Below are positions 1-64,000 of a stretch of 64,000 nucleotides of DNA, piece after piece. The stretch is from Halosimplex halophilum (GTDB taxonomy: Archaea > Halobacteriota > Halobacteria > Halobacteriales > Haloarculaceae). A program made the position numbers and the translations under genes. Where the stretch lies: assembly GCF_004698125.1 (NCBI RefSeq), contig NZ_ML214298.1:951972-1015971 (forward strand), written 5' to 3'. Numbering within the stretch: position 1 is the stretch's first letter; each line of letters opens with the position of its first letter. The notes under the pieces were generated by a model that did no database searches, had not been told where the DNA came from, and saw only the letters and a program-made list of their open reading frames with translations.

Positions 1-164
1 TGGGCGACCTCCGTGTCGCCGACCGCGCTGGACCCGTTCATCTGGCTCTGGGTCTGTAGCTGACCGATCCCGGCGACGACGCCCGCGCTCACCAGCAGCA
101 TGACCAGGAGCACGAGGAGGTTGTGCTCCGTGACGAACCGGAACGGGCGGTCGAAGCGGCTCAC
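1..164 (-). CDS. RND/MMPL-family exporter, N-terminal fragment
   Basis: The gene enters from the left edge, so only the first 54 codons are present. It starts with GTG at 164 and reads a short cytoplasmic stretch (SRFDRPFRFVTEHN), one strongly hydrophobic segment (residues about 15-33, LLVLLVMLLVSAGVVAG) and then a polar extracellular region rich in Gln, Ser and Gly. This start, with a single helix followed by a large exposed loop, is usual for haloarchaeal RND-superfamily (MMPL/HpnN-like) exporters. The family assignment is inference from the N terminus alone. A TATA-like box and a perfect palindrome lie upstream on the same strand. Confidence 0.6.
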   Translation of the reverse strand, partial: MSRFDRPFRFVTEHNLLVLLVMLLVSAGVVAGIGQLQTQSQMNGSSAVGDTEVA

Positions 165-280
165 GGCGCCACCTCCGCGGGCGGGTGCGGTGCGCCGTCC
201 GGCGGCTCGCCGGACGGGAGGGCGTTCGATCGTGCTGGCGGTGCGGGAACCATTGCGTTCGAGCCGAGAACCGGGACCAG

Positions 281-290
281 CATATAAAGG
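281..290 (-). promoter_or_regulatory. TATA-like box for the exporter gene
   Basis: The minus strand reads CCTTTATATG, a good match to the archaeal TTTATA-type TATA element. A start site 25-28 nt downstream would leave a leader of roughly 90 nt before the GTG at 164. The perfect palindrome at 295-319 lies directly upstream of it. Confidence 0.55.
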
Positions 291-294
291 GGAA

Positions 295-319
295 CACAGT
301 TTCAGGGTCGGAAACTGTG
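295..319. promoter_or_regulatory. 9-bp-arm palindrome, probable operator of the exporter gene
   Basis: CACAGTTTC and GAAACTGTG form perfect 9-bp arms around a 7-bp centre. The site abuts the upstream edge of the minus-strand TATA/BRE region at 281-290, where a dimeric regulator would control entry of TFB/TBP. Haloarchaeal MMPL exporters are often controlled by TetR-type regulators, but the regulator is not in this window. Confidence 0.55.
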
Positions 320-377
320 GGAAACCGACCGGCAACCGGCCGCACGCGGCGGATCGGTGAGCGGACCGGGAGGGCGC

Positions 378-493
378 GATCCGGAGCGTCGACCGCGGGG
401 ACCACCGATCCGGAGCGTCGACCGCGGGGACCACCGATCCGGAGCGTCGACCGCGGGGGCCACCGACCCGGAACTGTCGACCCAGGGGGCGCC
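378..493. repeat. 29-bp tandem repeat, four contiguous units
   Basis: Units begin at 378, 407, 436 and 465. The first two are identical (start GATCCGGAGCGTCGACCGCG), the third has one substitution, and the fourth is clearly diverged (GACCCGGAACTG...). There are no spacers between units, so this is a simple tandem array and not a CRISPR. It lies in the non-coding spacer before gcvT. Confidence 0.85.
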
Positions 494-714
494 GACTCGC
501 GGATGCGGGCGACAGCCGCGCGGCTCTCCGCGTCGGACCGCTGTTTGATATAGCGGCTGTCGGTTGAGAGCGTCAGACGCAGGGTCGACGGGAGGGCTCC
601 GTCGAGGCCGGGATCCGTCGCTTGGGGGTGGAGTCTGTCGGTGCGGACGGGAAACGCGAGCGCGCACGCGAGCGCGACGGCAACAGTTACGTCGCTGGCA
701 GGCGGGGATCGGAT

Positions 715-1809
715 ATGGCGCTCAGACAGCCGCCGCTCGCGGAATCGCACGAGGCGAGCGGCGCGACGCTCACCGAGTTCGGGGGCTGGGAGATGCCCGT
801 CGAGTTCGACTCCATCCGGGCGGAACACGAGGCGGTCCGCGAGTCGGTCGGGCGGTTCGACGTGTCGCACATGGGCCAGCTGGCCGTCACCGGGCCGGAC
901 GCCGGCCGGCTCACCAACCGGCTGGTGACGAACGACGTGTCCGACCTCGACCCGGGCGAGGCGAACTACGCCGCGATCACCGACGACCGCGGGGTGATGC
1001 TCGACGACACCGTCGTCTCCCGTCCGCCCGCGGACTGGTCGGTCGAGGCCGACTACCTCGTCGTTCCCAACGCCGGCCACGACGCCGAGATGGCCGACCG
1101 CTGGGTCGACCACCGCGACGCCTGGGAACTCGACGCGACCGTCGAGAACCGCACGGAGTCGCTGGCGATGGTCGCGCTCCAGGGCCCCGACTCTCGGGAT
1201 CTGCTCGCGGCCGAGACGGACGCCGACCTGGGGGAACTGGGGCGATTCGAGACGACCGTCGGGTCGGTCGCGGGCGTCGAGACGTTGGTCTCCCGCACGG
1301 GCTACACCGGCGAACCCGGCTACGAACTGATCTACCCCTGGGACGAGGCCGAGACGGTCTGGTCGGCCCTGGACTGTCAGCGCTGCGGGCTCGGCGCCCG
1401 CGACACGCTCCGACTGGAGATGGGCTTTCTCCTCTCGGGGCAGGACTTCGACCCCGAGGACAACCCCCGCAACCCCTACGAGGCGGGCGTCGGGTTCGCG
1501 GTCGACCTCGACAGCGAGTTCGTCGGCCGCGACGCGCTGGAGGGGGTCGACGTGGAGGGCGTCGAGGAGAAACTCCGGGGGATCGAACTCGTCGACCGCG
1601 GCGTCCCCCGGGAGGGCTATCCCGTCGAGTCAGCCGACGGCGAGCGCCTGGGGGAGATCACGAGCGGGACGATGAGCCCGACGCTCGGTCGGGGGATCGG
1701 CCTGGCGTACCTCCCGAGCGAGGTCGGCCTCGACGAGCCCGTCCGCGTCTCGGTGCGGGGCGAACCGAAGAAAGCACGTACCACCGCGACCCCATTCCTC
1801 GACAGATGA
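715..1809 (+). CDS. gcvT: Glycine cleavage system T protein (aminomethyltransferase)
   Basis: This 364-aa protein transfers the aminomethyl carbon from lipoyl-GcvH to a folate carrier, releasing ammonia. The family motifs are visible: GGWEMPVEF near residue 23, DVSHMG at 49-54, an LDD pair near 96-98 where the catalytic Asp of GcvT falls, GYTGEPGYE mid-protein, and the C-terminal [20 protein letters not shown] block. The ATG at 715 was chosen because the family begins right there; upstream codons look random. The stop overlaps the gcvH start (ATGA). The gcvP subunits are not in the window. Confidence 0.95.
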
Positions 1810-2189
1810 GCTTCGACGTTCCCGACGACCTGCGTTACCTCGACTCCCACGAGTGGGCGCGGGTCGACGACGGCAGCGCGCGCATCGGCATCTCCGAGTT
1901 CGCCCAGGACGAGCTGGGCGACGTGGTCTTCGTCGACCTCCCGGCCGAGGGCGAAGAAGTCGCCGCCGGCGAGGACTTCGGCGTCGTCGAGTCGATCAAG
2001 GCCGTCTCCGACATCTACGCCCCCGTCTCCGGCACCGTCACGGCCGTCAACGACGACCTGGCCGACCGACCGGAACTCGTCAACGAGGCTCCCTACGGCG
2101 ACGGCTGGCTGATCGAGGTCGACCTCGACGACGAGTCGGAGCTCGACGACCTGCTGTCGGCGGACGAGTACCGCGACCAGATCGCCTGA
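1806..2189 (+). CDS. gcvH: Glycine cleavage system H protein (lipoyl carrier)
   Basis: The 127-aa lipoyl-domain protein shuttles the aminomethyl intermediate between the P, T and L proteins. The lipoylated lysine is Lys65 in [16 protein letters not shown], the standard GcvH context, and the N-terminal HEW ([10 protein letters not shown]) and C-terminal DGWLIEVD are also typical. The ATG overlaps the gcvT stop, so the two are translationally coupled. A T-rich stretch (TGTTTTCTCT) follows about 20 nt after the stop and could terminate transcription. Confidence 0.96.
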
Positions 2190-2399
2190 GACGCCGTCTC
2201 CGGCCCTCGCTGTTTTCTCTCCGCCGCCTCTCCGGGAGCGACGCGTGCTCGAAGCACCGTACGGATCCGAACCGCCCGCCGTACACCGCATACCGCGATA
2301 CGAAACGGGTACCGGTCCGGCATCGATCCCACGCACGGTCCGACACCGAACCCGTCGGTTCAGCCCCGGAACCGGCCGATAAGGGCCCGCCCGAACATG

Positions 2400-2415
2400 T
2401 TTAGGCTCGCCTAAA
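2400..2415. promoter_or_regulatory. DtxR-type iron box, upstream copy
   Basis: TTTAGGCTCGCCTAAA is a palindrome with 7-bp arms and a 2-bp centre. The TTAGG-N4-CCTAA core matches operators of DtxR/IdeR/SirR-family metalloregulators. It lies just upstream of the likely TATA element (CTTAAC near 2426) of the halocyanin gene. Confidence 0.75.
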
Positions 2416-2435
2416 ATCCGCAGCGCTTAACATTC

Positions 2436-2451
2436 TTTAGGTGGGCCTAAA
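2436..2451. promoter_or_regulatory. DtxR-type iron box, start-site copy
   Basis: TTTAGGTGGGCCTAAA repeats the same TTTAGG-N4-CCTAAA pattern 36 bp downstream of the first box. It ends 5 nt before the ATG at 2457, so on a leaderless transcript it would cover the transcription start. The two boxes bracket the TATA region, an arrangement suited to strong metal-dependent repression. Confidence 0.75.
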
Positions 2452-2456
2452 ACACG

Positions 2457-4999
2457 ATGCAACGGCGCAGACGCGAGGTACTGGCGACAGGGGCAGCGCT
2501 CGCGACGCTCGGCGTCGCAGGATGCAACGGGCTGTCGGGCGGCGACGGGACGGACGCGCCGGCCGAAACGTCGAGCGGCGAGGACGGCGACGGTGACGGC
2601 CCGGACAGCACGGCCGAGGGCGGCTCGCCGAGCGACGACGGTTCGGGCGGCTCCGCGTCGGTCGACGCGGCGGTCGCAGCCGAGTGGAACGCCATGCGCG
2701 CCCGGGTATGGGACGCCGCGGCGCTGGGCCGCGCCGGCGAGTTCGCCGCCGGCGCCTCGGTCGCGCAGTCGACGTTCGCGCGCTTCGAGAACGCCGGCGG
2801 CGAGCACGGCGCCCACGAGGCCCTCGAGTCGACCAGCGAGTCGAACTACGAGGCGTTCGAGGCGGCGCTCGGGGACCTCCGGAGCGACGGCCTCGACGCC
2901 GGCGACATCGAGCGCACGCGCGAGACGGCCGCGACGGCGAGCACGCAACTGGCCGAGGCCCAGCGCGCGCTCGTCGGCGAGGCTACCGCGCAGGCCCTCG
3001 CCCTCCAGCTGTTCGGCGCGGCGGCCCTCGACGCCGGCGCGCTCGCCGCGGCGGGCAACTTCGAGGGCGCGGGCGCGACGGCGGAGGCCGTCCTCGCGCG
3101 CTTCGAGGAGGCGGGCGTCCACGGCGCGCTCGAATCCGCGGACGCCGAGTCCTACGAGGCCTTCGAGGGGGCGCTCGAAGCCGCCGCGTCGGCCGCGGAC
3201 GACGGGGACCGGGAGGCGGTCCGCCGGGAGGTCGGGGCGGCCTACGTCGCCGCGGTCGACGGGAGCTACGCGCTGGCGGACGCCGAGGCGGCCGCGGCCG
3301 CAGGCCACATCGCGACGCTGCAGGCCCGCGGGTGGGACGCCGCGGCGCTCGCCGCGACCGGCGGGCCCTCGACCGACTACGCCCACGCAGCCGCGCTGAC
3401 GCTCTACCGCGCCCGGGCGGCCGACGCCGCCTGGCTGGCCGCCCGCGGCGAGACCGACCGCGCCGCGACGGTGGCGAGCGACGTCTTCGCCCACTTCGAG
3501 GGCGCCCGCGCCCACGAGGCCCTGGAGGAGGCCGACGGCGAGGCCTACGAGGGTTCGAGTCGGGGCTGTCCGCGCTCCGGTCGGCCATCGAGGACGGCGA
3601 CTCCGCCGGGATCGACGAGGCCCTCGCGACCGTCGACGGGAACCTCGTCGCCGGGGTCGAGGCGCTCGCCGGCGAACAGGCGCCCCTGCTGGCGGCCGCG
3701 TTCTTCCGCGCCCGGTTCGCGGACGCGCGTGAACTGTACCGGCTGGGGCAGAACAACGTCGCCGCGGGCCTCGCCCGGGGGCTGTTCGAGCGCTTCGAGG
3801 CCGACGAGCTCGGCGTCCACGAGGCCCTGGAGTCGACCGACGAGGACCTCTATCACACCTTCGAGGAGGAGCACCTCTCGGGGCTGATCGACGCCTTCGA
3901 GAACACCGACGACGGGGCGGTCGCCACCCACTACGAGGGCGTCCAGTCCGCGCTGCTGGAGTTCGAGACGGCCGCCGGCTCGACCGCGACCGTCAGCGGC
4001 GCTGAGGCCGCCTATATGGGCGCCCGCGGGTTCGACGCCGGCGCCCTCGACGCGCTCGGGAAGGACAGCCGCGCCGGCGCCGTCGCGCAGGGCGCCTTCG
4101 AGCACTTCGAGGCCGGCGCCGGCGGCTACCACGAGGCGCTCGAAGTCGCCGACGAGTCCGTCTACGAGGCCTTCGAAGACCGGCTGGGGGCGGTCTCCGC
4201 GGCCGCGGGGAACGGCGAGGACGTCTACGCGGCGAGCAAGTCGTTCAACGCCAGGGCCGTCGAATCAGCCTATGCGATCGTCGAGCACGCCGGCGGTTCG
4301 ACCAGCGGCGCCGCCGCGACGGTCCTCCAGGACGCCTTCACCCACTTCGAGACCGCGCGCGTCCACGACATGCTGGAAGGGGCCAGCCGCTCGGCCTACG
4401 AGAGCTTCGAGCGGCAGCTGGACGCATACCTCACCGCGCTCGACGAGGGCGGTGACGTGCGGGCGGCCGCCGACACCTTCGCCGACGCCTCGCTGTACGC
4501 CCAGTTCGCACTCGTCGACGGCGTCGAACAGCTCCCGATAGACCTGCGGGTCCCCGGAGCGAGCGGCGAGAGCGGCGGTGACAGCGGTGGCGGTGAGGGC
4601 GGCGGTAGCGGCGACGGCGGCGGGTCGAACCTGCAGGGCGGCCCCGACGTCGTCGAGGGCGTCCCCGACGACGCCGACCACGTCGTCGACATGACCGCCG
4701 TCGCCTTCGAGCCGGCGGAACTGACCGTCTCGCAGGGCGACACGGTGGCCTGGGCCCACGCCGGCGGCGAACCCCACAGCGTCACCGCCTACGCCGACGG
4801 CGTCCCCGACGGCGCCGAGTACTGGGCCTCCGGCGGCTTCGACTCCGAGGAGGCCGCGGTCTCCGGCTGGGAGGACGGCGAGGGCGCCGTCCGGTCGGGC
4901 CAGTCGTTCGTCCACACCTTCGAGGCGACCGGCACCCACGAGTACTACTGCGTCCCCCACGAGGCCGCCGGGATGGTCGGCTCCGTGACCGTCGAGTAA
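2457..4999 (+). pseudogene. Six-repeat halocyanin lipoprotein (DUF5059-like), one-base frameshift
   Basis: A Tat lipoprotein start (RRRREVLATG, lipobox GVAGC with Cys23) leads into an acidic linker and six repeats of about 30-45 conserved residues with consensus HFE..hEALE..(d)e..YEaFE..L. A Gly/Ser linker and a C-terminal blue-copper domain follow; the ligands are His in GEPHSVTA, Cys in YYCVP, His and Met in HEAAGM. In repeat 3 the frame breaks: the upstream frame reads EAYEGSSRG while the next frame resumes GFESGL at 3551-3553, as if one G were lost from a GGGG run. Restored, the protein would be about 847 aa. Both halves keep coding bias, so this may be a recent mutation, slippage or a sequencing error. 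Two iron boxes precede it. The DUF5059 label is from memory. Confidence 0.8.
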
Positions 5000-5122
5000 C
5001 CCGAGAGCCGCCCGCGCGGCCGGGTTCGGGTTCGACGGCGCCGTCCCGTCGTAATCGGGCGGTTTCGCTCCGTGGGCGCCACCGGCAGACACCGTTATTA
5101 CCCGGTAGCGCTCACCCTCCGC

Positions 5123-5485
5123 ATGGACCGAACGAAGGAAGGTGGGGCCTTGCCGCGGGACCGCGACGACGGGCTGGACCACCCGCTCGCCCGGCTGGTC
5201 GTCCGGACGCTGCTTGACGAGCCGGACGGCGAGCGCGGGATGGTGTTGCTGGTCAACGAGGCCGCCCGCTTCAAGGCCGCCAGCGACGGCGAGACGATGG
5301 ACGCGATCACCCTCGATACCCTCAGGACGGAACTCGTCGAGGAGCGCATCCCGCCGATGGAGGCGGCCGGCCTGGTGGAGTACGACGCAGCCGAGGACAC
5401 CCTGTCGCTCGCCGACTCCGAGCGCGAGGTCCGGGCACGGCTGACGGAGGCTGCCGCCGAGGCGTCCGGGGAGTCGTACAAGTAG
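5123..5485 (+). CDS. Small winged-helix-like protein, function unknown
   Basis: This 120-aa acidic protein has no signal or membrane segment. Its middle and C-terminal part (LRTELVEERIPPMEAAGL then VEYDAAEDTLSLAD) has the recognition-helix plus wing pattern of small haloarchaeal winged-helix regulators. The N-terminal part, HPLARLVVRTLLDEPDGERG, would be the first helix. ATG 5123 was chosen because a TATA-like GTTATTA lies about 28 nt upstream. I do not recognise a named family with certainty. Confidence 0.65.
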   Translation: MDRTKEGGALPRDRDDGLDHPLARLVVRTLLDEPDGERGMVLLVNEAARFKAASDGETMDAITLDTLRTELVEERIPPMEAAGLVEYDAAEDTLSLADSEREVRARLTEAAAEASGESYK

Positions 5486-5573
5486 CCACTCGGCCCGAGT
5501 GCCACGTCGCTCACTACGACCACCTCGGTTGTCGAAAAACCGGCAGAGACGGCCGCTTTCCTTTATTCTGGAG

Positions 5574-5648
5574 TGGGCCCGCCCGGATTTGAACCAGGGA
5601 CGAAGCGGTTATGAGCCGCTCTCTCTAACCAGACTGAGATACGGGCCC
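5574..5648 (-). tRNA. tRNA with CAT anticodon, intron-less (Ile2 likelier than elongator Met)
   Basis: The minus strand folds as a full cloverleaf: acceptor GGGCCCG/CGGGCCC, D arm TCTCAGTCTGGTTAGAGA, anticodon stem AGCGG/CCGCT with loop CTCATAA (anticodon CAT), T arm CCTGG-TTCAAAT-CCGGG with one G-T pair, and discriminator A. CCA is not encoded. The elongator tRNA-Met gene of Haloferax carries an intron, whereas this gene has none and has a GGGCCC acceptor, so it is probably the isoleucine tRNA whose C34 is changed to agmatidine and reads ATA. Confidence 0.9.
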
Positions 5649-5749
5649 TCGCGTCTAGCGGTTCCGGACGCCCGCCCTTTAGCCTACCGGGTTCGCACGC
5701 CCCACGGCCCGGGGACGCCTTTTAGCCGCTCGCGCCCGGACTCTCGGGT

Positions 5750-6256
5750 ATGGAGTTCGACACCGTACAGGGCGACATCGCCGCCCGGTCGGCCGACGCC
5801 CTGGTCAACGCCGCGGGGACGAGCCTGCGGATGGGCAGCGGCGTCGCGGGCGCGCTCCGCCGGGCCGCCGACGGCCCGATCAACGAGGAGGCGATGAACA
5901 AGGGACCGGTCGACCTCGGCGCCGCCGCGGTCACCGACGCCTACGACCTCGACGCCGACCACGTGATCCACGCCGCCGCGATGCCCCACTACGGCGACGG
6001 TCGGGCGACCGAGGAATCGATCCGCGACGCGACGCGCAACGCGCTCGCCGCCGCCGACGAACTCGACTGCGAGTCGGTCGTCGTCCCCGTGCTGGGCACC
6101 GGCGCCGCCGGCTTCGCGTTCGCCGAGGGGGCGCGGATCGTCTGCGAGACCGTCGAGGAGTACGAGCCCGACACGCTCTCGGACGTACGGGTCATCGCCT
6201 ACGCCGACGAGGAGTTCGCGGAACTGGAGCGGGTCGCCGAGGAGGTCCGGGACTAG
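5750..6256 (+). CDS. Macrodomain protein (ADP-ribose binding)
   Basis: This 168-aa single-domain protein carries the macrodomain signatures: GDI (residues 8-10), the ALVNAAG loop near 16-22, the glycine-rich GSGVAGALRRAA segment, and the late GTGAAGF loop that holds the distal ribose. Macrodomains bind ADP-ribose and many remove it from proteins or process ADP-ribose-1''-phosphate; the exact substrate cannot be read here. A TATA-like CTTTTAGCC lies about 30 nt before the ATG. It ends just short of the convergent ATP-grasp gene. Confidence 0.88.
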   Translation: MEFDTVQGDIAARSADALVNAAGTSLRMGSGVAGALRRAADGPINEEAMNKGPVDLGAAAVTDAYDLDADHVIHAAAMPHYGDGRATEESIRDATRNALAAADELDCESVVVPVLGTGAAGFAFAEGARIVCETVEEYEPDTLSDVRVIAYADEEFAELERVAEEVRD

Positions 6257-6262
6257 ACCGGC

Positions 6263-7126
6263 TCACGCGTCCGCGGTCCGCCGGACCAGGTCGGCGAGGT
6301 CGTCCCAGAAGCCGTCGACGTACTTGTCGGCGTCGTCGATGGTCGGGCGGGCGTTGGTCTCGTTGACGACCGCGCGGTCGTCGGTGACGAGTAGGTCGAC
6401 GCCGAGGAAGGGGATGTCCAGCGCGTCGGCGGTCCGCTCGGCCAGCTCGCGGAGTTCGGGGTCCAGATCGACGCGGCTGGCCTCGGCGCCGCGGTGGACG
6501 TTGTGCTTCCACTGGCCGGCGGCGAGGGCGTCGTCGGGGAGGCGTCGCTCGACGGCGCCGACGTACTCGCCGTCCAGCACCATCACGCGGTAGTCGGTCG
6601 CGCCGGGGAGGTACTCCTGGAGGAGGAAGGACTTGTCGCCAGTGGCTCGAAAGTCGTGGACGAGGTCGAGGTAGTCGACGACGCCCAGAAGGGAGTCCAG
6701 GTCGCCGGCCTTCGCGACGCCGACGCCGCGGGTCGTGGAGTTGGGCTTGACGACGACCGGCGGGTCCAGCCGCTCGAAGGCGGCGACGAGGTCGGACTCG
6801 TCGACGGGGTTCGAGACCATCACCGTCTCGGGGACCGGCACGTCGGCGGCGGCGAGGCGCGCGATGGCCCCCGCCTTGTTCCGCGAGCGGAGGACCGCCT
6901 CGCGGTCGTTGACCCAGGGAACGGCGAGGGCGGCGTCGGCGACGCCGCCCTCCATCAGCCGGGGCGGGAAGACGAACCCGGCGTCGAACGCCGCCCAGGG
7001 CGGGTCGGTCAGGTGGACCGTCCGCTCGCGGGTGCGGACGTGTTCGACCGCGATGTCGCGGTCGGCGAGCGGCCCCTGCATCCGCTCGTACGTTTCGGCG
7101 TTGGTGGCGACCGCCAGCCTGCGCAT
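6263..7126 (-). CDS. RimK-like ATP-grasp ligase
   Basis: The 287-aa protein has the ATP-grasp layout of the RimK/LysX group: N-terminal Rossmann-like part (MRRLAVATNAETYERM), a lid with PPVVVKPNSTTRGVGVAKA, the QEYLPGATDYRVMVLDGEYV strand pair, and the metal-binding end DLLVTDDRAVVNETNARPT. Such enzymes join an amino acid or amine to a carboxyl group through an acylphosphate. The substrate is not evident. Start 7126 fits the family N terminus. It is divergent from uspA across a spacer with nested palindromes. Confidence 0.85.
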   Translation of the reverse strand: MRRLAVATNAETYERMQGPLADRDIAVEHVRTRERTVHLTDPPWAAFDAGFVFPPRLMEGGVADAALAVPWVNDREAVLRSRNKAGAIARLAAADVPVPETVMVSNPVDESDLVAAFERLDPPVVVKPNSTTRGVGVAKAGDLDSLLGVVDYLDLVHDFRATGDKSFLLQEYLPGATDYRVMVLDGEYVGAVERRLPDDALAAGQWKHNVHRGAEASRVDLDPELRELAERTADALDIPFLGVDLLVTDDRAVVNETNARPTIDDADKYVDGFWDDLADLVRRTADA

Positions 7127-7218
7127 ACCTGTCGGTTGGCGGGTTTCGACAAAAACCCGCCGACCGCCGCCCCGCGAACGAGCCCCGCCGCGAGGGGCCC
7201 GAAGCACAGAACGAATAG

Positions 7219-7263
7219 TCGATAATCGGGTGAATTATCGAACATTGTTGAAAATAATTCACC
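7219..7263. promoter_or_regulatory. Two overlapping palindromes in the uspA divergent promoter
   Basis: TCGATAAT (7219-7226) pairs with ATTATCGA (7234-7241) across 7 bp. GGTGAATTAT (7229-7238) pairs with ATAATTCACC (7254-7263) across 15 bp. Both arm pairs are perfect and share the ATTAT block at 7234-7238, so binding or folding at one excludes the other. The block is AT-rich in a GC-rich genome and lies between the ATP-grasp gene and uspA. Confidence 0.65.
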
Positions 7264-7295
7264 ATAAGCGTTTGTTCGCCCCCCGGGCGGTGGGA

Positions 7296-7769
7296 ATGCC
7301 GGAAACCGGGATGACTCCGGGGGCGGAACGGTTGGGTGTGTACGACGAGATACTCTACCCGACGGACGGGAGCGAGGGAGCGGACGCAGCGCTGGAGCAC
7401 GCGCTGACGCTGGCGGGCGCGATGGACGCGACCGTCCGCGTGCTGTACGTCGTCGACACGACGTACCTCGGCAGCGCCGCGGCCGAGGGGACGACCGTCG
7501 AGTCGCTGCGGGCCGCGAGCGAGGAGGTCGTCGCGGAGACGGTCGAGGCGTTCGCGGACCGGGGCGTCGAGGCGACCGGCGAGGTGCGCGAGGGCGAACC
7601 GTACAAGGAGATCCTGGCGGCGGCCGGGGAGTCGGGCGTCGACGCGGTCGTGATGGGGACCCACGGGCGGCGCGGGCTGGACCGGTACCTGCTGGGGAGC
7701 GTCACCGAGAAGGTCGTGCGCGCGGCCGAGGTGCCGGTGTTGACGGTCCGCCTCGACGACGGGGACTGA
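7296..7769 (+). CDS. Universal stress protein (UspA family)
   Basis: The protein has the single-domain Usp pattern: YDEILYPTDGSEGADAAL at the front, RVLYVVD after the second helix, and the ATP-binding end GTHGRRGLDRYLLGSVTEKVVRAAEVPVLTV (G-2x-G-9x-G-S/T). ATP-binding Usp proteins help cells survive stress; no specific role is visible. The start is uncertain: ATG 7296 (157 aa) is given, with ATG 7311 and GTG 7338 also in frame. The family usually starts right before YDEIL, which favours 7338. Nested palindromes sit upstream. Confidence 0.88.
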   Translation: MPETGMTPGAERLGVYDEILYPTDGSEGADAALEHALTLAGAMDATVRVLYVVDTTYLGSAAAEGTTVESLRAASEEVVAETVEAFADRGVEATGEVREGEPYKEILAAAGESGVDAVVMGTHGRRGLDRYLLGSVTEKVVRAAEVPVLTVRLDDGD

Positions 7770-7826
7770 CGGGACCGGGAAGCCCTGCCGCTCGCCGACG
7801 GGGGAGCAACCGAGAGGAAGGCCGGT

Positions 7827-8357
7827 TCAGGCGATCAGCAGTTCTTCGCCGCGCTCGACCTTGATGCGGCAGGGCGGGGTGATCTTGTTGTACGCGCGGC
7901 GGTAGGCCTCCTTGACTTCCTCGGCCTGGTCGACGTCGCAGTAGGCCGTGAAGAGGCGCTCGCCGGACTGGATGCGCGCGGCGGTGCCGACGATCTTGCC
8001 GAACGCCTGGCGCATGCCGTCGGAGACGCGGTCGGCGCCGGCGCCGGTCGCCTGTTTGTTCTCGCGGATGACCTGGTGGGGGAACTTCCGGAGGACCATC
8101 TTGTAGTTGCCCTCGCCGAGCTCCTTGATCAGGTGGCGGTTGGCCGAGAGCCGCGAGGCCTCCATGGAGCCGTGGCGCAGCTGGACCGACTCCTCGACGA
8201 TGAGGCTGATCTGGACCGGGTAGTCCTCGGGGTCGGCGTTCTTGTCGCCCATCTGGTGCTGTGCGATCTTCGAGCCGGGAATACCCGTGATGTACTCCCG
8301 TCGGGTGTACGCGGGCTTGTCGATGTCCCGGTACATCGAGGCAGGTTTGTCGGCCAT
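7827..8357 (-). CDS. rpl10e: 50S ribosomal protein uL16 (L10e)
   Basis: The 176-aa sequence reads as archaeal L10e from the first residue: [31 protein letters not shown], later [20 protein letters not shown] and [17 protein letters not shown]. uL16 lies near the tRNA acceptor-stem site of the large subunit. A CTTTATCC TATA-like element is about 30 nt upstream on the minus strand (near 8386-8397), giving a short or no leader. Confidence 0.96.
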
Positions 8358-8455
8358 AGTCTTGTCGTAGACGAGTCCGAGCGCGTGGATAAAGCCTTCG
8401 AACCCGCCCGGCCCCCTGCGAACTGGTGACAGTCGCCCGCCGCGCTCGCGGACCC

Positions 8456-10759
8456 TCACTCGCGGTCCGGGTCCCGCTCGTCGTCGGGGGCCGGGACCCC
8501 GAAGCCGTCGAGTTCGTCGACCAGCGCGTCCGGTTCGACCACGTCCACGCCGGCCGCGGCGGCGCGCTCGCGGACCGCGGGCGGGAGCGTCGCGCCCGCG
8601 ACGAGGACCGCCGCGTCCAGTCGGTCGTCGCGCTCGACGGCGGCGGCCAGGCGGTCGACGGCCGCTTCGTCGAGCGTCGACGCCTCGTCCGCAGGGACCG
8701 CGAGCACGCCCGCGCGAACGTCGACCGGCCCCGGCGCCGTCGCGCGGAGGTCGGGGCCGTCCGTCGCGCCGTCGTCGACCACGCCGCCGCCGGCCGTCTC
8801 GACAGTCCACCCGGTCGCACGGAGGCAGTCGGCCACGGTTTCCCCGAACGCCTCGGCGCCGAGCGCCGCCAGCGCCGCCGGCGTCCACCCGTCCGACACA
8901 CCGGCTCCGGGGCCGCCCTCGGGTCCGCCCCTCGTGGTGCACCCGCTCGTGTCCCGCGGTTCGTCCGCCCCGTCCGCTCCGTCCGCCCCGTTCCCGAGGA
9001 CGGTGTCAGCCGACTCGGCCGCGTCGGCGACCCTCTCCGCGTCGGTCGTGTCCGCGCCGGCGTCGGCGTCGAGCGACTGGCCGGTCGCGTCGGTATCGGC
9101 GGCGTCGGCATCGCTCCTCGCCGTGTCGGCGTCGGTCGCCCCGGCGGCGTCGTCCGCGGTCCCTGTCCGCTCGGCGGACAGCCACTCGTCGTCCCCGCCG
9201 TCGTCGGCGAGCATCCAGCCGTCGCCCATCGCCGCGGACGCGTCGTCGTCGGCCTCGCCCGTCGCCGCGTCGGCGCCTCCGCTGACGGTACCGCCGCCGC
9301 CGTCGGCGTCCGCGTCTTCTGCGGCATCCGTGTCTCCGTCGGCGTTGCGGCCGCCCTCGCCGGGTGAGACGACGACCGTCCCGGCGTCGGAGACCTCGTT
9401 GTCGTCGGGGCCGGGGCGGCAGTCGGCGAGCCGTTCGTCGAGCGCCTCGACGCCGTCGAGCGCGTCGGGGACCCGCTCGCGGGCGACCGACCGGGCGGCG
9501 TCGAGCGACGACTCGGCGCGCTCGCAGGCCGCCGCGGCCGCGCCGGGCGGCGCGTCCTCGGCCGCGTCGAGCGCCCGGCGGGCCCGCTCGCAGCGCGTCT
9601 CGACCAGCTGTCGGGCGACCATCGCCAGCCGCTCGCGGACCGCCTCGCGGTCGCCCTCGAAGCGCGGCTCGTCGCGCCCCCAGTCGAGCGCGTGGACCCG
9701 CTCGTACCGCTCCAGCGCCCGCTCCCACCACGCCTCGGCGGTTTCGAGGTCGTCGGCCCCCCGGGCCATCTCGACGGCCTGCTCGGCGCGTTCGAGCGGC
9801 GCGGCGGCCAGCCGCTCGCGCTCGGCGACCAGGTTCGCCCGCCGGCGCTCGATCAGCTCGTCGTCCGGCCGGTCGGCGTCGACCGACAGCGCCGCCGCGT
9901 AGCTGTCGACCGCCCGCTCGAAGTGGTCCGCCGCCGCCTCGTAGGCGTGGTCGTCCCAGCGGGTGTGGCCGCGCTCGCGGGCCTGTTCGGCCTGCTCGGC
10001 GTAGGCGCGGCGCTCGAAGGCCGCCAGCCGCTCCCGGTAGTCCCCGGCCCGGTCGGCGACCGACGCGGCGGCCCCGTCCAGCGGCGCCGCGGCCTCGCGG
10101 GCCTCGTCCAGCGTCTCGCGCACGTCGCCGACCGCCGCCAGCACCACGTCCGCGTCGCCGGCCTCGAAGGCCCGCTCGATCCGGTCGAGCGTCTCCGCGG
10201 CGCTCTCGAGGCGGCGCTCGGCGCTCGACCAGATCCCCGCGGCCGCGTCGACGAACTCCCGGACCGCGGTCAGGTCCCCCCGCGACGGGAACCGGTACTG
10301 CGCGCCCGAGACGAGGTCGAGGACGAGCGTCTCGTCGAGCAGCCCCGCCTCCGTCCGGGCGTCGACCACGTCCGCCAGCGGGACCGAGCGCGTCCGGTCG
10401 CCCCCCGCGCGCCCGGCGGCGAACAGTACCCGCGTGTCGGTCACCAGCGCCGCCGCGCTGTGGTCGCCGTCCGGCGCGACCTGCCCGGTGTCGACGGCCC
10501 CGGCGGCGCCGTTCGCGACCCCCTGTTCCGCCCCGGCGTTCACAGTCCCGCGGTCCCCGCCGTCGTTCGCGTCTCCCTCGGTCCGCTCGACGGTGAACCC
10601 CCGTTTCTTGTTCCGGACGACGAACCGCGGCGTCTCGGCCCCCTCGACGTACTCGGCGAGCGGCCGCTCGTGCAACAGCCCCCGACCGATGAGCCCGCCG
10701 CTCCCCGTCTCCGTGAGCACCTGTGCGTCCCCGTCCTCGACTTCGATGACGTGTTCCAT
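8456..10759 (-). CDS. Large PH-like/coiled-coil protein with a degenerate nuclease-like C-terminus
   Basis: 767 aa. The N-terminal 170 residues include a strand-rich module ([36 protein letters not shown]) resembling bacterial PH/GRAM domains. Residues about 170-440 are Ala/Glu/Arg-rich helices with TPR-like spacing ([20 protein letters not shown]). Residues about 450-640 are a very acidic Asp/Ala/Gly low-complexity linker. The last 130 residues ([13 protein letters not shown]... [18 protein letters not shown]) have the alternating pattern of Mrr/restriction-endonuclease-like folds without a clear catalytic set. The function is unknown. ATG 10759 was chosen because coding bias stops there. 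Confidence 0.7.
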
Positions 10760-11436
10760 GTCGCCCCCACCGCGCGTGACTGGCGTAACCGTCGAATGGG
10801 TGATACTAAACGCTTGCGTCGGTCCCGATCGACGTTCGCGCTCCCGTTCGCGACGCGTCCCCGACGATCGACCCGGCCGCAGCGGACAGCTGTGCTGAAC
10901 GCCCTCGACGCGCTCGCTAGCAGTGACTGCGACAGTACTCGACGGTAAGCGTTGAAAGCCCTCGGCGCACTCGCGGTCGCTGAGGCGGGATATCCGCGCT
11001 CTCGGCACCGCCCGCTCACGGCAGCGCCGTTCGCTTCGAGGCGCCCAGCGCCTCGCACCGCGCGGATAGTTGCCCACTCAGACGACTGAACAAGCGCGAG
11101 CGCGCCTCGCCCGTTCAGTCCACCGGGAGAGCAAGCTCTCCCGAGCCCGCGCTCACACGTTCGCGCGGACACCAGGGACCGCACCGCCCGGCACCGCGAC
11201 CGCACCGCACGGCACCGCAAACGACCACGACCCTCCCCAGCCGATTCGCTCTCTCGCTGCGCTCGCTCGCTCATCCCTCGCGCGATGCTGTCGCGAGACG
11301 AGACTCGCGACAGCGCGCGCCGACCGCATTCGGTCGTCGAGCGTCCGCGTCGGGGGATCGCGGGGTGGACGGGCGTCCGGTTACTCGTGTGTCACTGGTG
11401 TCCTTTTGGGTGTCGCGGCCCAAGGGACGACCAGCC
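10760..11436. other. Hairpin-rich divergent non-coding spacer
   Basis: 677 bp with no convincing gene in any frame. It separates two divergent genes and contains at least five perfect inverted repeats between 11037 and 11336, plus low-complexity CGCTCGCTGCGCTCGCTC-type sequence near 11245-11272. The GST-like gene's likely promoter (TCCTTTTGGG at 11401-11410) lies at its right end. Confidence 0.6.
11037..11336. repeat. Cluster of perfect inverted repeats
   Basis: The pairs are: CGAGGCGC/GCGCCTCG (11037-11055, 3-nt loop); GACTGAAC/GTTCAGTC (11084-11091 and 11113-11120); CGGGAGAGC/GCTCTCCCG (11124-11143, 2-nt centre); GCTGTCGCGAG/CTCGCGACAGC (11287-11314, 11-bp stem, 6-nt loop); CGACCG/CGGTCG (11321-11336, 4-nt loop). 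All arms are perfect. Whether they act as RNA hairpins, protein sites or mobile-element remnants is not clear. Confidence 0.8.
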
Positions 11437-12435
11437 ATGAACAAACTCGTCGACGGCGAGTGGCGGACGGATGTCGAGGACTACACGAACGACGACGGGG
11501 AGTTCGAGCGCGAGGAGACGAGTTTCAGGGACCGCGTCGAGGACGACCCGGACGCCCGGTTCCAGCCGGAGGCCGGCCGGTACCACCTCTACGTCTCCTA
11601 CGCCTGTCCGTGGGCTCACCGCACCCTGCTGATCCGGTCGCTGAAGGGACTGGAAGACGCCGTCTCGGTCGACGTGGTCGACCCCTACCGCGACGACGGC
11701 GGCTGGCAGTTCACCCCCGAGAAGGAGGGCTGTACCCCCGACACCGTCAACGGCAGCGACTACCTCCGGGAGGTCTATCAGAAAGCGGACCCCGACGCGA
11801 CCTGCCGGGTGACGGTGCCGGTGCTGTGGGATAAACAGGAGGAGACCATCGTCAACAACGAGTCCGAGGAGGTCCTGCGGATGCTCGACACCGAGTTCGA
11901 CGACGTGGCCGAGCGCGACGTGGATCTGTACCCCGAGGGCTACCGCGAGGAGGTCGACCGGATCATCGACGACATCTACGAGCCGATCAACAACGGCGTC
12001 TACCGGGCGGGCTTCGCGAGTTCCCAGGAAGCGTACGACCGGGCCGTCGACGACCTGTTCTCGGCGCTGGACCACTGGGACGAGGTGCTGGCAGACCAGC
12101 GCTACCTCGCCGGCGACCGCCTGACCGAGGCGGACATCTGCATGTTCACGACGCTGGTCCGGTTCGACAACGTCTACCACACCCACTTCAAGTGCAACGT
12201 GAAGGCGATCCACGAGTACGACAACCTCTGGCCGTACCTGCGCGACCTCTACCAGACGCCGGGAGTCGCCGAGACGGTGAACACGGACCACATCAAGGAA
12301 CACTACTACACGACCCACCCGGACGTCAACCCCAAGCGGCTGATCGCCCGCGGGCCGGACCTGGACTTCGACGCCGAGCACGACCGCGACGAACTGCCGG
12401 GCAGCCCGCCCGCGGAGCTGCTGCCGCTGGCCTGA
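11437..12435 (+). CDS. Xi-class glutathione S-transferase / glutathionyl-hydroquinone reductase-like protein
   Basis: 332 aa. The thioredoxin-fold domain carries the catalytic Cys57 in YACPWAHR, the equivalent of the NPCPWA motif of ECM4/YqjG-type reductases. The C-terminal helical half (ADICMFTTLVRFDNVYHTHFKCN, later LWPYLRDLYQTPGV) is also diagnostic. These enzymes remove a thiol group from conjugated quinols. Haloarchaea use gamma-glutamylcysteine instead of glutathione, so that is the likely cofactor. ATG 11437 begins the usual family sequence. Confidence 0.92.
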   Translation: MNKLVDGEWRTDVEDYTNDDGEFEREETSFRDRVEDDPDARFQPEAGRYHLYVSYACPWAHRTLLIRSLKGLEDAVSVDVVDPYRDDGGWQFTPEKEGCTPDTVNGSDYLREVYQKADPDATCRVTVPVLWDKQEETIVNNESEEVLRMLDTEFDDVAERDVDLYPEGYREEVDRIIDDIYEPINNGVYRAGFASSQEAYDRAVDDLFSALDHWDEVLADQRYLAGDRLTEADICMFTTLVRFDNVYHTHFKCNVKAIHEYDNLWPYLRDLYQTPGVAETVNTDHIKEHYYTTHPDVNPKRLIARGPDLDFDAEHDRDELPGSPPAELLPLA

Positions 12436-12454
12436 CGGGGCGGTTCGAGCCCGG

Positions 12455-13543
12455 TCAGTCGTCGTCGCCGGGGACCGGCCGCTCCGAGAGGTCGCCGACG
12501 CGGGCCGCGAGTTCGCGGTCCAGCGGCGAGTCGGGGTGCGTGCGAACGGCGAGCGTCGAGCCGTCGTCGAACCGCGCGGTGACCGTCCGGCGGCGGCGCC
12601 GGACCACCTCCATCCCCTCGAAGTCGTCGCCGTTGCGGACGGCGTGGACGACCAGCCCGAAGCTCCCGGCCATCGCCAGCGCGAACAGCGGCGGGAGCAC
12701 CGTCCCCTCGAGCGCGACCAGCGCCGCGAACGGGCCGACCGCGAGCGCCCCGGCCCCCCAGCGACCGAGCGGGTCGGCGCCCGCGCGACCGCGGACGCGC
12801 CGTTCGACGCGGGCGAGCGCGTCGGCGAGGGTCGCGAACGGGCCGAAGCGGCGGAGCCGGTCGGTCAGCGTCCGGTCGTTCGGGGCGACTCCCTCGCGGC
12901 GGACGTGGTCTGCGGCGAGCGCGCCACCGACGGCGGCCAGCGCGAGCGCCGGCGTCAGGGGGACCGTGGCCGTCCCGAGGACGCCGAGGAAGGCGACGAC
13001 CGACGCGCAGTAACCGAGGGCGCCGAGCAGCCGGGCGTCCCGGCCGCGGACGCCGACGGTCGCGTCGACGGAGCTGCGGACCCCCGCGAGGCGGTCGAGG
13101 CCGACGCTGACGAGGCCGTCGTCGGTCGCGGCGACCAGGCGGTCGGCGGTGAGACCGACCGTCGCCCGCTCGCCGCGGCCGTCGAGCAGGCGGGCGCCGT
13201 CGACGGCCTGCAGCGACTCGTCGGGGCGGAGCTGACGGCGGAGCGAGGCGGTCCCGCGCCCGGGCGGTGACGGGGCGGTCCACGGTTCGACGGTCGTCGC
13301 GTCCGCGAGGACCGCCGCCAGGGGCCCCGGACCCTCTCCGCCGGTCCCGCCGCCCGTGGCGTCGTCGTGGCCCCCCCTCGGGCTCTCGGCCGGGAACCGG
13401 CCGTCGGTCGGTCCCACGCCGTTCCCGCCGCCGGCCTCCGGGACCGACGGGCCACCGTCACCCGCCGCCGACGCATCCGGCGTCGCCTCCCCGTCGCGAG
13501 CGGACTCGTCCCGGCCGTCGCCGGGCGGTCGTTGCTCACTCAT
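12455..13543 (-). CDS. Membrane protein with disordered acidic N-terminus
   Basis: 362 aa. The first ~75 residues are a Gly/Asp/Pro-rich disordered tail. A soluble strand-rich region follows (SLRRQLRPDESLQAVDGARLL... ATVGLTADRLVAATDDGLVSVGLD), similar to bacterial PH (bPH) modules. Two pairs of hydrophobic segments come next (near LLGALGYCASVVAFLGVLG/LTPALALAAVGGALAA and WGAGALAVGPFAALVAL/LPPLFALAMAGSFGLVV), then a C-terminal strand region. No named family is recognised. It converges on the GST-like gene with 19 bp between. Confidence 0.7.
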   Translation of the reverse strand: MSEQRPPGDGRDESARDGEATPDASAAGDGGPSVPEAGGGNGVGPTDGRFPAESPRGGHDDATGGGTGGEGPGPLAAVLADATTVEPWTAPSPPGRGTASLRRQLRPDESLQAVDGARLLDGRGERATVGLTADRLVAATDDGLVSVGLDRLAGVRSSVDATVGVRGRDARLLGALGYCASVVAFLGVLGTATVPLTPALALAAVGGALAADHVRREGVAPNDRTLTDRLRRFGPFATLADALARVERRVRGRAGADPLGRWGAGALAVGPFAALVALEGTVLPPLFALAMAGSFGLVVHAVRNGDDFEGMEVVRRRRRTVTARFDDGSTLAVRTHPDSPLDRELAARVGDLSERPVPGDDD

Positions 13544-13719
13544 GCCAGGGGCTACGCCGCCCGACACCGATTGTAAATGACGGCTTATCGGCCCGGAGGG
13601 CCCGGACGCGGGCAGTTCGCGGGTGCGACCGGGCCGACGGCCGAGCGCCGCCGTCGCGGACTCCGGCGACGCCGGCCGCTGTCGAAAGGCCGTAGGACCG
13701 GGGGGACCTCGGTGACGGC

Positions 13720-14688
13720 ATGACCCGGGTCACGGTCGGCGGGCGCCTCCACGTCGGCTTCCAGAACCTCTCGCTGGCGCACGAGCGCCTCTACGGCGGC
13801 GTCGGCCTCGCGCTCGCCGAGCCGCGGCTCGACCTGCGCGCCGAGCGCGCCGACGCCGTCGACTGCGACGACGACGCGGCCCGCCCCTACGTCGAGCGGG
13901 TCGTCGACCACCTCGACGTGCCCGGCGCGGCGGTCCGCGTCGAGGAACGGCTCCCCCGCCACGCCGGACTCGGCAGCGGGACCCAGCTCGCGCTCGCCGC
14001 GCTCGTCGCCGTCGCCGGCGCATACGAGATGGAGGTCGACCCGCGCGAGCGCGCGCCGGCGCTGGGCCGCGGCGGCCGCAGCGGCATCGGCGTCGCCACC
14101 TTCGAATCGGGCGGGTTCGTCGTCGACGGCGGCCACCCGACCGAGCGGTTCACGACGGCGCCGCCCGCGGAGGGCGAGTGGGCGGTCCCGCCGGTCGTCG
14201 CGCGCCACGACCTGCCCGAATCCTGGCGGTTCGTCCTCGCGGTCCCCGAGGCGGGGCCGGGCCGCAGCGGCGACGAGGAGGACGAGAGCATGCGCTCGGT
14301 CGTCGAGCGCGCCGACCCGGGCATCGCCGAGGACATCGCGGTCGTGGTCACCCAGCAGCTGCTCCCGGCGGCCGCGACGGGCGACCGGGCGGCGTTCGGC
14401 GACGCGGTCGCGCGGCTCGGCCGGCTCAACGGCGCCTGGTACGCCGACGAGCAGGGCGGCGTCTACCGCCCGCCCGCGGGGGCGATCATCGACGCCCTCT
14501 CGGACCACCCGGCGGTCGCCGGCGCCGGCCAGTCCTCGTGGGGCCCCACCGTCTACGCGCTGACCGACGCCGACTACGCGCCCGACGTGGCCGACGCGGC
14601 CCGGACAGCACTCTCGGACGTGGGCGAGGGCGGCCGCGTCGTCGTGGCTCGCCCGCGCAACGAGGGCGCGACGGTCGGGGACGCCTGA
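13720..14688 (+). CDS. GHMP-family beta-RFAP synthase-like protein
   Basis: 322 aa. N-terminal VGGRLHVGFQNLS and the phosphate-binding loop PRHAGLGSGTQLALAALVAVAG (near residues 84-105) match MptG (beta-ribofuranosylaminobenzene 5'-phosphate synthase), as does the late AGAGQSSWGPTVYAL block. In methanogens this enzyme starts the methanopterin side chain from PRPP and p-aminobenzoate. Haloarchaea use folate-type carriers, so the product here is uncertain. ATG 13720 gives the usual family start. Confidence 0.85.
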   Translation: MTRVTVGGRLHVGFQNLSLAHERLYGGVGLALAEPRLDLRAERADAVDCDDDAARPYVERVVDHLDVPGAAVRVEERLPRHAGLGSGTQLALAALVAVAGAYEMEVDPRERAPALGRGGRSGIGVATFESGGFVVDGGHPTERFTTAPPAEGEWAVPPVVARHDLPESWRFVLAVPEAGPGRSGDEEDESMRSVVERADPGIAEDIAVVVTQQLLPAAATGDRAAFGDAVARLGRLNGAWYADEQGGVYRPPAGAIIDALSDHPAVAGAGQSSWGPTVYALTDADYAPDVADAARTALSDVGEGGRVVVARPRNEGATVGDA

Positions 14689-14772
14689 GGACCGTCGCAG
14701 CCGGCGGATCCCGTTTCAGCGAGCGAGAATCGCGGGGCAACAGGTAAACGGCCGGCGGCGGATGGTGGTCGC

Positions 14773-15615
14773 ATGGACCGGATACCCTTCGGGGTCCGCC
14801 AGCTCGACACGACCCTCGGCGGCGGGGCGCCGACGGGCAGCGTCGTCCTCGTCGCGGGCGAGGGCGGCGCGGGGTCGCGGGAGTTCCTGCACACGAGCAC
14901 GCTGATGAACGCCCTCGCCGAGACCGACGGGGAGTTACACGACCTCTACTACGGCGACGTGGCGGCGGACGCCGAAACGCCGGGGGAGGTCCACTTCGTC
15001 TCGTTCACCGCGGGCGAACGGCGCTTCACGGAGGAGGTGGGGATGACGATCGACGACGACATCGTCGACGCCGGCATGGAGGCGGTCCGGTACCACGACC
15101 TCTCCGAGCAGTACTTCCACCAGAGCCCGGTCCCGCGGGACTGGTACGCCGAGGAGACCGCCGACATCAAGGACCTCCGGGCGCGCCAGGAGCGCGACGA
15201 CATCCTCGGCGAACTCGGGCGCCTGCTCGTCGAGCACGCGCCGGGGAACCTCGTGGTCATCGACTCGCTGTCGGACCTCATCAGCACGGCCGGCCGCGAC
15301 GAGAACGTCAACTGGTCGGACGTCGTCTTCCTCATCAAGGGGCTCCAGAAGGGCGCCAACGAGTGGAACGGCGTCATCCTCGCCCACGTCGGCCGGGAGA
15401 CGGTCTCGGACACGGAGTACGGCCAGCTCGTCGACAGCGTCGACGGCACCCTGGAGTTCGAGTGGGCCAGCGGCGGGTCCTCCCGCGCGCGGACGCTCGT
15501 CGTCAAGCAGTTCCGCGGCGTCCTCTCGGGGATCGACGACGAGAACATCGTCCAGTTCGAGACCGAGATCGGCGACGGCGGCTTCGACATCAGCGACGTG
15601 CGCAAGATCCGATAA
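14773..15615 (+). CDS. KaiC/RecA-fold protein with degenerate Walker A
   Basis: 280 aa. The layout is that of haloarchaeal Rad55/KaiC-like ATPases: IPFGVRQLDTTLGGGAPTGSVVLVAG at the start, LVVIDSLSDLI as Walker B (near 159-168), then IKGLQKGANEWNGVILAHVG. However, the P-loop reads GEGGAGSRE (29-37), where GxxxxGK[S/T] would put Lys-Ser/Thr at the S-R positions. The nucleotide-binding Lys is thus missing, so ATP hydrolysis is doubtful. It may be a regulatory or structural relative. It is followed 120 bp later by the RHH/coiled-coil gene. Confidence 0.85.
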   Translation: MDRIPFGVRQLDTTLGGGAPTGSVVLVAGEGGAGSREFLHTSTLMNALAETDGELHDLYYGDVAADAETPGEVHFVSFTAGERRFTEEVGMTIDDDIVDAGMEAVRYHDLSEQYFHQSPVPRDWYAEETADIKDLRARQERDDILGELGRLLVEHAPGNLVVIDSLSDLISTAGRDENVNWSDVVFLIKGLQKGANEWNGVILAHVGRETVSDTEYGQLVDSVDGTLEFEWASGGSSRARTLVVKQFRGVLSGIDDENIVQFETEIGDGGFDISDVRKIR

Positions 15616-15738
15616 CGGGTATCGGACCCGGGTCCGCACGATCGCCGCTCAGAGCGTCGCTCTCGACGAGTACTCCGAGTTCGATTTTCGAGAACCGGTG
15701 GCAAACCCTTAACTGCCTACTCGCGTCAAGGGGAACTA

Positions 15739-16668
15739 ATGGCGAGCGAGTCGTCGGACGACGCCGGCGTGTCGGTGTCGCTCCCCCCGGACGTAGAGGC
15801 CTGGCTGGACCGCAAGGCCGCCGACCTGGGGGTCGACCGCGAGGCCGTCGTCGTCCAGTTACTCGCCGCTTACCGCGCCGCCGAGGAGTTCGACGACGCG
15901 GACGTGGCCGCCGCCCTCGGCGGCCGCGACGTGGAAGACGAAGTCCGGGACGTGATCGCCGACCGGCTCCCGGACATCGCCGATGCCGTCGCCGAGCGCG
16001 TCGAGGGCGGGAGCGAAGACGTCGACGCCGTCGAGGAAGGGCTGTCGGCGGAGATCGACCGCGTCGAGTCGGAGTTCGCCGACAAGATCCAGGACGTGCG
16101 CGAGCGTGTCGTCCAGGTCAAACGCGAGGCCGACGGCAAGGCCGAGGCCGACCACACCCACCCGGAGTTCGGCGAGCTCGCGACGCTCTCGACGGCCGTC
16201 GACGACCTGGAGTCGTCGCTCGCCGCCCTCGAGTCGCGGGTCGACGAGGCGGCCGACGACGCCGCCGACGCCGAGCGGCGGGTCGACGACCTCGACGACC
16301 GCGTGAGCGAGATCGAGCGGGCGACCGACCGCCTCGACGAGGTCGAGGAGCGACTGCGGACGGTCGCCTGGGTGGTCAGCGACCTCCGCGAGGCCGAGCA
16401 GGCCCGCTCGACGGGTACCGACGCCATCGACCGGCTCAAGGCGACCGCGGCGGAACTGGACGTGGACCGGGCGGTCTGCGGGAACTGCTCGCAGGCCGTC
16501 GACATCGCGCTGCTACACGAGCCTAACTGTCCCCACTGCGACGCGACCGTCAGCGACGTGGCGCTGCCGAGCGGGCTGTTCGGCAAGCCGAAGCTGACCG
16601 TCGCGCGCAAGCTGGAGGCCGGCGACGAGGACCGCTCGAACGTCCCCGACGCCGCCGACGGGAGCTGA
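15739..16668 (+). CDS. Ribbon-helix-helix / coiled-coil / zinc-ribbon protein
   Basis: 309 aa. Residues 10-40 (VSVSLPPDVEAWLDRKAADLGVDREAVVVQLL) look like a CopG-type ribbon-helix-helix. Residues about 90-235 are a long coiled coil rich in Glu, Asp and Val heptads. Near residues 253-275 two cysteine pairs, CGNC and CPHC, form a zinc ribbon. The order suggests a DNA- or RNA-binding dimer held by a rod. TATA-like CCTTAACT is about 30 nt upstream. The next gene starts 4 bp after the stop, so they form an operon. Confidence 0.75.
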   Translation: MASESSDDAGVSVSLPPDVEAWLDRKAADLGVDREAVVVQLLAAYRAAEEFDDADVAAALGGRDVEDEVRDVIADRLPDIADAVAERVEGGSEDVDAVEEGLSAEIDRVESEFADKIQDVRERVVQVKREADGKAEADHTHPEFGELATLSTAVDDLESSLAALESRVDEAADDAADAERRVDDLDDRVSEIERATDRLDEVEERLRTVAWVVSDLREAEQARSTGTDAIDRLKATAAELDVDRAVCGNCSQAVDIALLHEPNCPHCDATVSDVALPSGLFGKPKLTVARKLEAGDEDRSNVPDAADGS

Positions 16669-16672
16669 TACC

Positions 16673-17506
16673 GTGAGCGACGACCGGCACACCGACGACT
16701 CCGGGGAGCCCGGGGACGACGCTGACCGCGCCGCCGCCGACTCGGGGGCGCCCGCGGACGATCCCGACGAGCCCGGGGACGACACCGGCGAGTCTGCCGG
16801 GGCGTCGGCCGACCGCGGCGACCCGTTCGACTCGTTCGACGACTACCGCGACCGCGAGGGCGACCCCTTCGACTCGCTGGGCGAGGATCCGGACGGCGAC
16901 CGGAGCGGCGGGGCCGGGGATGACGACCCCCCGGCCGACGAGGACGCCGCGGGCCGGGAGCCAGCCGCCGGCGCCGACCCGGACCCGTTCGAGTACGTGG
17001 ACGACCGGGACGGCGGCAGTGAGCGGGCCGACAGCGGGGCCGGCGGCGAACGGGGCGAAAGCGAGGCTAGCGGCGAGCGGGGCGAAAGCGGGGCCAGCGG
17101 CGAACCGTTCGACGGCGAAAGCGCCGACGACTCGTTCGGCGAGCGGGGCGAGGACCCGCTCGCGGACGTGGCGGTCTCGGAGGGCGACCCCTTCGAGTCG
17201 GCGTCGAGCGCCTTCGAGCGGTCGGGCGTCGAGGGGATCGACCCCGACGAGGTCTGGGACCGGCTCACCGCCGAGCCCGGCGCGGACACGGGGGGCGAGG
17301 GCGGCCCGCCCGAGGGCGACGAGGACGACGTGGTCACGGTGTCGAAACACGGCTACTGCGAGGGCTGCGAGCACTTCTCGCCGCCGCCGGACGTGACCTG
17401 CACCCACGAGGGCACTGACATCCTGGCGTTCGTCGGCGTCGACGAGGTCCGGGTGAGCAACTGCCCGGTCGTCGAGGAGCGGCGCGAACTCGAAGACGAC
17501 GCCTGA
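16673..17506 (+). CDS. Highly acidic protein with C-terminal Cys/His cluster
   Basis: 277 aa from a GTG start 4 bp after the preceding stop. About 200 residues are Asp/Gly/Glu-rich disorder, with imprecise repeats SGERGES and the recurring DPFDSF / DPFESA motif (at least five times). The folded end has CEGCEHFSPPPDVTCTHEGT, then VRVSNCPVV, a Cys4/His pattern that probably binds zinc. The function is unknown, but the pairing with the RHH/zinc-ribbon gene suggests the two products act together. Confidence 0.75.
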   Translation: MSDDRHTDDSGEPGDDADRAAADSGAPADDPDEPGDDTGESAGASADRGDPFDSFDDYRDREGDPFDSLGEDPDGDRSGGAGDDDPPADEDAAGREPAAGADPDPFEYVDDRDGGSERADSGAGGERGESEASGERGESGASGEPFDGESADDSFGERGEDPLADVAVSEGDPFESASSAFERSGVEGIDPDEVWDRLTAEPGADTGGEGGPPEGDEDDVVTVSKHGYCEGCEHFSPPPDVTCTHEGTDILAFVGVDEVRVSNCPVVEERRELEDDA

Positions 17507-17620
17507 CGGGCGCCGCAGCGGTTCACGGCCGGCGGGACAGGCGACCGGGGAACCGGACGACTGGCGACGACCGCGAGAGCGGGGTATACTTACGGCCGGG
17601 CGGCCAACGGGCGTGGTACC

Positions 17621-17944
17621 ATGCAGTTCTGCGACGACTGCGGATCGATGATGCACTCCGAGGGCGGCGAGATGGTCTGCAAGAGCTGCGGCGCCACGGC
17701 GGGCCGCGACGACGAACTGGCCGAGCAGTTCGTCAGCACCGCCGAGCAGTCCGGCGACGAGGTCGTCGAGACCGAGGAGGGAGCCAACTTCGAGGGCAAA
17801 CCCAAGGACAAGAGCGTCACCTGCGAGGACTGCGGCAACGGCGTCGCCTGGTACACGATCAAACAGACCGGCTCCGCCGACGAGCCGCCGACGCGATTCT
17901 TCAAGTGCACGGAGTGTGGCCACCGCTGGCGGGAGTACAACTGA
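17621..17944 (+). CDS. tfs: Transcription factor S (TFS, RNA polymerase cleavage factor)
   Basis: 107 aa with two zinc ribbons: N-terminal CDDC...CKSC and C-terminal CEDC...CTEC. The C-terminal block SADEPPTRFFKCTECGHRWREYN is the TFIIS/TFS signature, and the acidic DE pair that enters the polymerase active site is intact. This supports real transcript-cleavage activity and rules against a non-cleaving Rpb9-like paralogue. A TATACTTA element lies near 17585-17592. Confidence 0.93.
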   Translation: MQFCDDCGSMMHSEGGEMVCKSCGATAGRDDELAEQFVSTAEQSGDEVVETEEGANFEGKPKDKSVTCEDCGNGVAWYTIKQTGSADEPPTRFFKCTECGHRWREYN

Positions 17945-17977
17945 GCGCCGTGCGACCCGGAGACAGCGACCGGCCCG

Positions 17978-18238
17978 CTATCGCGCGGTCGCCTCCGGAC
18001 TGACGGTCCAGTAGGCGCCGCGGTGGCGGACGAGGCCCCGGTCTTCGAGGCGAGCGAGGACGACCCCGACGCTCCCGCGGGGGACGCCGGTGCCCTCGCA
18101 GATCTCGGCGGGCGTGAACGCCTCCGCGCGGCGCTCGGTGAGGAAGGCGAGCACGCGGTCGGCGTTCTCCGAACCGGCCGCGGGCGGGCGGAGCTTCCCC
18201 TCGGGCGTCTCCTCGAACTGGTCGATACTGATTGGCAT
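17978..18238 (-). CDS. Small winged-helix DNA-binding protein (MarR-like)
   Basis: 86 aa. After a polar start (MPISIDQFEETPEGKL) the rest is one winged helix: ADRVLAFLTERRAEAFTPAEICEGTGVPRGSVGVVLARLEDRGLVRHRGAYWTV. The A-E-I-C...S-V-G-V-V-L-A-R-L-E segment is a typical recognition helix. It probably regulates transcription of nearby genes. It converges with tfs. Confidence 0.8.
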   Translation of the reverse strand: MPISIDQFEETPEGKLRPPAAGSENADRVLAFLTERRAEAFTPAEICEGTGVPRGSVGVVLARLEDRGLVRHRGAYWTVSPEATAR

Positions 18239-18370
18239 AGGGTCTCTACGCCGGCTGCGAGCATAGCGCTGTCGGCGCCGACGGGATGCGCGCTCGGCGC
18301 CGCCCGGGGCGGCGGCCGACCGGCGCGGTCGTCCCCGAGAATTATGGCGCCCGGCCCGGTAGCGTCGGCC

Positions 18371-18826
18371 ATGAGCGACGGGACGGACGACGCGAGCGAG
18401 GACCCCATGGAGGCGCTCGTCGGGATCGTCGCGGTCGCGACGCTCCCGCTGGCGGCGCTGGCGGCCATCTTTATCGGCGGGGACGCGGCGGCCGTCGTCG
18501 CCATCGTCGGGTGGTTCTTCCTCGTGCCGGTGCTGGGGATCCTCTCGGACCACGTCGACCTGCGCGAGTACCTCGGCGAGCGGGGGGACCGCGACCGGTC
18601 GGTCGGCGGGACTCGCGGCGAGCGCGAGGAGGGGGACGACGCCCTCCAGCGGCTCCGCGAGCGCTACGCCGCCGGCGAGATCGACGACGTGGAGTTCGAG
18701 CGCCGGCTCGAACGCCTGCTGGAGACGGAGGGCGTCGAGGTGCCCGAGGGCGCCGACCTGACCGATTCCGCCGGCGCGGGCGTCGACCTGTCGGCCGACG
18801 CCGAGCGCGAGCGCGAACGGGAGTGA
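18371..18826 (+). CDS. SHOCT-domain membrane protein
   Basis: 151 aa. Two transmembrane segments (residues about 13-35 and 39-58) are followed by a charged linker and a SHOCT motif, DALQRLRERYAAGEIDDVEFERRLERLLE (about 90-118). SHOCT helices often help membrane proteins oligomerise. ATG 18371 begins the usual haloarchaeal MSD-type start. No partner gene is obvious. Confidence 0.82.
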   Translation: MSDGTDDASEDPMEALVGIVAVATLPLAALAAIFIGGDAAAVVAIVGWFFLVPVLGILSDHVDLREYLGERGDRDRSVGGTRGEREEGDDALQRLRERYAAGEIDDVEFERRLERLLETEGVEVPEGADLTDSAGAGVDLSADAERERERE

Positions 18827-18901
18827 ACCGGGTGGAGCGCCCGGCCTCCGCGGGTCGTTAGCGGAGTCGTTTTTCCGATCGATACGCGCTCCCAAACCGT
18901 T

Positions 18902-20794
18902 ATGCGTCGCCTGTCCGTTGGATCGCTGATGAACCGGTCGTCACCGGATCCGATCCGGGCCCTCCACGTCGACGACGACCCCGAGTACGCCGAGTTCGGC
19001 GACGCGGTCGCGGCGGCGAGCGACCGCCTGGCCGTCGAGACGGTGACGGACGCCGAGGCGGCGCTGGAGCGCCTCGGCGACGGCGACGTCGACTGTGTCG
19101 TCTCCGAGTACGACCTGCCGGGTCGGGACGGCCTCGCGCTCCTCGACGCCGTCAGGGACGACCACCCCGACCTCCCGTTCGTCCTGTTCACCGACGAGGG
19201 GAGCGAGGCGGTCGCGAGCGAAGCCATCGCCGCGGGCGTCACCGACTACGTCCGGAAGGACACCGACCCCGACCGCGCGGCCGAGCTGGCCGACCGGGTC
19301 GAGGCGGCCGTCGAGTCTGCCCGGGCCGAGCGGGAACGACGACGCCGCCTGGAGGCGATCGACGCCGCCGAGGAGGGCATCGCCATCATCGAGGCGGACG
19401 GCACGTTCAGCTACGTCAACGAGGAGTACGCGGACCTCTACGGCTACGAGCCCGAGGAGATGGTCGGCGAGTCGTTCGAGATCACGTACCCGGACGGGGC
19501 CCTGGAGACGGTCAGGGCGGACGTCATGCCCGCGGTCGAGGGGACGGGGTTCTGGCGCGGCGAGACGACCGGGCTCCGGGCCGACGGCACCACGTTCGTC
19601 GAGGACCACACGCTCACCAAGACCGAGGGGGAGCGGCTCGTCTGCAGCGTCTTCGACAAGACCGACCGCGGGGGCCACGAGGACGCAATCGAGGGGATCC
19701 ACACCACCGTCCGCGGGCTCATGGAGGCGACGACCGTCGAGGAGGTTGCGGAGACGCTCGTCAGGGCGGTCCGCGACGTGGTCGGCCTGTCCAACAGCGC
19801 GGTCCACCGCTACGACGCGGACGCCGAGGCGCTGGTCCCGGTCGCCTGGACCGACGAGGGCGAGCAGCTACTGGGGGAGATCCCCTCGATCCCGCGCGAC
19901 GAGGGGCTCGCGTGGGAGGTCTTCGAGGCGGGCGAACGGCGGGTGTACGACGACGTGTCGACGGCCCCCGGGCGGTTCGCCGAGGACACGCCGATCCGGA
20001 GCGAGCTGATCCTCCCGCTGGGCGACCACGGCGTCCTCCTGGCCGGCTCGGCCGAGCCCGGCGCGTTCGACCAGGTGGACGTCACGCTGGCCGGGACGCT
20101 CGCGGTCCACGCGACGACGGCGCTGGACGGCATCCGCTCGGAGCGGGAGCTCCGGGCCGAGCGGGAGGCGCTCGAACGGCAGAACGAGCGGCTCGAACGC
20201 CTGGCCGGCATCGTCAGCCACGACCTGCGCAACCCGCTCACCGTCGCGAAGGGCAGGCTCGAACTGGTCGCCGACGAGGCCGACGACGAGCACGTCGCGG
20301 CCATCGAGCGGTCCCACGAGCGGATGGAGGCCCTGATCGGGGACCTGCTGGCGCTCGCCCGGGAGGGCGAACAGGCGACCGACCCCGAGCCCGTCGACCT
20401 CGCCGCCGCGGCGCGGGAGTGCTGGGACCACGTCGAGACGGGCGAGGCGACGCTCGTCGTCGAGACCTCGTCGACGGTCCGGGCCGACCCCGGTCGCCTG
20501 CAGCAGTTGCTCGAAAACTGCGTCCGCAACGCGGTCGAGCACGGCGGCGACGACGTGACGGTCACGGTCGGCGACTGCGAGGGCGGGTTCTCCGTCGCCG
20601 ACGACGGCCCCGGGATCCCCGAGGGCGAGCGCGAGCGGGTGTTCGAGGCCGGCTACTCGAACGCCGACGACGGCACCGGCCTCGGGCTGAACATCGTCGC
20701 GGGCATCGCCGAGTCCCACGGCTGGGACGTGGCGGTCCGCGAGAGCGAGAGCGGCGGCGCGCGCTTCGAGTTCACCGGCGTCGAAACGGTCTGA
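18902..20794 (+). CDS. Receiver-PAS-GAF histidine kinase with Glu at the phospho-Asp position
   Basis: 630 aa, soluble. Order: receiver (about 18-140), PAS (about 147-260, GIAIIEADGTFSYVNEEYADLYGYEPEEMVGES), GAF (about 265-410), HisKA with His440 in VSHDLRNPL, and HATPase (N box near ENCVRNAVEHGGDD, G1 DDGPGIPEGE, G2 GTGLGLNIV). In the receiver the acidic pocket (HVDDD) and Lys (VRKDTD) are present, but the acceptor reads VVSEYDLPG with Glu69 where Asp is expected. The kinase core looks active. Start ATG 18902 fits a leaderless promoter (CGTTTTTCC); ATG 18929 is also possible. Confidence 0.9.
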   Translation: MRRLSVGSLMNRSSPDPIRALHVDDDPEYAEFGDAVAAASDRLAVETVTDAEAALERLGDGDVDCVVSEYDLPGRDGLALLDAVRDDHPDLPFVLFTDEGSEAVASEAIAAGVTDYVRKDTDPDRAAELADRVEAAVESARAERERRRRLEAIDAAEEGIAIIEADGTFSYVNEEYADLYGYEPEEMVGESFEITYPDGALETVRADVMPAVEGTGFWRGETTGLRADGTTFVEDHTLTKTEGERLVCSVFDKTDRGGHEDAIEGIHTTVRGLMEATTVEEVAETLVRAVRDVVGLSNSAVHRYDADAEALVPVAWTDEGEQLLGEIPSIPRDEGLAWEVFEAGERRVYDDVSTAPGRFAEDTPIRSELILPLGDHGVLLAGSAEPGAFDQVDVTLAGTLAVHATTALDGIRSERELRAEREALERQNERLERLAGIVSHDLRNPLTVAKGRLELVADEADDEHVAAIERSHERMEALIGDLLALAREGEQATDPEPVDLAAAARECWDHVETGEATLVVETSSTVRADPGRLQQLLENCVRNAVEHGGDDVTVTVGDCEGGFSVADDGPGIPEGERERVFEAGYSNADDGTGLGLNIVAGIAESHGWDVAVRESESGGARFEFTGVETV

Positions 20795-20870
20795 AGCGGG
20801 TTCGACGCCGGGCACCCGGGAGCGTCCGGAGTATCGGAACGCGACCACTCGGGAGCGACCGCTTCGGCGA

Positions 20871-21734
20871 TCACTCCGCGGCGTCGGCCCCGGCGGCGGA
20901 CCCTCCGGAGCCCTCGTCGGCGAGCCGCCAGACCAGTTCCGCGCCGGCGGCCAGGGCCATCGCCGCGACGCCGGCGAGCACGAACGCGGTGATCACCTCG
21001 TCGGCCAGGAAGACCGGACTCCCGTCGGGCGGTTGCGGCGGGAGGTCGTCCGGCGGCGGGACCACGTCGGTCACGCCGATCGATTCCGGGCGGACGTAGG
21101 TCCACGGCGGGACCGCGAGCAGGGCCGCGGCGAGGAACCAGACGGCGTGGGCGCGCAGCCAGCCCAGCGGCGCGCGGACGACCAGCAGGTACGCGCCGAG
21201 CGCGAGCGCGAACGGGACGAGCGTGACCAGCGGCCAGTAGCCCAGCGCCGTCGCGGCCGCGAACCCCGCGAACACCGAGACGCCGCCGACGGTCGCCAGG
21301 CGACCCGGGATGTCCTCGCGGTCGTGGGACGCCCGTTCGAACAGCCCGCCGGTGCCGCTCGCGACGAGGAAGCCCCCGGCGACCAGCGGGGGCCAGGCCC
21401 AGAAGGAGACCGGGACGACGAAGGCCCACCCGGCGAGCGCGCCCATCGCGCACAGGTGAGCGCCGACGAGCGCGCGCGAGCGGGCCCTGCCGGACCACCA
21501 GAGCAGGGTAACGCCGAGCGAAAGGGGGATCGAGAGGAGATAGGCGCTCCACTGGACGAGCGTCGGACAGTCCGCGGCCGCGCAGTAGATCGACGGTGCC
21601 CAGAGAACGGACGGGCCGGCGGCTCGGGCGTAGAGAAGCGGCGCGAGCACGCCGAGGGTCACGAGTACGAGCCCCCACCCGACCCGGCGGCCGTGGTCCG
21701 GGTCACTCGGACGATACACCGGCGGGGAGGCCAT
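20871..21734 (-). CDS. Multi-pass membrane protein, function unknown
   Basis: 287 aa with about seven or eight hydrophobic segments, starting at residues 18-37 (VGWGLVLVTLGVLAPLLYA). A short loop near residue 51 contains a Cys pair (YCAAADC) that would face outside. A proline-rich loop (VVPPPDDLPPQPPDGSP) precedes the last helix, and the tail is Gly/Ala/Asp-rich. I do not recognise a family. It follows the ZIP transporter on the same strand with a 90-bp gap. Confidence 0.72.
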   Translation of the reverse strand: MASPPVYRPSDPDHGRRVGWGLVLVTLGVLAPLLYARAAGPSVLWAPSIYCAAADCPTLVQWSAYLLSIPLSLGVTLLWWSGRARSRALVGAHLCAMGALAGWAFVVPVSFWAWPPLVAGGFLVASGTGGLFERASHDREDIPGRLATVGGVSVFAGFAAATALGYWPLVTLVPFALALGAYLLVVRAPLGWLRAHAVWFLAAALLAVPPWTYVRPESIGVTDVVPPPDDLPPQPPDGSPVFLADEVITAFVLAGVAAMALAAGAELVWRLADEGSGGSAAGADAAE

Positions 21735-21824
21735 ACGGCGCGCTTGCGGCGGCGACAGTAAAGGTCTGGTGGCGAGAGCGCACGCGGACCGCCGAGCGGC
21801 CGGAAGTACGACGAGGGCCGGAAC

Positions 21825-22700
21825 TTACGGCGCGACCGCGACCCAGGCGACCACGACGGCCGCCGCGCCGACGACGGTGCTCCCGACCGCGTGGAACCGT
21901 AACCGATCCAGTAGTTCGTGGGACTCCTCGCTGAGCGAGCACACTTCGTCGATCTCCGAGCCGGCGTCGCAGTGGGGGAGGAAGTCCATCGCGACGTGGA
22001 GGAAGATGCCCGCGGCGAAGCCGAAGACGACGGCGTTGAGGACCGGAATCTCGGGGACGGGGAGCGCGGCCGTCGGGATGGCGGTGATGCCGACCCCGGC
22101 GGCCGGCAGCAGGAGCGCCGAGACGGGCTTGCCAGCCCGCTGCATCCGGCGGGCGGCGGCGTAGCCGGCGGGGCCCTTGTGCGAGACGATGGCGAGGCCG
22201 AGCAGCAGGCCGAGCGTCGGCATCGAGCCGTAGACGAGGCCGATGATCAGCCCCGCCGAGAGCGCGTGGGCGGTGATCTGGGCGGTCGTCACGTCCATCG
22301 GCCAGTCGTAGTGCGAGAGCCGGTGGCCGACGACGTGACCGCTGTAGCCGACGACGATCCCCGCGGCGATGCCGATCCCGCCGATCTGGGGCGCGCCGGC
22401 CGAGCCGCCGATGCCGATGGCCTGGGGGACCAGGAACATCGCCGCGCTGGTCACCATCGCGCCGCTGGCGAGCCCGTAGCCCCAGACGAGCCGCTGGGGG
22501 TCGGTCTCGGTCGCCCGCGCCCCGAGGTACGTCCCCGCGGCCATCGCCGTGAACGCGACCCACCCGACGACCAGTACCTTCCACGTGTCGGCCAGGCCCG
22601 CCACGACCGACAGCCCGATCAGGACCGCGACGCCAGCGCCCCCGACCAGCGAGAGCCGCCCGGCGCCGTTATTAACCTCAGAAGTCTCGTTAATACCCAT
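21825..22700 (-). CDS. ZIP-family divalent metal transporter
   Basis: 291 aa, eight predicted helices. The two metal-binding helices carry ITAHALSAGLIIGLVYG (TM4) and GIFLHVAMDFLPHCD (TM5), corresponding to the HNxxDG and HExxH-like motifs of ZIP proteins, although the usual Glu of TM5 is replaced (HVAMD). An ILNAVVFGFAAG segment lies between. It would import zinc or a similar cation. A TTATTAA element about 28 nt before the ATG suggests a leaderless transcript; several GTTAATA/GTTATTAA copies lie around the start. Confidence 0.82.
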   Translation of the reverse strand: MGINETSEVNNGAGRLSLVGGAGVAVLIGLSVVAGLADTWKVLVVGWVAFTAMAAGTYLGARATETDPQRLVWGYGLASGAMVTSAAMFLVPQAIGIGGSAGAPQIGGIGIAAGIVVGYSGHVVGHRLSHYDWPMDVTTAQITAHALSAGLIIGLVYGSMPTLGLLLGLAIVSHKGPAGYAAARRMQRAGKPVSALLLPAAGVGITAIPTAALPVPEIPVLNAVVFGFAAGIFLHVAMDFLPHCDAGSEIDEVCSLSEESHELLDRLRFHAVGSTVVGAAAVVVAWVAVAP

Positions 22701-22721
22701 TATTTACCAAAACGGACACTG

Positions 22722-22734
22722 TTGTTAATAAGGC
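22722..22734 (-). promoter_or_regulatory. TATA-like box for the ZIP transporter
   Basis: The minus strand reads CCTTATTAACAAC, with TTATTAA centred about 28 nt upstream of the start codon at 22700, as expected for a leaderless haloarchaeal gene. Related GTTAATA/GTTATTAAC strings at 22668-22676 and 22689-22695 could be part of a regulator site, but they do not form one clean palindrome. Confidence 0.45.
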
Positions 22735-22812
22735 TGTCGCTCGGGTGGCCGGCCGGCGACCGCAACGGGTTGGGCACCCCCTTTTTCAGTGGCGGGCGCC
22801 GATGGACGGGTA

Positions 22813-24366
22813 ATGGCAGGGCTCTCGGGACGCGCGGACGGCGAGTCGGTGACGGTCGTCGGCGGCGGCGTCGGCGGCCTCTCGGCGGCGGCCTATCTCG
22901 CGGACGCCGGCGCCGACGTGACGCTCGTGGAGAAGAACGACCAGCTCGGCGGCCGGGCCAGCCGCCTCGAAGCGGACGGCTTCCGCTTCGACATGGGGCC
23001 CTCGTGGTACCTCATGCCCGACGTGTTCGAGCGGTTCTTCGGCCACTTCGGGAAGACCCCGGGCGACTACTACGACCTCGAACGGCTCGACCCGCACTAC
23101 CGGATCTTCTTCAAAAATGAGGGGCCCGCAGCGGGCGACGGCGAGCGGGTCGACGTCGCCGCCGACCGCGCCGAGAACCGCGAGCTGTTCGAGTCCATCG
23201 AGCCCGGCGCCGGCGAGGCGTTCGACGAGTACCTCGCGACCAGCGAACGGCACTACGAGACGGCGATGGAGAAGTTCGTCTATCAGGATCGGTCCTCACT
23301 CCGGGACTGGGTGGACCTGGACGTGATGCGCGCGGCGCCCATCGGGGTCAAGCTCATGCGATCGATGCAGAGCCACGTCGACGACTACTTCGAGAACCCC
23401 AAGCTCCAGCAGATCATGCAGTACACGCTGGTTTTCCTCGGGGGATCGCCCCGAAACACGCCGGCGCTGTACAACATGATGAGCCACGTCGACTTCAACA
23501 TGGGCGTGTACTACCCCGTCGCGAACGAGGCCGACGATGACGGGAACCACCCCGGCGGCATCGGCGTCGTGGTCGACGCGTTCGTCGACCTCTGCCGCGA
23601 ACTCGGGGTGAGCTTCGAGACGGGCGTCGAGGTCGAGGAGATCACCCGCCGCAAGCGGGGCTTCCTCGTGGTCGACGAGACGGGGGCCGAACGGCGGCCG
23701 GACCGGGTGGTCGTCAACGCCGACTACGCCCACGCCGAGCAGGAGCTGCTCCCCGAGCACGAGCGGCAGTACGACGCCGACTACTGGGACGACCGCACGT
23801 ACGCGCCCTCGGCGTACCTCCTCTATCTCGGCGTCGAGGGCGACGTGCCCGAGCTGGCCCACCACACGCTCGTCCTCCCGGACGACTGGGACCTCCACTT
23901 CGAGACGATCTTCGACGAGCCCGCGTGGCCGGACGAACCGGCCTACTACCTCTGCGTGCCATCGAAGACCGACGACACCGTGGCGCCGGAGGGCCACAGC
24001 AACCTCTTCGTCCTCGTCCCCATCGCGCCCGGCCTCGACGACACGCCCGCCCAGCGCGAGCGCTTCCGGGAGCAGATCCTCGACGACGTGGCCGAACACG
24101 CCGACACCGACCTCCGGGACCGCATCGTCTTCGAGGAGGAGTTCTGCGTCTCCGAGTTCGTCGACCGCTACAACGCGACGGAGGGGACGGCGCTGGGGCT
24201 GGCCCACACGCTCCGCCAGACCGCTCTCCTCCGGCCGCCGAACCGCTCGGAGGCGGTCGACGGGCTCTACTTCACGGGGTCGTTCACGACCCCCGGTATC
24301 GGCGTGCCGATGTGTCTGATCAGCGGCCAGCACACCGCACAGGCGCTGGTCGACGACGCCAACTAA
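22813..24366 (+). CDS. crtD: Carotenoid 3,4-desaturase (bacterioruberin pathway)
   Basis: 517 aa, phytoene-desaturase superfamily. The FAD-binding start VTVVGGGVGGLSAAAYLADAGADVTLVEKNDQLGGRAS and the C-terminal GLYFTGSFTTPGIGVPMCLISGQ are diagnostic. In Haloarcula japonica, CrtD desaturates the 3,4 bond after lyeJ acts, on the way to bacterioruberin. It heads crtD-lyeJ-cruF, the known order, with 15 bp before lyeJ. Start 22813 was chosen over an upstream in-frame codon because a TATA-like CTTTTTCA lies about 30 nt before it. Confidence 0.93.
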   Translation: MAGLSGRADGESVTVVGGGVGGLSAAAYLADAGADVTLVEKNDQLGGRASRLEADGFRFDMGPSWYLMPDVFERFFGHFGKTPGDYYDLERLDPHYRIFFKNEGPAAGDGERVDVAADRAENRELFESIEPGAGEAFDEYLATSERHYETAMEKFVYQDRSSLRDWVDLDVMRAAPIGVKLMRSMQSHVDDYFENPKLQQIMQYTLVFLGGSPRNTPALYNMMSHVDFNMGVYYPVANEADDDGNHPGGIGVVVDAFVDLCRELGVSFETGVEVEEITRRKRGFLVVDETGAERRPDRVVVNADYAHAEQELLPEHERQYDADYWDDRTYAPSAYLLYLGVEGDVPELAHHTLVLPDDWDLHFETIFDEPAWPDEPAYYLCVPSKTDDTVAPEGHSNLFVLVPIAPGLDDTPAQRERFREQILDDVAEHADTDLRDRIVFEEEFCVSEFVDRYNATEGTALGLAHTLRQTALLRPPNRSEAVDGLYFTGSFTTPGIGVPMCLISGQHTAQALVDDAN

Positions 24367-24381
24367 GCCCCTCCGAGTAGT

Positions 24382-25275
24382 ATGTCCGACGACGCGATGG
24401 CCTCGCTGACCGCACGCCTCGGCGCGCTCGCGCCCCCGGACACCACCGTCGGGTACCTCCTGCGGCTCTCCCGGCCGCGGTTCTGGCTGTACCTCGCGGG
24501 CCCGGCGATGGTCGGGACCGTCTTCGCCGCGCGGTCGACCGCCGAGCTGTTCACACCCCTGACGGTCGCGCTGGCCGCGTACTTCCTGCTCCCCGCGAAC
24601 GTCTTCCTCTACGGCGTCAACGACGTGTTCGACGCCGACATCGACGAGGAGAACCCCAAGAAGGAGGACAAGGAGGTGCGCTACCGCGGGAGCCGCGCCG
24701 TCGTCGCCGCGGTCCTCGCCAGCGGCGTCCTGGGCATCGCGATACTGCCGGTCCTGCCGACCGAGGCCGTCTTCGCGATGCTGGCCTTCCTCGCCCTGGC
24801 GGTCCAGTACAGCGCCCCGCCGTTCCGGTTCAAGACCACGCCGCTCCTCGACTCGCTGTCGAACGGGCTGTACGTCCTGCCGGGCGTGGTCGCCTACGCG
24901 ACCGTCGCCGGTGCGTTCCCGCCGACCGCCGCCGTCGCCGGCGCGTGGCTGTGGACGATGGCGATGCACACCTTCTCGGCCATCCCCGACATCGAACCGG
25001 ACCGCGCCGCGGGCATCGAGACGACCGCGACCCTCCTCGGCGAGAAAGTCACCTACGGCTACTGCGCGGTCGTCTGGGCGGCCGCCGCGGCGGTCTTCTG
25101 GCGGGTCCACCCCTACTGGGGCGGCCTGCTCGCCGTCTACCCCGCCTTCACCGCCGCGGTCGCGCTGTCGGACGTGTCGGTCGACCGCGCCTACTGGTGG
25201 TTCCCGCTTCTCAACACCGCCGTCGGGACGGCCCTGACGATGGGCGGCCTCTGGGTGATGCTCTATGGCGCCTGA
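24382..25275 (+). CDS. lyeJ: Lycopene elongase / 1,2-hydratase (UbiA prenyltransferase)
   Basis: 297 aa, about eight membrane segments. The first Asp-rich prenyl-diphosphate motif is NDVFDADIDEENPKK (N80, D81, D84, D86, D88) and the second is DIEPDRAAGIETTAT (near 208). LyeJ adds C5 units to both ends of lycopene and hydrates them, the committed step of C50 carotenoids. It lies between crtD and cruF and its end overlaps cruF by 11 bp. Confidence 0.94.
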   Translation: MSDDAMASLTARLGALAPPDTTVGYLLRLSRPRFWLYLAGPAMVGTVFAARSTAELFTPLTVALAAYFLLPANVFLYGVNDVFDADIDEENPKKEDKEVRYRGSRAVVAAVLASGVLGIAILPVLPTEAVFAMLAFLALAVQYSAPPFRFKTTPLLDSLSNGLYVLPGVVAYATVAGAFPPTAAVAGAWLWTMAMHTFSAIPDIEPDRAAGIETTATLLGEKVTYGYCAVVWAAAAAVFWRVHPYWGGLLAVYPAFTAAVALSDVSVDRAYWWFPLLNTAVGTALTMGGLWVMLYGA

Positions 25276-26188
25276 CTGGGTCGAGCGGGCGGGACTGCCC
25301 GCGAGCGGCGCGCTCGACCGCGACCGCGTCGAGGCCCGCCTCGACGGCCTCGTCCGCCGGAACCGGTTCACCATCGCCGTCGTCTTCCCCGTCACCGGTG
25401 CTGTCCTCCTGCTCGCCAGCGCGCTCGGCTGGTTCGCGCCCGCGGTCGGGGCGCTCCCGCCGGCGATGGCGACCCGACTCGCGTGGCTCCCGGATGCGCT
25501 CGCGTTCAACCCCTGGCTCGTCCTCGTCGGCGTCGTCGTGATGCGCCTGCCGCTCGCGGCCGGCGTCGCGCCGCTGGTCGACCGCCGGGCGACCGCGGCC
25601 CTGCTCGCACTGGCGGCCTACGCCTACGGGATCGAGTTCGTCGGGGTCTCGACGGGCTGGCCCTACGGCGCCTTCGAGTACGGGGTCGCCCTCGGGCCGA
25701 TGCTCGGCGGCGTCCCGCTCGCGCTGCCCGTCTTCTTCTTCCCGCTCGTCCTGAACAGCTACCTGCTCTGCCTGCTCCTGCTGGGCGACCTGGCCCGCTC
25801 GCCGTGGGTCAGGCTCCCGGTCGTCGTCGCGACCGTGGTGGGAATCGACCTCGTGCTCGACCCGGGCGCCGTCGCGCTGGGCTTCTGGACCTACGACGGC
25901 GGCGGCGCCTTCTACGGCGTCCCCTGGAGCAACTACGCCGGCTGGGTGCTCTCCGCGGCCGTCGCCGTGGCGGCCTTCGACTGGGGACTGGACCGGGAGG
26001 CGCTGCTCGCGCGGCTGGACGCCTGTCCGTTCATGCTCGACGACATGGTGAGCTTCGTCATCCTCTGGGGCGGGGTCAATGCCGCGTTCGGCAACTGGCT
26101 CCCGGTCGCGCTCGCGGGGCTGTTCGGGCTCGGGCTCGCTGTCACCGACCGCTTCGACGTGCCGACGCGGCCGCGGTGGGCGGAGTAG
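25265..26188 (+). CDS. cruF: Bisanhydrobacterioruberin hydratase CruF
   Basis: 307 aa with seven or eight hydrophobic segments. CruF family features include YGIEFVGVSTGWPYGAFEYG, FFFPLVLNSYLLCLL and the acidic-aromatic LDPGAVALGFWTYDGGGAFYGVPWSNYAGW. It adds water across the terminal double bonds to finish bacterioruberin, the red C50 pigment that protects membranes. The ATG lies inside the end of lyeJ, so translation is coupled. Confidence 0.94.
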   Translation: MAPDWVERAGLPASGALDRDRVEARLDGLVRRNRFTIAVVFPVTGAVLLLASALGWFAPAVGALPPAMATRLAWLPDALAFNPWLVLVGVVVMRLPLAAGVAPLVDRRATAALLALAAYAYGIEFVGVSTGWPYGAFEYGVALGPMLGGVPLALPVFFFPLVLNSYLLCLLLLGDLARSPWVRLPVVVATVVGIDLVLDPGAVALGFWTYDGGGAFYGVPWSNYAGWVLSAAVAVAAFDWGLDREALLARLDACPFMLDDMVSFVILWGGVNAAFGNWLPVALAGLFGLGLAVTDRFDVPTRPRWAE

Positions 26189-26845
26189 TCAGCCGCAGAT
26201 GTCGTGCAGGCGGTCGAGGGAGTCGATGTCCCAGGTGGGCCAGACGTTCAGGTCCCAGTCGCTGCGGTGGGGCCGGCGGATGAACGCCGAGTCGATGCCG
26301 GCGTTGTGGGCCGCCTCGATGTCCGACTCGTTGTCGCCGACGTACAGCGCCGAGTCGGCGTCCAGGTCGGCGAGCGCACGCTCGATGTAGTGGGGGTTGG
26401 GCTTCCGCAGCGTGAGGCTCTCGACGGTCGCCTCGCGGCCGTAGGCGGTGTCGAAGTGGCCGCCGAGGTCGAAGTGGTCGAGGAGGAAGTCCACGGTCTC
26501 CTGCTGGTTCGAACTGACGATCCCCGTCGCTACGTCCAGGTCCGCCAGCGTGTCGATATCCCCGTAGGGCGTCTTCCGTCCGGCGCGCGCCTCGTCCTGC
26601 TGTGCGCCCGAGACCGTGCCGTCCCGGATGCGCCAGAACTCCGCGGGCTCGAAGCCGTAGGTATCGCAGACCGCGTTCACCTGTTGGGGGGTCGCTCCGA
26701 TCGTCATGTCCTCGACGTGGTCGGGGTCCGGGTCGGACACACCGAGCTGCGCGAACGTCTCCCCGGTCGCCTCCCGGAGGACGTCGAACCGCGTTCTGCC
26801 GACGAGGACACCGTCGTTGTCGAACACGACGGTATCGTAGGTCAT
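26189..26845 (-). CDS. HAD-superfamily hydrolase (phosphatase-like)
   Basis: 218 aa. The HAD motifs are present: motif I VVFDNDGVLV (the nucleophile is Asp9; the usual DxD reads DND), motif II GIVSSNQQETVDF, motif III Lys in RKPNPHYIERAL, and motif IV YVGDNESDIEAAHNAG. The cap domain lies between motifs I and II. It probably removes phosphate from a small sugar or nucleotide; the substrate is unknown. It converges with cruF with no gap. Confidence 0.9.
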   Translation of the reverse strand: MTYDTVVFDNDGVLVGRTRFDVLREATGETFAQLGVSDPDPDHVEDMTIGATPQQVNAVCDTYGFEPAEFWRIRDGTVSGAQQDEARAGRKTPYGDIDTLADLDVATGIVSSNQQETVDFLLDHFDLGGHFDTAYGREATVESLTLRKPNPHYIERALADLDADSALYVGDNESDIEAAHNAGIDSAFIRRPHRSDWDLNVWPTWDIDSLDRLHDICG

Positions 26846-26937
26846 AGCACCACTGCGTCGCCGACCGTGAAAGGGCTTCCGACCGTCGGATAGCCGGCGT
26901 CCGCCACGTCCGCGCCGCCGCACCCGACCGCCCGCCG

Positions 26938-26949
26938 GCGATATATCGC
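26938..26949. promoter_or_regulatory. Palindromic TATA element
   Basis: GCGATATATCGC is a perfect 12-bp palindrome with ATATAT at its centre (26941-26946). It can serve as the TATA box for the zinc-finger gene, giving a transcript start near 26970 and a leader of about 30 nt. Confidence 0.5.
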
Positions 26950-26999
26950 GGCAGCGGCAGACCTTTGTGATAGTGTCTCATGGGTGTGATCGTATCGCA

Positions 27000-27272
27000 A
27001 TGCAAGCGTGCCAGAACTGTCAGACGGTCATCGACGAGTACACCCTGGACAAACAACTCGAACCGCTGCGCGAGCTGACAGTCGACGACTTCAACCTCTG
27101 TAGCGACTGCGTGACGGTCGCCGACGGCGCGTGCGTGGAGTGCGGCGGCGCGGTCTACGTCCCCCGGAGCGCGGACGCCAGGCCGGACTTCTGCCCGGCG
27201 TGTCGCTCCGACCGCATCGAGCGGACCGGCCGGGACCCCGGCTGGCACCGCGGATCGCCCTCGACGACCTGA
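27000..27272 (+). CDS. Small four-CxxC zinc-finger protein
   Basis: 90 aa with four cysteine pairs: CQNC (near 5-8), CSDC, CVEC and CPAC. This pattern fits two zinc-binding sites. The family of tiny zinc-finger proteins in haloarchaea is large and mostly uncharacterised; many act as regulators. ATG 27000 was chosen because the first CxxC follows at once; GTG 26967 in the same frame is a longer alternative. Confidence 0.75.
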   Translation: MQACQNCQTVIDEYTLDKQLEPLRELTVDDFNLCSDCVTVADGACVECGGAVYVPRSADARPDFCPACRSDRIERTGRDPGWHRGSPSTT

Positions 27273-27431
27273 CGGCGGGCGCTCCCGACGGCCACGGTTC
27301 CCGGTGGGCGGCCGCGACGGGCTCGGCTCCCGCCGGGCGGTCCCGAAGCCCGGTTCGCACGCGCGACCGAGAAACCGGAAAGGCCCGCGGCGGGCGGGCG
27401 ATACTTGGGGGTCCGGCGGCTAGGCACGCCG

Positions 27432-28550
27432 ATGACCGATCTGTTCGACCCGCTCGAACTCCGGGACACGACGATCCCCAACCGGCTGATGGTGTCGCCG
27501 ATGTGCCAGTACTCCTGCGAGGCCCGCGACGGGCGCGCGACCGGGTGGCACCACGTCCACCTCGGCTCGCGGGCCGTGGGCGGCGCCGGCCTCGTCATGG
27601 CCGAGGCGACCGCCGTCGAGAAGCGCGGCCGGATCACCCCCGAGGACCTGGGGATCTGGAACGACGAGCAAGCCGACGCCCTCGCCCGGACCACGCGGTT
27701 CGTGAGAGAGCAGGGCGCCGTCCCCGGGATCCAGCTGGCCCACGCCGGCCGCAAGGCCTCGAAGAGCCGGCCGTGGGAGGGGAGCCGCCCGCTCTACCCC
27801 GACGACGGCGGCTGGGAGGTGATCGGCCCGAGCGCCGACCCGTGGCCCTACGAGGACGACGACGGCGACCCCGTCGACGCGCCGCCGACCCGGGAGATGG
27901 ACCAGGGCGACATCGAGCAGGTGATCGACTCGTTCCGCCGGGCGGCCGAGCGGGCCCGCGACGCCGGGTTCAAGGTCGCCGAGGTCCACGCCGCCCACGG
28001 CTACCTCCTCCACGAGTTCCTCTCGCCGGTGACCAACCGCCGCGAGGGCGACTACGGCGGCGACTTCGAGGGTCGCACCCGCCTCACCCGGGAGGTCACC
28101 GAGGCGGTGCGGGAGGTGTGGCCCGACGGCAAGCCAGTCTTCGTCCGGATCTCCGGCACCGACTGGTTCGACGACCGCGAGTCGTGGACCGCCGAGCAGT
28201 CGGCGCGGCTGGCCGACCGGCTGGCGGGGATCGGCGCGGACCTGATCGACGTGTCCAGCGGCGGGATCGCGCCCGGCTCCTGGCCCGAGCAGGCGGGACC
28301 GAACTACCAGCTCCCGCTGGCCGAGACGGTCCGCGAGGAGTCCGAGAGCGACATCGCCGTCGGGACGGTCGGCGGGATCACCACCCCGGAACAGGCCCAG
28401 GCGGTCGTCGCCAACGACCGGGCCGACCTGGCCATCGTCGGCCGGCAGTTCCTCCGGGACCCCTACTTCGGCCTCCGGGCCGCCGACGCGCTCGACGCGA
28501 CCGACGAGGTCTCGGGGCCGCCCCAGTACCGCCGGGCGTTCGGGTTCTAG
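27432..28550 (+). CDS. Old yellow enzyme family NAD(P)H:flavin oxidoreductase (YqjM-like)
   Basis: 372 aa TIM barrel. It keeps NRLMVSPMCQYSC with Cys25 in the position of the redox-tuning cysteine of YqjM, the QLAHAGRKAS segment, the active-site pair in VHAAHGYLLHEFLSPVTNRR, and the FMN-phosphate loop GTVGGITTP...ADLAIVGRQFLRDP. These enzymes reduce activated C=C bonds or quinones with NADPH. ATG 27432 agrees with the family start. The natural substrate is unknown. Confidence 0.92.
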   Translation: MTDLFDPLELRDTTIPNRLMVSPMCQYSCEARDGRATGWHHVHLGSRAVGGAGLVMAEATAVEKRGRITPEDLGIWNDEQADALARTTRFVREQGAVPGIQLAHAGRKASKSRPWEGSRPLYPDDGGWEVIGPSADPWPYEDDDGDPVDAPPTREMDQGDIEQVIDSFRRAAERARDAGFKVAEVHAAHGYLLHEFLSPVTNRREGDYGGDFEGRTRLTREVTEAVREVWPDGKPVFVRISGTDWFDDRESWTAEQSARLADRLAGIGADLIDVSSGGIAPGSWPEQAGPNYQLPLAETVREESESDIAVGTVGGITTPEQAQAVVANDRADLAIVGRQFLRDPYFGLRAADALDATDEVSGPPQYRRAFGF

Positions 28551-28553
28551 CTC

Positions 28554-29594
28554 TCAGTCGTCCGCGTCCAGCGCCCGCCGCAGGTCCGCGGCGACCTCGT
28601 CGACGGCCTCGCCCGCGCGGTCCACGTCCTCGTCCTCGGAGAGCATCCCGACGAACCCGTGGACCATGTCGGGGTAGTTGCGGAAGCGGACGGGGACGCC
28701 GTCGCCGACCAGTCGCCGGGCGTAGGCGATCCCGCCGTCCCGCAGCGGGTCGAACCCGGCCGTCACGACCGTCGCCGGCGGGACGCCCGACAGGTCGCAG
28801 GCCCGCGAGGGGTCCGCGTAGGGGTTGCGCCGGTGGGTCTCCGTCCCGTAGTAGCAGCGGTCGAACCAGCGGATGTCGTCCTCGGTGAGCACGTATCCGG
28901 TGTACTCCCGCATCGAATCCTGCTCCTCGCGGGTCCCGACCGCGGGGTAGACCAGGCTCTGGTAGTCCAGGTCGGGCCCGTCGCGCTCGGCGGCCATCAG
29001 CGCCGCGACGGCCGCGAGGTTGCCGCCGGCGCTGTCGCCGGCGACCGCCAGGCCGCCGTCCCGGTCCAGCACGTCGGCGCTCGTCCCCGGGTCGGCCGCC
29101 CACTCCAGGGCAGCGTAGGCGTCCTCGACGGCCGCCGGGAACGGGTGTTCCGGCGCGAGGCGGTAGTCGACCGACAGGACCTCGCAGCCGCTCTCGACGG
29201 TCAGCCGCCGACAGAGGTGGTCGTGGGTGTCCAGGCTCCCGACCACGAACCCGCCGCCGTGGTAGAAGACCACCGTCGGGTACGGCCCCGACTCCGACGG
29301 CCGATAGCGCCGGACCGGGACCTCGCCGTCGGGTCCCGGGATCGAGCGGTCGACCACCGACCCGACCGCTGGCGGGTCGTCGTCCTGGAGCCACAGCCCC
29401 AGTTTCGACAGGAGCCGGGCGCCGCGGGCGCCCAGCGTCGACAGGGGGATCGACCGGAGCCAGCGCCGCGAGCGCAGCACCGACTGCACGTCCGGGTGTG
29501 GTTCGTCGGTCGCCAGCCGCGGTCCGTCGCCGTCCCGTCCGGTACCGTCGCTCGCGCCCGTGTCGCCAGTCCGCAGGAACTCCTCGGCGTCCAT
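28554..29594 (-). CDS. Alpha/beta hydrolase, hormone-sensitive lipase family
   Basis: 346 aa. The oxyanion motif HGGGFVVG and nucleophile motif GDSAGGNLA identify an HSL-type (group IV) esterase. The catalytic Asp is in GFDPLRDGG and the His in DMVHGFVGM. The N-terminal 65 residues are a variable cap. Start 29594 was chosen because upstream codons lose bias. It is divergent from the CaiB gene; TetR-type site A (29700-29717) lies about 106 bp upstream of its start, so it might be co-regulated. Confidence 0.9.
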   Translation of the reverse strand: MDAEEFLRTGDTGASDGTGRDGDGPRLATDEPHPDVQSVLRSRRWLRSIPLSTLGARGARLLSKLGLWLQDDDPPAVGSVVDRSIPGPDGEVPVRRYRPSESGPYPTVVFYHGGGFVVGSLDTHDHLCRRLTVESGCEVLSVDYRLAPEHPFPAAVEDAYAALEWAADPGTSADVLDRDGGLAVAGDSAGGNLAAVAALMAAERDGPDLDYQSLVYPAVGTREEQDSMREYTGYVLTEDDIRWFDRCYYGTETHRRNPYADPSRACDLSGVPPATVVTAGFDPLRDGGIAYARRLVGDGVPVRFRNYPDMVHGFVGMLSEDEDVDRAGEAVDEVAADLRRALDADD

Positions 29595-29699
29595 GACCGG
29601 CGTGATGGACCGACCTGTCAATAGCGTATCGCTCTCGGAACCCCGAGCGGTCGTCCGGTCGACCCCCGAGGACCGCGCTACCAACCGTTAAGTGCCGTG

Positions 29700-29717
29700 G
29701 TTTACCATCTAGTAAAC
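29700..29717. promoter_or_regulatory. TetR-type operator, site A
   Basis: GTTTACCATCTAGTAAAC has perfect 6-bp outer arms (GTTTAC/GTAAAC). It aligns with TTTACC-N4-GGTAAA except that one inner G is A. Its centre is 42 bp, about four helical turns, from the centre of site B, which favours cooperative binding on one DNA face. Confidence 0.75.
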
Positions 29718-29742
29718 AGCGGCGAGCGCGGCCGGCGGTAGT

Positions 29743-29758
29743 TTTACCACGCGGTAAA
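29743..29758. promoter_or_regulatory. TetR-type operator, site B
   Basis: TTTACCACGCGGTAAA is a perfect match to TTTACC-N4-GGTAAA. It coincides with the TTTTAC element that would act as the TATA box for the leaderless CaiB gene (ATG 29772), so a bound repressor would block TBP directly. Confidence 0.8.
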
Positions 29759-29771
29759 CCCAACGGCGGGT

Positions 29772-30980
29772 ATGGCAGCCGATAGCAAGATCCTCGACGG
29801 GGTCACCGTCGTCGACCTCTCGACGTTCGTGACGGGCGGGTTCTCCTCGTCGATGCTGGCGAACCTCGGTGCGGACGTGGTGAAGGTCGAGCAGCCGGGC
29901 TACGGCGACGCGATCCGCCACACGGGGCCGCCCTTTATCGAGGGCGAGTCGCCGTACTACTGGACGGTCAACTACGGCAAGCGCAGCGTCGAACTCGACC
30001 TGAAAAACGACGAGGCGCTGGCGGCGCTGTACGACCTGATCGAGGAGACGGACATCTTCGTCCAGAACTTCCGGCCGGGGACCGCCGAGCGGCTCGGCGT
30101 CGACTACGAGACGCTGTCCGAGCGCAACGACGACCTGATCTACCTCGCCATCTCGGCGTTCGGCCAGACCGGCCCCTGGCGCGAGCGGTCGGGCTACGAC
30201 CTGCTGATCCAGGGGATGGGCGGGATCATGGACGTGACCGGCGAGGAGGGCCGCCAGCCGGTGAAGGTCGGGCTGCCGATGACCGACCTGATCACCGCGA
30301 TGTGGGCCGCGTTCGGCGCGACCTCGGCGCTGTACCGCCGGGAGCTGACCGGCGAGGGCGAGTACATCGACCTCGGGATGTTAGAGTCGGTGCTGCCGTG
30401 GCTGACCAAGCAGGCCGGGCAGGTGTTCGCCGGCGAGACCCCCAGGCGGATGGGGACGAAAGACCCCGTGCTCGCGCCGTACCAGACCTTCGAGACGGGC
30501 GACGGCTACATCAACGTCTGCATCCTCAACGAGAAGCTCTGGGGCGAGCTCTGCGAGGCGATCGACCGGCCGGACCTGGTCGACGACGAGCGGTTCGCGC
30601 AGAACAGCGACCGGGTCGAACACCAGGACGAGCTGGAGGCCGAGATCGAGGCGACCCTGGCCGAGAAGTCGACCGACGAGTGGATCGAGGTCATCGCCGA
30701 GGACAACGGGGTGCCGGCCGGCCCGGTCTACAGCGTCGAGGAGGCGCTCACCAACCCGCAGGTCGAGGCCCGAGGCGCCATCTCGGAGATAGAACACCCC
30801 GAGATCGGCGAGATACCGGTGGTCGAACACCCGCTGAAGTTCGAGAACGTCGACAGCGGGTTCGAACTGCCGCCCCCGCTGCTCGGGGAACACAACCGCG
30901 AGGTGTTCCGCGACCTGGGGTACAGCGAGGAGGAGGTCGACGAACTGGCAGCGATGGGCGTCTTCGGCGGCGACGAGTAG
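29772..30980 (+). CDS. CaiB/BaiF family (class III) CoA-transferase
   Basis: 402 aa. The N-terminal LDGVTVVDLSTFVTGGFSSSMLANLGADVVKVEQPGYGD and DLKNDEAL are class III signatures, and the catalytic Asp is Asp172 in GLPMTDLITAMW. These enzymes move CoA between carboxylic acids (carnitine, formate/oxalate, aryl-succinate types). This step commonly opens catabolism of an acid. Substrate not identifiable. Preceded by operator sites A and B and followed by the convergent tetR gene. Confidence 0.93.
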   Translation: MAADSKILDGVTVVDLSTFVTGGFSSSMLANLGADVVKVEQPGYGDAIRHTGPPFIEGESPYYWTVNYGKRSVELDLKNDEALAALYDLIEETDIFVQNFRPGTAERLGVDYETLSERNDDLIYLAISAFGQTGPWRERSGYDLLIQGMGGIMDVTGEEGRQPVKVGLPMTDLITAMWAAFGATSALYRRELTGEGEYIDLGMLESVLPWLTKQAGQVFAGETPRRMGTKDPVLAPYQTFETGDGYINVCILNEKLWGELCEAIDRPDLVDDERFAQNSDRVEHQDELEAEIEATLAEKSTDEWIEVIAEDNGVPAGPVYSVEEALTNPQVEARGAISEIEHPEIGEIPVVEHPLKFENVDSGFELPPPLLGEHNREVFRDLGYSEEEVDELAAMGVFGGDE

Positions 30981-30992
30981 GTCGCCGGCCGC

Positions 30993-31622
30993 TCAGGCGG
31001 CCCCGGGCTCGTCGTCGACGTACAGCGAGTCGAGGACGAACGCCTCGATGGCGGCCCGCGTCTCCTCGGGGGCGTCGTCGTGGCCGAGCGAGAGGCGCCG
31101 CTCGCGGCCGACGTGGATGGCGTCGGTGATGAACTGGCCCATGCGCTCGGCGTCGACGTCGCGGAACACCCCCGCCTCGATCCCGTCCTCGACGACGCGG
31201 ACGATGCTGTCTTTGATCGCGTCGTAGTGCTCGTCGAGGATGGCCTGGTGTTCCTCGTCGTTCTGGGCGTGGGCGAACAGCTCGTGGTAGACTTTCATCC
31301 GCTCCCAGTGGCCGAACTCGTCGAACCCGGGCCCGAACAGGCACTGCTCGATGCGGGCCTCGAGTTCCGCCCGCGGGTCGTCGTACTCCTCGACGTCGAT
31401 CGCGCCCTCGTACTGCTCGGCCACGTACTCGAGAAACGACGACATCAGGTCCCGCTTCCCGTCGAAGTGGTAGTGGATGACCTGCCGGGTCAGCTCCATC
31501 TCCTCGCCGATGTCGCGCATCCGGAGGTCGCTGTACCCGCGCTCGCTCAGCGCGCGGAAGGTCGCCTCCATGATGACCTCCCGCGTGTCCTTCGACCCGA
31601 CCGTCTCCTCGGTACTGCCCAT
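30993..31622 (-). CDS. TetR/AcrR-family transcriptional regulator
   Basis: 209 aa. The N-terminal helix-turn-helix is standard TetR: REVIMEATFRALSERGYSDLRMRDIGEEMELTRQVIHYHFDGKRDLM. The C-terminal domain would bind an effector and dimerise. A TATTATAA TATA box 29 nt before the ATG gives a leaderless transcript. Its position between the CaiB and amidohydrolase genes, and the shared palindrome at its own and neighbouring promoters, make it the likely regulator of this cluster. Confidence 0.93.
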   Translation of the reverse strand: MGSTEETVGSKDTREVIMEATFRALSERGYSDLRMRDIGEEMELTRQVIHYHFDGKRDLMSSFLEYVAEQYEGAIDVEEYDDPRAELEARIEQCLFGPGFDEFGHWERMKVYHELFAHAQNDEEHQAILDEHYDAIKDSIVRVVEDGIEAGVFRDVDAERMGQFITDAIHVGRERRLSLGHDDAPEETRAAIEAFVLDSLYVDDEPGAA

Positions 31623-31647
31623 ACATCCACTCTGTCCACTCCCCTAC

Positions 31648-31655
31648 TTATAATA
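31648..31655 (-). promoter_or_regulatory. TATA box of the tetR gene
   Basis: The minus strand reads TATTATAA, centred about 29 nt upstream of the tetR start at 31622, fitting a leaderless transcript. The half-site array at 31674-31715 lies 20-60 bp further upstream, in the divergent intergenic region. Confidence 0.6.
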
Positions 31656-31673
31656 CCGGTTCGGCGGGCCGGG

Positions 31674-31715
31674 TTTACCGCACTGTCTTACCGCGCTGTC
31701 TTACTGCCCGGTAAA
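31674..31715. promoter_or_regulatory. TetR-type operator with phased half-sites, site C
   Basis: The right end, CTTACTGCCCGGTAAA (31700-31715), is the TTTACC-N4-GGTAAA palindrome with one weakened arm. To its left the arm repeats as TTTACC at 31674 and as a 13-bp direct repeat, TTACCGCACTGTC (31675-31687) and TTACCGCGCTGTC (31688-31700). The array ends at the TATA-like CTTATG (31716-31721) of the amidohydrolase gene and lies between it and divergent tetR. Confidence 0.7.
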
Positions 31716-31749
31716 CTTATGCCGGCTCGGTCGAACGGTACGGGTGAAC

Positions 31750-33105
31750 ATGACACGAACGATCATTCGGAACGGGACGGTCGTGTCCCTCGACCCGGAC
31801 GTGGGACAGTTGGACGACGCGGACGTACTGGTCGAGGACGGCGAGATCGTCGAGGTCGGGCGCGGACTGAGCACCGACAACGCGGAGGTCATCGACGCCA
31901 CCGACCACGTCGTCCTGCCGGGGTTCGTCGACTCGCACATCCACCTCGCCCAGACGCAGGTCAGGGGCATCGCCGGCGACTGGTCGCTCATGGGGGAGTA
32001 CTTCGAGCACATGCTCGGCAACATCACGGGCCTCTACCAGCCGGAGGACATGTACCTCGGCGGCCTCTTCGGCGCCTTCGAGAAGCTCCACACGGGGACG
32101 ACGACGGCGCTGGACTGGTCGTACCCCAACACGCTCGAACACGGCGAGCAGGCCGTCGACGCGCTACAGGACGCCGGGTTGCGCGCGGTGTACACCTACG
32201 GCCCGCCGGGCGACGACGCGGCCAAGTGGTGGTTCGACAGCGACGTGGGTCTCCCCGAGGGGAACATCCGCGAGCTCCACGAGGCGAAGATCCGCGACGA
32301 CGACCTGCTCGACCTGGCGCTCGGCCTCCGGGGGCCCGACTTCTGTGTCGACGAGACCGCGCTGGCGGACCTCGAACTCGCCCGGGAGCTCGACGCGCTC
32401 GCGACCGTCCACATGGGCGCTGCACTGTGGCCCTCCTCGGTCTACGGCGAGGACTACCAGGGCTTCGGGTGCCTCGAGGACGAACTCGGCCCCGACGTGA
32501 ACGTCGCCCACGGCAACCACTTCGCTCAGGAGGACGTCGACCACGCCGTCGAGCAGGGCGTCTCGTTCTCGTCGACGCCGGAGGTCGAGATGCAGATGGG
32601 CCACGGCATCCCGGTCACCGGAAAGGTCCTGGAAGCCGGGGGGCGCCCGACCTGGGGCGTCGACGTCTGTTCGAACATCGCCGGCGACGTGAGCAGCCAG
32701 ATGCGGGTCGGCATGCAGGTCCAGCGGATGCTGGACAACCAGGAGGTCCTCGAGGGCCACGAGGAGGTCACCGGGGTTTCGATCTCCTGCCGCGACGCCC
32801 TGAAGATGGCGACCATCGAGGGCGCGCGGGCGCTGGGCCTCGAGGACGAGATCGGGACCATCACGCCGGGCAAGCGCGCGGACCTGATCACGGTCCGGAC
32901 GAACGACTTCCTGACCGCGCCGGCCCACTCGCCGGTCCAGACCGCCGTCTTCCAGTCCGACCCCTCCCACATCGACACGGTGATGGTCGACGGCGAGGTC
33001 GTCAAGCGCGACGGCCGGCTGACCAACCCCCTCGTCGACGAGGAGTTCGACCGGTTCGTCGCCTCGGGCGAACGGCTGCTCGACGAGGCCGGCATCGACC
33101 TGTGA
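31750..33105 (+). CDS. Amidohydrolase, deaminase/chlorohydrolase type (AtzA/TrzN-like)
   Basis: 451 aa. Metal ligands: His63 and His65 in GFVDSHIHLAQ, a later His in TVHMGAALW, the NVAHGNHF block, and Asp in GVDVCSNIAGD. The end TPGKRADLITV and GEVVKRDG is the usual return of the N-terminal beta sandwich. This subgroup removes amino or halide groups from ring compounds such as cytosine, guanine or triazines. The substrate is unknown. The start could also be GTG 31744. Operator site C lies at its promoter. Confidence 0.9.
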   Translation: MTRTIIRNGTVVSLDPDVGQLDDADVLVEDGEIVEVGRGLSTDNAEVIDATDHVVLPGFVDSHIHLAQTQVRGIAGDWSLMGEYFEHMLGNITGLYQPEDMYLGGLFGAFEKLHTGTTTALDWSYPNTLEHGEQAVDALQDAGLRAVYTYGPPGDDAAKWWFDSDVGLPEGNIRELHEAKIRDDDLLDLALGLRGPDFCVDETALADLELARELDALATVHMGAALWPSSVYGEDYQGFGCLEDELGPDVNVAHGNHFAQEDVDHAVEQGVSFSSTPEVEMQMGHGIPVTGKVLEAGGRPTWGVDVCSNIAGDVSSQMRVGMQVQRMLDNQEVLEGHEEVTGVSISCRDALKMATIEGARALGLEDEIGTITPGKRADLITVRTNDFLTAPAHSPVQTAVFQSDPSHIDTVMVDGEVVKRDGRLTNPLVDEEFDRFVASGERLLDEAGIDL

Positions 33106-33187
33106 GCGGAGCCGCCCTCGCGACCGCGGCGTCCCCGAGCGCGAACCGACCCGACTTTGCGACGCGAGCCCCAATCGCGACCCGACC

Positions 33188-34069
33188 ATGAGAGTAGGAC
33201 AATTCAGCGCGGACGGCGAGCAGCCGTGGTGTGGCATCGAAACCGACGACGGCGTCGTCGCCCTCCCCGAGGCCGGGGCGGCCGCGGGCGTCGACATCCC
33301 GCGGACGACCGGCGAACTGCTGGCGACCTGGGAGTGGCGCCGCAAGGCCGAACTGGCCGTCGAGCACGCGACCGAGACGGGCGAGGGACTGCGCGACCCC
33401 GACGGCCTGGACCGCCACGCGCCGGTGAGCGACCCGGAGAAGGTCGTCTGCGTCGGGCTCAACTACCGCGACCACGCCGAGGAGGGCGACAACCCGATCC
33501 CCGACACGCCCGTCCTCTTCTCGAAGTTCCCGACGACCGTCAACGGGCCCGGTAACACCGTCCGCTGGGACCCCGACCTCACCGGGAAGGTCGACTACGA
33601 GGCCGAGCTGGTCGTCGTCATCGGCGAGGAGGCCCGCCGGGTCGACCCCGACGAGGCGTTCGAGTACGTCGCCGGCTTCACCGTCGGCAACGACGTGTCC
33701 GCCCGCGACCTGCAACACGGCGACGGCCAGTGGATCCGCGGCAAGAGCCTCGACGGCTTCGCCCCCACCGGCCCGGATCTCGTCACCCGCGACGAGGTCG
33801 ACGACCCCCACGACCTGGACATCTGGGCGGAGGTCAACGGCGAGCGCCTGCAGGACTCCTCGACCGAGGAGTTCATCTTCGGCGTCGACGAGCTGGTCTC
33901 CTTCTGCAGCCAGGCGTTCACCCTCGAGCCCGGCGACCTCCTCTTCACGGGGACGCCACCGGGCGTCGGCGTCTACCGCGACCCGCCCGTCCTGCTGGAG
34001 GACGGCGACGAGGTGACGATCGGTATCGAGGGGCTGGGCGAACTGACGAACGACTTCGCGTACGAGTGA
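33188..34069 (+). CDS. Fumarylacetoacetate hydrolase family protein
   Basis: 293 aa. The catalytic domain begins at KVVCVGLNYRDHAEE and continues with VLFSKFPTTVNGPG, the metal ligands in DYEAELVVVIGEE, TVGNDVSARDLQ, and the end GDLLFTGTPPGVG. FAH-type enzymes split or decarboxylate 2-oxo acids such as acylpyruvates in ring-degradation pathways. ATG 33188 gives the normal short N-terminal domain. It follows the amidohydrolase by 82 bp with no operator of its own, so the two may share a transcript. Confidence 0.92.
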   Translation: MRVGQFSADGEQPWCGIETDDGVVALPEAGAAAGVDIPRTTGELLATWEWRRKAELAVEHATETGEGLRDPDGLDRHAPVSDPEKVVCVGLNYRDHAEEGDNPIPDTPVLFSKFPTTVNGPGNTVRWDPDLTGKVDYEAELVVVIGEEARRVDPDEAFEYVAGFTVGNDVSARDLQHGDGQWIRGKSLDGFAPTGPDLVTRDEVDDPHDLDIWAEVNGERLQDSSTEEFIFGVDELVSFCSQAFTLEPGDLLFTGTPPGVGVYRDPPVLLEDGDEVTIGIEGLGELTNDFAYE

Positions 34070-34203
34070 CGCCGGTGGCGCGTCGAGCGTCGGCGACGGT
34101 CGGTCGCTGATCGAGTCGCGCGCCGGGACGAGGGGGACAGTCCGGAGGGCCGGACGCCCTGCCGGGGCGATTCTCGTACCCGCTGCCTGCCGGTGTCGAA
34201 CGA

Positions 34204-34210
34204 TTTATAA
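34204..34210 (+). promoter_or_regulatory. TATA box of the alpha/beta hydrolase gene
   Basis: TTTATAA is centred about 28 nt before the ATG at 34235, fitting a leaderless transcript. No TTTACC-N4-GGTAAA palindrome is present here, so this promoter is probably outside the TetR regulon. Confidence 0.6.
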
Positions 34211-34234
34211 TCTCCGGTAGACAGGTTCGTCCCC

Positions 34235-35077
34235 ATGGGTGAACGCACCGAGATCCCGGACGACTGGGAGCGCGGATTCGCCGAGGCGAACGGCGTCGAG
34301 CTACACTACTGTCGCGCGGGCGGGCAGGGGCCGCCGTTCGTCGTCTCCCACGGGTTCTCCGACGACGGGTACTGTCGGCTCGGCCTCGCCCGCGAACTCG
34401 CGGACGACTACGACGTGGTGCTGTACGACGCTCGCGGCCACGGCCGGTCCGGCGCCCCCGACGAGGCCTACGGGCCCCACGAGCGGGCGACCGACCTGCT
34501 CGGACTGCTCGACGCGCTCGCTGTCGAGGACCCGGTCCTCTTCGGCCACTCGATGGGCGCCGACACGGTCGCGGCGGCCGCGACGCGTCAACCGGACCGG
34601 CCGCGCGCCGTCGTCCTCGAAGACCCCGTCTGGCGGGTCGAGGGCAGCGACGGTCCCGGCGGTGGGTCCGAGGACGAGGGACGCGGAGCGGACCTGGCGG
34701 CGCAGATCGAACGGTGGCAGGACGCCAGCGTCGAGGCGGTCTTCGAGGACGAGGCGTGGCTCGGCGACCTCGCCGAGTCGGGGCGGCCCGGCCTGGCGCA
34801 CCGACTGGCCGAGGCCAGGCGTCGGCTCCGCCCCGAGGTCACGCGCGTCTTCGAGGCCGGGATGCTCGACCACGCCGATGTCAACGGAGACATCGAGGCG
34901 CCGACGCTGGTCCTGAAGGCCGACGCCGAGGGGGCGGTGCGCGAGCGGGAACGGGCGATAGCCGACCACCTGCCGGACGGCCGACTCGTCCACGTCGAGG
35001 GCGCGGGCCACACGGTCTTCTGGGACGAGCGCGAGCGCGCGACCGAGGAACTCCGGTCGTTCCTCGGGACGGTCTGA
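34235..35077 (+). CDS. Alpha/beta-fold hydrolase
   Basis: 280 aa. Typical blocks: VSHGFSDDGYC (oxyanion region), VLYDARGHGRSGAP, the nucleophile Ser in FGHSMGADT, and the catalytic His in VEGAGHTVFWDE; Asp is near TLVLKADAEGA. It would hydrolyse an ester, lactone or similar bond. The family cannot predict substrate. It has its own TATA box, and the GH43 gene follows in the same direction after about 120 bp. Confidence 0.88.
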   Translation: MGERTEIPDDWERGFAEANGVELHYCRAGGQGPPFVVSHGFSDDGYCRLGLARELADDYDVVLYDARGHGRSGAPDEAYGPHERATDLLGLLDALAVEDPVLFGHSMGADTVAAAATRQPDRPRAVVLEDPVWRVEGSDGPGGGSEDEGRGADLAAQIERWQDASVEAVFEDEAWLGDLAESGRPGLAHRLAEARRRLRPEVTRVFEAGMLDHADVNGDIEAPTLVLKADAEGAVRERERAIADHLPDGRLVHVEGAGHTVFWDERERATEELRSFLGTV

Positions 35078-35197
35078 ACGCGGGCGCGAGCGGCGTCCGG
35101 GCCACAGTGCGGTGGCACCATCGGCGCGGCGCCACCACCGGTGCGACGGACTGCCGATACCCACAGAGTGACTTCCCCCCGGCGAGACGGCTCCCGC

Positions 35198-36682
35198 ATG
35201 TCGTACGAGAACCCCGTCCTCCCGGGTTTCCACCCGGACCCGACGGTCTGCCGAGTCGACGATACGTTCTACCTGGCGACCAGTTCCTTCGGGTACGCGC
35301 CCGGCGTCCCGCTGTACCGGAGCCGGAACCTCGCCGACTGGGAACCGATCGGGCACGCGCTGACCCGCGAGTCCCAGCTCCCGCTGGACGAGGCCGGCGC
35401 CTCGGGAGGCATCTTCGCGCCGACGCTGCGCCACCACGAGGGGACCTTCTACCTCGTCACCACGAACGTCAGCGGGGGCGGGCACTTCTTCGTGACCGCC
35501 GAGGACCCCGCGGGGGAGTGGTCGGAGCCGACCTGGGTCGACGCGCCGGGGTTCGACCCCGATCTCTTCTGGGACGAGGGGACCTGCTATTTCACCTACC
35601 ACGTCGACGACCCGGACGCGCCCGTCCAGCAGGCCGAAATCGACCCGGAGACGGGCGAACTCGGCGAGTCCCACACGGTCTGGACGGGGTACCGGGACCC
35701 CTACGCCGAGGCGCCGCACGTCTACGAGCGCGACGGCACCTACTACCTGCTCGCCGCGGAGGGCGGCACCCACGCCGGCCACATGGTCGTCGCGGCGCGG
35801 GCCGACGACCCGACCGGGCCGTACGAACCGCACCCGGACAACCCGGTCCTCACCCACTGGGGGCGGCCGCGCGACGCGATCAGGGCCGTCGGCCACGCCG
35901 ACCTCGTGCGGGACGGCGACGGGCAGTGGTGGCTGGTCTGCCTGGGGATCCGCCAGCACAGCATGTGGCCGCGCTACCACCACCTCGGCCGCGAGACGTT
36001 CCTCGCGCCCGTCTCCTGGGAGGACGGGTGGCCGGTGGTCAACGGCGGGGAGCCCATCGAGACGGAGATGGCGGCGCCGCTCCCCGGCGAGCGGCGGACG
36101 GAGCCGACGGCCGTCGAACGCACGGAGACGACCTTCGACGGCGGTCTGGGCGTCGAGTGGCAGTTCCGCGGCCACCCGGATCGCGAGCGCTTCGAGACGG
36201 GCGCGGAGGGCCTCACCCTCCACGGGGGTCCGGAGACGCTGGACGAACCGGGCGCCACGTTCGTCGGCCGGCGACAGACGGCCTTCGACTGTCGCGCCGA
36301 GGCGACGCTCGCGTTCGACCCCGCCGAGGGCGAGGAGGCCGGCCTGGCCGTCTTCGCGAACGACCGCCACCACTACCAGGTAGGCGTCACGCGACGCGAC
36401 GGCCGCCGGGAGGCCGTCGTCCGACTCCGGATCGGCGACGCGACGGACGTGGTCGCGCGCAGGCCGGTCGGCGCGAGAGCCGACCTCGCGGTGGCGGCCG
36501 AGACCGAACGGTACCGGTTCCTCGCGGACGGGGACGAACTCGCGACGGCGTCGACGCGGTACGTCTCGACGGAGGTGGCCGACGGATTCCTGGGCGTCAC
36601 GGTCGGCCCGTACGCCACCGGTCGCGGACGGACCTGCGAGGACCCCGCCCTGGTCGAGCAGTTCGTCTACGAATCGCTGTAA
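35198..36682 (+). CDS. Glycoside hydrolase family 43 protein (beta-xylosidase/arabinofuranosidase-like)
   Basis: 494 aa. The five-blade propeller starts with NPVLPGFHPDP, where Asp14 is the general base; FDPDLFWDEG holds the modulating Asp and EAPHVYERDGTYYLL the general acid Glu. A C-terminal beta sandwich (about 320-494) is typical of bacterial beta-xylosidases. There is no signal peptide, so it should act on imported oligosaccharides inside the cell. Such genes are uncommon in haloarchaea and suggest use of plant hemicellulose. ATG 35198 chosen from the conserved start. Confidence 0.9.
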   Translation: MSYENPVLPGFHPDPTVCRVDDTFYLATSSFGYAPGVPLYRSRNLADWEPIGHALTRESQLPLDEAGASGGIFAPTLRHHEGTFYLVTTNVSGGGHFFVTAEDPAGEWSEPTWVDAPGFDPDLFWDEGTCYFTYHVDDPDAPVQQAEIDPETGELGESHTVWTGYRDPYAEAPHVYERDGTYYLLAAEGGTHAGHMVVAARADDPTGPYEPHPDNPVLTHWGRPRDAIRAVGHADLVRDGDGQWWLVCLGIRQHSMWPRYHHLGRETFLAPVSWEDGWPVVNGGEPIETEMAAPLPGERRTEPTAVERTETTFDGGLGVEWQFRGHPDRERFETGAEGLTLHGGPETLDEPGATFVGRRQTAFDCRAEATLAFDPAEGEEAGLAVFANDRHHYQVGVTRRDGRREAVVRLRIGDATDVVARRPVGARADLAVAAETERYRFLADGDELATASTRYVSTEVADGFLGVTVGPYATGRGRTCEDPALVEQFVYESL

Positions 36683-36749
36683 GCGGAGTCGGCGCCTCGG
36701 ACCCGCCGGCGGTCGCTCGCCGTGAGCAGTCGTCGGGGCCGGTCCGGGA

Positions 36750-37760
36750 CTACTCCCCGAACCCGAAGACCTCGCGCTGGTTCTCGAACACGACCCGCCG
36801 GATGTCCGCGGGGTCGATCCCGTAGCGGTACAGTTCGAATATCGCTCGCTTGAGCGCGAAGGGGTCCGTTCTGAGGACGTTCGCGCAGTCGGTGTCGACC
36901 ATGACCCGGTCGGGGCCCCAGCGGTCGATGGCGTCGGCAACGTCCGCCGCGTCGACGCCGACCAGCCAGGAGTGGCCGATGGTGAAACTCGCGTAGCAGT
37001 CGGTCTCCTCCATGAGGTACTCGATGTTGTCTGGATCGGCGTGGGAGGCGACGACCCGTTCCTCGGACAGTCCGGCGTCGTTGGCGGCTTCCACGTCGAT
37101 CTTCACGGCTTCCAGGTGCGGGTTCTCGCCCTCGATGACGGGCTCCTGCCCGAGCGCGGTGTTCTTCTCGTAGCCGGGGGTGCCGCCGGTCGGCCGAGTG
37201 TACTCCCGTTTCGAGTCCGTCCCGGTGTTGGGCGTGTGGAGGATGACCGGCAGGTCGTGGTCGGCCGCCAGCGCCATCTGGGCCTCGACGACGGCACGCT
37301 GCTCGTCCAGGCCCCAGGCCTCCGCGTGCTGGGCGGGCGTGACGCCCGTCTCGCCGACCGTGACGACCTCGTCGAGTTCGCAGTAGTCGGCCATCGCGTC
37401 GAGCAGCTCGTCGGGGTTCTCGATGCGGACGCCGGTGTGGATGCCCAGCCCGAGTTTCGCCTCGAAGAAGTGGTCGCGCTCGATGGCCGCCCGGCGGTTG
37501 ATCGCGTCGTCCCAGAGGTAGCGCACGTCCTCGGCGCGGACGGGCTTGTATGGGGTCCAGTGGTACCCCGAGGAGACCATGATCATCCCCTCGCAGCCCG
37601 ACAGCGCGTAGCGCTCGCGGTCGGCCCACGAGAGCGTGTGGGCGTGGTTGTGCGCGTCGATCCACGGCAGGTTCAGCAGTTCCGTCGGCGGGTCGACCCG
37701 GTCGGCGTCGTCGAGATACGACGCGTCGGTCGGCCGCCGCGTCGGCTGTGGTCGTGTCAT
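36750..37760 (-). CDS. TatD-like metal-dependent hydrolase
   Basis: 336 aa TIM barrel. The N-terminal metal pair is in WIDAHNHAHTLS, followed by VVTVGETGVTP with the bridging Glu, LPVILHTPNTG, VVASHADPDNIEYL and a late MVDTDCANVL. It is related to TatD but the loop sequences differ, so the activity may be a hydrolase and not a nuclease. Start 37760 was chosen because upstream residues look random. It is divergent from the Asp-box protein; operator site D lies in the shared 195-bp region. Confidence 0.85.
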   Translation of the reverse strand: MTRPQPTRRPTDASYLDDADRVDPPTELLNLPWIDAHNHAHTLSWADRERYALSGCEGMIMVSSGYHWTPYKPVRAEDVRYLWDDAINRRAAIERDHFFEAKLGLGIHTGVRIENPDELLDAMADYCELDEVVTVGETGVTPAQHAEAWGLDEQRAVVEAQMALAADHDLPVILHTPNTGTDSKREYTRPTGGTPGYEKNTALGQEPVIEGENPHLEAVKIDVEAANDAGLSEERVVASHADPDNIEYLMEETDCYASFTIGHSWLVGVDAADVADAIDRWGPDRVMVDTDCANVLRTDPFALKRAIFELYRYGIDPADIRRVVFENQREVFGFGE

Positions 37761-37905
37761 AGTGGTGTGGTGGTCGTCCGGCTTGCGCGGCGGTCGCACG
37801 CCGCGCTCGGCGGTCGCCCGGTCCGCTCGCCGGTCCTCCGGCAGCGGGCGAGTCGCCGCGCGGGTGTCGCCTCTCCCGTCCCTTCGCTCGCCTCGCACTT
37901 AGCGT

Positions 37906-37921
37906 TTTACAGCCTGGTAAA
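37906..37921. promoter_or_regulatory. TetR-type operator, site D
   Basis: TTTACAGCCTGGTAAA matches TTTACC-N4-GGTAAA with one changed base. It sits 2 bp upstream of CTTTATG (37923-37929), the TATA-like element of the leaderless gene starting at 37956, so it covers the BRE where TFB binds. Confidence 0.78.
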
Positions 37922-37955
37922 CCTTTATGAGCGGCCGATCCTTTTGTGGTACTGT

Positions 37956-38996
37956 ATGACACTGTTGATCGGGACAGACGCGGGACTGCACCGGGTCGAC
38001 GACCTGCCGTTCGACGAGGGCGAGGCCGAGCGGGTGCTCGACTGCGGGGTGGTGACGGCGGTGAAGACCTTCGACGCCGTCGACGGCGTGTTCGTCGCCG
38101 CCTCCGAGGGAGCGTATCGGTCGACCGACGGCGGCGACACGTGGGAGGATCTCGGGGTGCCCATCGGCGACCGCTTCTGGCACGCCGGGACGAGCGAGGT
38201 GTGGTCGATCCTCGGGACCGACGACGCGCTCTACGCCGGCACGAACGACCCCTACGTCTTCCGCTCGACCGACGAGGGCGAGACGTGGTCGGAACTGAAG
38301 GGCTTCCGTGACCTCCCGTCGCGGGGCCACTGGGAGTCGCCCATCGACCCCCACTACGCGCGACTGCGGGTGCTCGAACAGGTACCGGGTCGCCCCGAGC
38401 GACTGATCGCGGGCGTCGAGGCCGGCGGCATCCACCTCAGCGACGACGGCGGCCAGACCTGGACGGACAGGCGGGACACCATCGTCGACGACGTGCATCA
38501 GGTACTCCCCATCTCGGAGGACGTGTGGCTGGCGACGACCGGGTACCTCGACCACAACCTGGAGAACCTGGGACTGGGCCACGCCGTCGGGGAGGGGGGC
38601 CTCTGGCGGACGGTCGACGCCGGCGACTCCTGGACCCGCCTCGACAGGGGCAACGACTTCTCGTACATCCGGCGGGTGTTCGTCCACGACGGCCGGGTGT
38701 TCTTCTGCGGCGGCGAGGAGGCCCCGCCCGCGTGGGTCGAGGACGAACACGAGGTGGCGCTGTTCGAGTCGACCAACTTCGGCCGCGACTTCGAGCGGGT
38801 GGCGTTCCCCGGCGAACCACACGAGGTGATCGAGACCTGGGCAGTCTACGAGGGGAGCGTCGTCTGCGGGTCGGGGCTGTTCGACGTGCCCGACGCCCGC
38901 GACGACGTGCGCGGCCGGGTCATGCGCCGGACCGACGGCGAGTACGAGACCGTCGGCCGCGTCGACGCCAACGTCAGCCGGATCGAGGCGATCTGA
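37956..38996 (+). CDS. Asp-box beta-propeller protein (sialidase-fold, BNR repeats)
   Basis: 346 aa, cytoplasmic. Four Asp-box repeats are visible: STDGGDTW, STDEGETW, SDDGGQTW and TVDAGDSW, each at a beta-hairpin of a propeller blade. The fold is shared by sialidases and photosystem assembly proteins, but no sialidase Arg triad is apparent. It may bind or hydrolyse a ligand of the pathway. A leaderless promoter with operator site D lies upstream, and the DoxX-like gene starts 2 bp after its stop. Confidence 0.85.
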   Translation: MTLLIGTDAGLHRVDDLPFDEGEAERVLDCGVVTAVKTFDAVDGVFVAASEGAYRSTDGGDTWEDLGVPIGDRFWHAGTSEVWSILGTDDALYAGTNDPYVFRSTDEGETWSELKGFRDLPSRGHWESPIDPHYARLRVLEQVPGRPERLIAGVEAGGIHLSDDGGQTWTDRRDTIVDDVHQVLPISEDVWLATTGYLDHNLENLGLGHAVGEGGLWRTVDAGDSWTRLDRGNDFSYIRRVFVHDGRVFFCGGEEAPPAWVEDEHEVALFESTNFGRDFERVAFPGEPHEVIETWAVYEGSVVCGSGLFDVPDARDDVRGRVMRRTDGEYETVGRVDANVSRIEAI

Positions 38997-38998
38997 GT

Positions 38999-39394
38999 AT
39001 GGGGGACGCACAGTCTTCCCCGCCCTCGGCGCTCGGTCGCCTGCTGTACAGCGGGGTACTGGCGTACATGGCACTGGACGGGTTCCGGAACAACGAGAAA
39101 CGCGTCGCGGTCGCCGAGGAGAGCGGCGTCCCGATGCCGGACGTGATGGTCCCGTTCGTCACCGGGATGCTGTTCGTCGCCAACCTCGGGATCGCCCTCT
39201 GGAAGTACCCCCGAGCGTCGGCCGGCGCGCTGGTCGTCTTCTTCCTCGGGACCACGCCCGTCATCCACAACTTCTGGACGATGGAGGGCACGGAGCGCCA
39301 GGGTAACAAGATCAACTTCCTGAAGAACCTCGCCCTGCTCGGCGGCGCCGTCGTCCTCCTCGAGGCGGCCGACCGCCAGCAACGCGAGGAGTGA
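38999..39394 (+). CDS. DoxX-like membrane protein
   Basis: 131 aa with four hydrophobic segments: near residues 11-26, 49-67, 74-89 and 110-124. The start RLLYSGVLAYMALDGFRNNEKRV and the later PVIHNFWTMEG block match the DoxX family of small quinone- or redox-associated membrane proteins. It is the second gene of the transcript that starts at operator site D. DoxX homologues often partner with oxidoreductases; the FAD enzyme gene lies next. Confidence 0.85.
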   Translation: MGDAQSSPPSALGRLLYSGVLAYMALDGFRNNEKRVAVAEESGVPMPDVMVPFVTGMLFVANLGIALWKYPRASAGALVVFFLGTTPVIHNFWTMEGTERQGNKINFLKNLALLGGAVVLLEAADRQQREE

Positions 39395-39472
39395 CCGGCT
39401 GACGGCCTCTCGACACGCCGTTCACGACCGTTCGCAACTACCAGCCAGCCGAACCGGCCGCGATTGCCGGTT

Positions 39473-39488
39473 TTTACTGGATGGTAAA
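39473..39488. promoter_or_regulatory. TetR-type operator, site E
   Basis: TTTACTGGATGGTAAA matches TTTACC-N4-GGTAAA with one changed base, and flanking bases extend the arms to TTTTAC/GTAAAA. It sits 2 bp upstream of CATATC (39490-39495), the TATA-like element about 28 nt before the ATG at 39520. Confidence 0.78.
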
Positions 39489-39519
39489 ACATATCCCGCG
39501 ACGGTCCGCAGGGTCGGGT

Positions 39520-40080
39520 ATGGTAGACGTAGCAGTCGTCGGCGGCGGTCCCGCCGGCCTGAGCGCAGGACTGTACGCGGCGAAAAACGACCTGGAGACC
39601 GTGGTCTTCGACACCGACGAGTCGTGGATGCACAAGGCCCACCTGTTCAACTACCCGGCGATCCGCTCGATCAGCGGCGACGAATTCCTCGAAGTCACCC
39701 GCGGGCAGGTCGAGGACCGGGGCGCCGAGCTCGAAGACGCGGAGGTGACGGCCGTCGAGGCGGACGGCGACGGGTTCGCCGTCCACACCGACGACGAGGA
39801 GCACGCCGCCGACTACGTCGTGCTGGCGACCGGCGGCGACCGGAGCCTAGCCGAGGACCTGGGCTGCGAGTTCACCGACGAGGACGTGGTCGACGTGACC
39901 GTCGACATGGAGACCTCCGTCGACGGCGTCTACGCCACCGGCGCGATGGGTCGCGCCGAGAAGTGGCAGGCCGTCATCGCCGCCGGCGACGGCGCCGCCG
40001 CGGTGCTGGACATCCTCTCGAAGGAGAGAGGCGAGTACTACCACGACTTCGACATGCCGTCGGACGTGCCCGACCTGTAG
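39520..40080 (+). CDS. Minimal FAD-dependent oxidoreductase (thioredoxin-reductase fold)
   Basis: 186 aa. It has the FAD-binding start VDVAVVGGGPAGLSAGLYAAKNDLETVVFD, the ADYVVLATGGD loop and the C-terminal VDMETSVDGVYATGAMGRAEKWQAVIAAGDGAAAV. It is far shorter than thioredoxin reductase (about 300 aa): the NADPH domain and the CxxC pair are absent. It could need a separate electron donor, perhaps with the DoxX-like protein. Start 39520 fits TATA and operator site E. Confidence 0.88.
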   Translation: MVDVAVVGGGPAGLSAGLYAAKNDLETVVFDTDESWMHKAHLFNYPAIRSISGDEFLEVTRGQVEDRGAELEDAEVTAVEADGDGFAVHTDDEEHAADYVVLATGGDRSLAEDLGCEFTDEDVVDVTVDMETSVDGVYATGAMGRAEKWQAVIAAGDGAAAVLDILSKERGEYYHDFDMPSDVPDL

Positions 40081-40186
40081 GTCGACCGTCGCCCCCCGCC
40101 CTCCCTTTCCGTCCCCCCACTCGCCGCCCCATCGGCGCCCCGTACGACCGCCTGGATTTATCATCGTCGTCCGTGAACGTAGCGCC

Positions 40187-40591
40187 ATGACCGATCTCGT
40201 GGTCGGGACGGACACGGTCGAATCGAGCGAGGCGCTGTCGTCGTACCTGCGGCGGGTCGTCGAACCGGAGGACACGATCTACGTCGTCAACTCCCTGGAG
40301 GGCGGCGAGGACACGAGCGGCGACGACGTGCGCGCCGGCGAGGAGGCCATCGAGGCCGTCGTCGACGCCCTGGAGGACCTGGCGGTCACCGTCGAGACCC
40401 ACCAGTTCGTCCGCGGCAACGAACCCGTCGAGGACCTGATGACCTTCGCGGGGGAGGTCGACGCCGACGAGTTCGTCGTCGGCATCCGCAAGCGCACGCC
40501 GGTCGGGAAGGTCGTCTTCGGCTCGACCGGCCAGAACCTCCTGCTCGGGACCGACCGCCCGGTGCGCTGCGTCCCGCTGGTCGAATCGTAG
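40187..40591 (+). CDS. Universal stress protein (UspA family)
   Basis: 134 aa. The Usp pattern is present: DLVVGTDTVESSEALSSYL, TIYVVNSLEGG, and the end VGIRKRTPVGKVVFGSTGQNLLLGTDRPVRCVPLV with the ATP-binding G-S-T-G-Q. Unlike the Usp at 7.3 kb, it is shorter and more acidic, with ATP-loop RKRTPVGKVVFGS typical of a separate haloarchaeal clade. ATTTAT (40156-40161) lies 28 nt before the ATG. Confidence 0.88.
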   Translation: MTDLVVGTDTVESSEALSSYLRRVVEPEDTIYVVNSLEGGEDTSGDDVRAGEEAIEAVVDALEDLAVTVETHQFVRGNEPVEDLMTFAGEVDADEFVVGIRKRTPVGKVVFGSTGQNLLLGTDRPVRCVPLVES

Positions 40592-40721
40592 GGCCCAGCG
40601 CCCGGCGGGCCCGCAACGCGCGGGACGCGTGCGGTCGGCGGCGACGCCGCGCCGCCGAGGCGCCACCAGTCCGCCACAAGACTGATTCCGCGGTTCTTCG
40701 AAGCGGTGGCCACGTCGACAC

Positions 40722-41030
40722 ATGCCCTCCGCCCCCCGGTGGTTCCCGACCGACTGGCAGGTCTGGCACGCGGCGACCCTGGTCTCGCTCGCGATGTGGG
40801 TCCTCGTCTACACGAACCGGTTCCGGCTGATGAGCCGCCTCCAGGCGGTGGCCTGGTCGCTCCACGGGACGGTCCCCGGCGTCCCGCAGGCGAGTATGGA
40901 TCAGGTGCGGCCGGTCGTGGAGGTCCTCGTCGCGATGTGGTTTCCCGTCGCCCTCTGTACGTTCTTCCTCGGGTTCCTCGCGTTCCACGCCGAGGCAGAG
41001 CGGCGCCGCGCGGCCGACGAGGCGCGCTGA
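40722..41030 (+). CDS. Small two-helix membrane protein
   Basis: 102 aa. Hydrophobic segments lie near residues 13-30 (VWHAATLVSLAMWVLVYT) and 67-87 (VEVLVAMWFPVALCTFFLGFLAF). A Trp/Pro-rich N terminus (APRWFPTDWQ) and a charged C-terminal tail follow the usual positive-inside pattern. No family recognised. It stands between uspA and a small helical gene, all on the plus strand. Confidence 0.65.
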   Translation: MPSAPRWFPTDWQVWHAATLVSLAMWVLVYTNRFRLMSRLQAVAWSLHGTVPGVPQASMDQVRPVVEVLVAMWFPVALCTFFLGFLAFHAEAERRRAADEAR

Positions 41031-41087
41031 CCCCGCCCGAAGGCGTTCTCCGCAAGGATTAGGAGGGGCACCCGTGAAGCGTCGGCC

Positions 41088-41351
41088 ATGACACGCGAGA
41101 ACCTCGCGGACGCGAGCACGACACTCGAATCGGCGGCCGACGAGACGAGCGACGACGACGCGGCCGAGCGCCTGTCCAGCCTCGCCGACCAGCTCGACAC
41201 GCTGGCCACCCGCGACCGCGACCCCGACCACGGCCGCCTCGCCCGCATCGAGAACGCGCTCAACGACCTCGAAGACTCCGACGTGGGCGAACAGGTCCAG
41301 TCCGCCCACGAGTCGGTCGTCGCCTTCCGCGAGACCGTCGAGGGCGTCTAG
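41088..41351 (+). CDS. Small acidic helical protein (DUF7553-like)
   Basis: 87 aa, predicted all-helical: MTRENLADASTTLESAADETS, then AERLSSLADQLDTLATRDRDPDHGRLARIENALNDLE. This pattern is common to a conserved haloarchaeal family of about 85-90 aa of unknown function (the DUF number is from memory). It has no cysteines or membrane segment. A long hairpin begins 9 bp after its stop. Confidence 0.7.
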   Translation: MTRENLADASTTLESAADETSDDDAAERLSSLADQLDTLATRDRDPDHGRLARIENALNDLEDSDVGEQVQSAHESVVAFRETVEGV

Positions 41352-41359
41352 GAACCATC

Positions 41360-41422
41360 TTTTTCCCGCCCGGGTTTCCTCGGTCGCCAAAGGCGACCTG
41401 CGGGGAACCCGGGCGGCAAAAA
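41360..41422. repeat. Long hairpin flanked by T5 and A5 tracts
   Basis: TTTTT (41360-41364) and CCGCCCGGGTT (41366-41376) pair perfectly with AACCCGGGCGG (41406-41416) and AAAAA (41418-41422), with only a C/C mismatch between the tracts. Inside, GGTCGCC (41382-41388) pairs with GGCGACC (41392-41398) around an AAA loop. It could act as a terminator for the minus strand (T5 after the stem), an RNA element, or a mobile-element remnant. It marks the left flank of the AT-rich insert. Confidence 0.75.
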
Positions 41423-41566
41423 CATGGGTGAAAAACCGGACGACTCGGTCGCGTCGCTCCCTCGCGTCCGGCGAACCGGCGCTCCGCGCCGGATGCTCAG
41501 TGCAGGTAGTAAACGTAACGTTCAGTACAGCCTGAGGCTTCAACAGAGAAGCAGCTGATGCCGATA

Positions 41567-41575
41567 GGAAATTTC
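41567..41575 (+). promoter_or_regulatory. TATA-like box of the AT-rich lipoprotein gene
   Basis: GGAAATTTC (41567-41575) is an AT-rich palindromic block centred about 33 nt upstream of the ATG at 41604, a position that would suit a leaderless or short-leader transcript. Confidence 0.45.
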
Positions 41576-41603
41576 TTCACTGTTGTCGATTTTGGAGTAC
41601 GAT

Positions 41604-42734
41604 ATGACTGGAGACTGGAGCCGCCGTCGACTTCTCAGAGTACTCTCTCTCGCTGCGGTCGGCTCTACAGTCGGCTGTCAAAATATGGGTGATACTACTT
41701 CACAAACCGTTGGGAGTGAGAGCAGTCCCACCGAAACAACGTCGGGAATATCTCCCGAGACGGACACACCGACGGAGACACCCACTGCTACACCGACGGA
41801 GACAGCGACGGCGACGCCGACTGATACGCCCACTGCCACACCGACTGATTCTGACTCTCTCTACGACCAGTTAGTGGGCAAGACCGCTTCTGAAATCGAA
41901 GTGGGGCAAACACCACAGGAGTACTACGACTCCACAGTCAACGAAGTAGCCAATAGCCACGCTCTCGACATCGACATCGACACAGACCAAGCCTACGAGG
42001 AACAAGTACGAAAAGCCGCTATCGAAGGAGCAAAAATCGGATTCCACTCAGTCAACAGAGACGACTCAACAGACTTCCCAGTCTCCACACACATCACAGC
42101 AATGGCCGCAGTCGTCGAAAACATAGAAGACTTCAATTTTGAAGATGGAAACATAGCAGCAGCACACAGAGTCTACGCAGTCGGTCAACAACCAGGACTC
42201 ATCCTCGAATACACTAATCCAGACACCGACGAACAACACCAAGACCTCCTCACACCAATAGGCGACAGAACCAGCCGAAACCAACACCTCGACACAAACT
42301 GGACAACAGAAAACGACGGATTTTGGAACGACCATCCAGCAGAAAGCCACATTTTAGATGCGAGTGTGTATGAAGCTGGATTTGAACAAATATCCCCTCA
42401 GAACTGGGCAGAACCAGAATCTCCGAAAGAAGAATTCAGTGCAATACCATACAATAGTAATAAAATTGACGTCGGGATTATGCCATATAGCTGGGATGCT
42501 TGGTACGTTGCTGAAGAAAAAGTTACAGAAGGCAACGCGAAGGACTTCTTTGACGATATAACCAAGATAGCGAATGCAATGCCAGCAGGAAACTTCGCAT
42601 TTGGATATGACGAGGAAGCGGATGGGTTCACTGTCGGAGCAGTCTACGACGACAGTGAATACGAAGAGATGAATCCATTCCAGAACTTGGAATGGCCGAG
42701 AGAAGGATCACCCACGACAACAACTTCCTCCTAA
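41604..42734 (+). CDS. Tat lipoprotein in AT-rich, foreign-looking DNA
   Basis: 376 aa. It begins with the twin-Arg signal WSRRRLLRVLSLAAVGSTVGC (lipobox Cys at residue 25) and a Thr/Pro-rich stalk (repeats of PTxTPTxTPT). The folded part has no recognised family. Codons differ strongly from neighbours: many end in A or T, for example runs of aca, caa, gaa around 42060-42350, where the rest of the window uses C or G. The gene is therefore probably imported. ATG 41604 starts the signal peptide. Confidence 0.8.
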   Translation: MTGDWSRRRLLRVLSLAAVGSTVGCQNMGDTTSQTVGSESSPTETTSGISPETDTPTETPTATPTETATATPTDTPTATPTDSDSLYDQLVGKTASEIEVGQTPQEYYDSTVNEVANSHALDIDIDTDQAYEEQVRKAAIEGAKIGFHSVNRDDSTDFPVSTHITAMAAVVENIEDFNFEDGNIAAAHRVYAVGQQPGLILEYTNPDTDEQHQDLLTPIGDRTSRNQHLDTNWTTENDGFWNDHPAESHILDASVYEAGFEQISPQNWAEPESPKEEFSAIPYNSNKIDVGIMPYSWDAWYVAEEKVTEGNAKDFFDDITKIANAMPAGNFAFGYDEEADGFTVGAVYDDSEYEEMNPFQNLEWPREGSPTTTTSS

Positions 42735-42957
42735 TGTTCCCTATCGGGTTGTCTTTGAAGATACCGCCAACCAGAGAGCAACTCGGAAAAATTGATATCC
42801 CGAATTTCTCCTCACCGAATCGCTCAATACGCACGCAGAACAGAGCGAACGACTCGCACGTCGAACGGAAACGGCGGATATCGGACAAGCCAACACCCGA
42901 AGGGGAAAAGAGCGGAAGCCTCGCGGTCTGACAGCACCTCCGAGAAACGGGCCAGAC
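42735..42957. other. AT-rich non-coding tail of the insert
   Basis: 223 bp of lower GC than the surroundings, between the AT-rich lipoprotein gene and the convergent surface-protein gene. Short open frames run through it on both strands but lack a promoter and codon bias, so I call nothing here. GC rises again just before 42960. Confidence 0.5.
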
Positions 42958-44088
42958 TTACTCGACCACCTCGCCGTCGGCGGTGGCGACCGTGTCGCCG
43001 TCGTGGCGAACCGTGACCTCGAAGGTCGAACCCGCCGGTACAGCGCTCATGTTCACCGCGGCGCTGAACCGACCGTCTTCAGTCACGGTCGCCGCGGCGC
43101 TCTTGAGGAACGGACTGGAGTCGCCCGCCGACCGGAGCCGGATGGTCACCTCCGTCCCCGCCGGCAGGTCGGTCTCGCCGGCGATCGACCGGTCCGACGC
43201 CGGTTCGAGCGTCAGCGCGTCCCCGTCGTAGTCGAGGGTCGTGTTGTGGTCCTCGTCGGCGACCGGACTGGTGTCGTTGACGGGCACCATCGTCAGGTTG
43301 CCCTGGCTCGTGTTCGTCGTCGACACCACGTTGTCCCCGCCGATGACGACGCCCTCGGCGGACGCGAGGTCCGCGCCGTCGTGGCGGGCGACGGCCTCGA
43401 AGGTCGTCCCGTTGTCGACGCCGACCAGGTCGACCTCGGCGACGAAGGTGCCGTCCTCGTCGACCGTCGCCGTCCGCTGGACGAGGAACGGCGACGCGCC
43501 CGCCGTCGAGGTCAGTCGGACGGTCAGCTCGCTCCCGGGCGCCAGGGCCGTCTCGCCGCGCACGGTCGCGTTTTCGAGCGCCGCGACCGCGAGCCGGTCG
43601 CCGTCGTAGACGAAGGCGGTGCCCGACTCGGCGTCCCCGGAACCGTCTGTCGGCGTGACGCCCGCGACGGCGCTGACGCGGGCGCTCACGTTCGCCAGCT
43701 CGGCGCCGTCGCGGACGACCGTCACCCAGGCAGAGGCGTCCTCGGAGACGTGTGAGAGGTCGACGGTCGCCGAGAACGCGCCGTCCTCGGCGACGGTCGT
43801 CGACTCGGAGACGAGGAACGGACTGTCCCCGTCCGAGACGACCCGCACCGCGAGTTCCGTCTCGGGCGACAGGTCCGTCTCGCCGGCGATGGTCTGGTTC
43901 GGCGCGCCGTCCAGCGAGAGATGGGCGCCGTCGTGGGCGACGGTCGTCCCGTTCCCGGCGGGGCCGGGCGTCGCGGTCGAGTCGGCGGGGCCGTCGCCCC
44001 CGAGCGGGACGCCGCCGGCCGACACCGCGGCGACGGCGGCCACGAGGACCACCGCGACGGCGCCGACGGTGCCGTAGGTGCGGTTCAC
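42958..44088 (-). CDS. Secreted surface protein with three BGTF-like repeats
   Basis: 376 aa. A hydrophobic N-terminal helix (VGAVAVVLVAAVAAVSAGGV) suggests secretion or anchoring. Three repeats of about 100 residues follow, each with IAGETDLxPxTEL.VR, SPFLV/SPFLK and TV.EDG.FxAxVDLS/M. This is the pattern of haloarchaeal surface-glycoprotein (BGTF) domains. N-glycosylation-type NxT sites are frequent. GTG 44088 was chosen: a GGTGAT Shine-Dalgarno-like motif stands before it; ATG 44136 is longer. Confidence 0.78.
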   Translation of the reverse strand: MNRTYGTVGAVAVVLVAAVAAVSAGGVPLGGDGPADSTATPGPAGNGTTVAHDGAHLSLDGAPNQTIAGETDLSPETELAVRVVSDGDSPFLVSESTTVAEDGAFSATVDLSHVSEDASAWVTVVRDGAELANVSARVSAVAGVTPTDGSGDAESGTAFVYDGDRLAVAALENATVRGETALAPGSELTVRLTSTAGASPFLVQRTATVDEDGTFVAEVDLVGVDNGTTFEAVARHDGADLASAEGVVIGGDNVVSTTNTSQGNLTMVPVNDTSPVADEDHNTTLDYDGDALTLEPASDRSIAGETDLPAGTEVTIRLRSAGDSSPFLKSAAATVTEDGRFSAAVNMSAVPAGSTFEVTVRHDGDTVATADGEVVE

Positions 44089-44285
44089 CGGATCACCCCC
44101 GTTGTGACGCGGGAGGGCTGTCCGCGGTCGGACCACAGGGGGCCGACCGCCTCGGTTCGGTCGCGGGGTGGGCGGTCTGCGTGCATCCCACCACCGGCTA
44201 CGGCCGACCGGTAAGTATCCCCGACGAATGGTTAAATCTCGGTTTGAGCGGCGTCAGACGAGCTACCGGGGCCTCGTCCGGCGGC

Positions 44286-44726
44286 TCACTCCATCGTGAC
44301 GTGCTGGCAGTCCGCCTCGACCCGGATACCCGGGGACCCGTCCTCGCCGGTCTCTATCCAGACCTCGATCCCCGACCGGTTCGGGTCGTCGCAGGGGAGT
44401 TCCGGCTGCTCGAAGCCGGGCCAGTCGCGCTCGAAGCGGGACCCGTCGACGGTCACGACGACGGCCTCGGGCTCGGCCGAGTCGGGGAACGGCGCGTCCT
44501 CGTCGGCCTCGTTGTCGTCCGAGAGGCTGTACGCCCTCTCGAAGACGGTCTCGCCGGAGGCGTCGGTGACCGTGACCGACACCTCGTAGGTCTCCTCGCG
44601 GTCGGCGAGATACACCGTCACCCAGTGGGCGAGCCGCGGGGACGATTCGGCCGTGCTGCAGCCGGCGGCGCCGGCGAGCGCCGCGGTCGAACTCGCGAGA
44701 AACGAGCGGCGATCCAGGGAGGGCAT
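44286..44726 (-). CDS. Tat-exported lipoprotein, function unknown
   Basis: 146 aa. The signal MPSLDRRSFLASSTAALAGAAGC has twin Arg and a lipobox ending at Cys23. The rest is a beta-rich domain (WVTVYLADREETYEVSVTVTDASGETVFERAY) of unknown family with two more cysteines (LPCDD and EADCQH). Its stop is about 200 bp from the surface-protein start on the same strand. Confidence 0.82.
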   Translation of the reverse strand: MPSLDRRSFLASSTAALAGAAGCSTAESSPRLAHWVTVYLADREETYEVSVTVTDASGETVFERAYSLSDDNEADEDAPFPDSAEPEAVVVTVDGSRFERDWPGFEQPELPCDDPNRSGIEVWIETGEDGSPGIRVEADCQHVTME

Positions 44727-44833
44727 CGACCGGATCGGGCGCTGGCCGGCTGTTAAAAACCGCTATGAGGGATATATAGACCGCGGCGGACGGTACCGAG
44801 ACGCCCGTCGGATTGCCCCCCGTCGGGCGACCT

Positions 44834-46075
44834 CTACCCCTCGTCCAGCAGATGGTCCGCCAGGATCGGGACGAAGGTCCCGATGTCGGTGACCATCCCG
44901 ACGGCCTGGTCGCTGCCGCGGTCGAGCAGCTGGGTGACGGTGGCCGGGTTGATGTCGACGCAGACGGTCCGGGTCGTCGAGGGGAGGCAGTTGCCGACCG
45001 CGACGGAGTGCAACAGCGTCGAGAGCATGAGCACGAGGTCGGCCTCGTGGGCCTGCTCGCGGATGGCGTTCTGGGCCTCCATCGAGTCGGTGATGGTGTC
45101 CGGCAGGGGGCCGTCGTCGCGGATGGAGCCGGCGATGACGAACGGCACGTCGTTCTCGACGCACTCGTACATGACCCCCGACTCGACGGTGCCGCTCTCG
45201 ACGGCTTCCTCGATGCCGCCCTCGCGGATGATCTCCGAGATGGTGTAGATGTGGTGTTTGTGGCCCTTGCGCGGGTGGTCGAGGCTCTCGGTGTCCATGC
45301 CCAGCGAGGTGCCGTACAGGTCCCGTTCGAGGTCGTGGACGGCGAAGCCGTTGCCGATCGAGAGCATGTCGACGAATCCCTCGCGGACGAGGCGAGCGAG
45401 GTCCTCGCGGGCGCCCGAGTGGATGAGCGCGGGGCCGCAGACCGCGAGCACGTCGCCGCCCTCGCGCTTGGTCTCCTCGATGGCGTCGCCGACCTGGCGG
45501 ATGGTCGACTCGGAGGGGCGCTCCGAGGAGACGCCGCCCTGCATGAACCCGAAGGCGCCCTCGCGGTCGCGGGGGCGCTCGGGCGGGCTGACGCGGATGC
45601 CCGTCTCGCCGGTGACGATGGCATCGCCTTCCTCGACGCCGCTGAGGACCTCTGTGTAGGCGCGGGGGCCACCGTCCTCCCCTTCGCGGTCCTCGACGAT
45701 CACGGCGCAGTCCATCTCGATGTCCTCGACCTCGACCCACTCGCCGTCGATGCGGACTTCGGTGGGGTGGTTCGTGGTGGAGTAGAACCCGTAGGGGACG
45801 ACCTTGTCCTTGGGGGCGCGCTGGAGCGTGGCGTCTTTCGGGTCGGAGGGGTTGGCGCCGTTCTGGTGGAGTTCGTGGACGATCGACTGGAGCGTCTCCT
45901 CGTCGTCGGCCTCGACGAGCAGGCGGGCGTAGGACTCCTCGGTCTTCTCGCGGCCGATGGCGAACTCCTCGACCTCGAAGGAGCCGCCCATGTCCATGAT
46001 GATGCCGAAACAGGCCTGCATCATCCCCGAGTCGATGATGTGACCCTCCAGTTCGACCTCGCGCGCGGCAGTCAT
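44834..46075 (-). CDS. Archaeal-type ornithine cyclodeaminase / LOR-SDH domain protein
   Basis: 413 aa. The N-terminal LOR/SDH-type domain (AREVELEGHIIDSGMMQACFGIIMDMGGSFEV) and the C-terminal Rossmann-like part with EAQNAIREQAHEADLVLMLSTLLHSVAVGNCLP match the TIGR00300 family. A Methanococcus member converts ornithine to proline and ammonia with NAD. Haloarchaeal members are usually annotated only by family name. Start 46075 was chosen because the conserved sequence begins there. Confidence 0.85.
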   Translation of the reverse strand: MTAAREVELEGHIIDSGMMQACFGIIMDMGGSFEVEEFAIGREKTEESYARLLVEADDEETLQSIVHELHQNGANPSDPKDATLQRAPKDKVVPYGFYSTTNHPTEVRIDGEWVEVEDIEMDCAVIVEDREGEDGGPRAYTEVLSGVEEGDAIVTGETGIRVSPPERPRDREGAFGFMQGGVSSERPSESTIRQVGDAIEETKREGGDVLAVCGPALIHSGAREDLARLVREGFVDMLSIGNGFAVHDLERDLYGTSLGMDTESLDHPRKGHKHHIYTISEIIREGGIEEAVESGTVESGVMYECVENDVPFVIAGSIRDDGPLPDTITDSMEAQNAIREQAHEADLVLMLSTLLHSVAVGNCLPSTTRTVCVDINPATVTQLLDRGSDQAVGMVTDIGTFVPILADHLLDEG

Positions 46076-46187
46076 GCCCGGAGCCACGGCGGGGGCGAGT
46101 AAGTCGTTTTGGATGGGCGCCGACCGCGACCGCCGAGTCCCCGCCCGCATCGATCCGCTTACGTCCGGCCCGCCCCAACTCCGGACG

Positions 46188-46436
46188 ATGGACTACGGAG
46201 ACATCGCGCTCGCGCTCGCACTGCTCGTCGGGATCGCGCTGACCGGCCAGGTCGCGGGCCTCGTCGAGTCGGCGGGCTTCGAGGGCCTCGGTAGCCTCGT
46301 CTGGCCGGTCGGCTACGGGAGCGTCGTCCTCGCCGCGTGGTACGTCTGGATCCGCCCGATGGACCTGGGCGCCCGCGACCCCGACGGCACCGACCTCTGG
46401 GAGGCCGACGAGGAGTCGACCGACCCGGACCGATAG
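46188..46436 (+). CDS. Small two-helix membrane protein
   Basis: 82 aa: hydrophobic segments at about 6-26 (IALALALLVGIALTGQVAGLV) and 37-54 (LVWPVGYGSVVLAAWYVW), then a short acidic tail. No family recognised. It is divergent from the ornithine cyclodeaminase-like gene and precedes the metal ATPase gene by about 100 bp. Confidence 0.7.
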   Translation: MDYGDIALALALLVGIALTGQVAGLVESAGFEGLGSLVWPVGYGSVVLAAWYVWIRPMDLGARDPDGTDLWEADEESTDPDR

Positions 46437-46538
46437 GCGAAGTTGTTAACCGAACGCGCTCGTTTTAGCAAACTGTAGTAATTCACCCCCGGTTCGTAGC
46501 AGCGGGGTTAATACGTCCCGGCGGTCTAGGTCCGAGTA

Positions 46539-49148
46539 ATGACGGACGACCCGAACCGGTCCGGCGACCGAAGCGGCCCCGAGAGCGCCGGAACCGGCGC
46601 CGGGGACCCTCGTCGCGCCGACGACGCCGGCGGCGTCAGTGACGACTCCGGCGGCACCGATGGTGCCAGTGCCGACGCCGCGGACGCCGCCGACACCGGG
46701 GAGGCGTGCTGCGAGTCCGACGGCTGCGAGGGGTCGGCTGCCCCGGCTGCCGACGCGGACGACGGCGGGGTCGCCGAGGGGACGACGGTGCGGTTCTCGG
46801 TCCCGGAGATGGACTGCTCGTCGTGTGCGAGCAAGGTCGACGCGGCGCTGTCCGACCGCGAGGGCGTCGCCGCGACGGACCTGCAGCCGACGACGGGGAC
46901 GGCGAAGATCACCTTCGACACCAGCCAGACCTCCCGCTCGGACCTCGTCGCTGCGGTCGAGAGCGCCGGCTATCCGGTCGCCGACGACGGGAGCAGAAGC
47001 GCCGGCGGCGATGCGGACGACGCGGTCGGGACCGGGAGCGTCTTCCGGACCGCCCGCGCGAAGAAGACCGCGCTCAGCGGCCTCGCCCTCGGGCTCGGCC
47101 TGCTCGTCCAGTTCGGGCTCCCCGGGCTGAACACCGCTCTCGTCGCGGCCGCGGGCCGGGAGCTGCTGGTCGCGGACGCGCTGTACCTGCTGGCGGTCCT
47201 CGCCGGCGGCCAGGTGATCGTCCGCAACGGCTACTACTCGGCGAAGAATCTCAGCCTCGACATCGACTTCCTGATGTCGGTCGCCATCCTGAGCGCGGCG
47301 GGGATCTCGCTGGCCGTCCCCGGCCTGCACTTCTACGTCGAGGCGGCGTCGCTGGCCTTCCTCTTCAACGTCGCCGAGCTGCTGGAGCGGTACTCGGTCG
47401 ACCGCGCCCGCAACTCGCTGGAGGAGCTGCTGACGCTCTCCCCGGACATCGCCACGGTCCGCCGGACCGGACCCGACGGCGAGCCCGAGCGGGAGGAGGT
47501 CCCCGTCGAGGACGTGGCCGTCGGCGAGACCGTCCTCGTGGAGCCCGGCGAGAAGATCCCGATGGACGGCACCGTGACGGAGGGATCGAGCGCGGTCAAC
47601 CAGGCGCCGATCACCGGGGAGAGCGTCCCCGTGGACAAGGAGCCCGGCGACGAGGTGTTCGCGGGGACGATCAACGAGCAGGGGTTCCTGGCGGTGGAGA
47701 CGACCGCCGCGGCGGGCGACACGACCATCGACCGGATCGTCGAACTCGTCGAGGACGCACAGGCGAACAAGACCGAGCGCGAGCAGTTCGTCGAGCGGTT
47801 CGCCGACTACTACACGCCCGCGGTGGTCGTCGCCGCCCTGCTGGCCACGTTCGTCGCCCCGCTGGTCTTCAGCGGCGGCTGGGCGACGTGGTTCGTCCGC
47901 GGCATCTCCCTGCTGGTCATCGCCTGCCCGTGCGCGTTCGTCATCTCGACGCCCGTGACGGTGGTCTCGGGCGTCACGAGCGCGGCGAAGAACGGCGTGC
48001 TGATCAAGGGCGGCAACCACCTGGAAGCGATGGGCGACGTGGACGCCGTCGCCTTCGACAAGACGGGGACCCTGACGACCGGCGAGCTGTCGGTGACCGA
48101 CGTGGTGGGGCTGAACGGCAACGACGAGGCCGACGTGTTGCAGTGCGCCCGCGCCATCGAGCGCCGGAGCGAACACCCCATCGGCGACGCCATCGTCGCC
48201 CACGCCGACGAACGGGGAGTCGCGGACCGCGAGGTGACCGACTTCGAGTCGATCACCGGCAGGGGCGTCCGCGCGGACCTGGACGGTCGGACCCACTACG
48301 CCGGCAAGCCCGGTCTCTTCGAGGACCTGGGGTTCGAGCTGGACCACGTCCACCTGAGCGGCGACGAGACGATGACCGACGGCGGTCTCGCGAGCGACGG
48401 GAACGAGACCTCGTCGGACCGCCGGTCCGACGGCGGGGTCGCGGTCGAGCGCGCGAAGCGGCCCTGCCCGGACCGCGACGACTGCGTCGACCTCTGGGAG
48501 ACGGTCCCGCGGCTCCAGTCTCAGGGGAAGACGGTCGTGCTCGTCGGCACCGACGAGGAGATCGAGGGGCTGGTCGCCATCGCCGACGAGGTGCGCCCGG
48601 AGGCCCGCTGGACGGTCGAGCGCCTGCGCGAGCAGGGCGTCGACCACCTCGCGATGCTCACCGGCGACAACGAGCGGACGGCCCGCGCGGCGGCCGAGCA
48701 GGTCGGCGTCGACGCGTTCCACGCCGACCTGCTCCCCGACGAGAAGGTCGACCGGGTCGAGGCGCTCCGCGAGGAGTACGACACCGTCGCGATGGTCGGC
48801 GACGGTATCAACGACGCGCCCGCGCTGGCGACCGCCACCGTCGGGATCGCGATGGGCGCCGCGGGGACCGACACCGCCCTCGAGACCGCCGACGTGGCGC
48901 TGATGGGCGACGACCTCTCGAAGCTCCCCTACCTCCACCGGCTCGCCCGGACCGGCAACGGGATCATCCGCCAGAACGTCTGGGGGAGCCTCCTCGTCAA
49001 GGCCGCGCTCGCCGTCGCCATCCCGCTGCCGTTCGTCGCCGTCCCCCTCTGGTTCGTCGTCCTCGCCGGCGACGTGGGCATGACCACCGCCGTCACAGCC
49101 AACGCCATGCGCCTCGCCCGCCTCCGCCCCGACCCCGCGACCGCCTGA
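46539..49148 (+). CDS. P1B-type heavy-metal-exporting ATPase (Zn/Cd/Pb-type)
   Basis: 869 aa. A long acidic start carries a cysteine cluster (CCESDGCEG), then an HMA domain with MDCSSC (near 89-94). The pump core has TGES, the ion site CPC at 466-468 in ACPCAFVISTPV, phosphorylated Asp507 in DKTGTLT, and GDGINDAPALA. The last membrane part VVLAGDVGMTTAVTANAMR keeps the Asp used by zinc ATPases. CPC followed by A-F-V-I-S-T-P favours the Zn/Cd subgroup. A Cys-rich insert (RPCPDRDDC) lies in the nucleotide domain. A GTTAAT TATA-like box is about 30 nt upstream. Confidence 0.92.
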   Translation: MTDDPNRSGDRSGPESAGTGAGDPRRADDAGGVSDDSGGTDGASADAADAADTGEACCESDGCEGSAAPAADADDGGVAEGTTVRFSVPEMDCSSCASKVDAALSDREGVAATDLQPTTGTAKITFDTSQTSRSDLVAAVESAGYPVADDGSRSAGGDADDAVGTGSVFRTARAKKTALSGLALGLGLLVQFGLPGLNTALVAAAGRELLVADALYLLAVLAGGQVIVRNGYYSAKNLSLDIDFLMSVAILSAAGISLAVPGLHFYVEAASLAFLFNVAELLERYSVDRARNSLEELLTLSPDIATVRRTGPDGEPEREEVPVEDVAVGETVLVEPGEKIPMDGTVTEGSSAVNQAPITGESVPVDKEPGDEVFAGTINEQGFLAVETTAAAGDTTIDRIVELVEDAQANKTEREQFVERFADYYTPAVVVAALLATFVAPLVFSGGWATWFVRGISLLVIACPCAFVISTPVTVVSGVTSAAKNGVLIKGGNHLEAMGDVDAVAFDKTGTLTTGELSVTDVVGLNGNDEADVLQCARAIERRSEHPIGDAIVAHADERGVADREVTDFESITGRGVRADLDGRTHYAGKPGLFEDLGFELDHVHLSGDETMTDGGLASDGNETSSDRRSDGGVAVERAKRPCPDRDDCVDLWETVPRLQSQGKTVVLVGTDEEIEGLVAIADEVRPEARWTVERLREQGVDHLAMLTGDNERTARAAAEQVGVDAFHADLLPDEKVDRVEALREEYDTVAMVGDGINDAPALATATVGIAMGAAGTDTALETADVALMGDDLSKLPYLHRLARTGNGIIRQNVWGSLLVKAALAVAIPLPFVAVPLWFVVLAGDVGMTTAVTANAMRLARLRPDPATA

Positions 49149-49625
49149 GCGCGGTCCGCCGGCCCGGTCGGTGCCGCCCAGAATAATAAGAGATCGTACA
49201 AAAACAGGGAGTAAACACAGAAACTACTGTTTCCGTGATATTGATCCTCTATATTCGGTATCGGGGATAAGAGCGTCTAAAATGCGGATTCGACTCTGTT
49301 CGGCTGGTAGAAATCGCAAATTCTGACAGGATATCGTATTCGTACGATGTGCGGGAAAAACGGGGAACTGGGGTTTCTAGCGCCGGATCGAATATCTCTC
49401 TCGGAGACGGACCGATCCAGAAGTCAAAGAAAAATTTCAATAATTGGAAACGGATACTTGTGGTCGAGCGGGCGAGGTCGAAGCCGACGATCGGGTCGAG
49501 GTGGGGTGGTCGCAGGTCGGGGCCGTTCCGGCGACGGGTGTCGTCGTTCGGCCTTCAGGGTGTCGCAGTGGGGGACGGAGCGGCGAGCGGAAGACCTATC
49601 AGCGAGTCCGTGGTAGCCAGTGTGC
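49149..49625. other. AT-rich non-coding spacer before rdfA
   Basis: 477 bp. From about 49185 to 49450 it is clearly AT-rich against its surroundings. It contains two short hairpins: GAAAC/GTTTC (49220-49233) and ATCGTA-TTCG-TACGAT (49333-49348), the second with a UUCG tetraloop. No reading frame looks coding. It may hold a regulated promoter for rdfA or a small RNA. Confidence 0.5.
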
Positions 49626-50246
49626 ATGACGAATCGACAGGACGAGCGCCCGGACAACAAGGTAGAGCGGGTCGTGCGCAAGTACGACCTGGGGGATCTG
49701 GGCCGGGAACTGGAGCGGCGGTGGACGGGCGAGGGCCGGGAGCGCCAGAGCCTGCGCGACCTCGCGGACTTCTTCAACCGGCGCGTGCTGGAGAGTGCGA
49801 TGGACGAGGCGGGGGTCGTGACGCTGCAGGGGGAACTGGAGAACATCTACGAGTTGCTCACCGGCGACGACGTGACCGAGGGGGCCCGCACGCAGGCCCG
49901 CAACCGGCTCGAACGGGAGGGGATCGACGTCGACGACCTCCAGAACGACTTCGTGAGCCACTACGCCGTCCACACCTATCTGCGCGACTACCGGGACGCC
50001 GAGTACGAGGGCGGCGACGACGGCGACCAGCGCGAGAAGTCCGTCGAGACGATCCAGCGGCTCACCAGCCGGCTGAACGCGGTCACGCGGCGCAACGTCG
50101 AGAACCTCCGGTCGACCGAGCGGCTGGACATCGGCCCCGTCGACGTGATCGCGGACGTGCAGGTCGTCTGCCAGGAGTGTGGCCGCCAGGAGGACCCGAT
50201 CGACCTCATCGAGCGCGGCGGCTGCCGCTGTCGAGTCGACGAGTAA
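49626..50246 (+). CDS. rdfA: Rod-determining factor RdfA
   Basis: 206 aa. The sequence matches the RdfA family along its length: KVERVVRKYDLGDLGRELERRWTGEG, SLRDLADFFNRRVLESAM, LENIYELLTGDDV, DFVSHYAVHTYLRDYR, and the end STERLDIGPVDVIADVQVVCQECG... GGCRC with a Cys4 zinc ribbon. In Haloferax volcanii RdfA is needed to form rods. ATG 49626 is preferred over GTG 49620. The SMC-related gene follows in the same direction. Confidence 0.88.
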   Translation: MTNRQDERPDNKVERVVRKYDLGDLGRELERRWTGEGRERQSLRDLADFFNRRVLESAMDEAGVVTLQGELENIYELLTGDDVTEGARTQARNRLEREGIDVDDLQNDFVSHYAVHTYLRDYRDAEYEGGDDGDQREKSVETIQRLTSRLNAVTRRNVENLRSTERLDIGPVDVIADVQVVCQECGRQEDPIDLIERGGCRCRVDE

Positions 50247-50248
50247 GC

Positions 50249-50270
50249 ATTACACTCGTATGTGTGTAAT
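50249..50270. promoter_or_regulatory. 7-bp-arm palindrome between rdfA and the SMC-related gene
   Basis: ATTACAC (50249-50255) pairs with GTGTAAT (50264-50270) across an 8-bp centre, starting 3 bp after the rdfA stop. It is AT-rich in a GC-rich genome. It could be an operator for the next gene or a transcript-end hairpin; it is about 75 bp upstream of the TATA box of the SMC-related gene. Confidence 0.55.
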
Positions 50271-50342
50271 CGGGCCGGACGGCGCCGGGACCGGGCGGTC
50301 TCGTCGTCCGGGAGGGCCGGAACGCGAGCGGCGATGCAGTAC

Positions 50343-50348
50343 TTTTAT
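50343..50348 (+). promoter_or_regulatory. TATA box of the SMC-related gene
   Basis: TTTTAT in ACTTTTATCC lies 28 nt before the ATG at 50374, consistent with leaderless transcription and with the gene having a promoter separate from rdfA. Confidence 0.6.
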
Positions 50349-50373
50349 CCGCCACTGACGGCCACCGGTACAC

Positions 50374-52317
50374 ATGGGAGCGACTGATAGCAAGGCAAAG
50401 CCGGTAGACGTTACCGTGGAGAACGTCGGCGGGATCGACAGGACCGAGGTGTCGTTTTCGGCGGGCGTGACGATCCTCACGGGCCGCAACGCGACGAACC
50501 GCACGTCGCTGTTACAGGCCATCATGGCGGGGCTCGGGAGCGACAACGTCTCGCTCAAGGGCGACGCCGACGAGGGGCGCGTCGAGCTGACCGTCGGCGA
50601 CGAGACGTACACGCGGACGCTCACCCGCCAGAACGGGACCGTGGTCACGGACGGCGACCCCTACCTGGACGACTCCGAGATCGCCGACCTCTTCGTCTTC
50701 CTGCTGGAGTCCAACGAGGCCCGCCGGGCCGTCGAGCGCACGGAGAACCTCCGCGAGCTCATCATGCGGCCGGTGGACACGGCCGCGATCGAGTCGGAGA
50801 TCGACGAGCTGCAGAGCGAGCGCGACGAACTGGAGCAGCGGCTCGACGACCTCCAGTCGCTGCGCAGCTCCCTCCCGGAGCTGGAGGAGCGCCGCCAGGA
50901 CCTCGAAGCGGAGATCGAGGACAAGCGCGAGGAGCTCGCCGAGAAGAAAGAGCAGATCGACGACGCCGACCAGGACCTGGGGACGACACGCGACCAGAAG
51001 GCCGAACTCGAGGACGCGCTGGAGTCGTTCCGGGAGGCCCGCTCGGACCTGGAGGACGTGCGCTACAACCTCGACAGCGAGCGCGAGAGCATCGACGCGC
51101 TGGAGTCGGAGATCGAGGAGGTCGAGTCGGAGCTGGAGGACCTCCCCGAGGAGGTGTCGGGCGACGTGAGCGAGGTCGAGGACCGCATCGGCCGGCTGCG
51201 CGACCAGCGCCAGACGCTGGACTCGACGGTCAACGAGCTCCAGAAGGTGATCCAGTTCAACGAGGAGATGCTGGAGGGGACGAGCTCGGACGTGGTCGCC
51301 GCGCTACGGGGGGAGGACGACGCCGAGGACCTGACCGAGCGGCTCGTCGACGACCGGGTGGTCTGCTGGACCTGCGGGAGCGAGGTCGACCAGGCGGACG
51401 TGGAGGAGACCCTCGACCGCATCCGCGAGCTGCGCCAGTCGAAGCTCTCGGAGCGGCAGGACCTGCAGTCGGAGATCGACGACCTGAAGACCGAGAAGGC
51501 GACCTACCAGGAGCAGAAGCGCCAGCGCTCCCAGCTCGAGGACCGCCGCCAGCGCGCCGAGTCGGAGCTCGCCCAGCGCCGCGAGCGCGTCGCGGACCTC
51601 GAGGACGAGCGCGACCGGCTGGAGGAGCGCATCGACGAGCTGGAGGCGGAGGTCAACGAGCTCCAGGACGAGACCCAGAGCGACCTGCTGGACCTCCACC
51701 GCGAGGCCAACGAACTGGAGTTCGAGATCGGGCGCCGGCAGGACGAACTGGAGGAGGTCTCCGAGGAGATCGAGCGCATCGAGGCGGAGCTGGACCGCCG
51801 GGAGGACCTGAAGGCCGAACGCGAGGAGATCCAGGACCGGATCGAGGACCTGCGCACCCGGATCGACCGCATCGAGACGGAGGCGGTCGAGCAGTTCAAC
51901 GAGCACATGGAGTCGGTGCTGGAGATGCTCGGCTACGAGAACCTCGAACGGATCTGGATCGAGCGCAAACAGGAGCGCGTCAAGGAGGGGCGCCGGCGCG
52001 TCGAGAAGTCGGTCTTCGACCTCCACGTCGTCCGGAGCACCGAGGACGGGACGACCTACGAGGACTCCATCGACCACCTCAGCGAGTCCGAGCGCGAGGT
52101 GACGGGGCTCATCTTCGCGCTCGCCGGCTACCTCACCCACGACGTGTACGAGACCTGTCCGTTCCTCCTGCTGGACTCGATCGAGGCGATCGACTCCGAC
52201 CGCATCGCCCGTCTCGTCGACTACGTCGCCGAGTACGCCGAGTACGTCGTCGTCGCCCTCCTCGAGGAGGACGCCCAGGCGCTCGACGACGGCTACCAGC
52301 GCGTCACCGAGGTCTGA
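50374..52317 (+). CDS. Archaea-specific SMC-related protein (ASRP)
   Basis: 647 aa. The ATPase head starts with VTVENVGGIDRTEVSF and a variant P-loop GRNATNRTS (37-45), in which the usual GK[S/T] reads N-R-T. Long coiled coils (about 130-320 and 345-520) flank a hook with CWTCG (Cys331, Cys334). The C-terminal head has the signature LSESEREVTGLIFALAGYL and the Walker B CPFLLLDSIEAIDSD. The Rad50-like hook and the variant P-loop are family traits. The adjacency to rdfA suggests a link to cell shape or division. Confidence 0.93.
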   Translation: MGATDSKAKPVDVTVENVGGIDRTEVSFSAGVTILTGRNATNRTSLLQAIMAGLGSDNVSLKGDADEGRVELTVGDETYTRTLTRQNGTVVTDGDPYLDDSEIADLFVFLLESNEARRAVERTENLRELIMRPVDTAAIESEIDELQSERDELEQRLDDLQSLRSSLPELEERRQDLEAEIEDKREELAEKKEQIDDADQDLGTTRDQKAELEDALESFREARSDLEDVRYNLDSERESIDALESEIEEVESELEDLPEEVSGDVSEVEDRIGRLRDQRQTLDSTVNELQKVIQFNEEMLEGTSSDVVAALRGEDDAEDLTERLVDDRVVCWTCGSEVDQADVEETLDRIRELRQSKLSERQDLQSEIDDLKTEKATYQEQKRQRSQLEDRRQRAESELAQRRERVADLEDERDRLEERIDELEAEVNELQDETQSDLLDLHREANELEFEIGRRQDELEEVSEEIERIEAELDRREDLKAEREEIQDRIEDLRTRIDRIETEAVEQFNEHMESVLEMLGYENLERIWIERKQERVKEGRRRVEKSVFDLHVVRSTEDGTTYEDSIDHLSESEREVTGLIFALAGYLTHDVYETCPFLLLDSIEAIDSDRIARLVDYVAEYAEYVVVALLEEDAQALDDGYQRVTEV

Positions 52318-52933
52318 ACCCGACCCGTCCGGTCTCCGCCCCCGCACTCGCTCCCGTCCCGCCCGACGACGGCTCGCCGAACCGGCTCCGACCGCTCACC
52401 GGAGATGTTTACTCGAACCGTAGTGAATATTTGTGATCATAGACTTCTGTCGTTATATACTAATTCTGTTAGGATGTGGGACCGCGGAGCCCCTGCACGG
52501 CGAACGGGGTCCGATCCGGAGACATCATACGTGAAAAGCACACAGGAGCGAAATTTCGGCACTTCGACTATCCTCGCGGGCCGACCTGTCGGCGGTCCCG
52601 CCGACCGTACCGGAACTGGAGATCGCCGTACGGCACGGCGTACGGACCTTGAACCCGCGTTTCGAATCGCTGAACGACCCTTTCGAAAAAAGCGAAGAAT
52701 GCGTACTTCATCGGAACGAACAGATCGCGTAGTATTCTGTAAGACGGATACGACCGGCGGGACCGTGCGGTACGGACGGCTCCCGATCGCGGGCGGGCGG
52801 AGAAAGGACGCGGCCGGGAGTGTCGCGTCGGGCGGTCGGAGAAGGGACGGACGCGAGTGTCGCGTCGGGCGGTCGGAGGATGGGTGACGGGCTCCCGGGC
52901 GTCGCGTCGAGCGGAGGGAGGAACGGTGTGGCG
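52318..52933. other. Non-coding spacer with repeats
   Basis: 616 bp. An AT-rich stretch lies at about 52404-52475. A perfect inverted repeat CCGTACG/CGTACGG is at 52626-52645 with a 6-bp centre. A 37-bp direct repeat begins at 52818. No frame shows convincing coding bias, and the two flanking genes converge, so terminators would be expected here. Confidence 0.55.
52818..52910. repeat. Tandem direct repeat, 37-bp period
   Basis: GAGTGTCGCGTCGGGCGGTC begins at 52818 and again at 52855, with 24 identical bases in each copy. A weaker third copy (GTCGCGTCGAGCGG) begins at 52901. It is next to the end of the ASST-like gene. Confidence 0.75.
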
Positions 52934-54607
52934 TCAGGACCGGCGGGCGCGCCGGAGCCGTCGACGGAGGGCTGCGAACGGGGCGTACCGCGACCAGTAG
53001 AGTTCCGTCCCCGCCCAGGTGAGGCCGGTCAGGAGGGCGAGGGCGCCGAACGCCAGGTCGGTGAACCGGACCCAGGAGGGGGCGGCGTACAGCATCCCGT
53101 TGACCACGAGGCTCGGCGTCAGCTCCTTGAGCGCGACCCAGACGGTCTCGGCGGGGCCGCGGTCGGGGTGGGTGATGCGGCCGGCGGGCGGGACGGCGCC
53201 GGGGTCGATGTCCTCGCTGGCCGGCTGGACCAGGGGGACGCCGACGCCCGACCGGGCGCCGGACCCGCCGGCGGTCGTGCCGCGGTCGTCGCGGATCGAC
53301 CGCATGCTGTACCCGCCCGTGCTCTCGTCGCCGGTGCCCAGCCGCTCGACGTCGTAGGGCATCCCGACGGTGACGTCCCAGACCACGCTCCCGTTGGGCG
53401 CGACCTCGGCGATCCGGTCGCCGTGCGTGTCGACGACCAGCGTGTTGTCGTTCGGGAGCCGGTCGGCGTCGCGGGGCCACTGGACGCGGCTGTCCCGCCA
53501 GCCCCACGAGCGGCGCCACTCGCCGTCGGCCGCCGTCGTCGCCTCGCCCGTCTCCGGGTCGACCCGCTGGTACTCCAGCACGCGGTTGTTCTCGGAGTCG
53601 GCGACGGTGATGGCGGGGCCGCCCCGCTCGGGCGGGATGTAGTCGGGGTTGTGCTGCTCGTAGAGGATGTCGTAGTTGTCCTCCTCGCCGAGCGTCCAGT
53701 CGGGGTCGACGCCCTCGCCGGGCTCGACGAACACGACCCGGTCCATGTTGCGGACGCTGACCATCAGTCGGCCGTCGGCCAGCACCTCCACGTCGTTGAT
53801 GTGCGTCCAGTCGCCGGCCGCCCCGCCGGCGTCGGGGTCGAAGTACGAGGAGGCGTTCCACTCGTAGACGGTCTCGTCGGTCGTCGCGTTCACCACGCGG
53901 ACGCTGTCCCGGAGAATGTCCGCGACGGCGACGTGGGTGTCGTTGATCCGGTCGACGTCGTGCCAGCGCCCGGAGTAGATCTTCGGCGTGAGCTCGCCGT
54001 AGACGGTCCGGGTCTCGCCGGTGGTCATGTTCACGCGCTCGAAGACGTTGTACGTGCAGCGCTCGGTGCTGACGTTCGCACAGGCCTCGCCGTCGCGGTG
54101 TTCGGCGGCGAGGTACTCGACGGTGTAGGGCTGCCCCTCGACGGGGTCGACGTCGAAGTACACGCGGTAGTCGTCCTCGTAGTAGGCGACCTCGCCCGAG
54201 CGGTCGAACGCGACCAGCTCGGCCTGCTCGTCGGAGGCGTAGAACCCCTGCGTGCCGACGACGGTCAGGTCGTCGTGGTCGTGTTCGGCGGGGTCGACGA
54301 GGGCGGGGCCGTCGGCGTCGCTTGCCGCGCCGTCCGGCGACCCGCCGGGGTCGGTGAGGCCGGCGCCGTCGGGGCCCGGCGAGACCTCGGTGGGCGACGC
54401 TTCGGGACTCGCGACGCCGGTCGCGCCGGGTGCGGGGGACCCGTCGGCGCCGGCGAGCGCGGAGGGGTCGTCGGCGCCGGCGAGCGACCCGTGTGTGCGC
54501 GCGACGTTCGGCTCCGCCGTCGCGTAGCTGCTCGCGACCGCTCCCGCCGCGAGGACCAGCACGGCGGCCAGCAGCGCGCGAGCGAGTCGTTTGGAGGGGC
54601 CGTCCAT
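52934..54607 (-). CDS. ASST-like (arylsulfotransferase-family) propeller protein
   Basis: 557 aa. A hydrophobic start (residues about 8-30) and Ser/Pro/Gly/Asp-rich linker suggest export. The beta-propeller core contains repeated blade ends such as WTHINDVEVLADGRLMVSVRNMDRVVFVEPGEG and QWPRDADRLPNDNTLVVDTHGDRIAEV, as in bacterial ASST enzymes and Arylsulfotransferase-like archaeal proteins. A C-terminal hydrophobic segment (LAFGALALLTGLTWAG) precedes a basic tail. Transferase activity is not shown. ATG 54607 was chosen over GTG 54616. Confidence 0.8.
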   Translation of the reverse strand: MDGPSKRLARALLAAVLVLAAGAVASSYATAEPNVARTHGSLAGADDPSALAGADGSPAPGATGVASPEASPTEVSPGPDGAGLTDPGGSPDGAASDADGPALVDPAEHDHDDLTVVGTQGFYASDEQAELVAFDRSGEVAYYEDDYRVYFDVDPVEGQPYTVEYLAAEHRDGEACANVSTERCTYNVFERVNMTTGETRTVYGELTPKIYSGRWHDVDRINDTHVAVADILRDSVRVVNATTDETVYEWNASSYFDPDAGGAAGDWTHINDVEVLADGRLMVSVRNMDRVVFVEPGEGVDPDWTLGEEDNYDILYEQHNPDYIPPERGGPAITVADSENNRVLEYQRVDPETGEATTAADGEWRRSWGWRDSRVQWPRDADRLPNDNTLVVDTHGDRIAEVAPNGSVVWDVTVGMPYDVERLGTGDESTGGYSMRSIRDDRGTTAGGSGARSGVGVPLVQPASEDIDPGAVPPAGRITHPDRGPAETVWVALKELTPSLVVNGMLYAAPSWVRFTDLAFGALALLTGLTWAGTELYWSRYAPFAALRRRLRRARRS

Positions 54608-54741
54608 GTCCCTCACGTGCGTAATGAACCGTTAAGTTTCTTTAGATCCCGCTTGCGAGCCGGTCACATTCGCCGGGTGCGCTCCGGTGGAACCGCACTC
54701 CCCGCGCGGCGCCCCACTCCCCGGGGCGGCGAACGGCCGGC

Positions 54742-55485
54742 TTACTCCCGGCCGACGAACACGTCGCTGTCGAGGCGGTCGGTCACGCGGTCGGCGAGCG
54801 CGCGGAGGTTCTCCGTGTCGTCGCGGTTGTACGACACCAGCGTCTCCAGCGCCGAGTCGTCGCCCCGCTCGTACTCGCGCCACAGCCGGACGGCGTCCTC
54901 GCCCGACAGGTCCGGCCGGTCGCGGTCGATGCCCGTCTCCCGCTCGACGGCCTTCAGCCCGCCGGTCAGCCCCAGCCGCCGGCAGGGGTACATCAGGTCG
55001 ACGTGCGGCACGTCCACGTCCACGCCGAACGCCGACTCGAGGAAGGGCACGTCGAAGCGCTTGCCGTTGAACGTCACGAGCAGGTTCGCGTCGTCGAGCC
55101 GGCGCTGGAGGCGGTCGGCGGTCAGGTCTCGGCCGGCGACCAGCGTCTCGGTCTCGCCGGGGGTGTGCAGGCCGACGACCGTCACGTCGTCGCGTTGCTG
55201 GTCGAGCCCCGTCGTCTCGATGTCGAGGAAGCAGGCCTCCTCGCGGAAGTTCTCGTAACAGCGCCAGTGGCTGCCGGAGGGGAACCGCTCGCGGAAGAAC
55301 GCGGCGTCGCCGTCGTCTAAGCGCTCGGCGGCCGTCGCGACGAACGACTCGATGTTCTCGGCCTGCCGGGCGCCGACGGCCGACGGGTCGAACGCGTCCC
55401 AGTGGGTGACTCCGGCCTCCCACAGCGACCGCTCGGTCCGCTCGCCCACGCCGTCGACCGGGATGAAGCTGTTCTCGATTCGCAC
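54742..55485 (-). CDS. Ribonuclease H-like (DEDD) exonuclease-family protein
   Basis: 247 aa. An N-terminal helical part with a helix-hairpin-helix look (GVGERTERSLWEAGVTHWDAF) is followed by the nuclease core: CFLDIETTGLDQQRDDVTVVGLH (Asp/Glu pair), LLVTFNGKRFDVPFLE (second Asp), and LVSYNRDDTENLRALADRV (YNxxDD). This is the YprB-type single-domain DEDD family found in archaea. Start is GTG 55485. It probably trims DNA or RNA ends. Confidence 0.85.
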   Translation of the reverse strand: MRIENSFIPVDGVGERTERSLWEAGVTHWDAFDPSAVGARQAENIESFVATAAERLDDGDAAFFRERFPSGSHWRCYENFREEACFLDIETTGLDQQRDDVTVVGLHTPGETETLVAGRDLTADRLQRRLDDANLLVTFNGKRFDVPFLESAFGVDVDVPHVDLMYPCRRLGLTGGLKAVERETGIDRDRPDLSGEDAVRLWREYERGDDSALETLVSYNRDDTENLRALADRVTDRLDSDVFVGRE

Positions 55486-55627
55486 ACCCCACAGGTTCGT
55501 CCCGGCCGCCTTGTCCCTTTCGGGAGCGACCGGCGACCCCGCGCGAGTGCCGCGCTCGCGGCGCGGCTGTCCGGCCGACCCGCACCTCGTCGCGCCCCTT
55601 ATGTGCGTCTCGTCCTAACGTCCGCCA

Positions 55628-56506
55628 ATGGTCCGACGGCTCGCGCTGGTCGCGGTGCTCGCGGTGACGCTGGCGGGGTGTAGCGCCCTCGCCCCCGGCG
55701 ACGCGGGGCCGACGCCCGCCGACACCGTGACGCCGATGCCGGTCCAGACCGACACGCCCGCGACGACGCCGACGCCGCCGCCCGGGATCGCGCCGAACGG
55801 GAGCGTCTCGCCCGGCGCGCTGACGCGGGCGCACCTCGCGGCCCTCGACGGCCGGTCGTTCCGCTGGCGGCTGAACTACAGCCGCACCGTCCGCCCGTCG
55901 GGCGACGGGACGGCCGACGCCACCGTCGACATCGCCGAGCGCCGGCTGCGGGTCGACGAGGACGGCTCGTATCTGCTCACCCGCCGGATGACCGGGACGA
56001 CGGGCGGGGCCGTCTACGCCGACGACACCGGCCGCTACGTCCGGAGTTCGCTGGCGAACGGCTCGGGGTACCGCGTCGGCGGCGGCGACCCCGACCACCG
56101 ACACTACCTGCGGACGGGCCAGACGCTCGGCCGCTACTTCCCGGTCGACGGCGCCTCGGTCTCGACGGTCGAGCGGGACGGCCGGACCTACTACCGCCTC
56201 CACGTGACCGCCCCGCCGTCGACCATCACCGACGGCCACGCGAAACAGCGGATCACCGACTACACCGCGACCGCGTACGTGACCACCGGGGGGCTCGTGC
56301 GGGCGGTCGTCGTCGAGTACGAGTACGCGCTCCGGGGCGACGAGGTCGCGGTGTCGCTGCGCTCGGCGTACCGCGGCGTCGGCGAGACGGACGTGTCCCG
56401 GCCCGACTGGGTCGCCCCGCCGGGCGGGACGGCGACCGCGACCGCATCGGTGCCGACCACGAGCGCGTCGTCCGCGACCGCGACCGAGGGAGGGAGCGAG
56501 CGGTGA
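55628..56506 (+). CDS. Haloarchaeal lipoprotein, first of a tandem pair
   Basis: 292 aa. A Sec-type signal and lipobox LAGC (Cys18) are followed by a Pro/Thr stalk (PTPADTVTPMPV). The folded domain has SFRWRLNYSRTVRP..., RLRVDEDGSYLLTRRMTG and GRTYYRLHVTAP, a strand-rich pattern common to a family of haloarchaeal outer-surface lipoproteins of unknown function. The stop overlaps the GTG of the next gene by 4 bp. Confidence 0.82.
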   Translation: MVRRLALVAVLAVTLAGCSALAPGDAGPTPADTVTPMPVQTDTPATTPTPPPGIAPNGSVSPGALTRAHLAALDGRSFRWRLNYSRTVRPSGDGTADATVDIAERRLRVDEDGSYLLTRRMTGTTGGAVYADDTGRYVRSSLANGSGYRVGGGDPDHRHYLRTGQTLGRYFPVDGASVSTVERDGRTYYRLHVTAPPSTITDGHAKQRITDYTATAYVTTGGLVRAVVVEYEYALRGDEVAVSLRSAYRGVGETDVSRPDWVAPPGGTATATASVPTTSASSATATEGGSER

Positions 56507-57507
56507 GCCCGCTGGCCGGAGCGGACCGCGACGGAGTGCGCGGGAGCGCGCTGCTGGTCGCCACGACTCTCCTCGTGGTCCTCGCGGGCTGTAGCGCGCT
56601 CGCGGGCGGCGGCGAGCCCACGCCCGCGGACACAGTCACGCCCGCGCCCGTGCCGGACCCGGGACCGACCGACACGCCCGCGCCGTCGACGCCCGGGGAG
56701 CGGCTGGGGGCGTTCCCGGCCGTCTCGGCCGGCGGGACGGTCAACGCCACCGGGCTGTACGCCGCGCACGTCGACTACCTGTCGTCGCACTCCTACACCC
56801 TGTCGTGGGAGCGTCGCACCGCGGGCGGGGACGGGGCGATCACCCGGGAGTACGACCGGCGGATCGCCGTCGGACCCGACGGGAGCTTCCTGGTCCGCAA
56901 CGAGGACGGCGGCACGAACCTGACGCTCACCTACGGCGACCGCGACGGCGCCTACCGCCGCGTCGTCGCCCCGGACGGGACCGCGGTGTCGCCCGCGACG
57001 GTGCGGTCGACCGGCCCGGCGGGCGAGCGGTACGCCGAGGCCGTCTCCTTCGAGGTGCTCGCCTTCGTCGAGACGGGGTACGACTCGGTCGACGCGGTGA
57101 CCAGGGACGGCCGCACGTACGCGCGGATCGTCTCCGACCACGTCCCGCCGGAGATCCCCGAGACCTACAGCGCCTACGCGGTCCACGACTTCCGGGCGAC
57201 GCTGTGGGTCGCCCCCGAGGGGTACGTCCGCGCGGTCCACTACGAGTTCGTCCTCCGCAACGTCGACGAGCGGATCGCCGTCGAGTGGCGCTACACCTAC
57301 GACCGCGTCGGCGAGACGACGGTCGACCGCCCCGGGTGGGTCCCCGACGCCGCGACCGACCGGTCGGCGACGGCCGCCCCCTCGTCGACCGTCACCCCCT
57401 CGGGGACCGCCGGACCGCCGCCGACAGCCAGCCCCTCGCCGACGCCCACCGCAGACCCCGCTCGCGTCCCGCCCGAGACGGCCGCCAACGTCTCCGCCGG
57501 CGGCTGA
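56503..57507 (+). CDS. Haloarchaeal lipoprotein, second of a tandem pair
   Basis: 334 aa. It shares architecture and motifs with its upstream neighbour: lipobox LAGC, the stalk PTPADTVTPAPV, SYTLSWERRTAGG, and GRTYARIVSDHVPP. A C-terminal Ser/Thr/Pro tail is added. It probably arose by duplication, and the two genes overlap (GTGA), so both products should be made together. The signal lies after a 15-residue polar start; the true start may be a little downstream. Confidence 0.8.
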   Translation: MSPLAGADRDGVRGSALLVATTLLVVLAGCSALAGGGEPTPADTVTPAPVPDPGPTDTPAPSTPGERLGAFPAVSAGGTVNATGLYAAHVDYLSSHSYTLSWERRTAGGDGAITREYDRRIAVGPDGSFLVRNEDGGTNLTLTYGDRDGAYRRVVAPDGTAVSPATVRSTGPAGERYAEAVSFEVLAFVETGYDSVDAVTRDGRTYARIVSDHVPPEIPETYSAYAVHDFRATLWVAPEGYVRAVHYEFVLRNVDERIAVEWRYTYDRVGETTVDRPGWVPDAATDRSATAAPSSTVTPSGTAGPPPTASPSPTPTADPARVPPETAANVSAGG

Positions 57508-57585
57508 CCGCCTCGCTACCCACCCCCGTGTCATACCCTCTCAATACGCGCGTCAGCGACGCTCTTCCCGAAATCCCTTTTTCGA

Positions 57586-57606
57586 TTCCGAGTTAATTTC
57601 TCGGAA
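57586..57606. promoter_or_regulatory. Palindrome upstream of gap type II
   Basis: TTCCGAG (57586-57592) pairs perfectly with CTCGGAA (57600-57606) across TTAATTT. It lies about 12 bp upstream of the TATA-like GAATTATG (57619-57626) of the GAPDH gene, the usual place for an activator or a repressor that blocks TFB. The sequence does not match TrmB's TACT-N7-8-GAGTA motif. Confidence 0.55.
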
Positions 57607-57651
57607 AATGTCGTGAAAAGAATTATGCCCGTCGCCGGCGAACCGGGAGGT

Positions 57652-58734
57652 ATGATACAGGTCGGCGTCAACGGGTACGGCACAATCGGCAAGCGTGTCG
57701 CGGACGCGATACGGGCCCAGCCGGACATGGCGGTCGCCGGCGTCGCCAAGACCAGCCCGAACTTCGAGGCGAAGGTCGCGCTCGAACGGGGGTATCCCCT
57801 CTACGCGGTCGACGGCGACCGCACGGACGCCTTCGCCGCGGCCGGCTTCGACACGGTGGGCACCGTCGACGAGCTCGTCGCCGAGAGCGACGTGGTGGTC
57901 GACGCCACGCCGGCCGGGATCGGCGCCGAGAACGCCGAGCTCTACCGCGAGCACGACACGCCCGCCGTCTTCCAGGGCGGCGAGGACGCCGACGTGGCCG
58001 AGGTGAGCTTCAACGCCCGCGCCAGCTACGAGGCCGCCCGGGGCGCCGACTACGTCCGTGTCGTCTCCTGCAACACGACCGGGCTCTCGCGGCTGTTCGC
58101 GCCCATCGCGGAGGAGTACGGGATCGAGAAGGCCCGCGTCACGCTCGTCCGCCGCGGCGGCGACCCCGGCCAGACCGACCGCGGCCCGATCAACGACACG
58201 CTGCCCGACCCCGTCGAGATCCCCTCCCACCACGGCCCCGACCTGAACACGGTCTTCCCGGACCTGGACGTGGACACGATGGGCATGAAGGTGCCCGCGA
58301 CGCTGATGCACACCCACTCGGTCAACGTGACGCTGGAGAGCGAGGCCGACGCCGAGTCGGTCCGCGAGCTGCTCGGCGCGGAGTCGCGGCTCGCCGTCCT
58401 CCCGCCGGAACTGGACATCGACGGCGCCGGCAAGCTCAAGGAGTTCGCCCGGGACGCCGGCCGCCCCCGCGGGGACTGCTGGGAGAACTGCATCTGGGGC
58501 GAGTCGGTGACCGTCGAGGGCCGCGACCTCTACCTCTTCCAGGCCATCCACCAGGAGGCCGACGTGGTGCCGGAGAACGTCGACGCCGTCCGCGCCGTCG
58601 CCGACACCGCCGACCGCGAGGAGAGCACGACACTCACCGAGGACGCGCTCGGTCTCGACGGGGGGATCGGCGGGTCGCTCCGCGACCCCGCCCGCTCGCC
58701 CGCCGTCGCCGACGGCGCGCTCGACGACGATTGA
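57652..58734 (+). CDS. gapII: Type II (archaeal) glyceraldehyde-3-phosphate dehydrogenase
   Basis: 360 aa. The start [19 protein letters not shown] and the catalytic Cys140 in [12 protein letters not shown] are diagnostic of archaeal type II GAPDH; later [16 protein letters not shown] and LMHTHSVNV also match. In haloarchaea this enzyme works mainly in gluconeogenesis. Start 57652 was chosen over an upstream ATG because the dinucleotide-binding motif begins there and a TATA-like box is 30 nt upstream. Confidence 0.95.
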
Positions 58735-58755
58735 CGCCGCCGTTTTCCTGCTCTC

Positions 58756-59283
58756 CTATTCGACCCCGTCCGACAGCGTGAACCGTTCGAGGTCGTCGGA
58801 CCCGGCGTCGACGACCCGATCGGACCCCGTGTCGAGGACGACGGCGTAGTGGGGGCCGGGCGCGCCCTCGAAGGGGACGCCGCCGGGGTTGATCCGGACC
58901 GTGTCCTCGTAGGTCTCGTGGACGAACTCGTGGGTGTGGCCGTGCAGCACGTAGTCGTAGCGGCCGCACTCGACCAGGGCGTCGACGACCGCGCCGCTGG
59001 TCCCGTGGTAGACGACGATCTCCCGTCCGTCGAACGTCAGCTCGGCCGTCTCGCCGTGGTAGGTGCCGAAGTCGTCGACGGTGTCGGCCAGCGCCCACTC
59101 GCCGTCGTTGTTGCCCCGGACCGCGTGGAACTCGAAGCCGGCGGCGAACGGCGTCGCCGAGAACGGTGCCACGATGTCGCCGCAGTGGACGACGGCGTCG
59201 CAGTCCTCGCGCTCGAAGGTCTCGACGGCCGCCTCGACGGCGTCGAGGTCGTCGTGCGTGTCTGAGACGATGCCGAGTCGCAT
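58756..59283 (-). CDS. MJ0936-family metallophosphoesterase
   Basis: 175 aa. The metal ligands are in LGIVSDTHDD, VVHCGDIV, RGNND and YVLHGHTHE (Asp-His, Gly-Asp, Asn, His-x-His). This matches the YfcE/MJ0936 phosphodiesterases. The biological substrate is unknown. Start 59283 was chosen from the conserved N terminus. It is convergent with the type II GAPDH gene and divergent from the Azf-like gene. Confidence 0.92.
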   Translation of the reverse strand: MRLGIVSDTHDDLDAVEAAVETFEREDCDAVVHCGDIVAPFSATPFAAGFEFHAVRGNNDGEWALADTVDDFGTYHGETAELTFDGREIVVYHGTSGAVVDALVECGRYDYVLHGHTHEFVHETYEDTVRINPGGVPFEGAPGPHYAVVLDTGSDRVVDAGSDDLERFTLSDGVE

Positions 59284-59407
59284 GCCCGGTCGTTCCCGCG
59301 GACGGACAATCAACGTGTCCCTCGGCGCCGCGTCCCGGAGCGTCGCCGTCCCCCGGCGCCGCTTCCGGGAGGCGCGGGTTCAAGAGCGCCCGCGTCGAAC
59401 GGCCCGC

Positions 59408-60244
59408 ATGGACGTACTCATCACGGGCGGCGCGGGCACCATCGGCACGGCGATCACCGACCACCTCGGCGACGGCGAGCACTCGTTCACCAGCCTCGAC
59501 GTGGAAGAACACCCCGACGACGACGTGGAATCTGTCGTCGCGGACGCGACCGACGCGGCCGTCGTCCGCGAGCACGTGGCCGACGCCGACGCCGTCGTCC
59601 ACCTCGCGCGGGTCCCCATGGAGGTCGGCGGCACCTCCGACCAGACCGTCGTCTGGAGCGACGAACACCTCGAAAATCTGCGCCTGCACGCCAGCGTCTA
59701 CGAGGCGGCCATCGAGACGGGGCTGGACACCCTCGTCTACGCCTCCTCGAACCACGCCGTCGGGATGTACGAGATCGAGAACGCGCCGGACATCTACTAC
59801 GGGTCGGAGTTCGAGGTCGACCACGCCGTCCAGCCGCGGCCGGACTCGATGTACGGCGTCGAGAAGGTCTACGGCGAGGGGCTGGGCCGGCTCGCCGCGG
59901 AGGCGAGCGACCTGGCGGTGTACGCCCTCCGGATCTGCGCGGTCCGCGACCCCGAGTACGACCACCCCTACGGCGACGCCCAGCGCGGGGTCGACCAGGG
60001 GCGCTTCGAACCCGACTCGGCGGCCTACGACGAGCAGGTCGCCCGGATGCGCTGCATGTGGCAGTCCCGCCGGGACATCGCCCACATGGTCGAGCGGTGT
60101 CTCGCGGACGGCTCCGTCGAGTTCGACGTGTTCTACGGCGTCAGCGACAACGAGAACCGATGGTTCGACATCGACCACGCCCGCGACGTGCTCGGCTACG
60201 ACCCCCGCGACTCCGCCGACGAGTGGGACGCCCCGCCCTCCTGA
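59408..60244 (+). CDS. azf: NAD-dependent glucose-6-phosphate dehydrogenase-like (Azf) epimerase-family protein
   Basis: 278 aa short-chain dehydrogenase/epimerase fold. NAD-binding starts at DVLITGGAGTIGTAI, the catalytic region has LVYASSNHAVGMYE (Ser) and PDSMYGVEKVYGE (YxxxK), and the end FYGVSDNENRWFDIDHARDVLGYDPRDSADE closely matches Haloferax Azf. That enzyme oxidises glucose-6-phosphate with NAD in the haloarchaeal pentose phosphate pathway. Substrate is inferred from similarity. Confidence 0.82.
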   Translation: MDVLITGGAGTIGTAITDHLGDGEHSFTSLDVEEHPDDDVESVVADATDAAVVREHVADADAVVHLARVPMEVGGTSDQTVVWSDEHLENLRLHASVYEAAIETGLDTLVYASSNHAVGMYEIENAPDIYYGSEFEVDHAVQPRPDSMYGVEKVYGEGLGRLAAEASDLAVYALRICAVRDPEYDHPYGDAQRGVDQGRFEPDSAAYDEQVARMRCMWQSRRDIAHMVERCLADGSVEFDVFYGVSDNENRWFDIDHARDVLGYDPRDSADEWDAPPS

Positions 60245-60270
60245 CCGCCGGGACCACGGCCCGTGCGACC

Positions 60271-60304
60271 CTCTCGCCCGAGAGATTAACTCGCCGCCGA
60301 GTTA
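60271..60304. terminator. Paired short hairpins after the azf gene
   Basis: CTCTCG/CGAGAG (60271-60284, 2-nt centre) and TAACTCG/CGAGTTA (60287-60304, 4-nt centre) are perfect and adjacent, beginning 26 nt after the stop. The second is followed by a T-rich stretch (TTTATTTC). They may end the azf transcript, or sit at the promoter of the small downstream gene. Confidence 0.45.
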
Positions 60305-60331
60305 CTTTATTTCACGTACTGGAGAAAGAAA

Positions 60332-60337
60332 TTTATT
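60332..60337 (+). promoter_or_regulatory. TATA box for a possible 54-aa gene
   Basis: TTTATT in AATTTATTGCC lies about 25 nt before the ATG at 60359, the typical spacing for a leaderless haloarchaeal transcript. Confidence 0.5.
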
Positions 60338-60358
60338 GCCGCGGACCGAGCGGGGTAC

Positions 60359-60523
60359 ATGGGAGAGATCGGCGGCGACTGGACGCGGCGGCACGCACGG
60401 CTCACCGGGGAGGGTCAACGGGATGGCACGCCACCGGAAGGGGGTTCGGGTGGGCGGGTCGTCAGCGCGGACCCGCCCGCCGACGACTGGACCGCGCGCC
60501 ACGCCTGGTGTCGCCGGGCCTGA
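60359..60523 (+). CDS. Possible 54-aa leaderless protein with a duplicated W-T-x-R-H-A motif
   Basis: The frame runs from ATG 60359 to TGA at 60521-60523 and encodes GDWTRRHARL near residues 6-15 and DDWTARHAWC near 42-51, an obvious internal duplication joined by a Gly/Pro-rich linker. It has a well-placed TATA box and mostly G/C third bases. It is convergent with pgk, 6 bp from its stop. I do not recognise a family; a chance frame is possible. Confidence 0.45.
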   Translation: MGEIGGDWTRRHARLTGEGQRDGTPPEGGSGGRVVSADPPADDWTARHAWCRRA

Positions 60524-60529
60524 CGCCGG

Positions 60530-61744
60530 TCACTCCCCTTCGCGCAGGACCTCGACGCCGACCAGCCGCTCGCCCGTCAGCGCGCGGATGTACGCGCCGC
60601 CGGCGATCGAGACGTGCCCGAAGTCGTCCTCGCTCATCCCGTACATCTCGATGGCCCGCGAGGTGTCGCCGCCGCCGACGACCGAGAAACAGTCCGTCTC
60701 GGCGATGGCTTCGAGGACGCCGACGGTCCCGTCGGCGAACCGCTCGTCCTCGAACAGCCCGAGCGCCCCCTTGACGAAGACGGCCTCCGAACTCTCGATC
60801 ACGGCGGCGTACTCCGAGACGGTGTTCGACCCCACGTCGAGGAACGCCCGGTCTTTCTCCTCGATGTCGAGCACCTCGATCTCCGACCGCTCGCCGTCCT
60901 CGTCCTCGAAGGCCAGGTCGAGCGCCAGCCGGATCTGGTCGCCGTAGTCGTCGAGGAGACTCCGGATCGTCGTCTCGTTTTCCGCCCACTGGTCGTCGAA
61001 GAGATCCATCCCCTCGATGTCGCGCCCGACGGGCACGTCCGTCGCCCGGAGGAACAGTTCGCCCGCGATGCCGCCGAGCAGGAACGTGTCGACCTTGTCC
61101 TCCAGGGCGGTCATCACGTCGATCACGTCGGAGGCTTTCGTCCCCCCGACGACCATCGTCACGTTCCCCTCGAACTCCCGCTCGGCGATGGCCGTGTTGG
61201 CCTCGTACTCGGCCTCCATGACCCGACCCGCGTACGCGGGCAGCGCCAGCGGGAACCCCACGAGCGAGGCGTGGCTGCGGTGGGCCGCCGAGTAGGCGTC
61301 GTTGACGTAGGCGTCGAACTCCGGCGCCAGCGCGCGCACGAACTCCGTCTCGGCCTTCTCCGTGGGGGACTCCTCGGGCAGTTCCTCGTCGCACATCCGC
61401 GTGTTCTCCAGCAGGAGGATCTCCCCGCCTTCGAGGTCGTTGATCGCCGAGATCGCCCGGTCACCGAAGGTGTCGGGGACGAACTCGACCGGTTTCCCGA
61501 CGTGCCGTCCCAGGATGTCGGCGTGCTGTTCGAGCGAGACGAACGTGTCCCGGCCGGGGCGGCCCTGGTGGGCCATGCAGACGACCGCGCAGTCGCGCTC
61601 CGCGAGTTCGCGCACGGTCTCGGCGTGGCGGGAGAACCGGCGGTTGTCCTGCACCTCGCCGTCCTCCACGGGGGAGTTCAGGTCGAGCCGCACGAGCACG
61701 CGCTGTCCGTCTCCGAGGTCGTCGAGCGTCTTGAACGAGGCCAT
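60530..61744 (-). CDS. pgk: Phosphoglycerate kinase
   Basis: 404 aa. Signatures include VLVRLDLNSPVEDGEVQDNRRFSRH (substrate site), VCMAHQGRPGRD, LLENTRMCDEE, VMVVGGTKASDVIDV-type loop (VTMVVGGTKASD), and the ATP loop VVGGGDTSRAI. It interconverts 1,3-bisphosphoglycerate and 3-phosphoglycerate in both directions. It follows gapI on the same strand with 60 bp between, so the two probably act in one transcript. Confidence 0.95.
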   Translation of the reverse strand: MASFKTLDDLGDGQRVLVRLDLNSPVEDGEVQDNRRFSRHAETVRELAERDCAVVCMAHQGRPGRDTFVSLEQHADILGRHVGKPVEFVPDTFGDRAISAINDLEGGEILLLENTRMCDEELPEESPTEKAETEFVRALAPEFDAYVNDAYSAAHRSHASLVGFPLALPAYAGRVMEAEYEANTAIAEREFEGNVTMVVGGTKASDVIDVMTALEDKVDTFLLGGIAGELFLRATDVPVGRDIEGMDLFDDQWAENETTIRSLLDDYGDQIRLALDLAFEDEDGERSEIEVLDIEEKDRAFLDVGSNTVSEYAAVIESSEAVFVKGALGLFEDERFADGTVGVLEAIAETDCFSVVGGGDTSRAIEMYGMSEDDFGHVSIAGGAYIRALTGERLVGVEVLREGE

Positions 61745-61804
61745 TGGTGTGTTCGATCCGTCGCCCGGCGGCGAGAAAAAACCCGTCCGTTCGCTCGCCG
61801 GGAG

Positions 61805-62824
61805 TCAGTAGTCGGTGACGAACTCGGCCACGTCGAGCATCCGGTTGGAGAAGCCGAACTCGTTGTCGTACCAGGTGAGGACCTTCGTCATGCCGTTGAC
61901 GACGTTGGTCGACTGGAGGTCGACCTGCGAGGAGTAGGGCGTCCCCTGGATGTCCGTCGAGACGACCTCGTCGTCGGTGACCCCGAGCACGCCCGCCAGC
62001 TCGCCCGCGGCGGCCTCGCGGAAGGCGTCGTTCACGTCGGTCTCCGTGACCTCCTCGTTCAGGTCGACGACGAACTCGGTGATCGAGCCGTTGGGGACCG
62101 GGACGCGGATGGCCATGCCGTCGAGTCGCCCCTCCAGCTCCGGCAGGACCTCGGTGGCGGCCTGGGCGGCGCCGGTCGAGGTCGGGACGATGTTCTCGGC
62201 GGCCGCGCGGCCCCGGCGGGTCTTCGACTTGGGGCCGTCGACGAGGTTCTGCGAGCCGGTGTAGGCGTGAACGGTCGTCAGCTGGCCGGCCTCGATGCCG
62301 AACCGCTCGTGGAGCACCTTCGCGACGGGGGTGATGGAGTTCGTGGTGCAGGAAGCGTTCGAGACCACGTCCTCGCCGTCGTACTCGTCGTGGTTGACGC
62401 CGTAGACGATCTGCTTGACCGGCTTCTCGCCCTTCGGCGGCGCGGAGATGACGACCTTGTCCGCCCCGGCGTCGAGGTGCTTGCTCGCGTCGTCGTAGTT
62501 GCGGAAGATGCCGGTCGCCTCGAAGGCCACGTCCACGTCCAGCTCGTCCCACGGGAGCTCGGCGGGGTCGGTCTCCCCGTGGACCGAGGCGCCGAAGTCC
62601 GTGCCGTCGACGGTCATGACGCCCTCGTCGAGGGTCACGCCGTCGAGCGTCCCCATCACCGTGTCGTACTTCGCGAGGTACTCCATGTCGTCGTCGTCCA
62701 TCACGTCGTTGATGCCGACGACCTCCACGCGCGGGTCCCCGAGCGACGCGCGGAAGACGTTGCGTCCGATGCGGCCGAAGCCGTTCAGACCGATACGCAC
62801 GGTCCCCTCGTCGGATTCACTCAT
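61805..62824 (-). CDS. gapI: Type I (bacterial-type) glyceraldehyde-3-phosphate dehydrogenase
   Basis: 339 aa. Start VRIGLNGFGRIGRNVFRASL, active site SNASCTTNSITPVAKV with Cys159, and the end WYDNEFGFSNRMLDVAEF are diagnostic of the bacterial type. In Haloferax the type I enzyme serves sugar breakdown while type II serves gluconeogenesis. Start 62824 was chosen from the conserved N terminus. It is upstream of pgk on the same strand; a type II gene lies 4 kb away. Confidence 0.95.
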   Translation of the reverse strand: MSESDEGTVRIGLNGFGRIGRNVFRASLGDPRVEVVGINDVMDDDDMEYLAKYDTVMGTLDGVTLDEGVMTVDGTDFGASVHGETDPAELPWDELDVDVAFEATGIFRNYDDASKHLDAGADKVVISAPPKGEKPVKQIVYGVNHDEYDGEDVVSNASCTTNSITPVAKVLHERFGIEAGQLTTVHAYTGSQNLVDGPKSKTRRGRAAAENIVPTSTGAAQAATEVLPELEGRLDGMAIRVPVPNGSITEFVVDLNEEVTETDVNDAFREAAAGELAGVLGVTDDEVVSTDIQGTPYSSQVDLQSTNVVNGMTKVLTWYDNEFGFSNRMLDVAEFVTDY

Positions 62825-62975
62825 GCTGAATGCACTGTCGCCCGAGACGAGTATAGGGTTTTCGAATACGGAACACGCGGCGCGTCCGTTCACCGGCGAA
62901 CGCCGCGGTCCCGGCCGCCGCAGCCGCCCGGAACGTTCGCGACGGCCCCGGACCGAGCCGTCCGTGACGTGCTCG

Positions 62976-63929
62976 TCAGGGCCGGCCGCGTTCGACCCGG
63001 ATCCGCCGGTCGCGTTCGGCCCGCTCGCGGAGGCGTTCGACCCGCTCGTCGGTCGCCGGGTGGGTCGACAGCATCCGCGTCAGCGGCCCCTCCTCCTCGC
63101 CGTTGACGTACAGCGGGGAGAGCAGCGACCACGGCCCCTCGCTCGCGCGTTCGATCTTCCGGAGCGCCCGCGCCAGCGCCAGCGGGTCGCCCGTCACTTC
63201 GGCCGCGCGGTCGTCCGCCGCGAACTCCCGCCGTCGGGAGTGGGCCAGCAGCGCCAGCGTCAGCGCGAAGAAGACCAGCGACACCGCCCCGACGACCGCC
63301 CGCTGGAGTTTGCCGGGGACCGTCCGCGTCCACGCCTCCGGCCGCCCGCGGATCCACGCCACGCCGCGGCCGAGCCCCGCGACGACGAGCAACACCGGCG
63401 CGAGGGCCAGGACCGCCACCCCCGACAGCGTCTGCAACACGCTGTAGCCGAACGTCTGGACCAGGCTGTCCTTGCGCTCGATGTGGGCCAGTTCGTGGGC
63501 GAGGATCGCCGACAGCTCGTCGAAGGTCAGCAGCGAGAACAGCCGCCGGTCGACGACGACGTGGCCGGGGCCGAACCCCCCGCCCAGCGCCAGCGCGTTG
63601 GGCTTGCCCATCTCCGCGACCAGCACGTCCGGTCGCTCGATGCCCATCTCGTCGCTGAACCCGGCCAGCCGCCGGTAGAGGGTCGGCGCCCGCCCCTCCG
63701 GCAGTTCCCACACCCGCAGGCTCCGGAGGATCTGGGCGGTGCCGACCCGGTAGCTGACGAAGGCGAACACGACCGTCAGGACCGCCAGGTACAGCGCCAG
63801 CGTCGACAGCGGCGGCCTGACCGCCCAGACGGCCCGCGCCAGCTCGTAGACGAGGTAGGCCCCGGCCAGGTACACCGCCAGCGTCAGCACGCCGACGACG
63901 ACCATCAGCCCGCGGAGCACCCAGCGCAT
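62976..63929 (-). CDS. HtpX-like M48 metalloprotease
   Basis: 317 aa. Two N-terminal membrane segments (about 6-26 and 40-60) are followed by a protease domain with the zinc motif HELAH in ILAHELAHIERKD, and later a second membrane region (about 170-230). The C-terminal third ligand Glu lies in RRREFAADDRAAEVTG. HtpX-type proteases degrade damaged membrane proteins. Start 63929 was chosen from the hydrophobic start. Confidence 0.9.
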   Translation of the reverse strand: MRWVLRGLMVVVGVLTLAVYLAGAYLVYELARAVWAVRPPLSTLALYLAVLTVVFAFVSYRVGTAQILRSLRVWELPEGRAPTLYRRLAGFSDEMGIERPDVLVAEMGKPNALALGGGFGPGHVVVDRRLFSLLTFDELSAILAHELAHIERKDSLVQTFGYSVLQTLSGVAVLALAPVLLVVAGLGRGVAWIRGRPEAWTRTVPGKLQRAVVGAVSLVFFALTLALLAHSRRREFAADDRAAEVTGDPLALARALRKIERASEGPWSLLSPLYVNGEEEGPLTRMLSTHPATDERVERLRERAERDRRIRVERGRP

Positions 63930-64000
63930 ACCTGATCGTCGGTGCGGGTGCCCCAAAACGCTTGCCAGCGACGGGGCCGGTCCGGTGCGAACGACGCGTC

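Follow-up and report, generated by a model that had tools for sequence, protein, structure and literature searches.

A split DUF5059 gene behind twin palindromes

The DNA analysed here (the window) is a stretch of 64,000 nt from Halosimplex halophilum (GCF_004698125.1, contig NZ_ML214298.1, positions 951,972 to 1,015,971 of the forward strand). It contains an hcpG-like gene, on the + strand throughout, that is preceded by two palindromes and interrupted by a frameshift. The 5' part (2457..3548) encodes an RRR signal, the lipobox LGVAGC and the first DUF5059 repeats (1 to about 3); it matches PF16502 at E 3e-108 and is 82% identical to a Halosimplex pelagicum protein. The 3' part (3557..4999) encodes the rest of DUF5059 (PF16502, E 1.7e-122) and a C-terminal plastocyanin-like domain (PF00127, E 7.5e-17). 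The PF16502 scores of the two frames, 363.7 and 410.7 bits against a cut-off of 25, place the product in the DUF5059 family, and the 62 bits obtained with PF00127 (cut-off 21.2) place its C-terminal domain among the type-1 copper proteins of the plastocyanin family.

The frameshift joining the two frames (3549..3556) was located by six-frame reading and alignment to an intact relative, and a search of the genome returned two separate PF16502 matches for the split gene. DUF5059 relatives are intact, unlike the copy in the window; the orthologue in H. pelagicum (locus L133) is 82-83% identical and has the same GcvH and macro-domain neighbours. Because both pieces are well conserved, the frameshift would either have arisen recently or stem from an error in the assembly. 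A previous sequence-only reading of this DNA had described a copper-domain lipoprotein. The ATG, the lipoprotein character and the copper domain stand, while the split of the frame near 3549-3556 had gone unreported and the protein proves to be mostly a large DUF5059 helical repeat, with the copper domain confined to the C-terminus.

In AlphaFold2 models, four-helix bundles of ~103 residues each are strung together and followed by a plastocyanin fold. The copper ligands His-Cys-His-Met are invariant in 28 relatives, and the plastocyanin fold of one relative was matched with a Z of 14.1 and an rmsd of 1.2 over 91 residues. The bundles repeat the motif FE..HExLE..YExFE, and their number varies among relatives (503 vs about 820 aa). 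Fold searches with the helical part returned generic four-helix bundles only, none at E 0.001 or better; the matches to imelysin 3n8u (Z 9.6 over 102 residues) and the small metal-binding protein SMBP (Z 10.8) lie within the helical-bundle background. With no discriminating fold match, metal binding by the helical domain is therefore conjectural.

Upstream of the gene, the pattern TTAGG-N4-CCTAA occurs twice, in both cases as an exact TTTAGG-N4-CCTAAA. The distal DtxR-type box (TTTAGG-CTCG-CCTAAA, 2400..2415) lies 5' of the BRE/TATA region and the proximal box (TTTAGG-TGGG-CCTAAA, 2436..2451) reaches to within 5 bp of the ATG at 2457; no strand is assigned to either. They are 36 bp apart from start to start, just as the sequence-only reading had described, leaving a gap of 20 bp. 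These two are the perfect boxes of the window, for which shuffles predict 0.06 matches even when up to two mismatches are allowed. The gap corresponds to a putative basal promoter (2416..2435, + strand) with a probable TATA element, CTTAAC (~2426-2431). Located 26-31 bp 5' of the ATG, CTTAAC is a plausible BRE/TATA sequence; the aligned column is T/A-rich in DUF5059 relatives, and a BRE/TATA-like TCCGGAACC-TTTATA is found at DtxR and siderophore-SBP promoters of the same genome. The arrangement fits a leaderless gene at 2457 whose transcription start is predicted from position, and the spacing of the TATA-like element would put the proximal box over that start. The earlier description of boxes bracketing the TATA region and reaching up to a leaderless ATG is thus upheld, with the start site itself inferred. 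Flanking the TATA element and the predicted start, the boxes are positioned compatibly with repression by binding.

The box within the genome and across haloarchaea

Searching the H. halophilum genome for the same box near iron-uptake genes, a check that the sequence-only reading had proposed, led to siderophore SBPs, FecCD, Fe-S genes and DtxR genes. The perfect 16-mer occurs 14 times and its 14-bp core 16 times, compared with 0 for the reversed control of each. Neighbours of perfect boxes include FecB-type and SBP_bac_8 lipoproteins, a FecCD permease, a NifU-like gene, two DtxR-family genes and a gene 3' of a ferritin-like gene. Boxes with one mismatch are present at sufC-sufB, a ZIP transporter gene and a siderophore-type GNAT gene. 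Other boxes adjoin genes with no obvious connection to iron (sugar transferase, MBL fold, Gfo/Idh). The complete layout of box, BRE/TATA, box, 3-5 bp and ATG is common to the window gene, one DtxR gene and two FecB-type SBP genes.

The GNAT gene (PF13523, C3:568677-568722) has twin near-boxes. IucA/IucC had no match in this genome, and the GNAT may be a vestige or belong to another siderophore route. A DUF7551/DUF7552 protein of unknown function (C2:14942) starts directly at an iron box, the last base of which falls within the start codon.

Four clear PF01325 genes encode DtxR-family regulators, one of them with the full DtxR/Fe_dep_repr_C/FeoA plan, and all four are candidate repressors of the box. 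The best curated models for these proteins are MntR ones, with scores far below the cut-offs. Two short DtxR-family genes (C1:1329405-1329457 and C2:407944) carry the box themselves, one in the twin layout up to the ATG, which suggests autoregulation.

We surveyed 242 haloarchaeal genomes from 73 genera and found DUF5059 in 70 of the genomes and 27 of the genera. A second, overlapping set comprised 68 loci from named genomes, including Halobacterium salinarum, Haloferax, Haloarcula and Natrinema; given the kinship among these genomes, the 68 loci do not amount to 68 independent events. Every one of the 65 DUF5059 genes read in the 242-genome sample has the box upstream, in 55 cases as a pair 33-37 bp apart. 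At the named loci the box is present in 67 of 68, the sole exception being truncated by the end of its contig. Counterparts of the distal box, and with them the twin pair, are kept in 62/68 named and 55/65 sampled genes, and 66 of 67 named relatives have a proximal box that stops 2-7 bp short of the ATG. The half-sites are invariant while the N4 spacer and the flanks vary among relatives.

Dinucleotide shuffles, the reversed pattern and 1.0 Mb of flanking DNA served as controls. The 13.6 kb of DNA upstream of DUF5059 genes hold 138 boxes vs 43 in the 1.0 Mb of flanks. Moreover, 96 of 97 haloarchaeal genomes contain a perfect box, and the reversed control gave 0 in most.

Among the 68 named loci DUF5059 has neither a conserved operon partner nor a constant iron-gene neighbour. 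In Halonotius pteroides (~6829-11321 of its locus) the gene adjoins NifU-like and DUF7551/7552-like genes; the counterparts of these neighbours in the window's genome, matched by sequence likeness only, each carry an iron box elsewhere in that genome. Genomes with DUF5059 tend to encode IucA/IucC siderophore synthases as well (odds ratio 3.1, p 3e-4, phylogeny ignored), which mildly favours an iron role for the protein.

Probable iron control and possible role of the copper protein

Taken together, the boxes are best explained as operators for a DtxR-family, iron-loaded repressor, a reading that we consider probable as a whole. DtxR-type iron control of the entire DUF5059 gene family is very likely on this sequence evidence because of the identity of the box, the company of iron genes in which it is found and its near-universal conservation before DUF5059 genes. 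The DtxR-type iron operator proposed from the window by itself is strongly supported by the same identity, by the recurrence of the box at iron-uptake, Fe-S and DtxR genes and by its class-wide conservation. As predicted operators, the two boxes form part of an iron regulon that is small and class-wide. Under sufficient iron, a repressor dimer sitting on each box would keep out TBP/TFB and RNA polymerase, so that no initiation complex could form at the TATA element between them. Under iron shortage, the repressor would leave its sites and the gene would be expressed.

What the product does can be said with lower confidence than what the operators do. It is presumably a surface protein anchored in the membrane. 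Its acidic four-helix bundles, about six in number and carrying the FE..HExLE..YExFE motif, might bind or handle metal, and its type-1 copper domain would move electrons, most likely aiding surface iron acquisition. The role suggested by the sequence-only reading, supplying electrons to reduce or take up iron, would be compatible with this. More speculatively, DUF5059-cupredoxin proteins may be a haloarchaeal kind of surface iron-acquisition protein that would combine a series of metal-binding four-helix bundles with a copper redox centre and do the work of EfeO, P19 or Fet3 without an FTR1 permease.

The main rival keeps the same iron operator and makes the protein an iron-free copper electron carrier, which during iron shortage would replace or supplement electron transfer to terminal oxidases or reductases and so spare iron without taking a direct part in uptake. 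It owes this standing to halocyanin, which is regarded as the one-electron carrier of haloarchaea (PMC8305020). A carrier role could also account for the constancy of the copper ligands against a changing number of helical repeats, and for a neighbourhood that is not tied to iron-uptake genes. However, a helical repeat domain of 600 residues would be superfluous for a carrier, and the gene shares its box layout and apparent coregulation with siderophore uptake genes. The halocyanin model also speaks against it, as two relatives score 46.3 and 49.6 bits with NCBIfam TIGR03102, below its cut-off of 93.8. Iron sparing is a credible though uncertain account, and we slightly favour surface iron acquisition over it.

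A different metal is an unlikely alternative for the operator: the box could be read mainly by an MntR/SirR-type member of the family, with the gene answering to manganese or to divalent metals in general. The closest curated models of the genome's DtxR proteins are indeed those of MntR, and one of the one-mismatch boxes has a ZIP transporter gene nearby, but the MntR scores fall far under the cut-offs and genes for siderophore uptake and Fe-S assembly prevail in the box set. Chance palindromes, or a repeat without regulatory function, are a highly improbable account of the boxes given the shuffles, the reversed-pattern controls, the spacing and the class-wide conservation, and we found nothing in support of it.

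With iron control as the preferred reading, a nearly unstudied and uncharacterised copper-protein family can be assigned to a known type of regulon, and a conserved operator would tie this widespread family (27 of the 73 genera sampled) to iron limitation. This provides a functional lead for DUF5059 and raises the question of whether a copper protein at the archaeal surface serves iron uptake or iron sparing. The analysis also describes paired operators that recur around archaeal TATA boxes in an iron regulon.

Comparison with known systems

EfeO, which joins a cupredoxin to an imelysin/M75 domain, belongs to the EfeUOB iron transporters. The DUF5059 protein resembles it in combining an extracytoplasmic cupredoxin with helical bundles and in its predicted iron regulation, but its cupredoxin sits at the opposite end, and it has neither the GxHxxE motif nor an FTR1/EfeU partner. 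FTR1/EfeU (PF03239) is absent from the genome itself and from all 242 haloarchaeal genomes, the motif conserved in DUF5059 in place of GxHxxE is H-E-x-L-E, whose later Glu lies at H+4, and M75 gave no Pfam match to the protein at E values up to 1. An identity with EfeUOB or EfeO-imelysin was rejected on these grounds.

The same plan of lipoprotein, DUF5059 and blue-copper domain is found in the halocyanin HcpG/DUF5059 (PF16502) of H. mediterranei (HFX_RS06015, PMC9240420). In that paper the family appears solely among listed copper proteins, and no iron control is described; the copy in the window differs in being frameshifted. We also considered and dropped an identity with H. volcanii HVO_2150 (hcpG), which papers place near nirK/nor, as the Haloferax DUF5059 genes (L139, L166) adjoin che genes and a permease. 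The name hcpG therefore seems to cover two different proteins.

DtxR-type iron regulons are already known in haloarchaea. The primary papers are reportedly those of Leyn and Rodionov 2015, Schmid 2011 and Martinez-Pastor 2024, and the DUF5059 gene is possibly already listed in published haloarchaeal regulons. The haloarchaeal iron network, as cited in two papers, comprises Idr1, Idr2, SirR and TroR together with a predicted FerR signal (PMC11349517, PMC6978704). Its likeness to the present boxes is that siderophore ABC transporter genes are controlled by the DtxR family, and the box regulon is very probably the same as the Idr1/Idr2/SirR/TroR regulon.

In Actinobacteria, the IdeR/DtxR operator is the 19-bp TTAGGTTAGSCTAACCTAA, and a structural study of IdeR proposed TTAGGNNNNCCTAA as the 14-bp consensus for a single dimer (PMC8464063). 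The core of the window box is exactly this one-dimer TTAGGNNNNCCTAA. The two systems are alike in their CCTAA half-sites, in the 4-bp spacing of the one-dimer site and in their iron-gene neighbours. They differ in architecture: while the actinobacterial operator is one 19-bp box for two overlapping dimers, here an archaeal TATA element lies between two separate one-dimer boxes spaced 33-37 bp apart.

Follow-up and report, generated by a model that had tools for sequence, protein, structure and literature searches.

The gene at positions 2457 to 4999 of the stretch of DNA analyzed here encodes a DUF5059 lipoprotein whose reading frame is broken by a single missing base inside the third of its six repeats. 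This stretch, the window, comprises 64,000 nucleotides (951972-1015971 of contig C2) of the 4.47-Mb, seven-contig genome of Halosimplex halophilum. The frame that opens with the ATG at 2457 closes at a stop ending at 3887, giving 476 amino acids, and another frame is open up to the stop at 4997-4999. A search with hmmscan matched the DUF5059 model (PF16502) in two segments: model positions 1-293 on 2457-3554 (E 7.8e-109, 365.6 bits) and model positions 293-619 on 3545-4996 (E 5.7e-123, 412.3 bits). Both parts of the gene are above the gathering score of the family, which is 25 bits, and the homology of the broken copy to DUF5059 is not in doubt. No single open frame of this copy matches the whole model, and the copy of H. 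pelagicum is in one open frame. Since the two halves of the model meet at approximately 3549-3556, a single base must be missing there. Hence, the match to a single family model is interrupted at just one point by one missing base, which confirms the break reported in a preliminary description of this DNA.

What does the break take away? The part of the gene that precedes it (2457..3551, forward strand, as are the other parts in this paragraph) encodes the signal, repeats 1 and 2, and most of repeat 3, and corresponds to DUF5059 positions 1-293. The break itself (3549..3556) lies in repeat 3, between the Tyr-Glu and the Phe-Glu codons. The part that follows (3554..4999) encodes the end of repeat 3, repeats 4-6, a linker, the cupredoxin domain, and the stop. 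When the two parts are joined with one unknown codon at the break, the reading extends over 847 residues, with zero stops and no second shift, and the divergence is of the coding type on each side, so that the restored protein of 847 amino acids and the otherwise intact flanks proposed earlier both stand. A pattern search retrieves five of the six repeat motifs, and the third straddles the break. Without recoding, the product has 476 amino acids, consisting of the signal, two whole repeats, most of the third, and a wrong-frame tail that runs through the stop (3552..3887). It has no copper domain. The break thus removes this domain and half of the repeats.

The extremities of the restored protein are well defined. 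The N terminus (2457..2525, forward strand) has a twin arginine followed by a motif ending in Cys, MQRRRREVLATGAALATLGVAGC, which we take to be a Tat-type signal with a lipobox; R5, R6, G22, and C23 are invariant in 27 homologues, in agreement with the earlier assignment. The C terminus (4685..4996, forward strand) is a cupredoxin domain of the plastocyanin/azurin type, matching Copper-bind (PF00127) with an E value of 7.6e-17 and 62 bits, against a gathering score of 21.2. Its copper ligands were described as complete, and indeed the codons for His (4775-4777), Cys (4949-4951), His (4958-4960), and Met (4973-4975) are all present on the forward strand, and the ligands are invariant in 27/27 aligned homologues. 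The term "halocyanin," used in the preliminary description, is a loose one: the Pfam plastocyanin/azurin family is matched well over its cutoff, but the NCBIfam halocyanin model (TIGR03102) scores 38.5 bits, under its cutoff of 93.8 (42.7 bits for the H. pelagicum protein). AlphaFold2 models consist of a long array of helices and then the cupredoxin domain, with a mean pLDDT of 87.6 for the intact H. pelagicum protein and of 93.6 for the helical part alone. Among 26 homologues, a Glu-His-Glu-Tyr-Glu set is conserved at a level of at least 95% in five of the six repeats, and repeat 2 keeps only the first Glu. This layout of conserved Glu and His residues looks like that of metal sites, which we regard as putative.

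The gene is preceded by two perfect TTAGG-N4-CCTAA palindromes, as the preliminary description implied when calling it iron boxed. The first, TTTAGGCTCGCCTAAA, lies at 2400..2415 (0 mismatches) and the second, TTTAGGTGGGCCTAAA, at 2436..2451, 36 bases after it. Even allowing up to 2 mismatches, only 0.06 such sites are expected in the window. The genome has 16 sites, two of them at this gene, and the reversed control has 0. We tested 75 homologue loci and removed 17 duplicates and one locus without a start, which left 57 distinct homologues; a box was present in 55 of these, between 260 bases before and 30 bases after the estimated start (L082 and L085 have none). It lies 15-23 bases before the estimated start in 49 of these 55. 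Fifteen homologues have two boxes, mostly 34-37 bases apart, and the 36-base spacing seen at 2400-2451 is kept in most of them. Such paired boxes suggest two regulator dimers on one promoter. Ten proteins near other box sites, chosen by hand, were scanned with Pfam. Five are iron related (two Fe_dep_repress, FecCD, Peripla_BP_2, and NifU), and the other five match NMT1_2, DUF7551/7552, no family, CopD below threshold, and a sugar transferase. The palindrome is therefore shared upstream of iron genes, as in a haloarchaeal DtxR-type iron regulon. Box sites also adjoin the NMT1-like lipoprotein (L231), the DUF7551/DUF7552 protein (L236), and the sugar transferase (L243). Given these motifs, the family appears to belong to the response of haloarchaea to iron starvation. 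Expression data from Haloferax volcanii tie it to iron indirectly: HVO_1228 (DUF5059/hcpE) is reported to be upregulated in an endA CRISPRi strain, along with genes for siderophores and Fe(III) transport (PMC7714728), and to be downregulated in a cas1 fen1 mutant, along with iron genes (PMC9051519). In a term search, the main text on the H. volcanii iron starvation proteome mentioned neither halocyanin nor hcpE nor DUF5059 (PMC11349517).

Within the genus, the gene is present in five of the eight Halosimplex genomes searched, including the one studied here, and its frame is unbroken in the four other carriers (848 amino acids in H. aquaticum, 840 in H. carlsbadense, 828 in H. pelagicum, and 842 in H. 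salinum). In these four congeners, it stays together with the upstream stretch, at the same place behind a gcvH-like gene (1806..2189 in the window, forward strand); we presume that the upstream genes are gcvT and gcvH. No DUF5059 gene was matched in two complete congeners, G003 and G005, and G007, which is 71% complete, matched weakly and at the signal end alone. The distance from gcvH to the next conserved gene is approximately 0.9 kb in G003, versus 3.6 kb in H. halophilum. It is approximately 10 kb in G005, where some other event took place at the locus.

The family is widespread in the order, with PF16502 matches in 96/392 genomes. By a hand count, 80 of the 96 carry a nearly complete gene in a single frame, 9 carry a short form, and 3 show a split of the one-base type (H. 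halophilum, G125, and G339). The remaining ones are split by N (G093) or by contig ends (G319), have a short end piece (G171), or have a weak match under the cutoff (G275). Several apparent splits were discarded since they are gaps and not frame breaks: those at L058/L112 (78 N) and L113 (988 N), and that of G319 at contig ends. The breaks in G125 (L056, near 6572) and G339 (L057, near 4900) are in other places of the gene and in two other genera. The existence of independent breaks of this type suggests that the gene is occasionally lost. The short forms lack approximately positions 235-545 of the model (G394, G152, G355, G226, G147, G016, G282, G293, and G365), which shows that the number of repeats varies. 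Literature searches on DUF5059 found no function. What stands out in this family, widespread among haloarchaea, is an iron box that almost all members share and an unusual architecture.

Which base was lost, and could the cell read across the site? The preliminary description proposed that one G had disappeared from GGGG and suggested comparing the run in close relatives. The codon at the break is GGC in three of the four congeners and GGG in one. Among the 24 of 39 named loci where the pattern located the site, the four congeners included, it is GGC in 13, GCC in 4, GCA in 3, GGG in 2, GGT in 1, and AGC in 1. The Gly codons of the broken gene itself are 74 GGC, 26 GGG, 8 GGT, and 2 GGA. Since the relatives mostly have GGC at this codon, a run of Gs is not conserved there, and the missing base need not be a G; the loss of a G is just one reading. 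This bears on the idea that the full protein is produced by recoding, either by -1 translational frameshifting or by slippage during transcription of the G run. The correct frame would be regained exactly by a -1 step on the Gly codon, and the sequence is conserved on both sides of the break. However, the site reads GGG and then TT, so that the run is only three bases long, without a long homopolymer. Reading the sequence revealed no X XXY YYZ slippery heptamer in frame at the break, and the RNA fold downstream is no better than that of shuffled sequences (z 0.24; 1.14 for the matching stretch of H. pelagicum), which leaves both hallmarks of programmed -1 frameshifting, the heptamer and the downstream structure, absent. 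The run is not common to the relatives, and the four congeners and 80 of the 96 matching genomes carry the gene in one frame: they apparently neither need nor keep a recoding signal. We also rejected the possibility of a shared slippage site, since the other broken DUF5059 copies break elsewhere. Hence, we regard recoding as highly improbable, and the slippage contemplated in the preliminary description finds no support. More generally, a three-base run should not be taken as a slippage site before the codons of the relatives are checked. Alternatively, the truncated lipoprotein of 476 amino acids could be a working short form lacking the copper domain. The repeat number can drop, as illustrated by the 9 genomes with short DUF5059 forms in open frames of 506-555 amino acids. 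But these natural short forms retain the end of DUF5059 (approximately positions 545-619), which is missing from the truncated product, and approximately the last quarter of the latter is wrong-frame sequence. A functional truncated form is therefore extremely improbable.

The two explanations offered earlier that we retain as live options are a mutation and an error, which the sequence alone does not separate when a single site is affected. The reading we lean toward, at slightly better than even confidence, is that this strain of Halosimplex, or its lineage, recently underwent a real one-base loss that knocked out an iron-regulated and dispensable lipoprotein gene. The base would then be truly missing in the cells and the 476-amino-acid product would have lost its function. 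An error of sequencing or assembly confined to one site, with the gene whole and working in the cells, is a serious possibility, if somewhat short of an even chance. There is no other damage in 847 codons, a pattern compatible with both an error and a young mutation; the break falls in repeat 3, where conservation along the protein is highest; the divergence is of the coding type before and after it; both iron boxes are retained; and contig C2 contains one 10-N gap, i.e., it belongs to a scaffolded draft. Against an error, the break is not at a long homopolymer and the contig is not flooded with indels. To assess the latter, we compared contig C2 over its full 1.127 Mb with a 1.2-Mb portion of H. 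pelagicum. In the raw comparison, 13 of 288 gene pairs (107,654 amino acids) were multiframe, which could have indicated an error-ridden assembly, but most of these were open reading frames over-extended into upstream or antisense DNA. They were removed by requiring that the changes on each side concentrate at third codon positions. Among the 240 pairs (88,192 amino acids) that passed this test, two were multiframe: the broken DUF5059 gene and D_655, which visual inspection of the alignment assigned to sequence preceding a start codon. This leaves 1 true in-gene break among the 240 pairs. With the roles of the two genomes exchanged, the test retained 246 of 277 pairs, four of them multiframe: two have clear in-gene single-base breaks in H. 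pelagicum, and two are apparently intergenic. The H. pelagicum breaks are opposite open reading frames at C2:631938-633834 and C2:879543-881046, which are intact in H. halophilum. The rates of 1/240 here and 2/246 in H. pelagicum, whose record is titled complete, are similarly low, and a raw indel-rich assembly is excluded.

The break, if real, is recent. Using five other homologues as outgroups to assign changes to branches, we found 77 synonymous and 97 nonsynonymous changes on the branch of H. halophilum and 92 and 77, respectively, on that of H. pelagicum, a difference that is not significant (Fisher p 0.067). The synonymous/nonsynonymous mix is the same before (36/44) and after (41/53) the break. 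Judging from these counts, the relaxation of selection on the branch of H. halophilum would be slight at most. A search of plasmid records for DNA of the same strain or species gave no match, and a scan of genome contigs, a set that may omit near records, retrieved nothing from this genome. Whether loss or single error, the break itself is ordinary, and the gene family is more interesting than the break.

What could the intact protein do? In our best reading, it is a putative lipoprotein of the cell surface that binds metal and has redox activity as part of the response to iron starvation. Held by its lipid anchor and facing outward, it would consist of a helical array, with up to six Glu/His sites, and a blue-copper domain. 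It would be made under iron shortage, and it may bind, and perhaps redox-handle, iron or copper for uptake. A more specific proposal, which we advance tentatively and consider rather unlikely, builds on the five to six helical units, most of which have the conserved Glu...His-x3-Glu...Tyr-x2-Phe-Glu set. The family could be an unrecognized haloarchaeal iron-acquisition lipoprotein under DtxR-type control across the order, in which extracellular iron would be trapped by the helical units and its redox state shifted by the tethered blue-copper domain, in an EfeO-like arrangement reached independently; the broken copy would then be a natural knock-out.

EfeO, the iron uptake partner of EfeU, combines a cupredoxin with an M75/imelysin-type helical domain. 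The likeness to the DUF5059 protein is one of parts list alone (a cupredoxin, bundles of helices in which His/Glu are conserved, and regulation by iron), and the domain order of EfeO is the reverse. There is no homology by sequence: hhalign found no match (E 0.6 for the repeats against E. coli EfeO). As to the fold of the helical part, Foldseek gave an E value of 2.7 against EfeO 7wgu. The VIA comparison of this part with imelysin 3n8u (Z 9.4, rmsd 2.4, 104 aligned) is below the meaningful level for helical bundles. Peptidase_M75 (PF09375) was matched neither in the two gene parts nor anywhere in the genome, in which no FTR1/EfeU partner was found. The efeU gene of E. coli K-12 MG1655 (L246:1857-2686) is flagged as a pseudogene in its record, another case of a broken iron-uptake gene, here in a laboratory strain. 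Among known folds, the helical part had no Foldseek match with E < 0.001. Its best VIA rows were discarded as general helix bundles, below the meaningful level for bundles; they include 1y4c (Z 13.1, rmsd 2.1, 101 aligned) and the small metal-binding protein 3u8v (Z 12.1, rmsd 2.2, 83 aligned). The nearest PDB sequence match of the repeats is a designed bundle (E 0.0036).

The model of the C-terminal domain is, in contrast, readily placed: it has the fold and the ligands of plastocyanin 2plt (Z 14.9, rmsd 1.1, 91 aligned). Plastocyanin and halocyanin are small blue copper electron carriers, whereas here the domain follows a helical array of approximately 620 residues. The closest known counterparts are HVO_1228/hcpE of Haloferax volcanii, named as DUF5059 in print (PMC7714728), and hcpG of Hfx. 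mediterranei, described as DUF5059 plus a blue copper domain (PMC9240420). Both belong to the same Pfam family over its full length and share the copper domain, the signal, and the iron box. They are described as ordinary genes, whereas the copy of Halosimplex halophilum is broken by one base.
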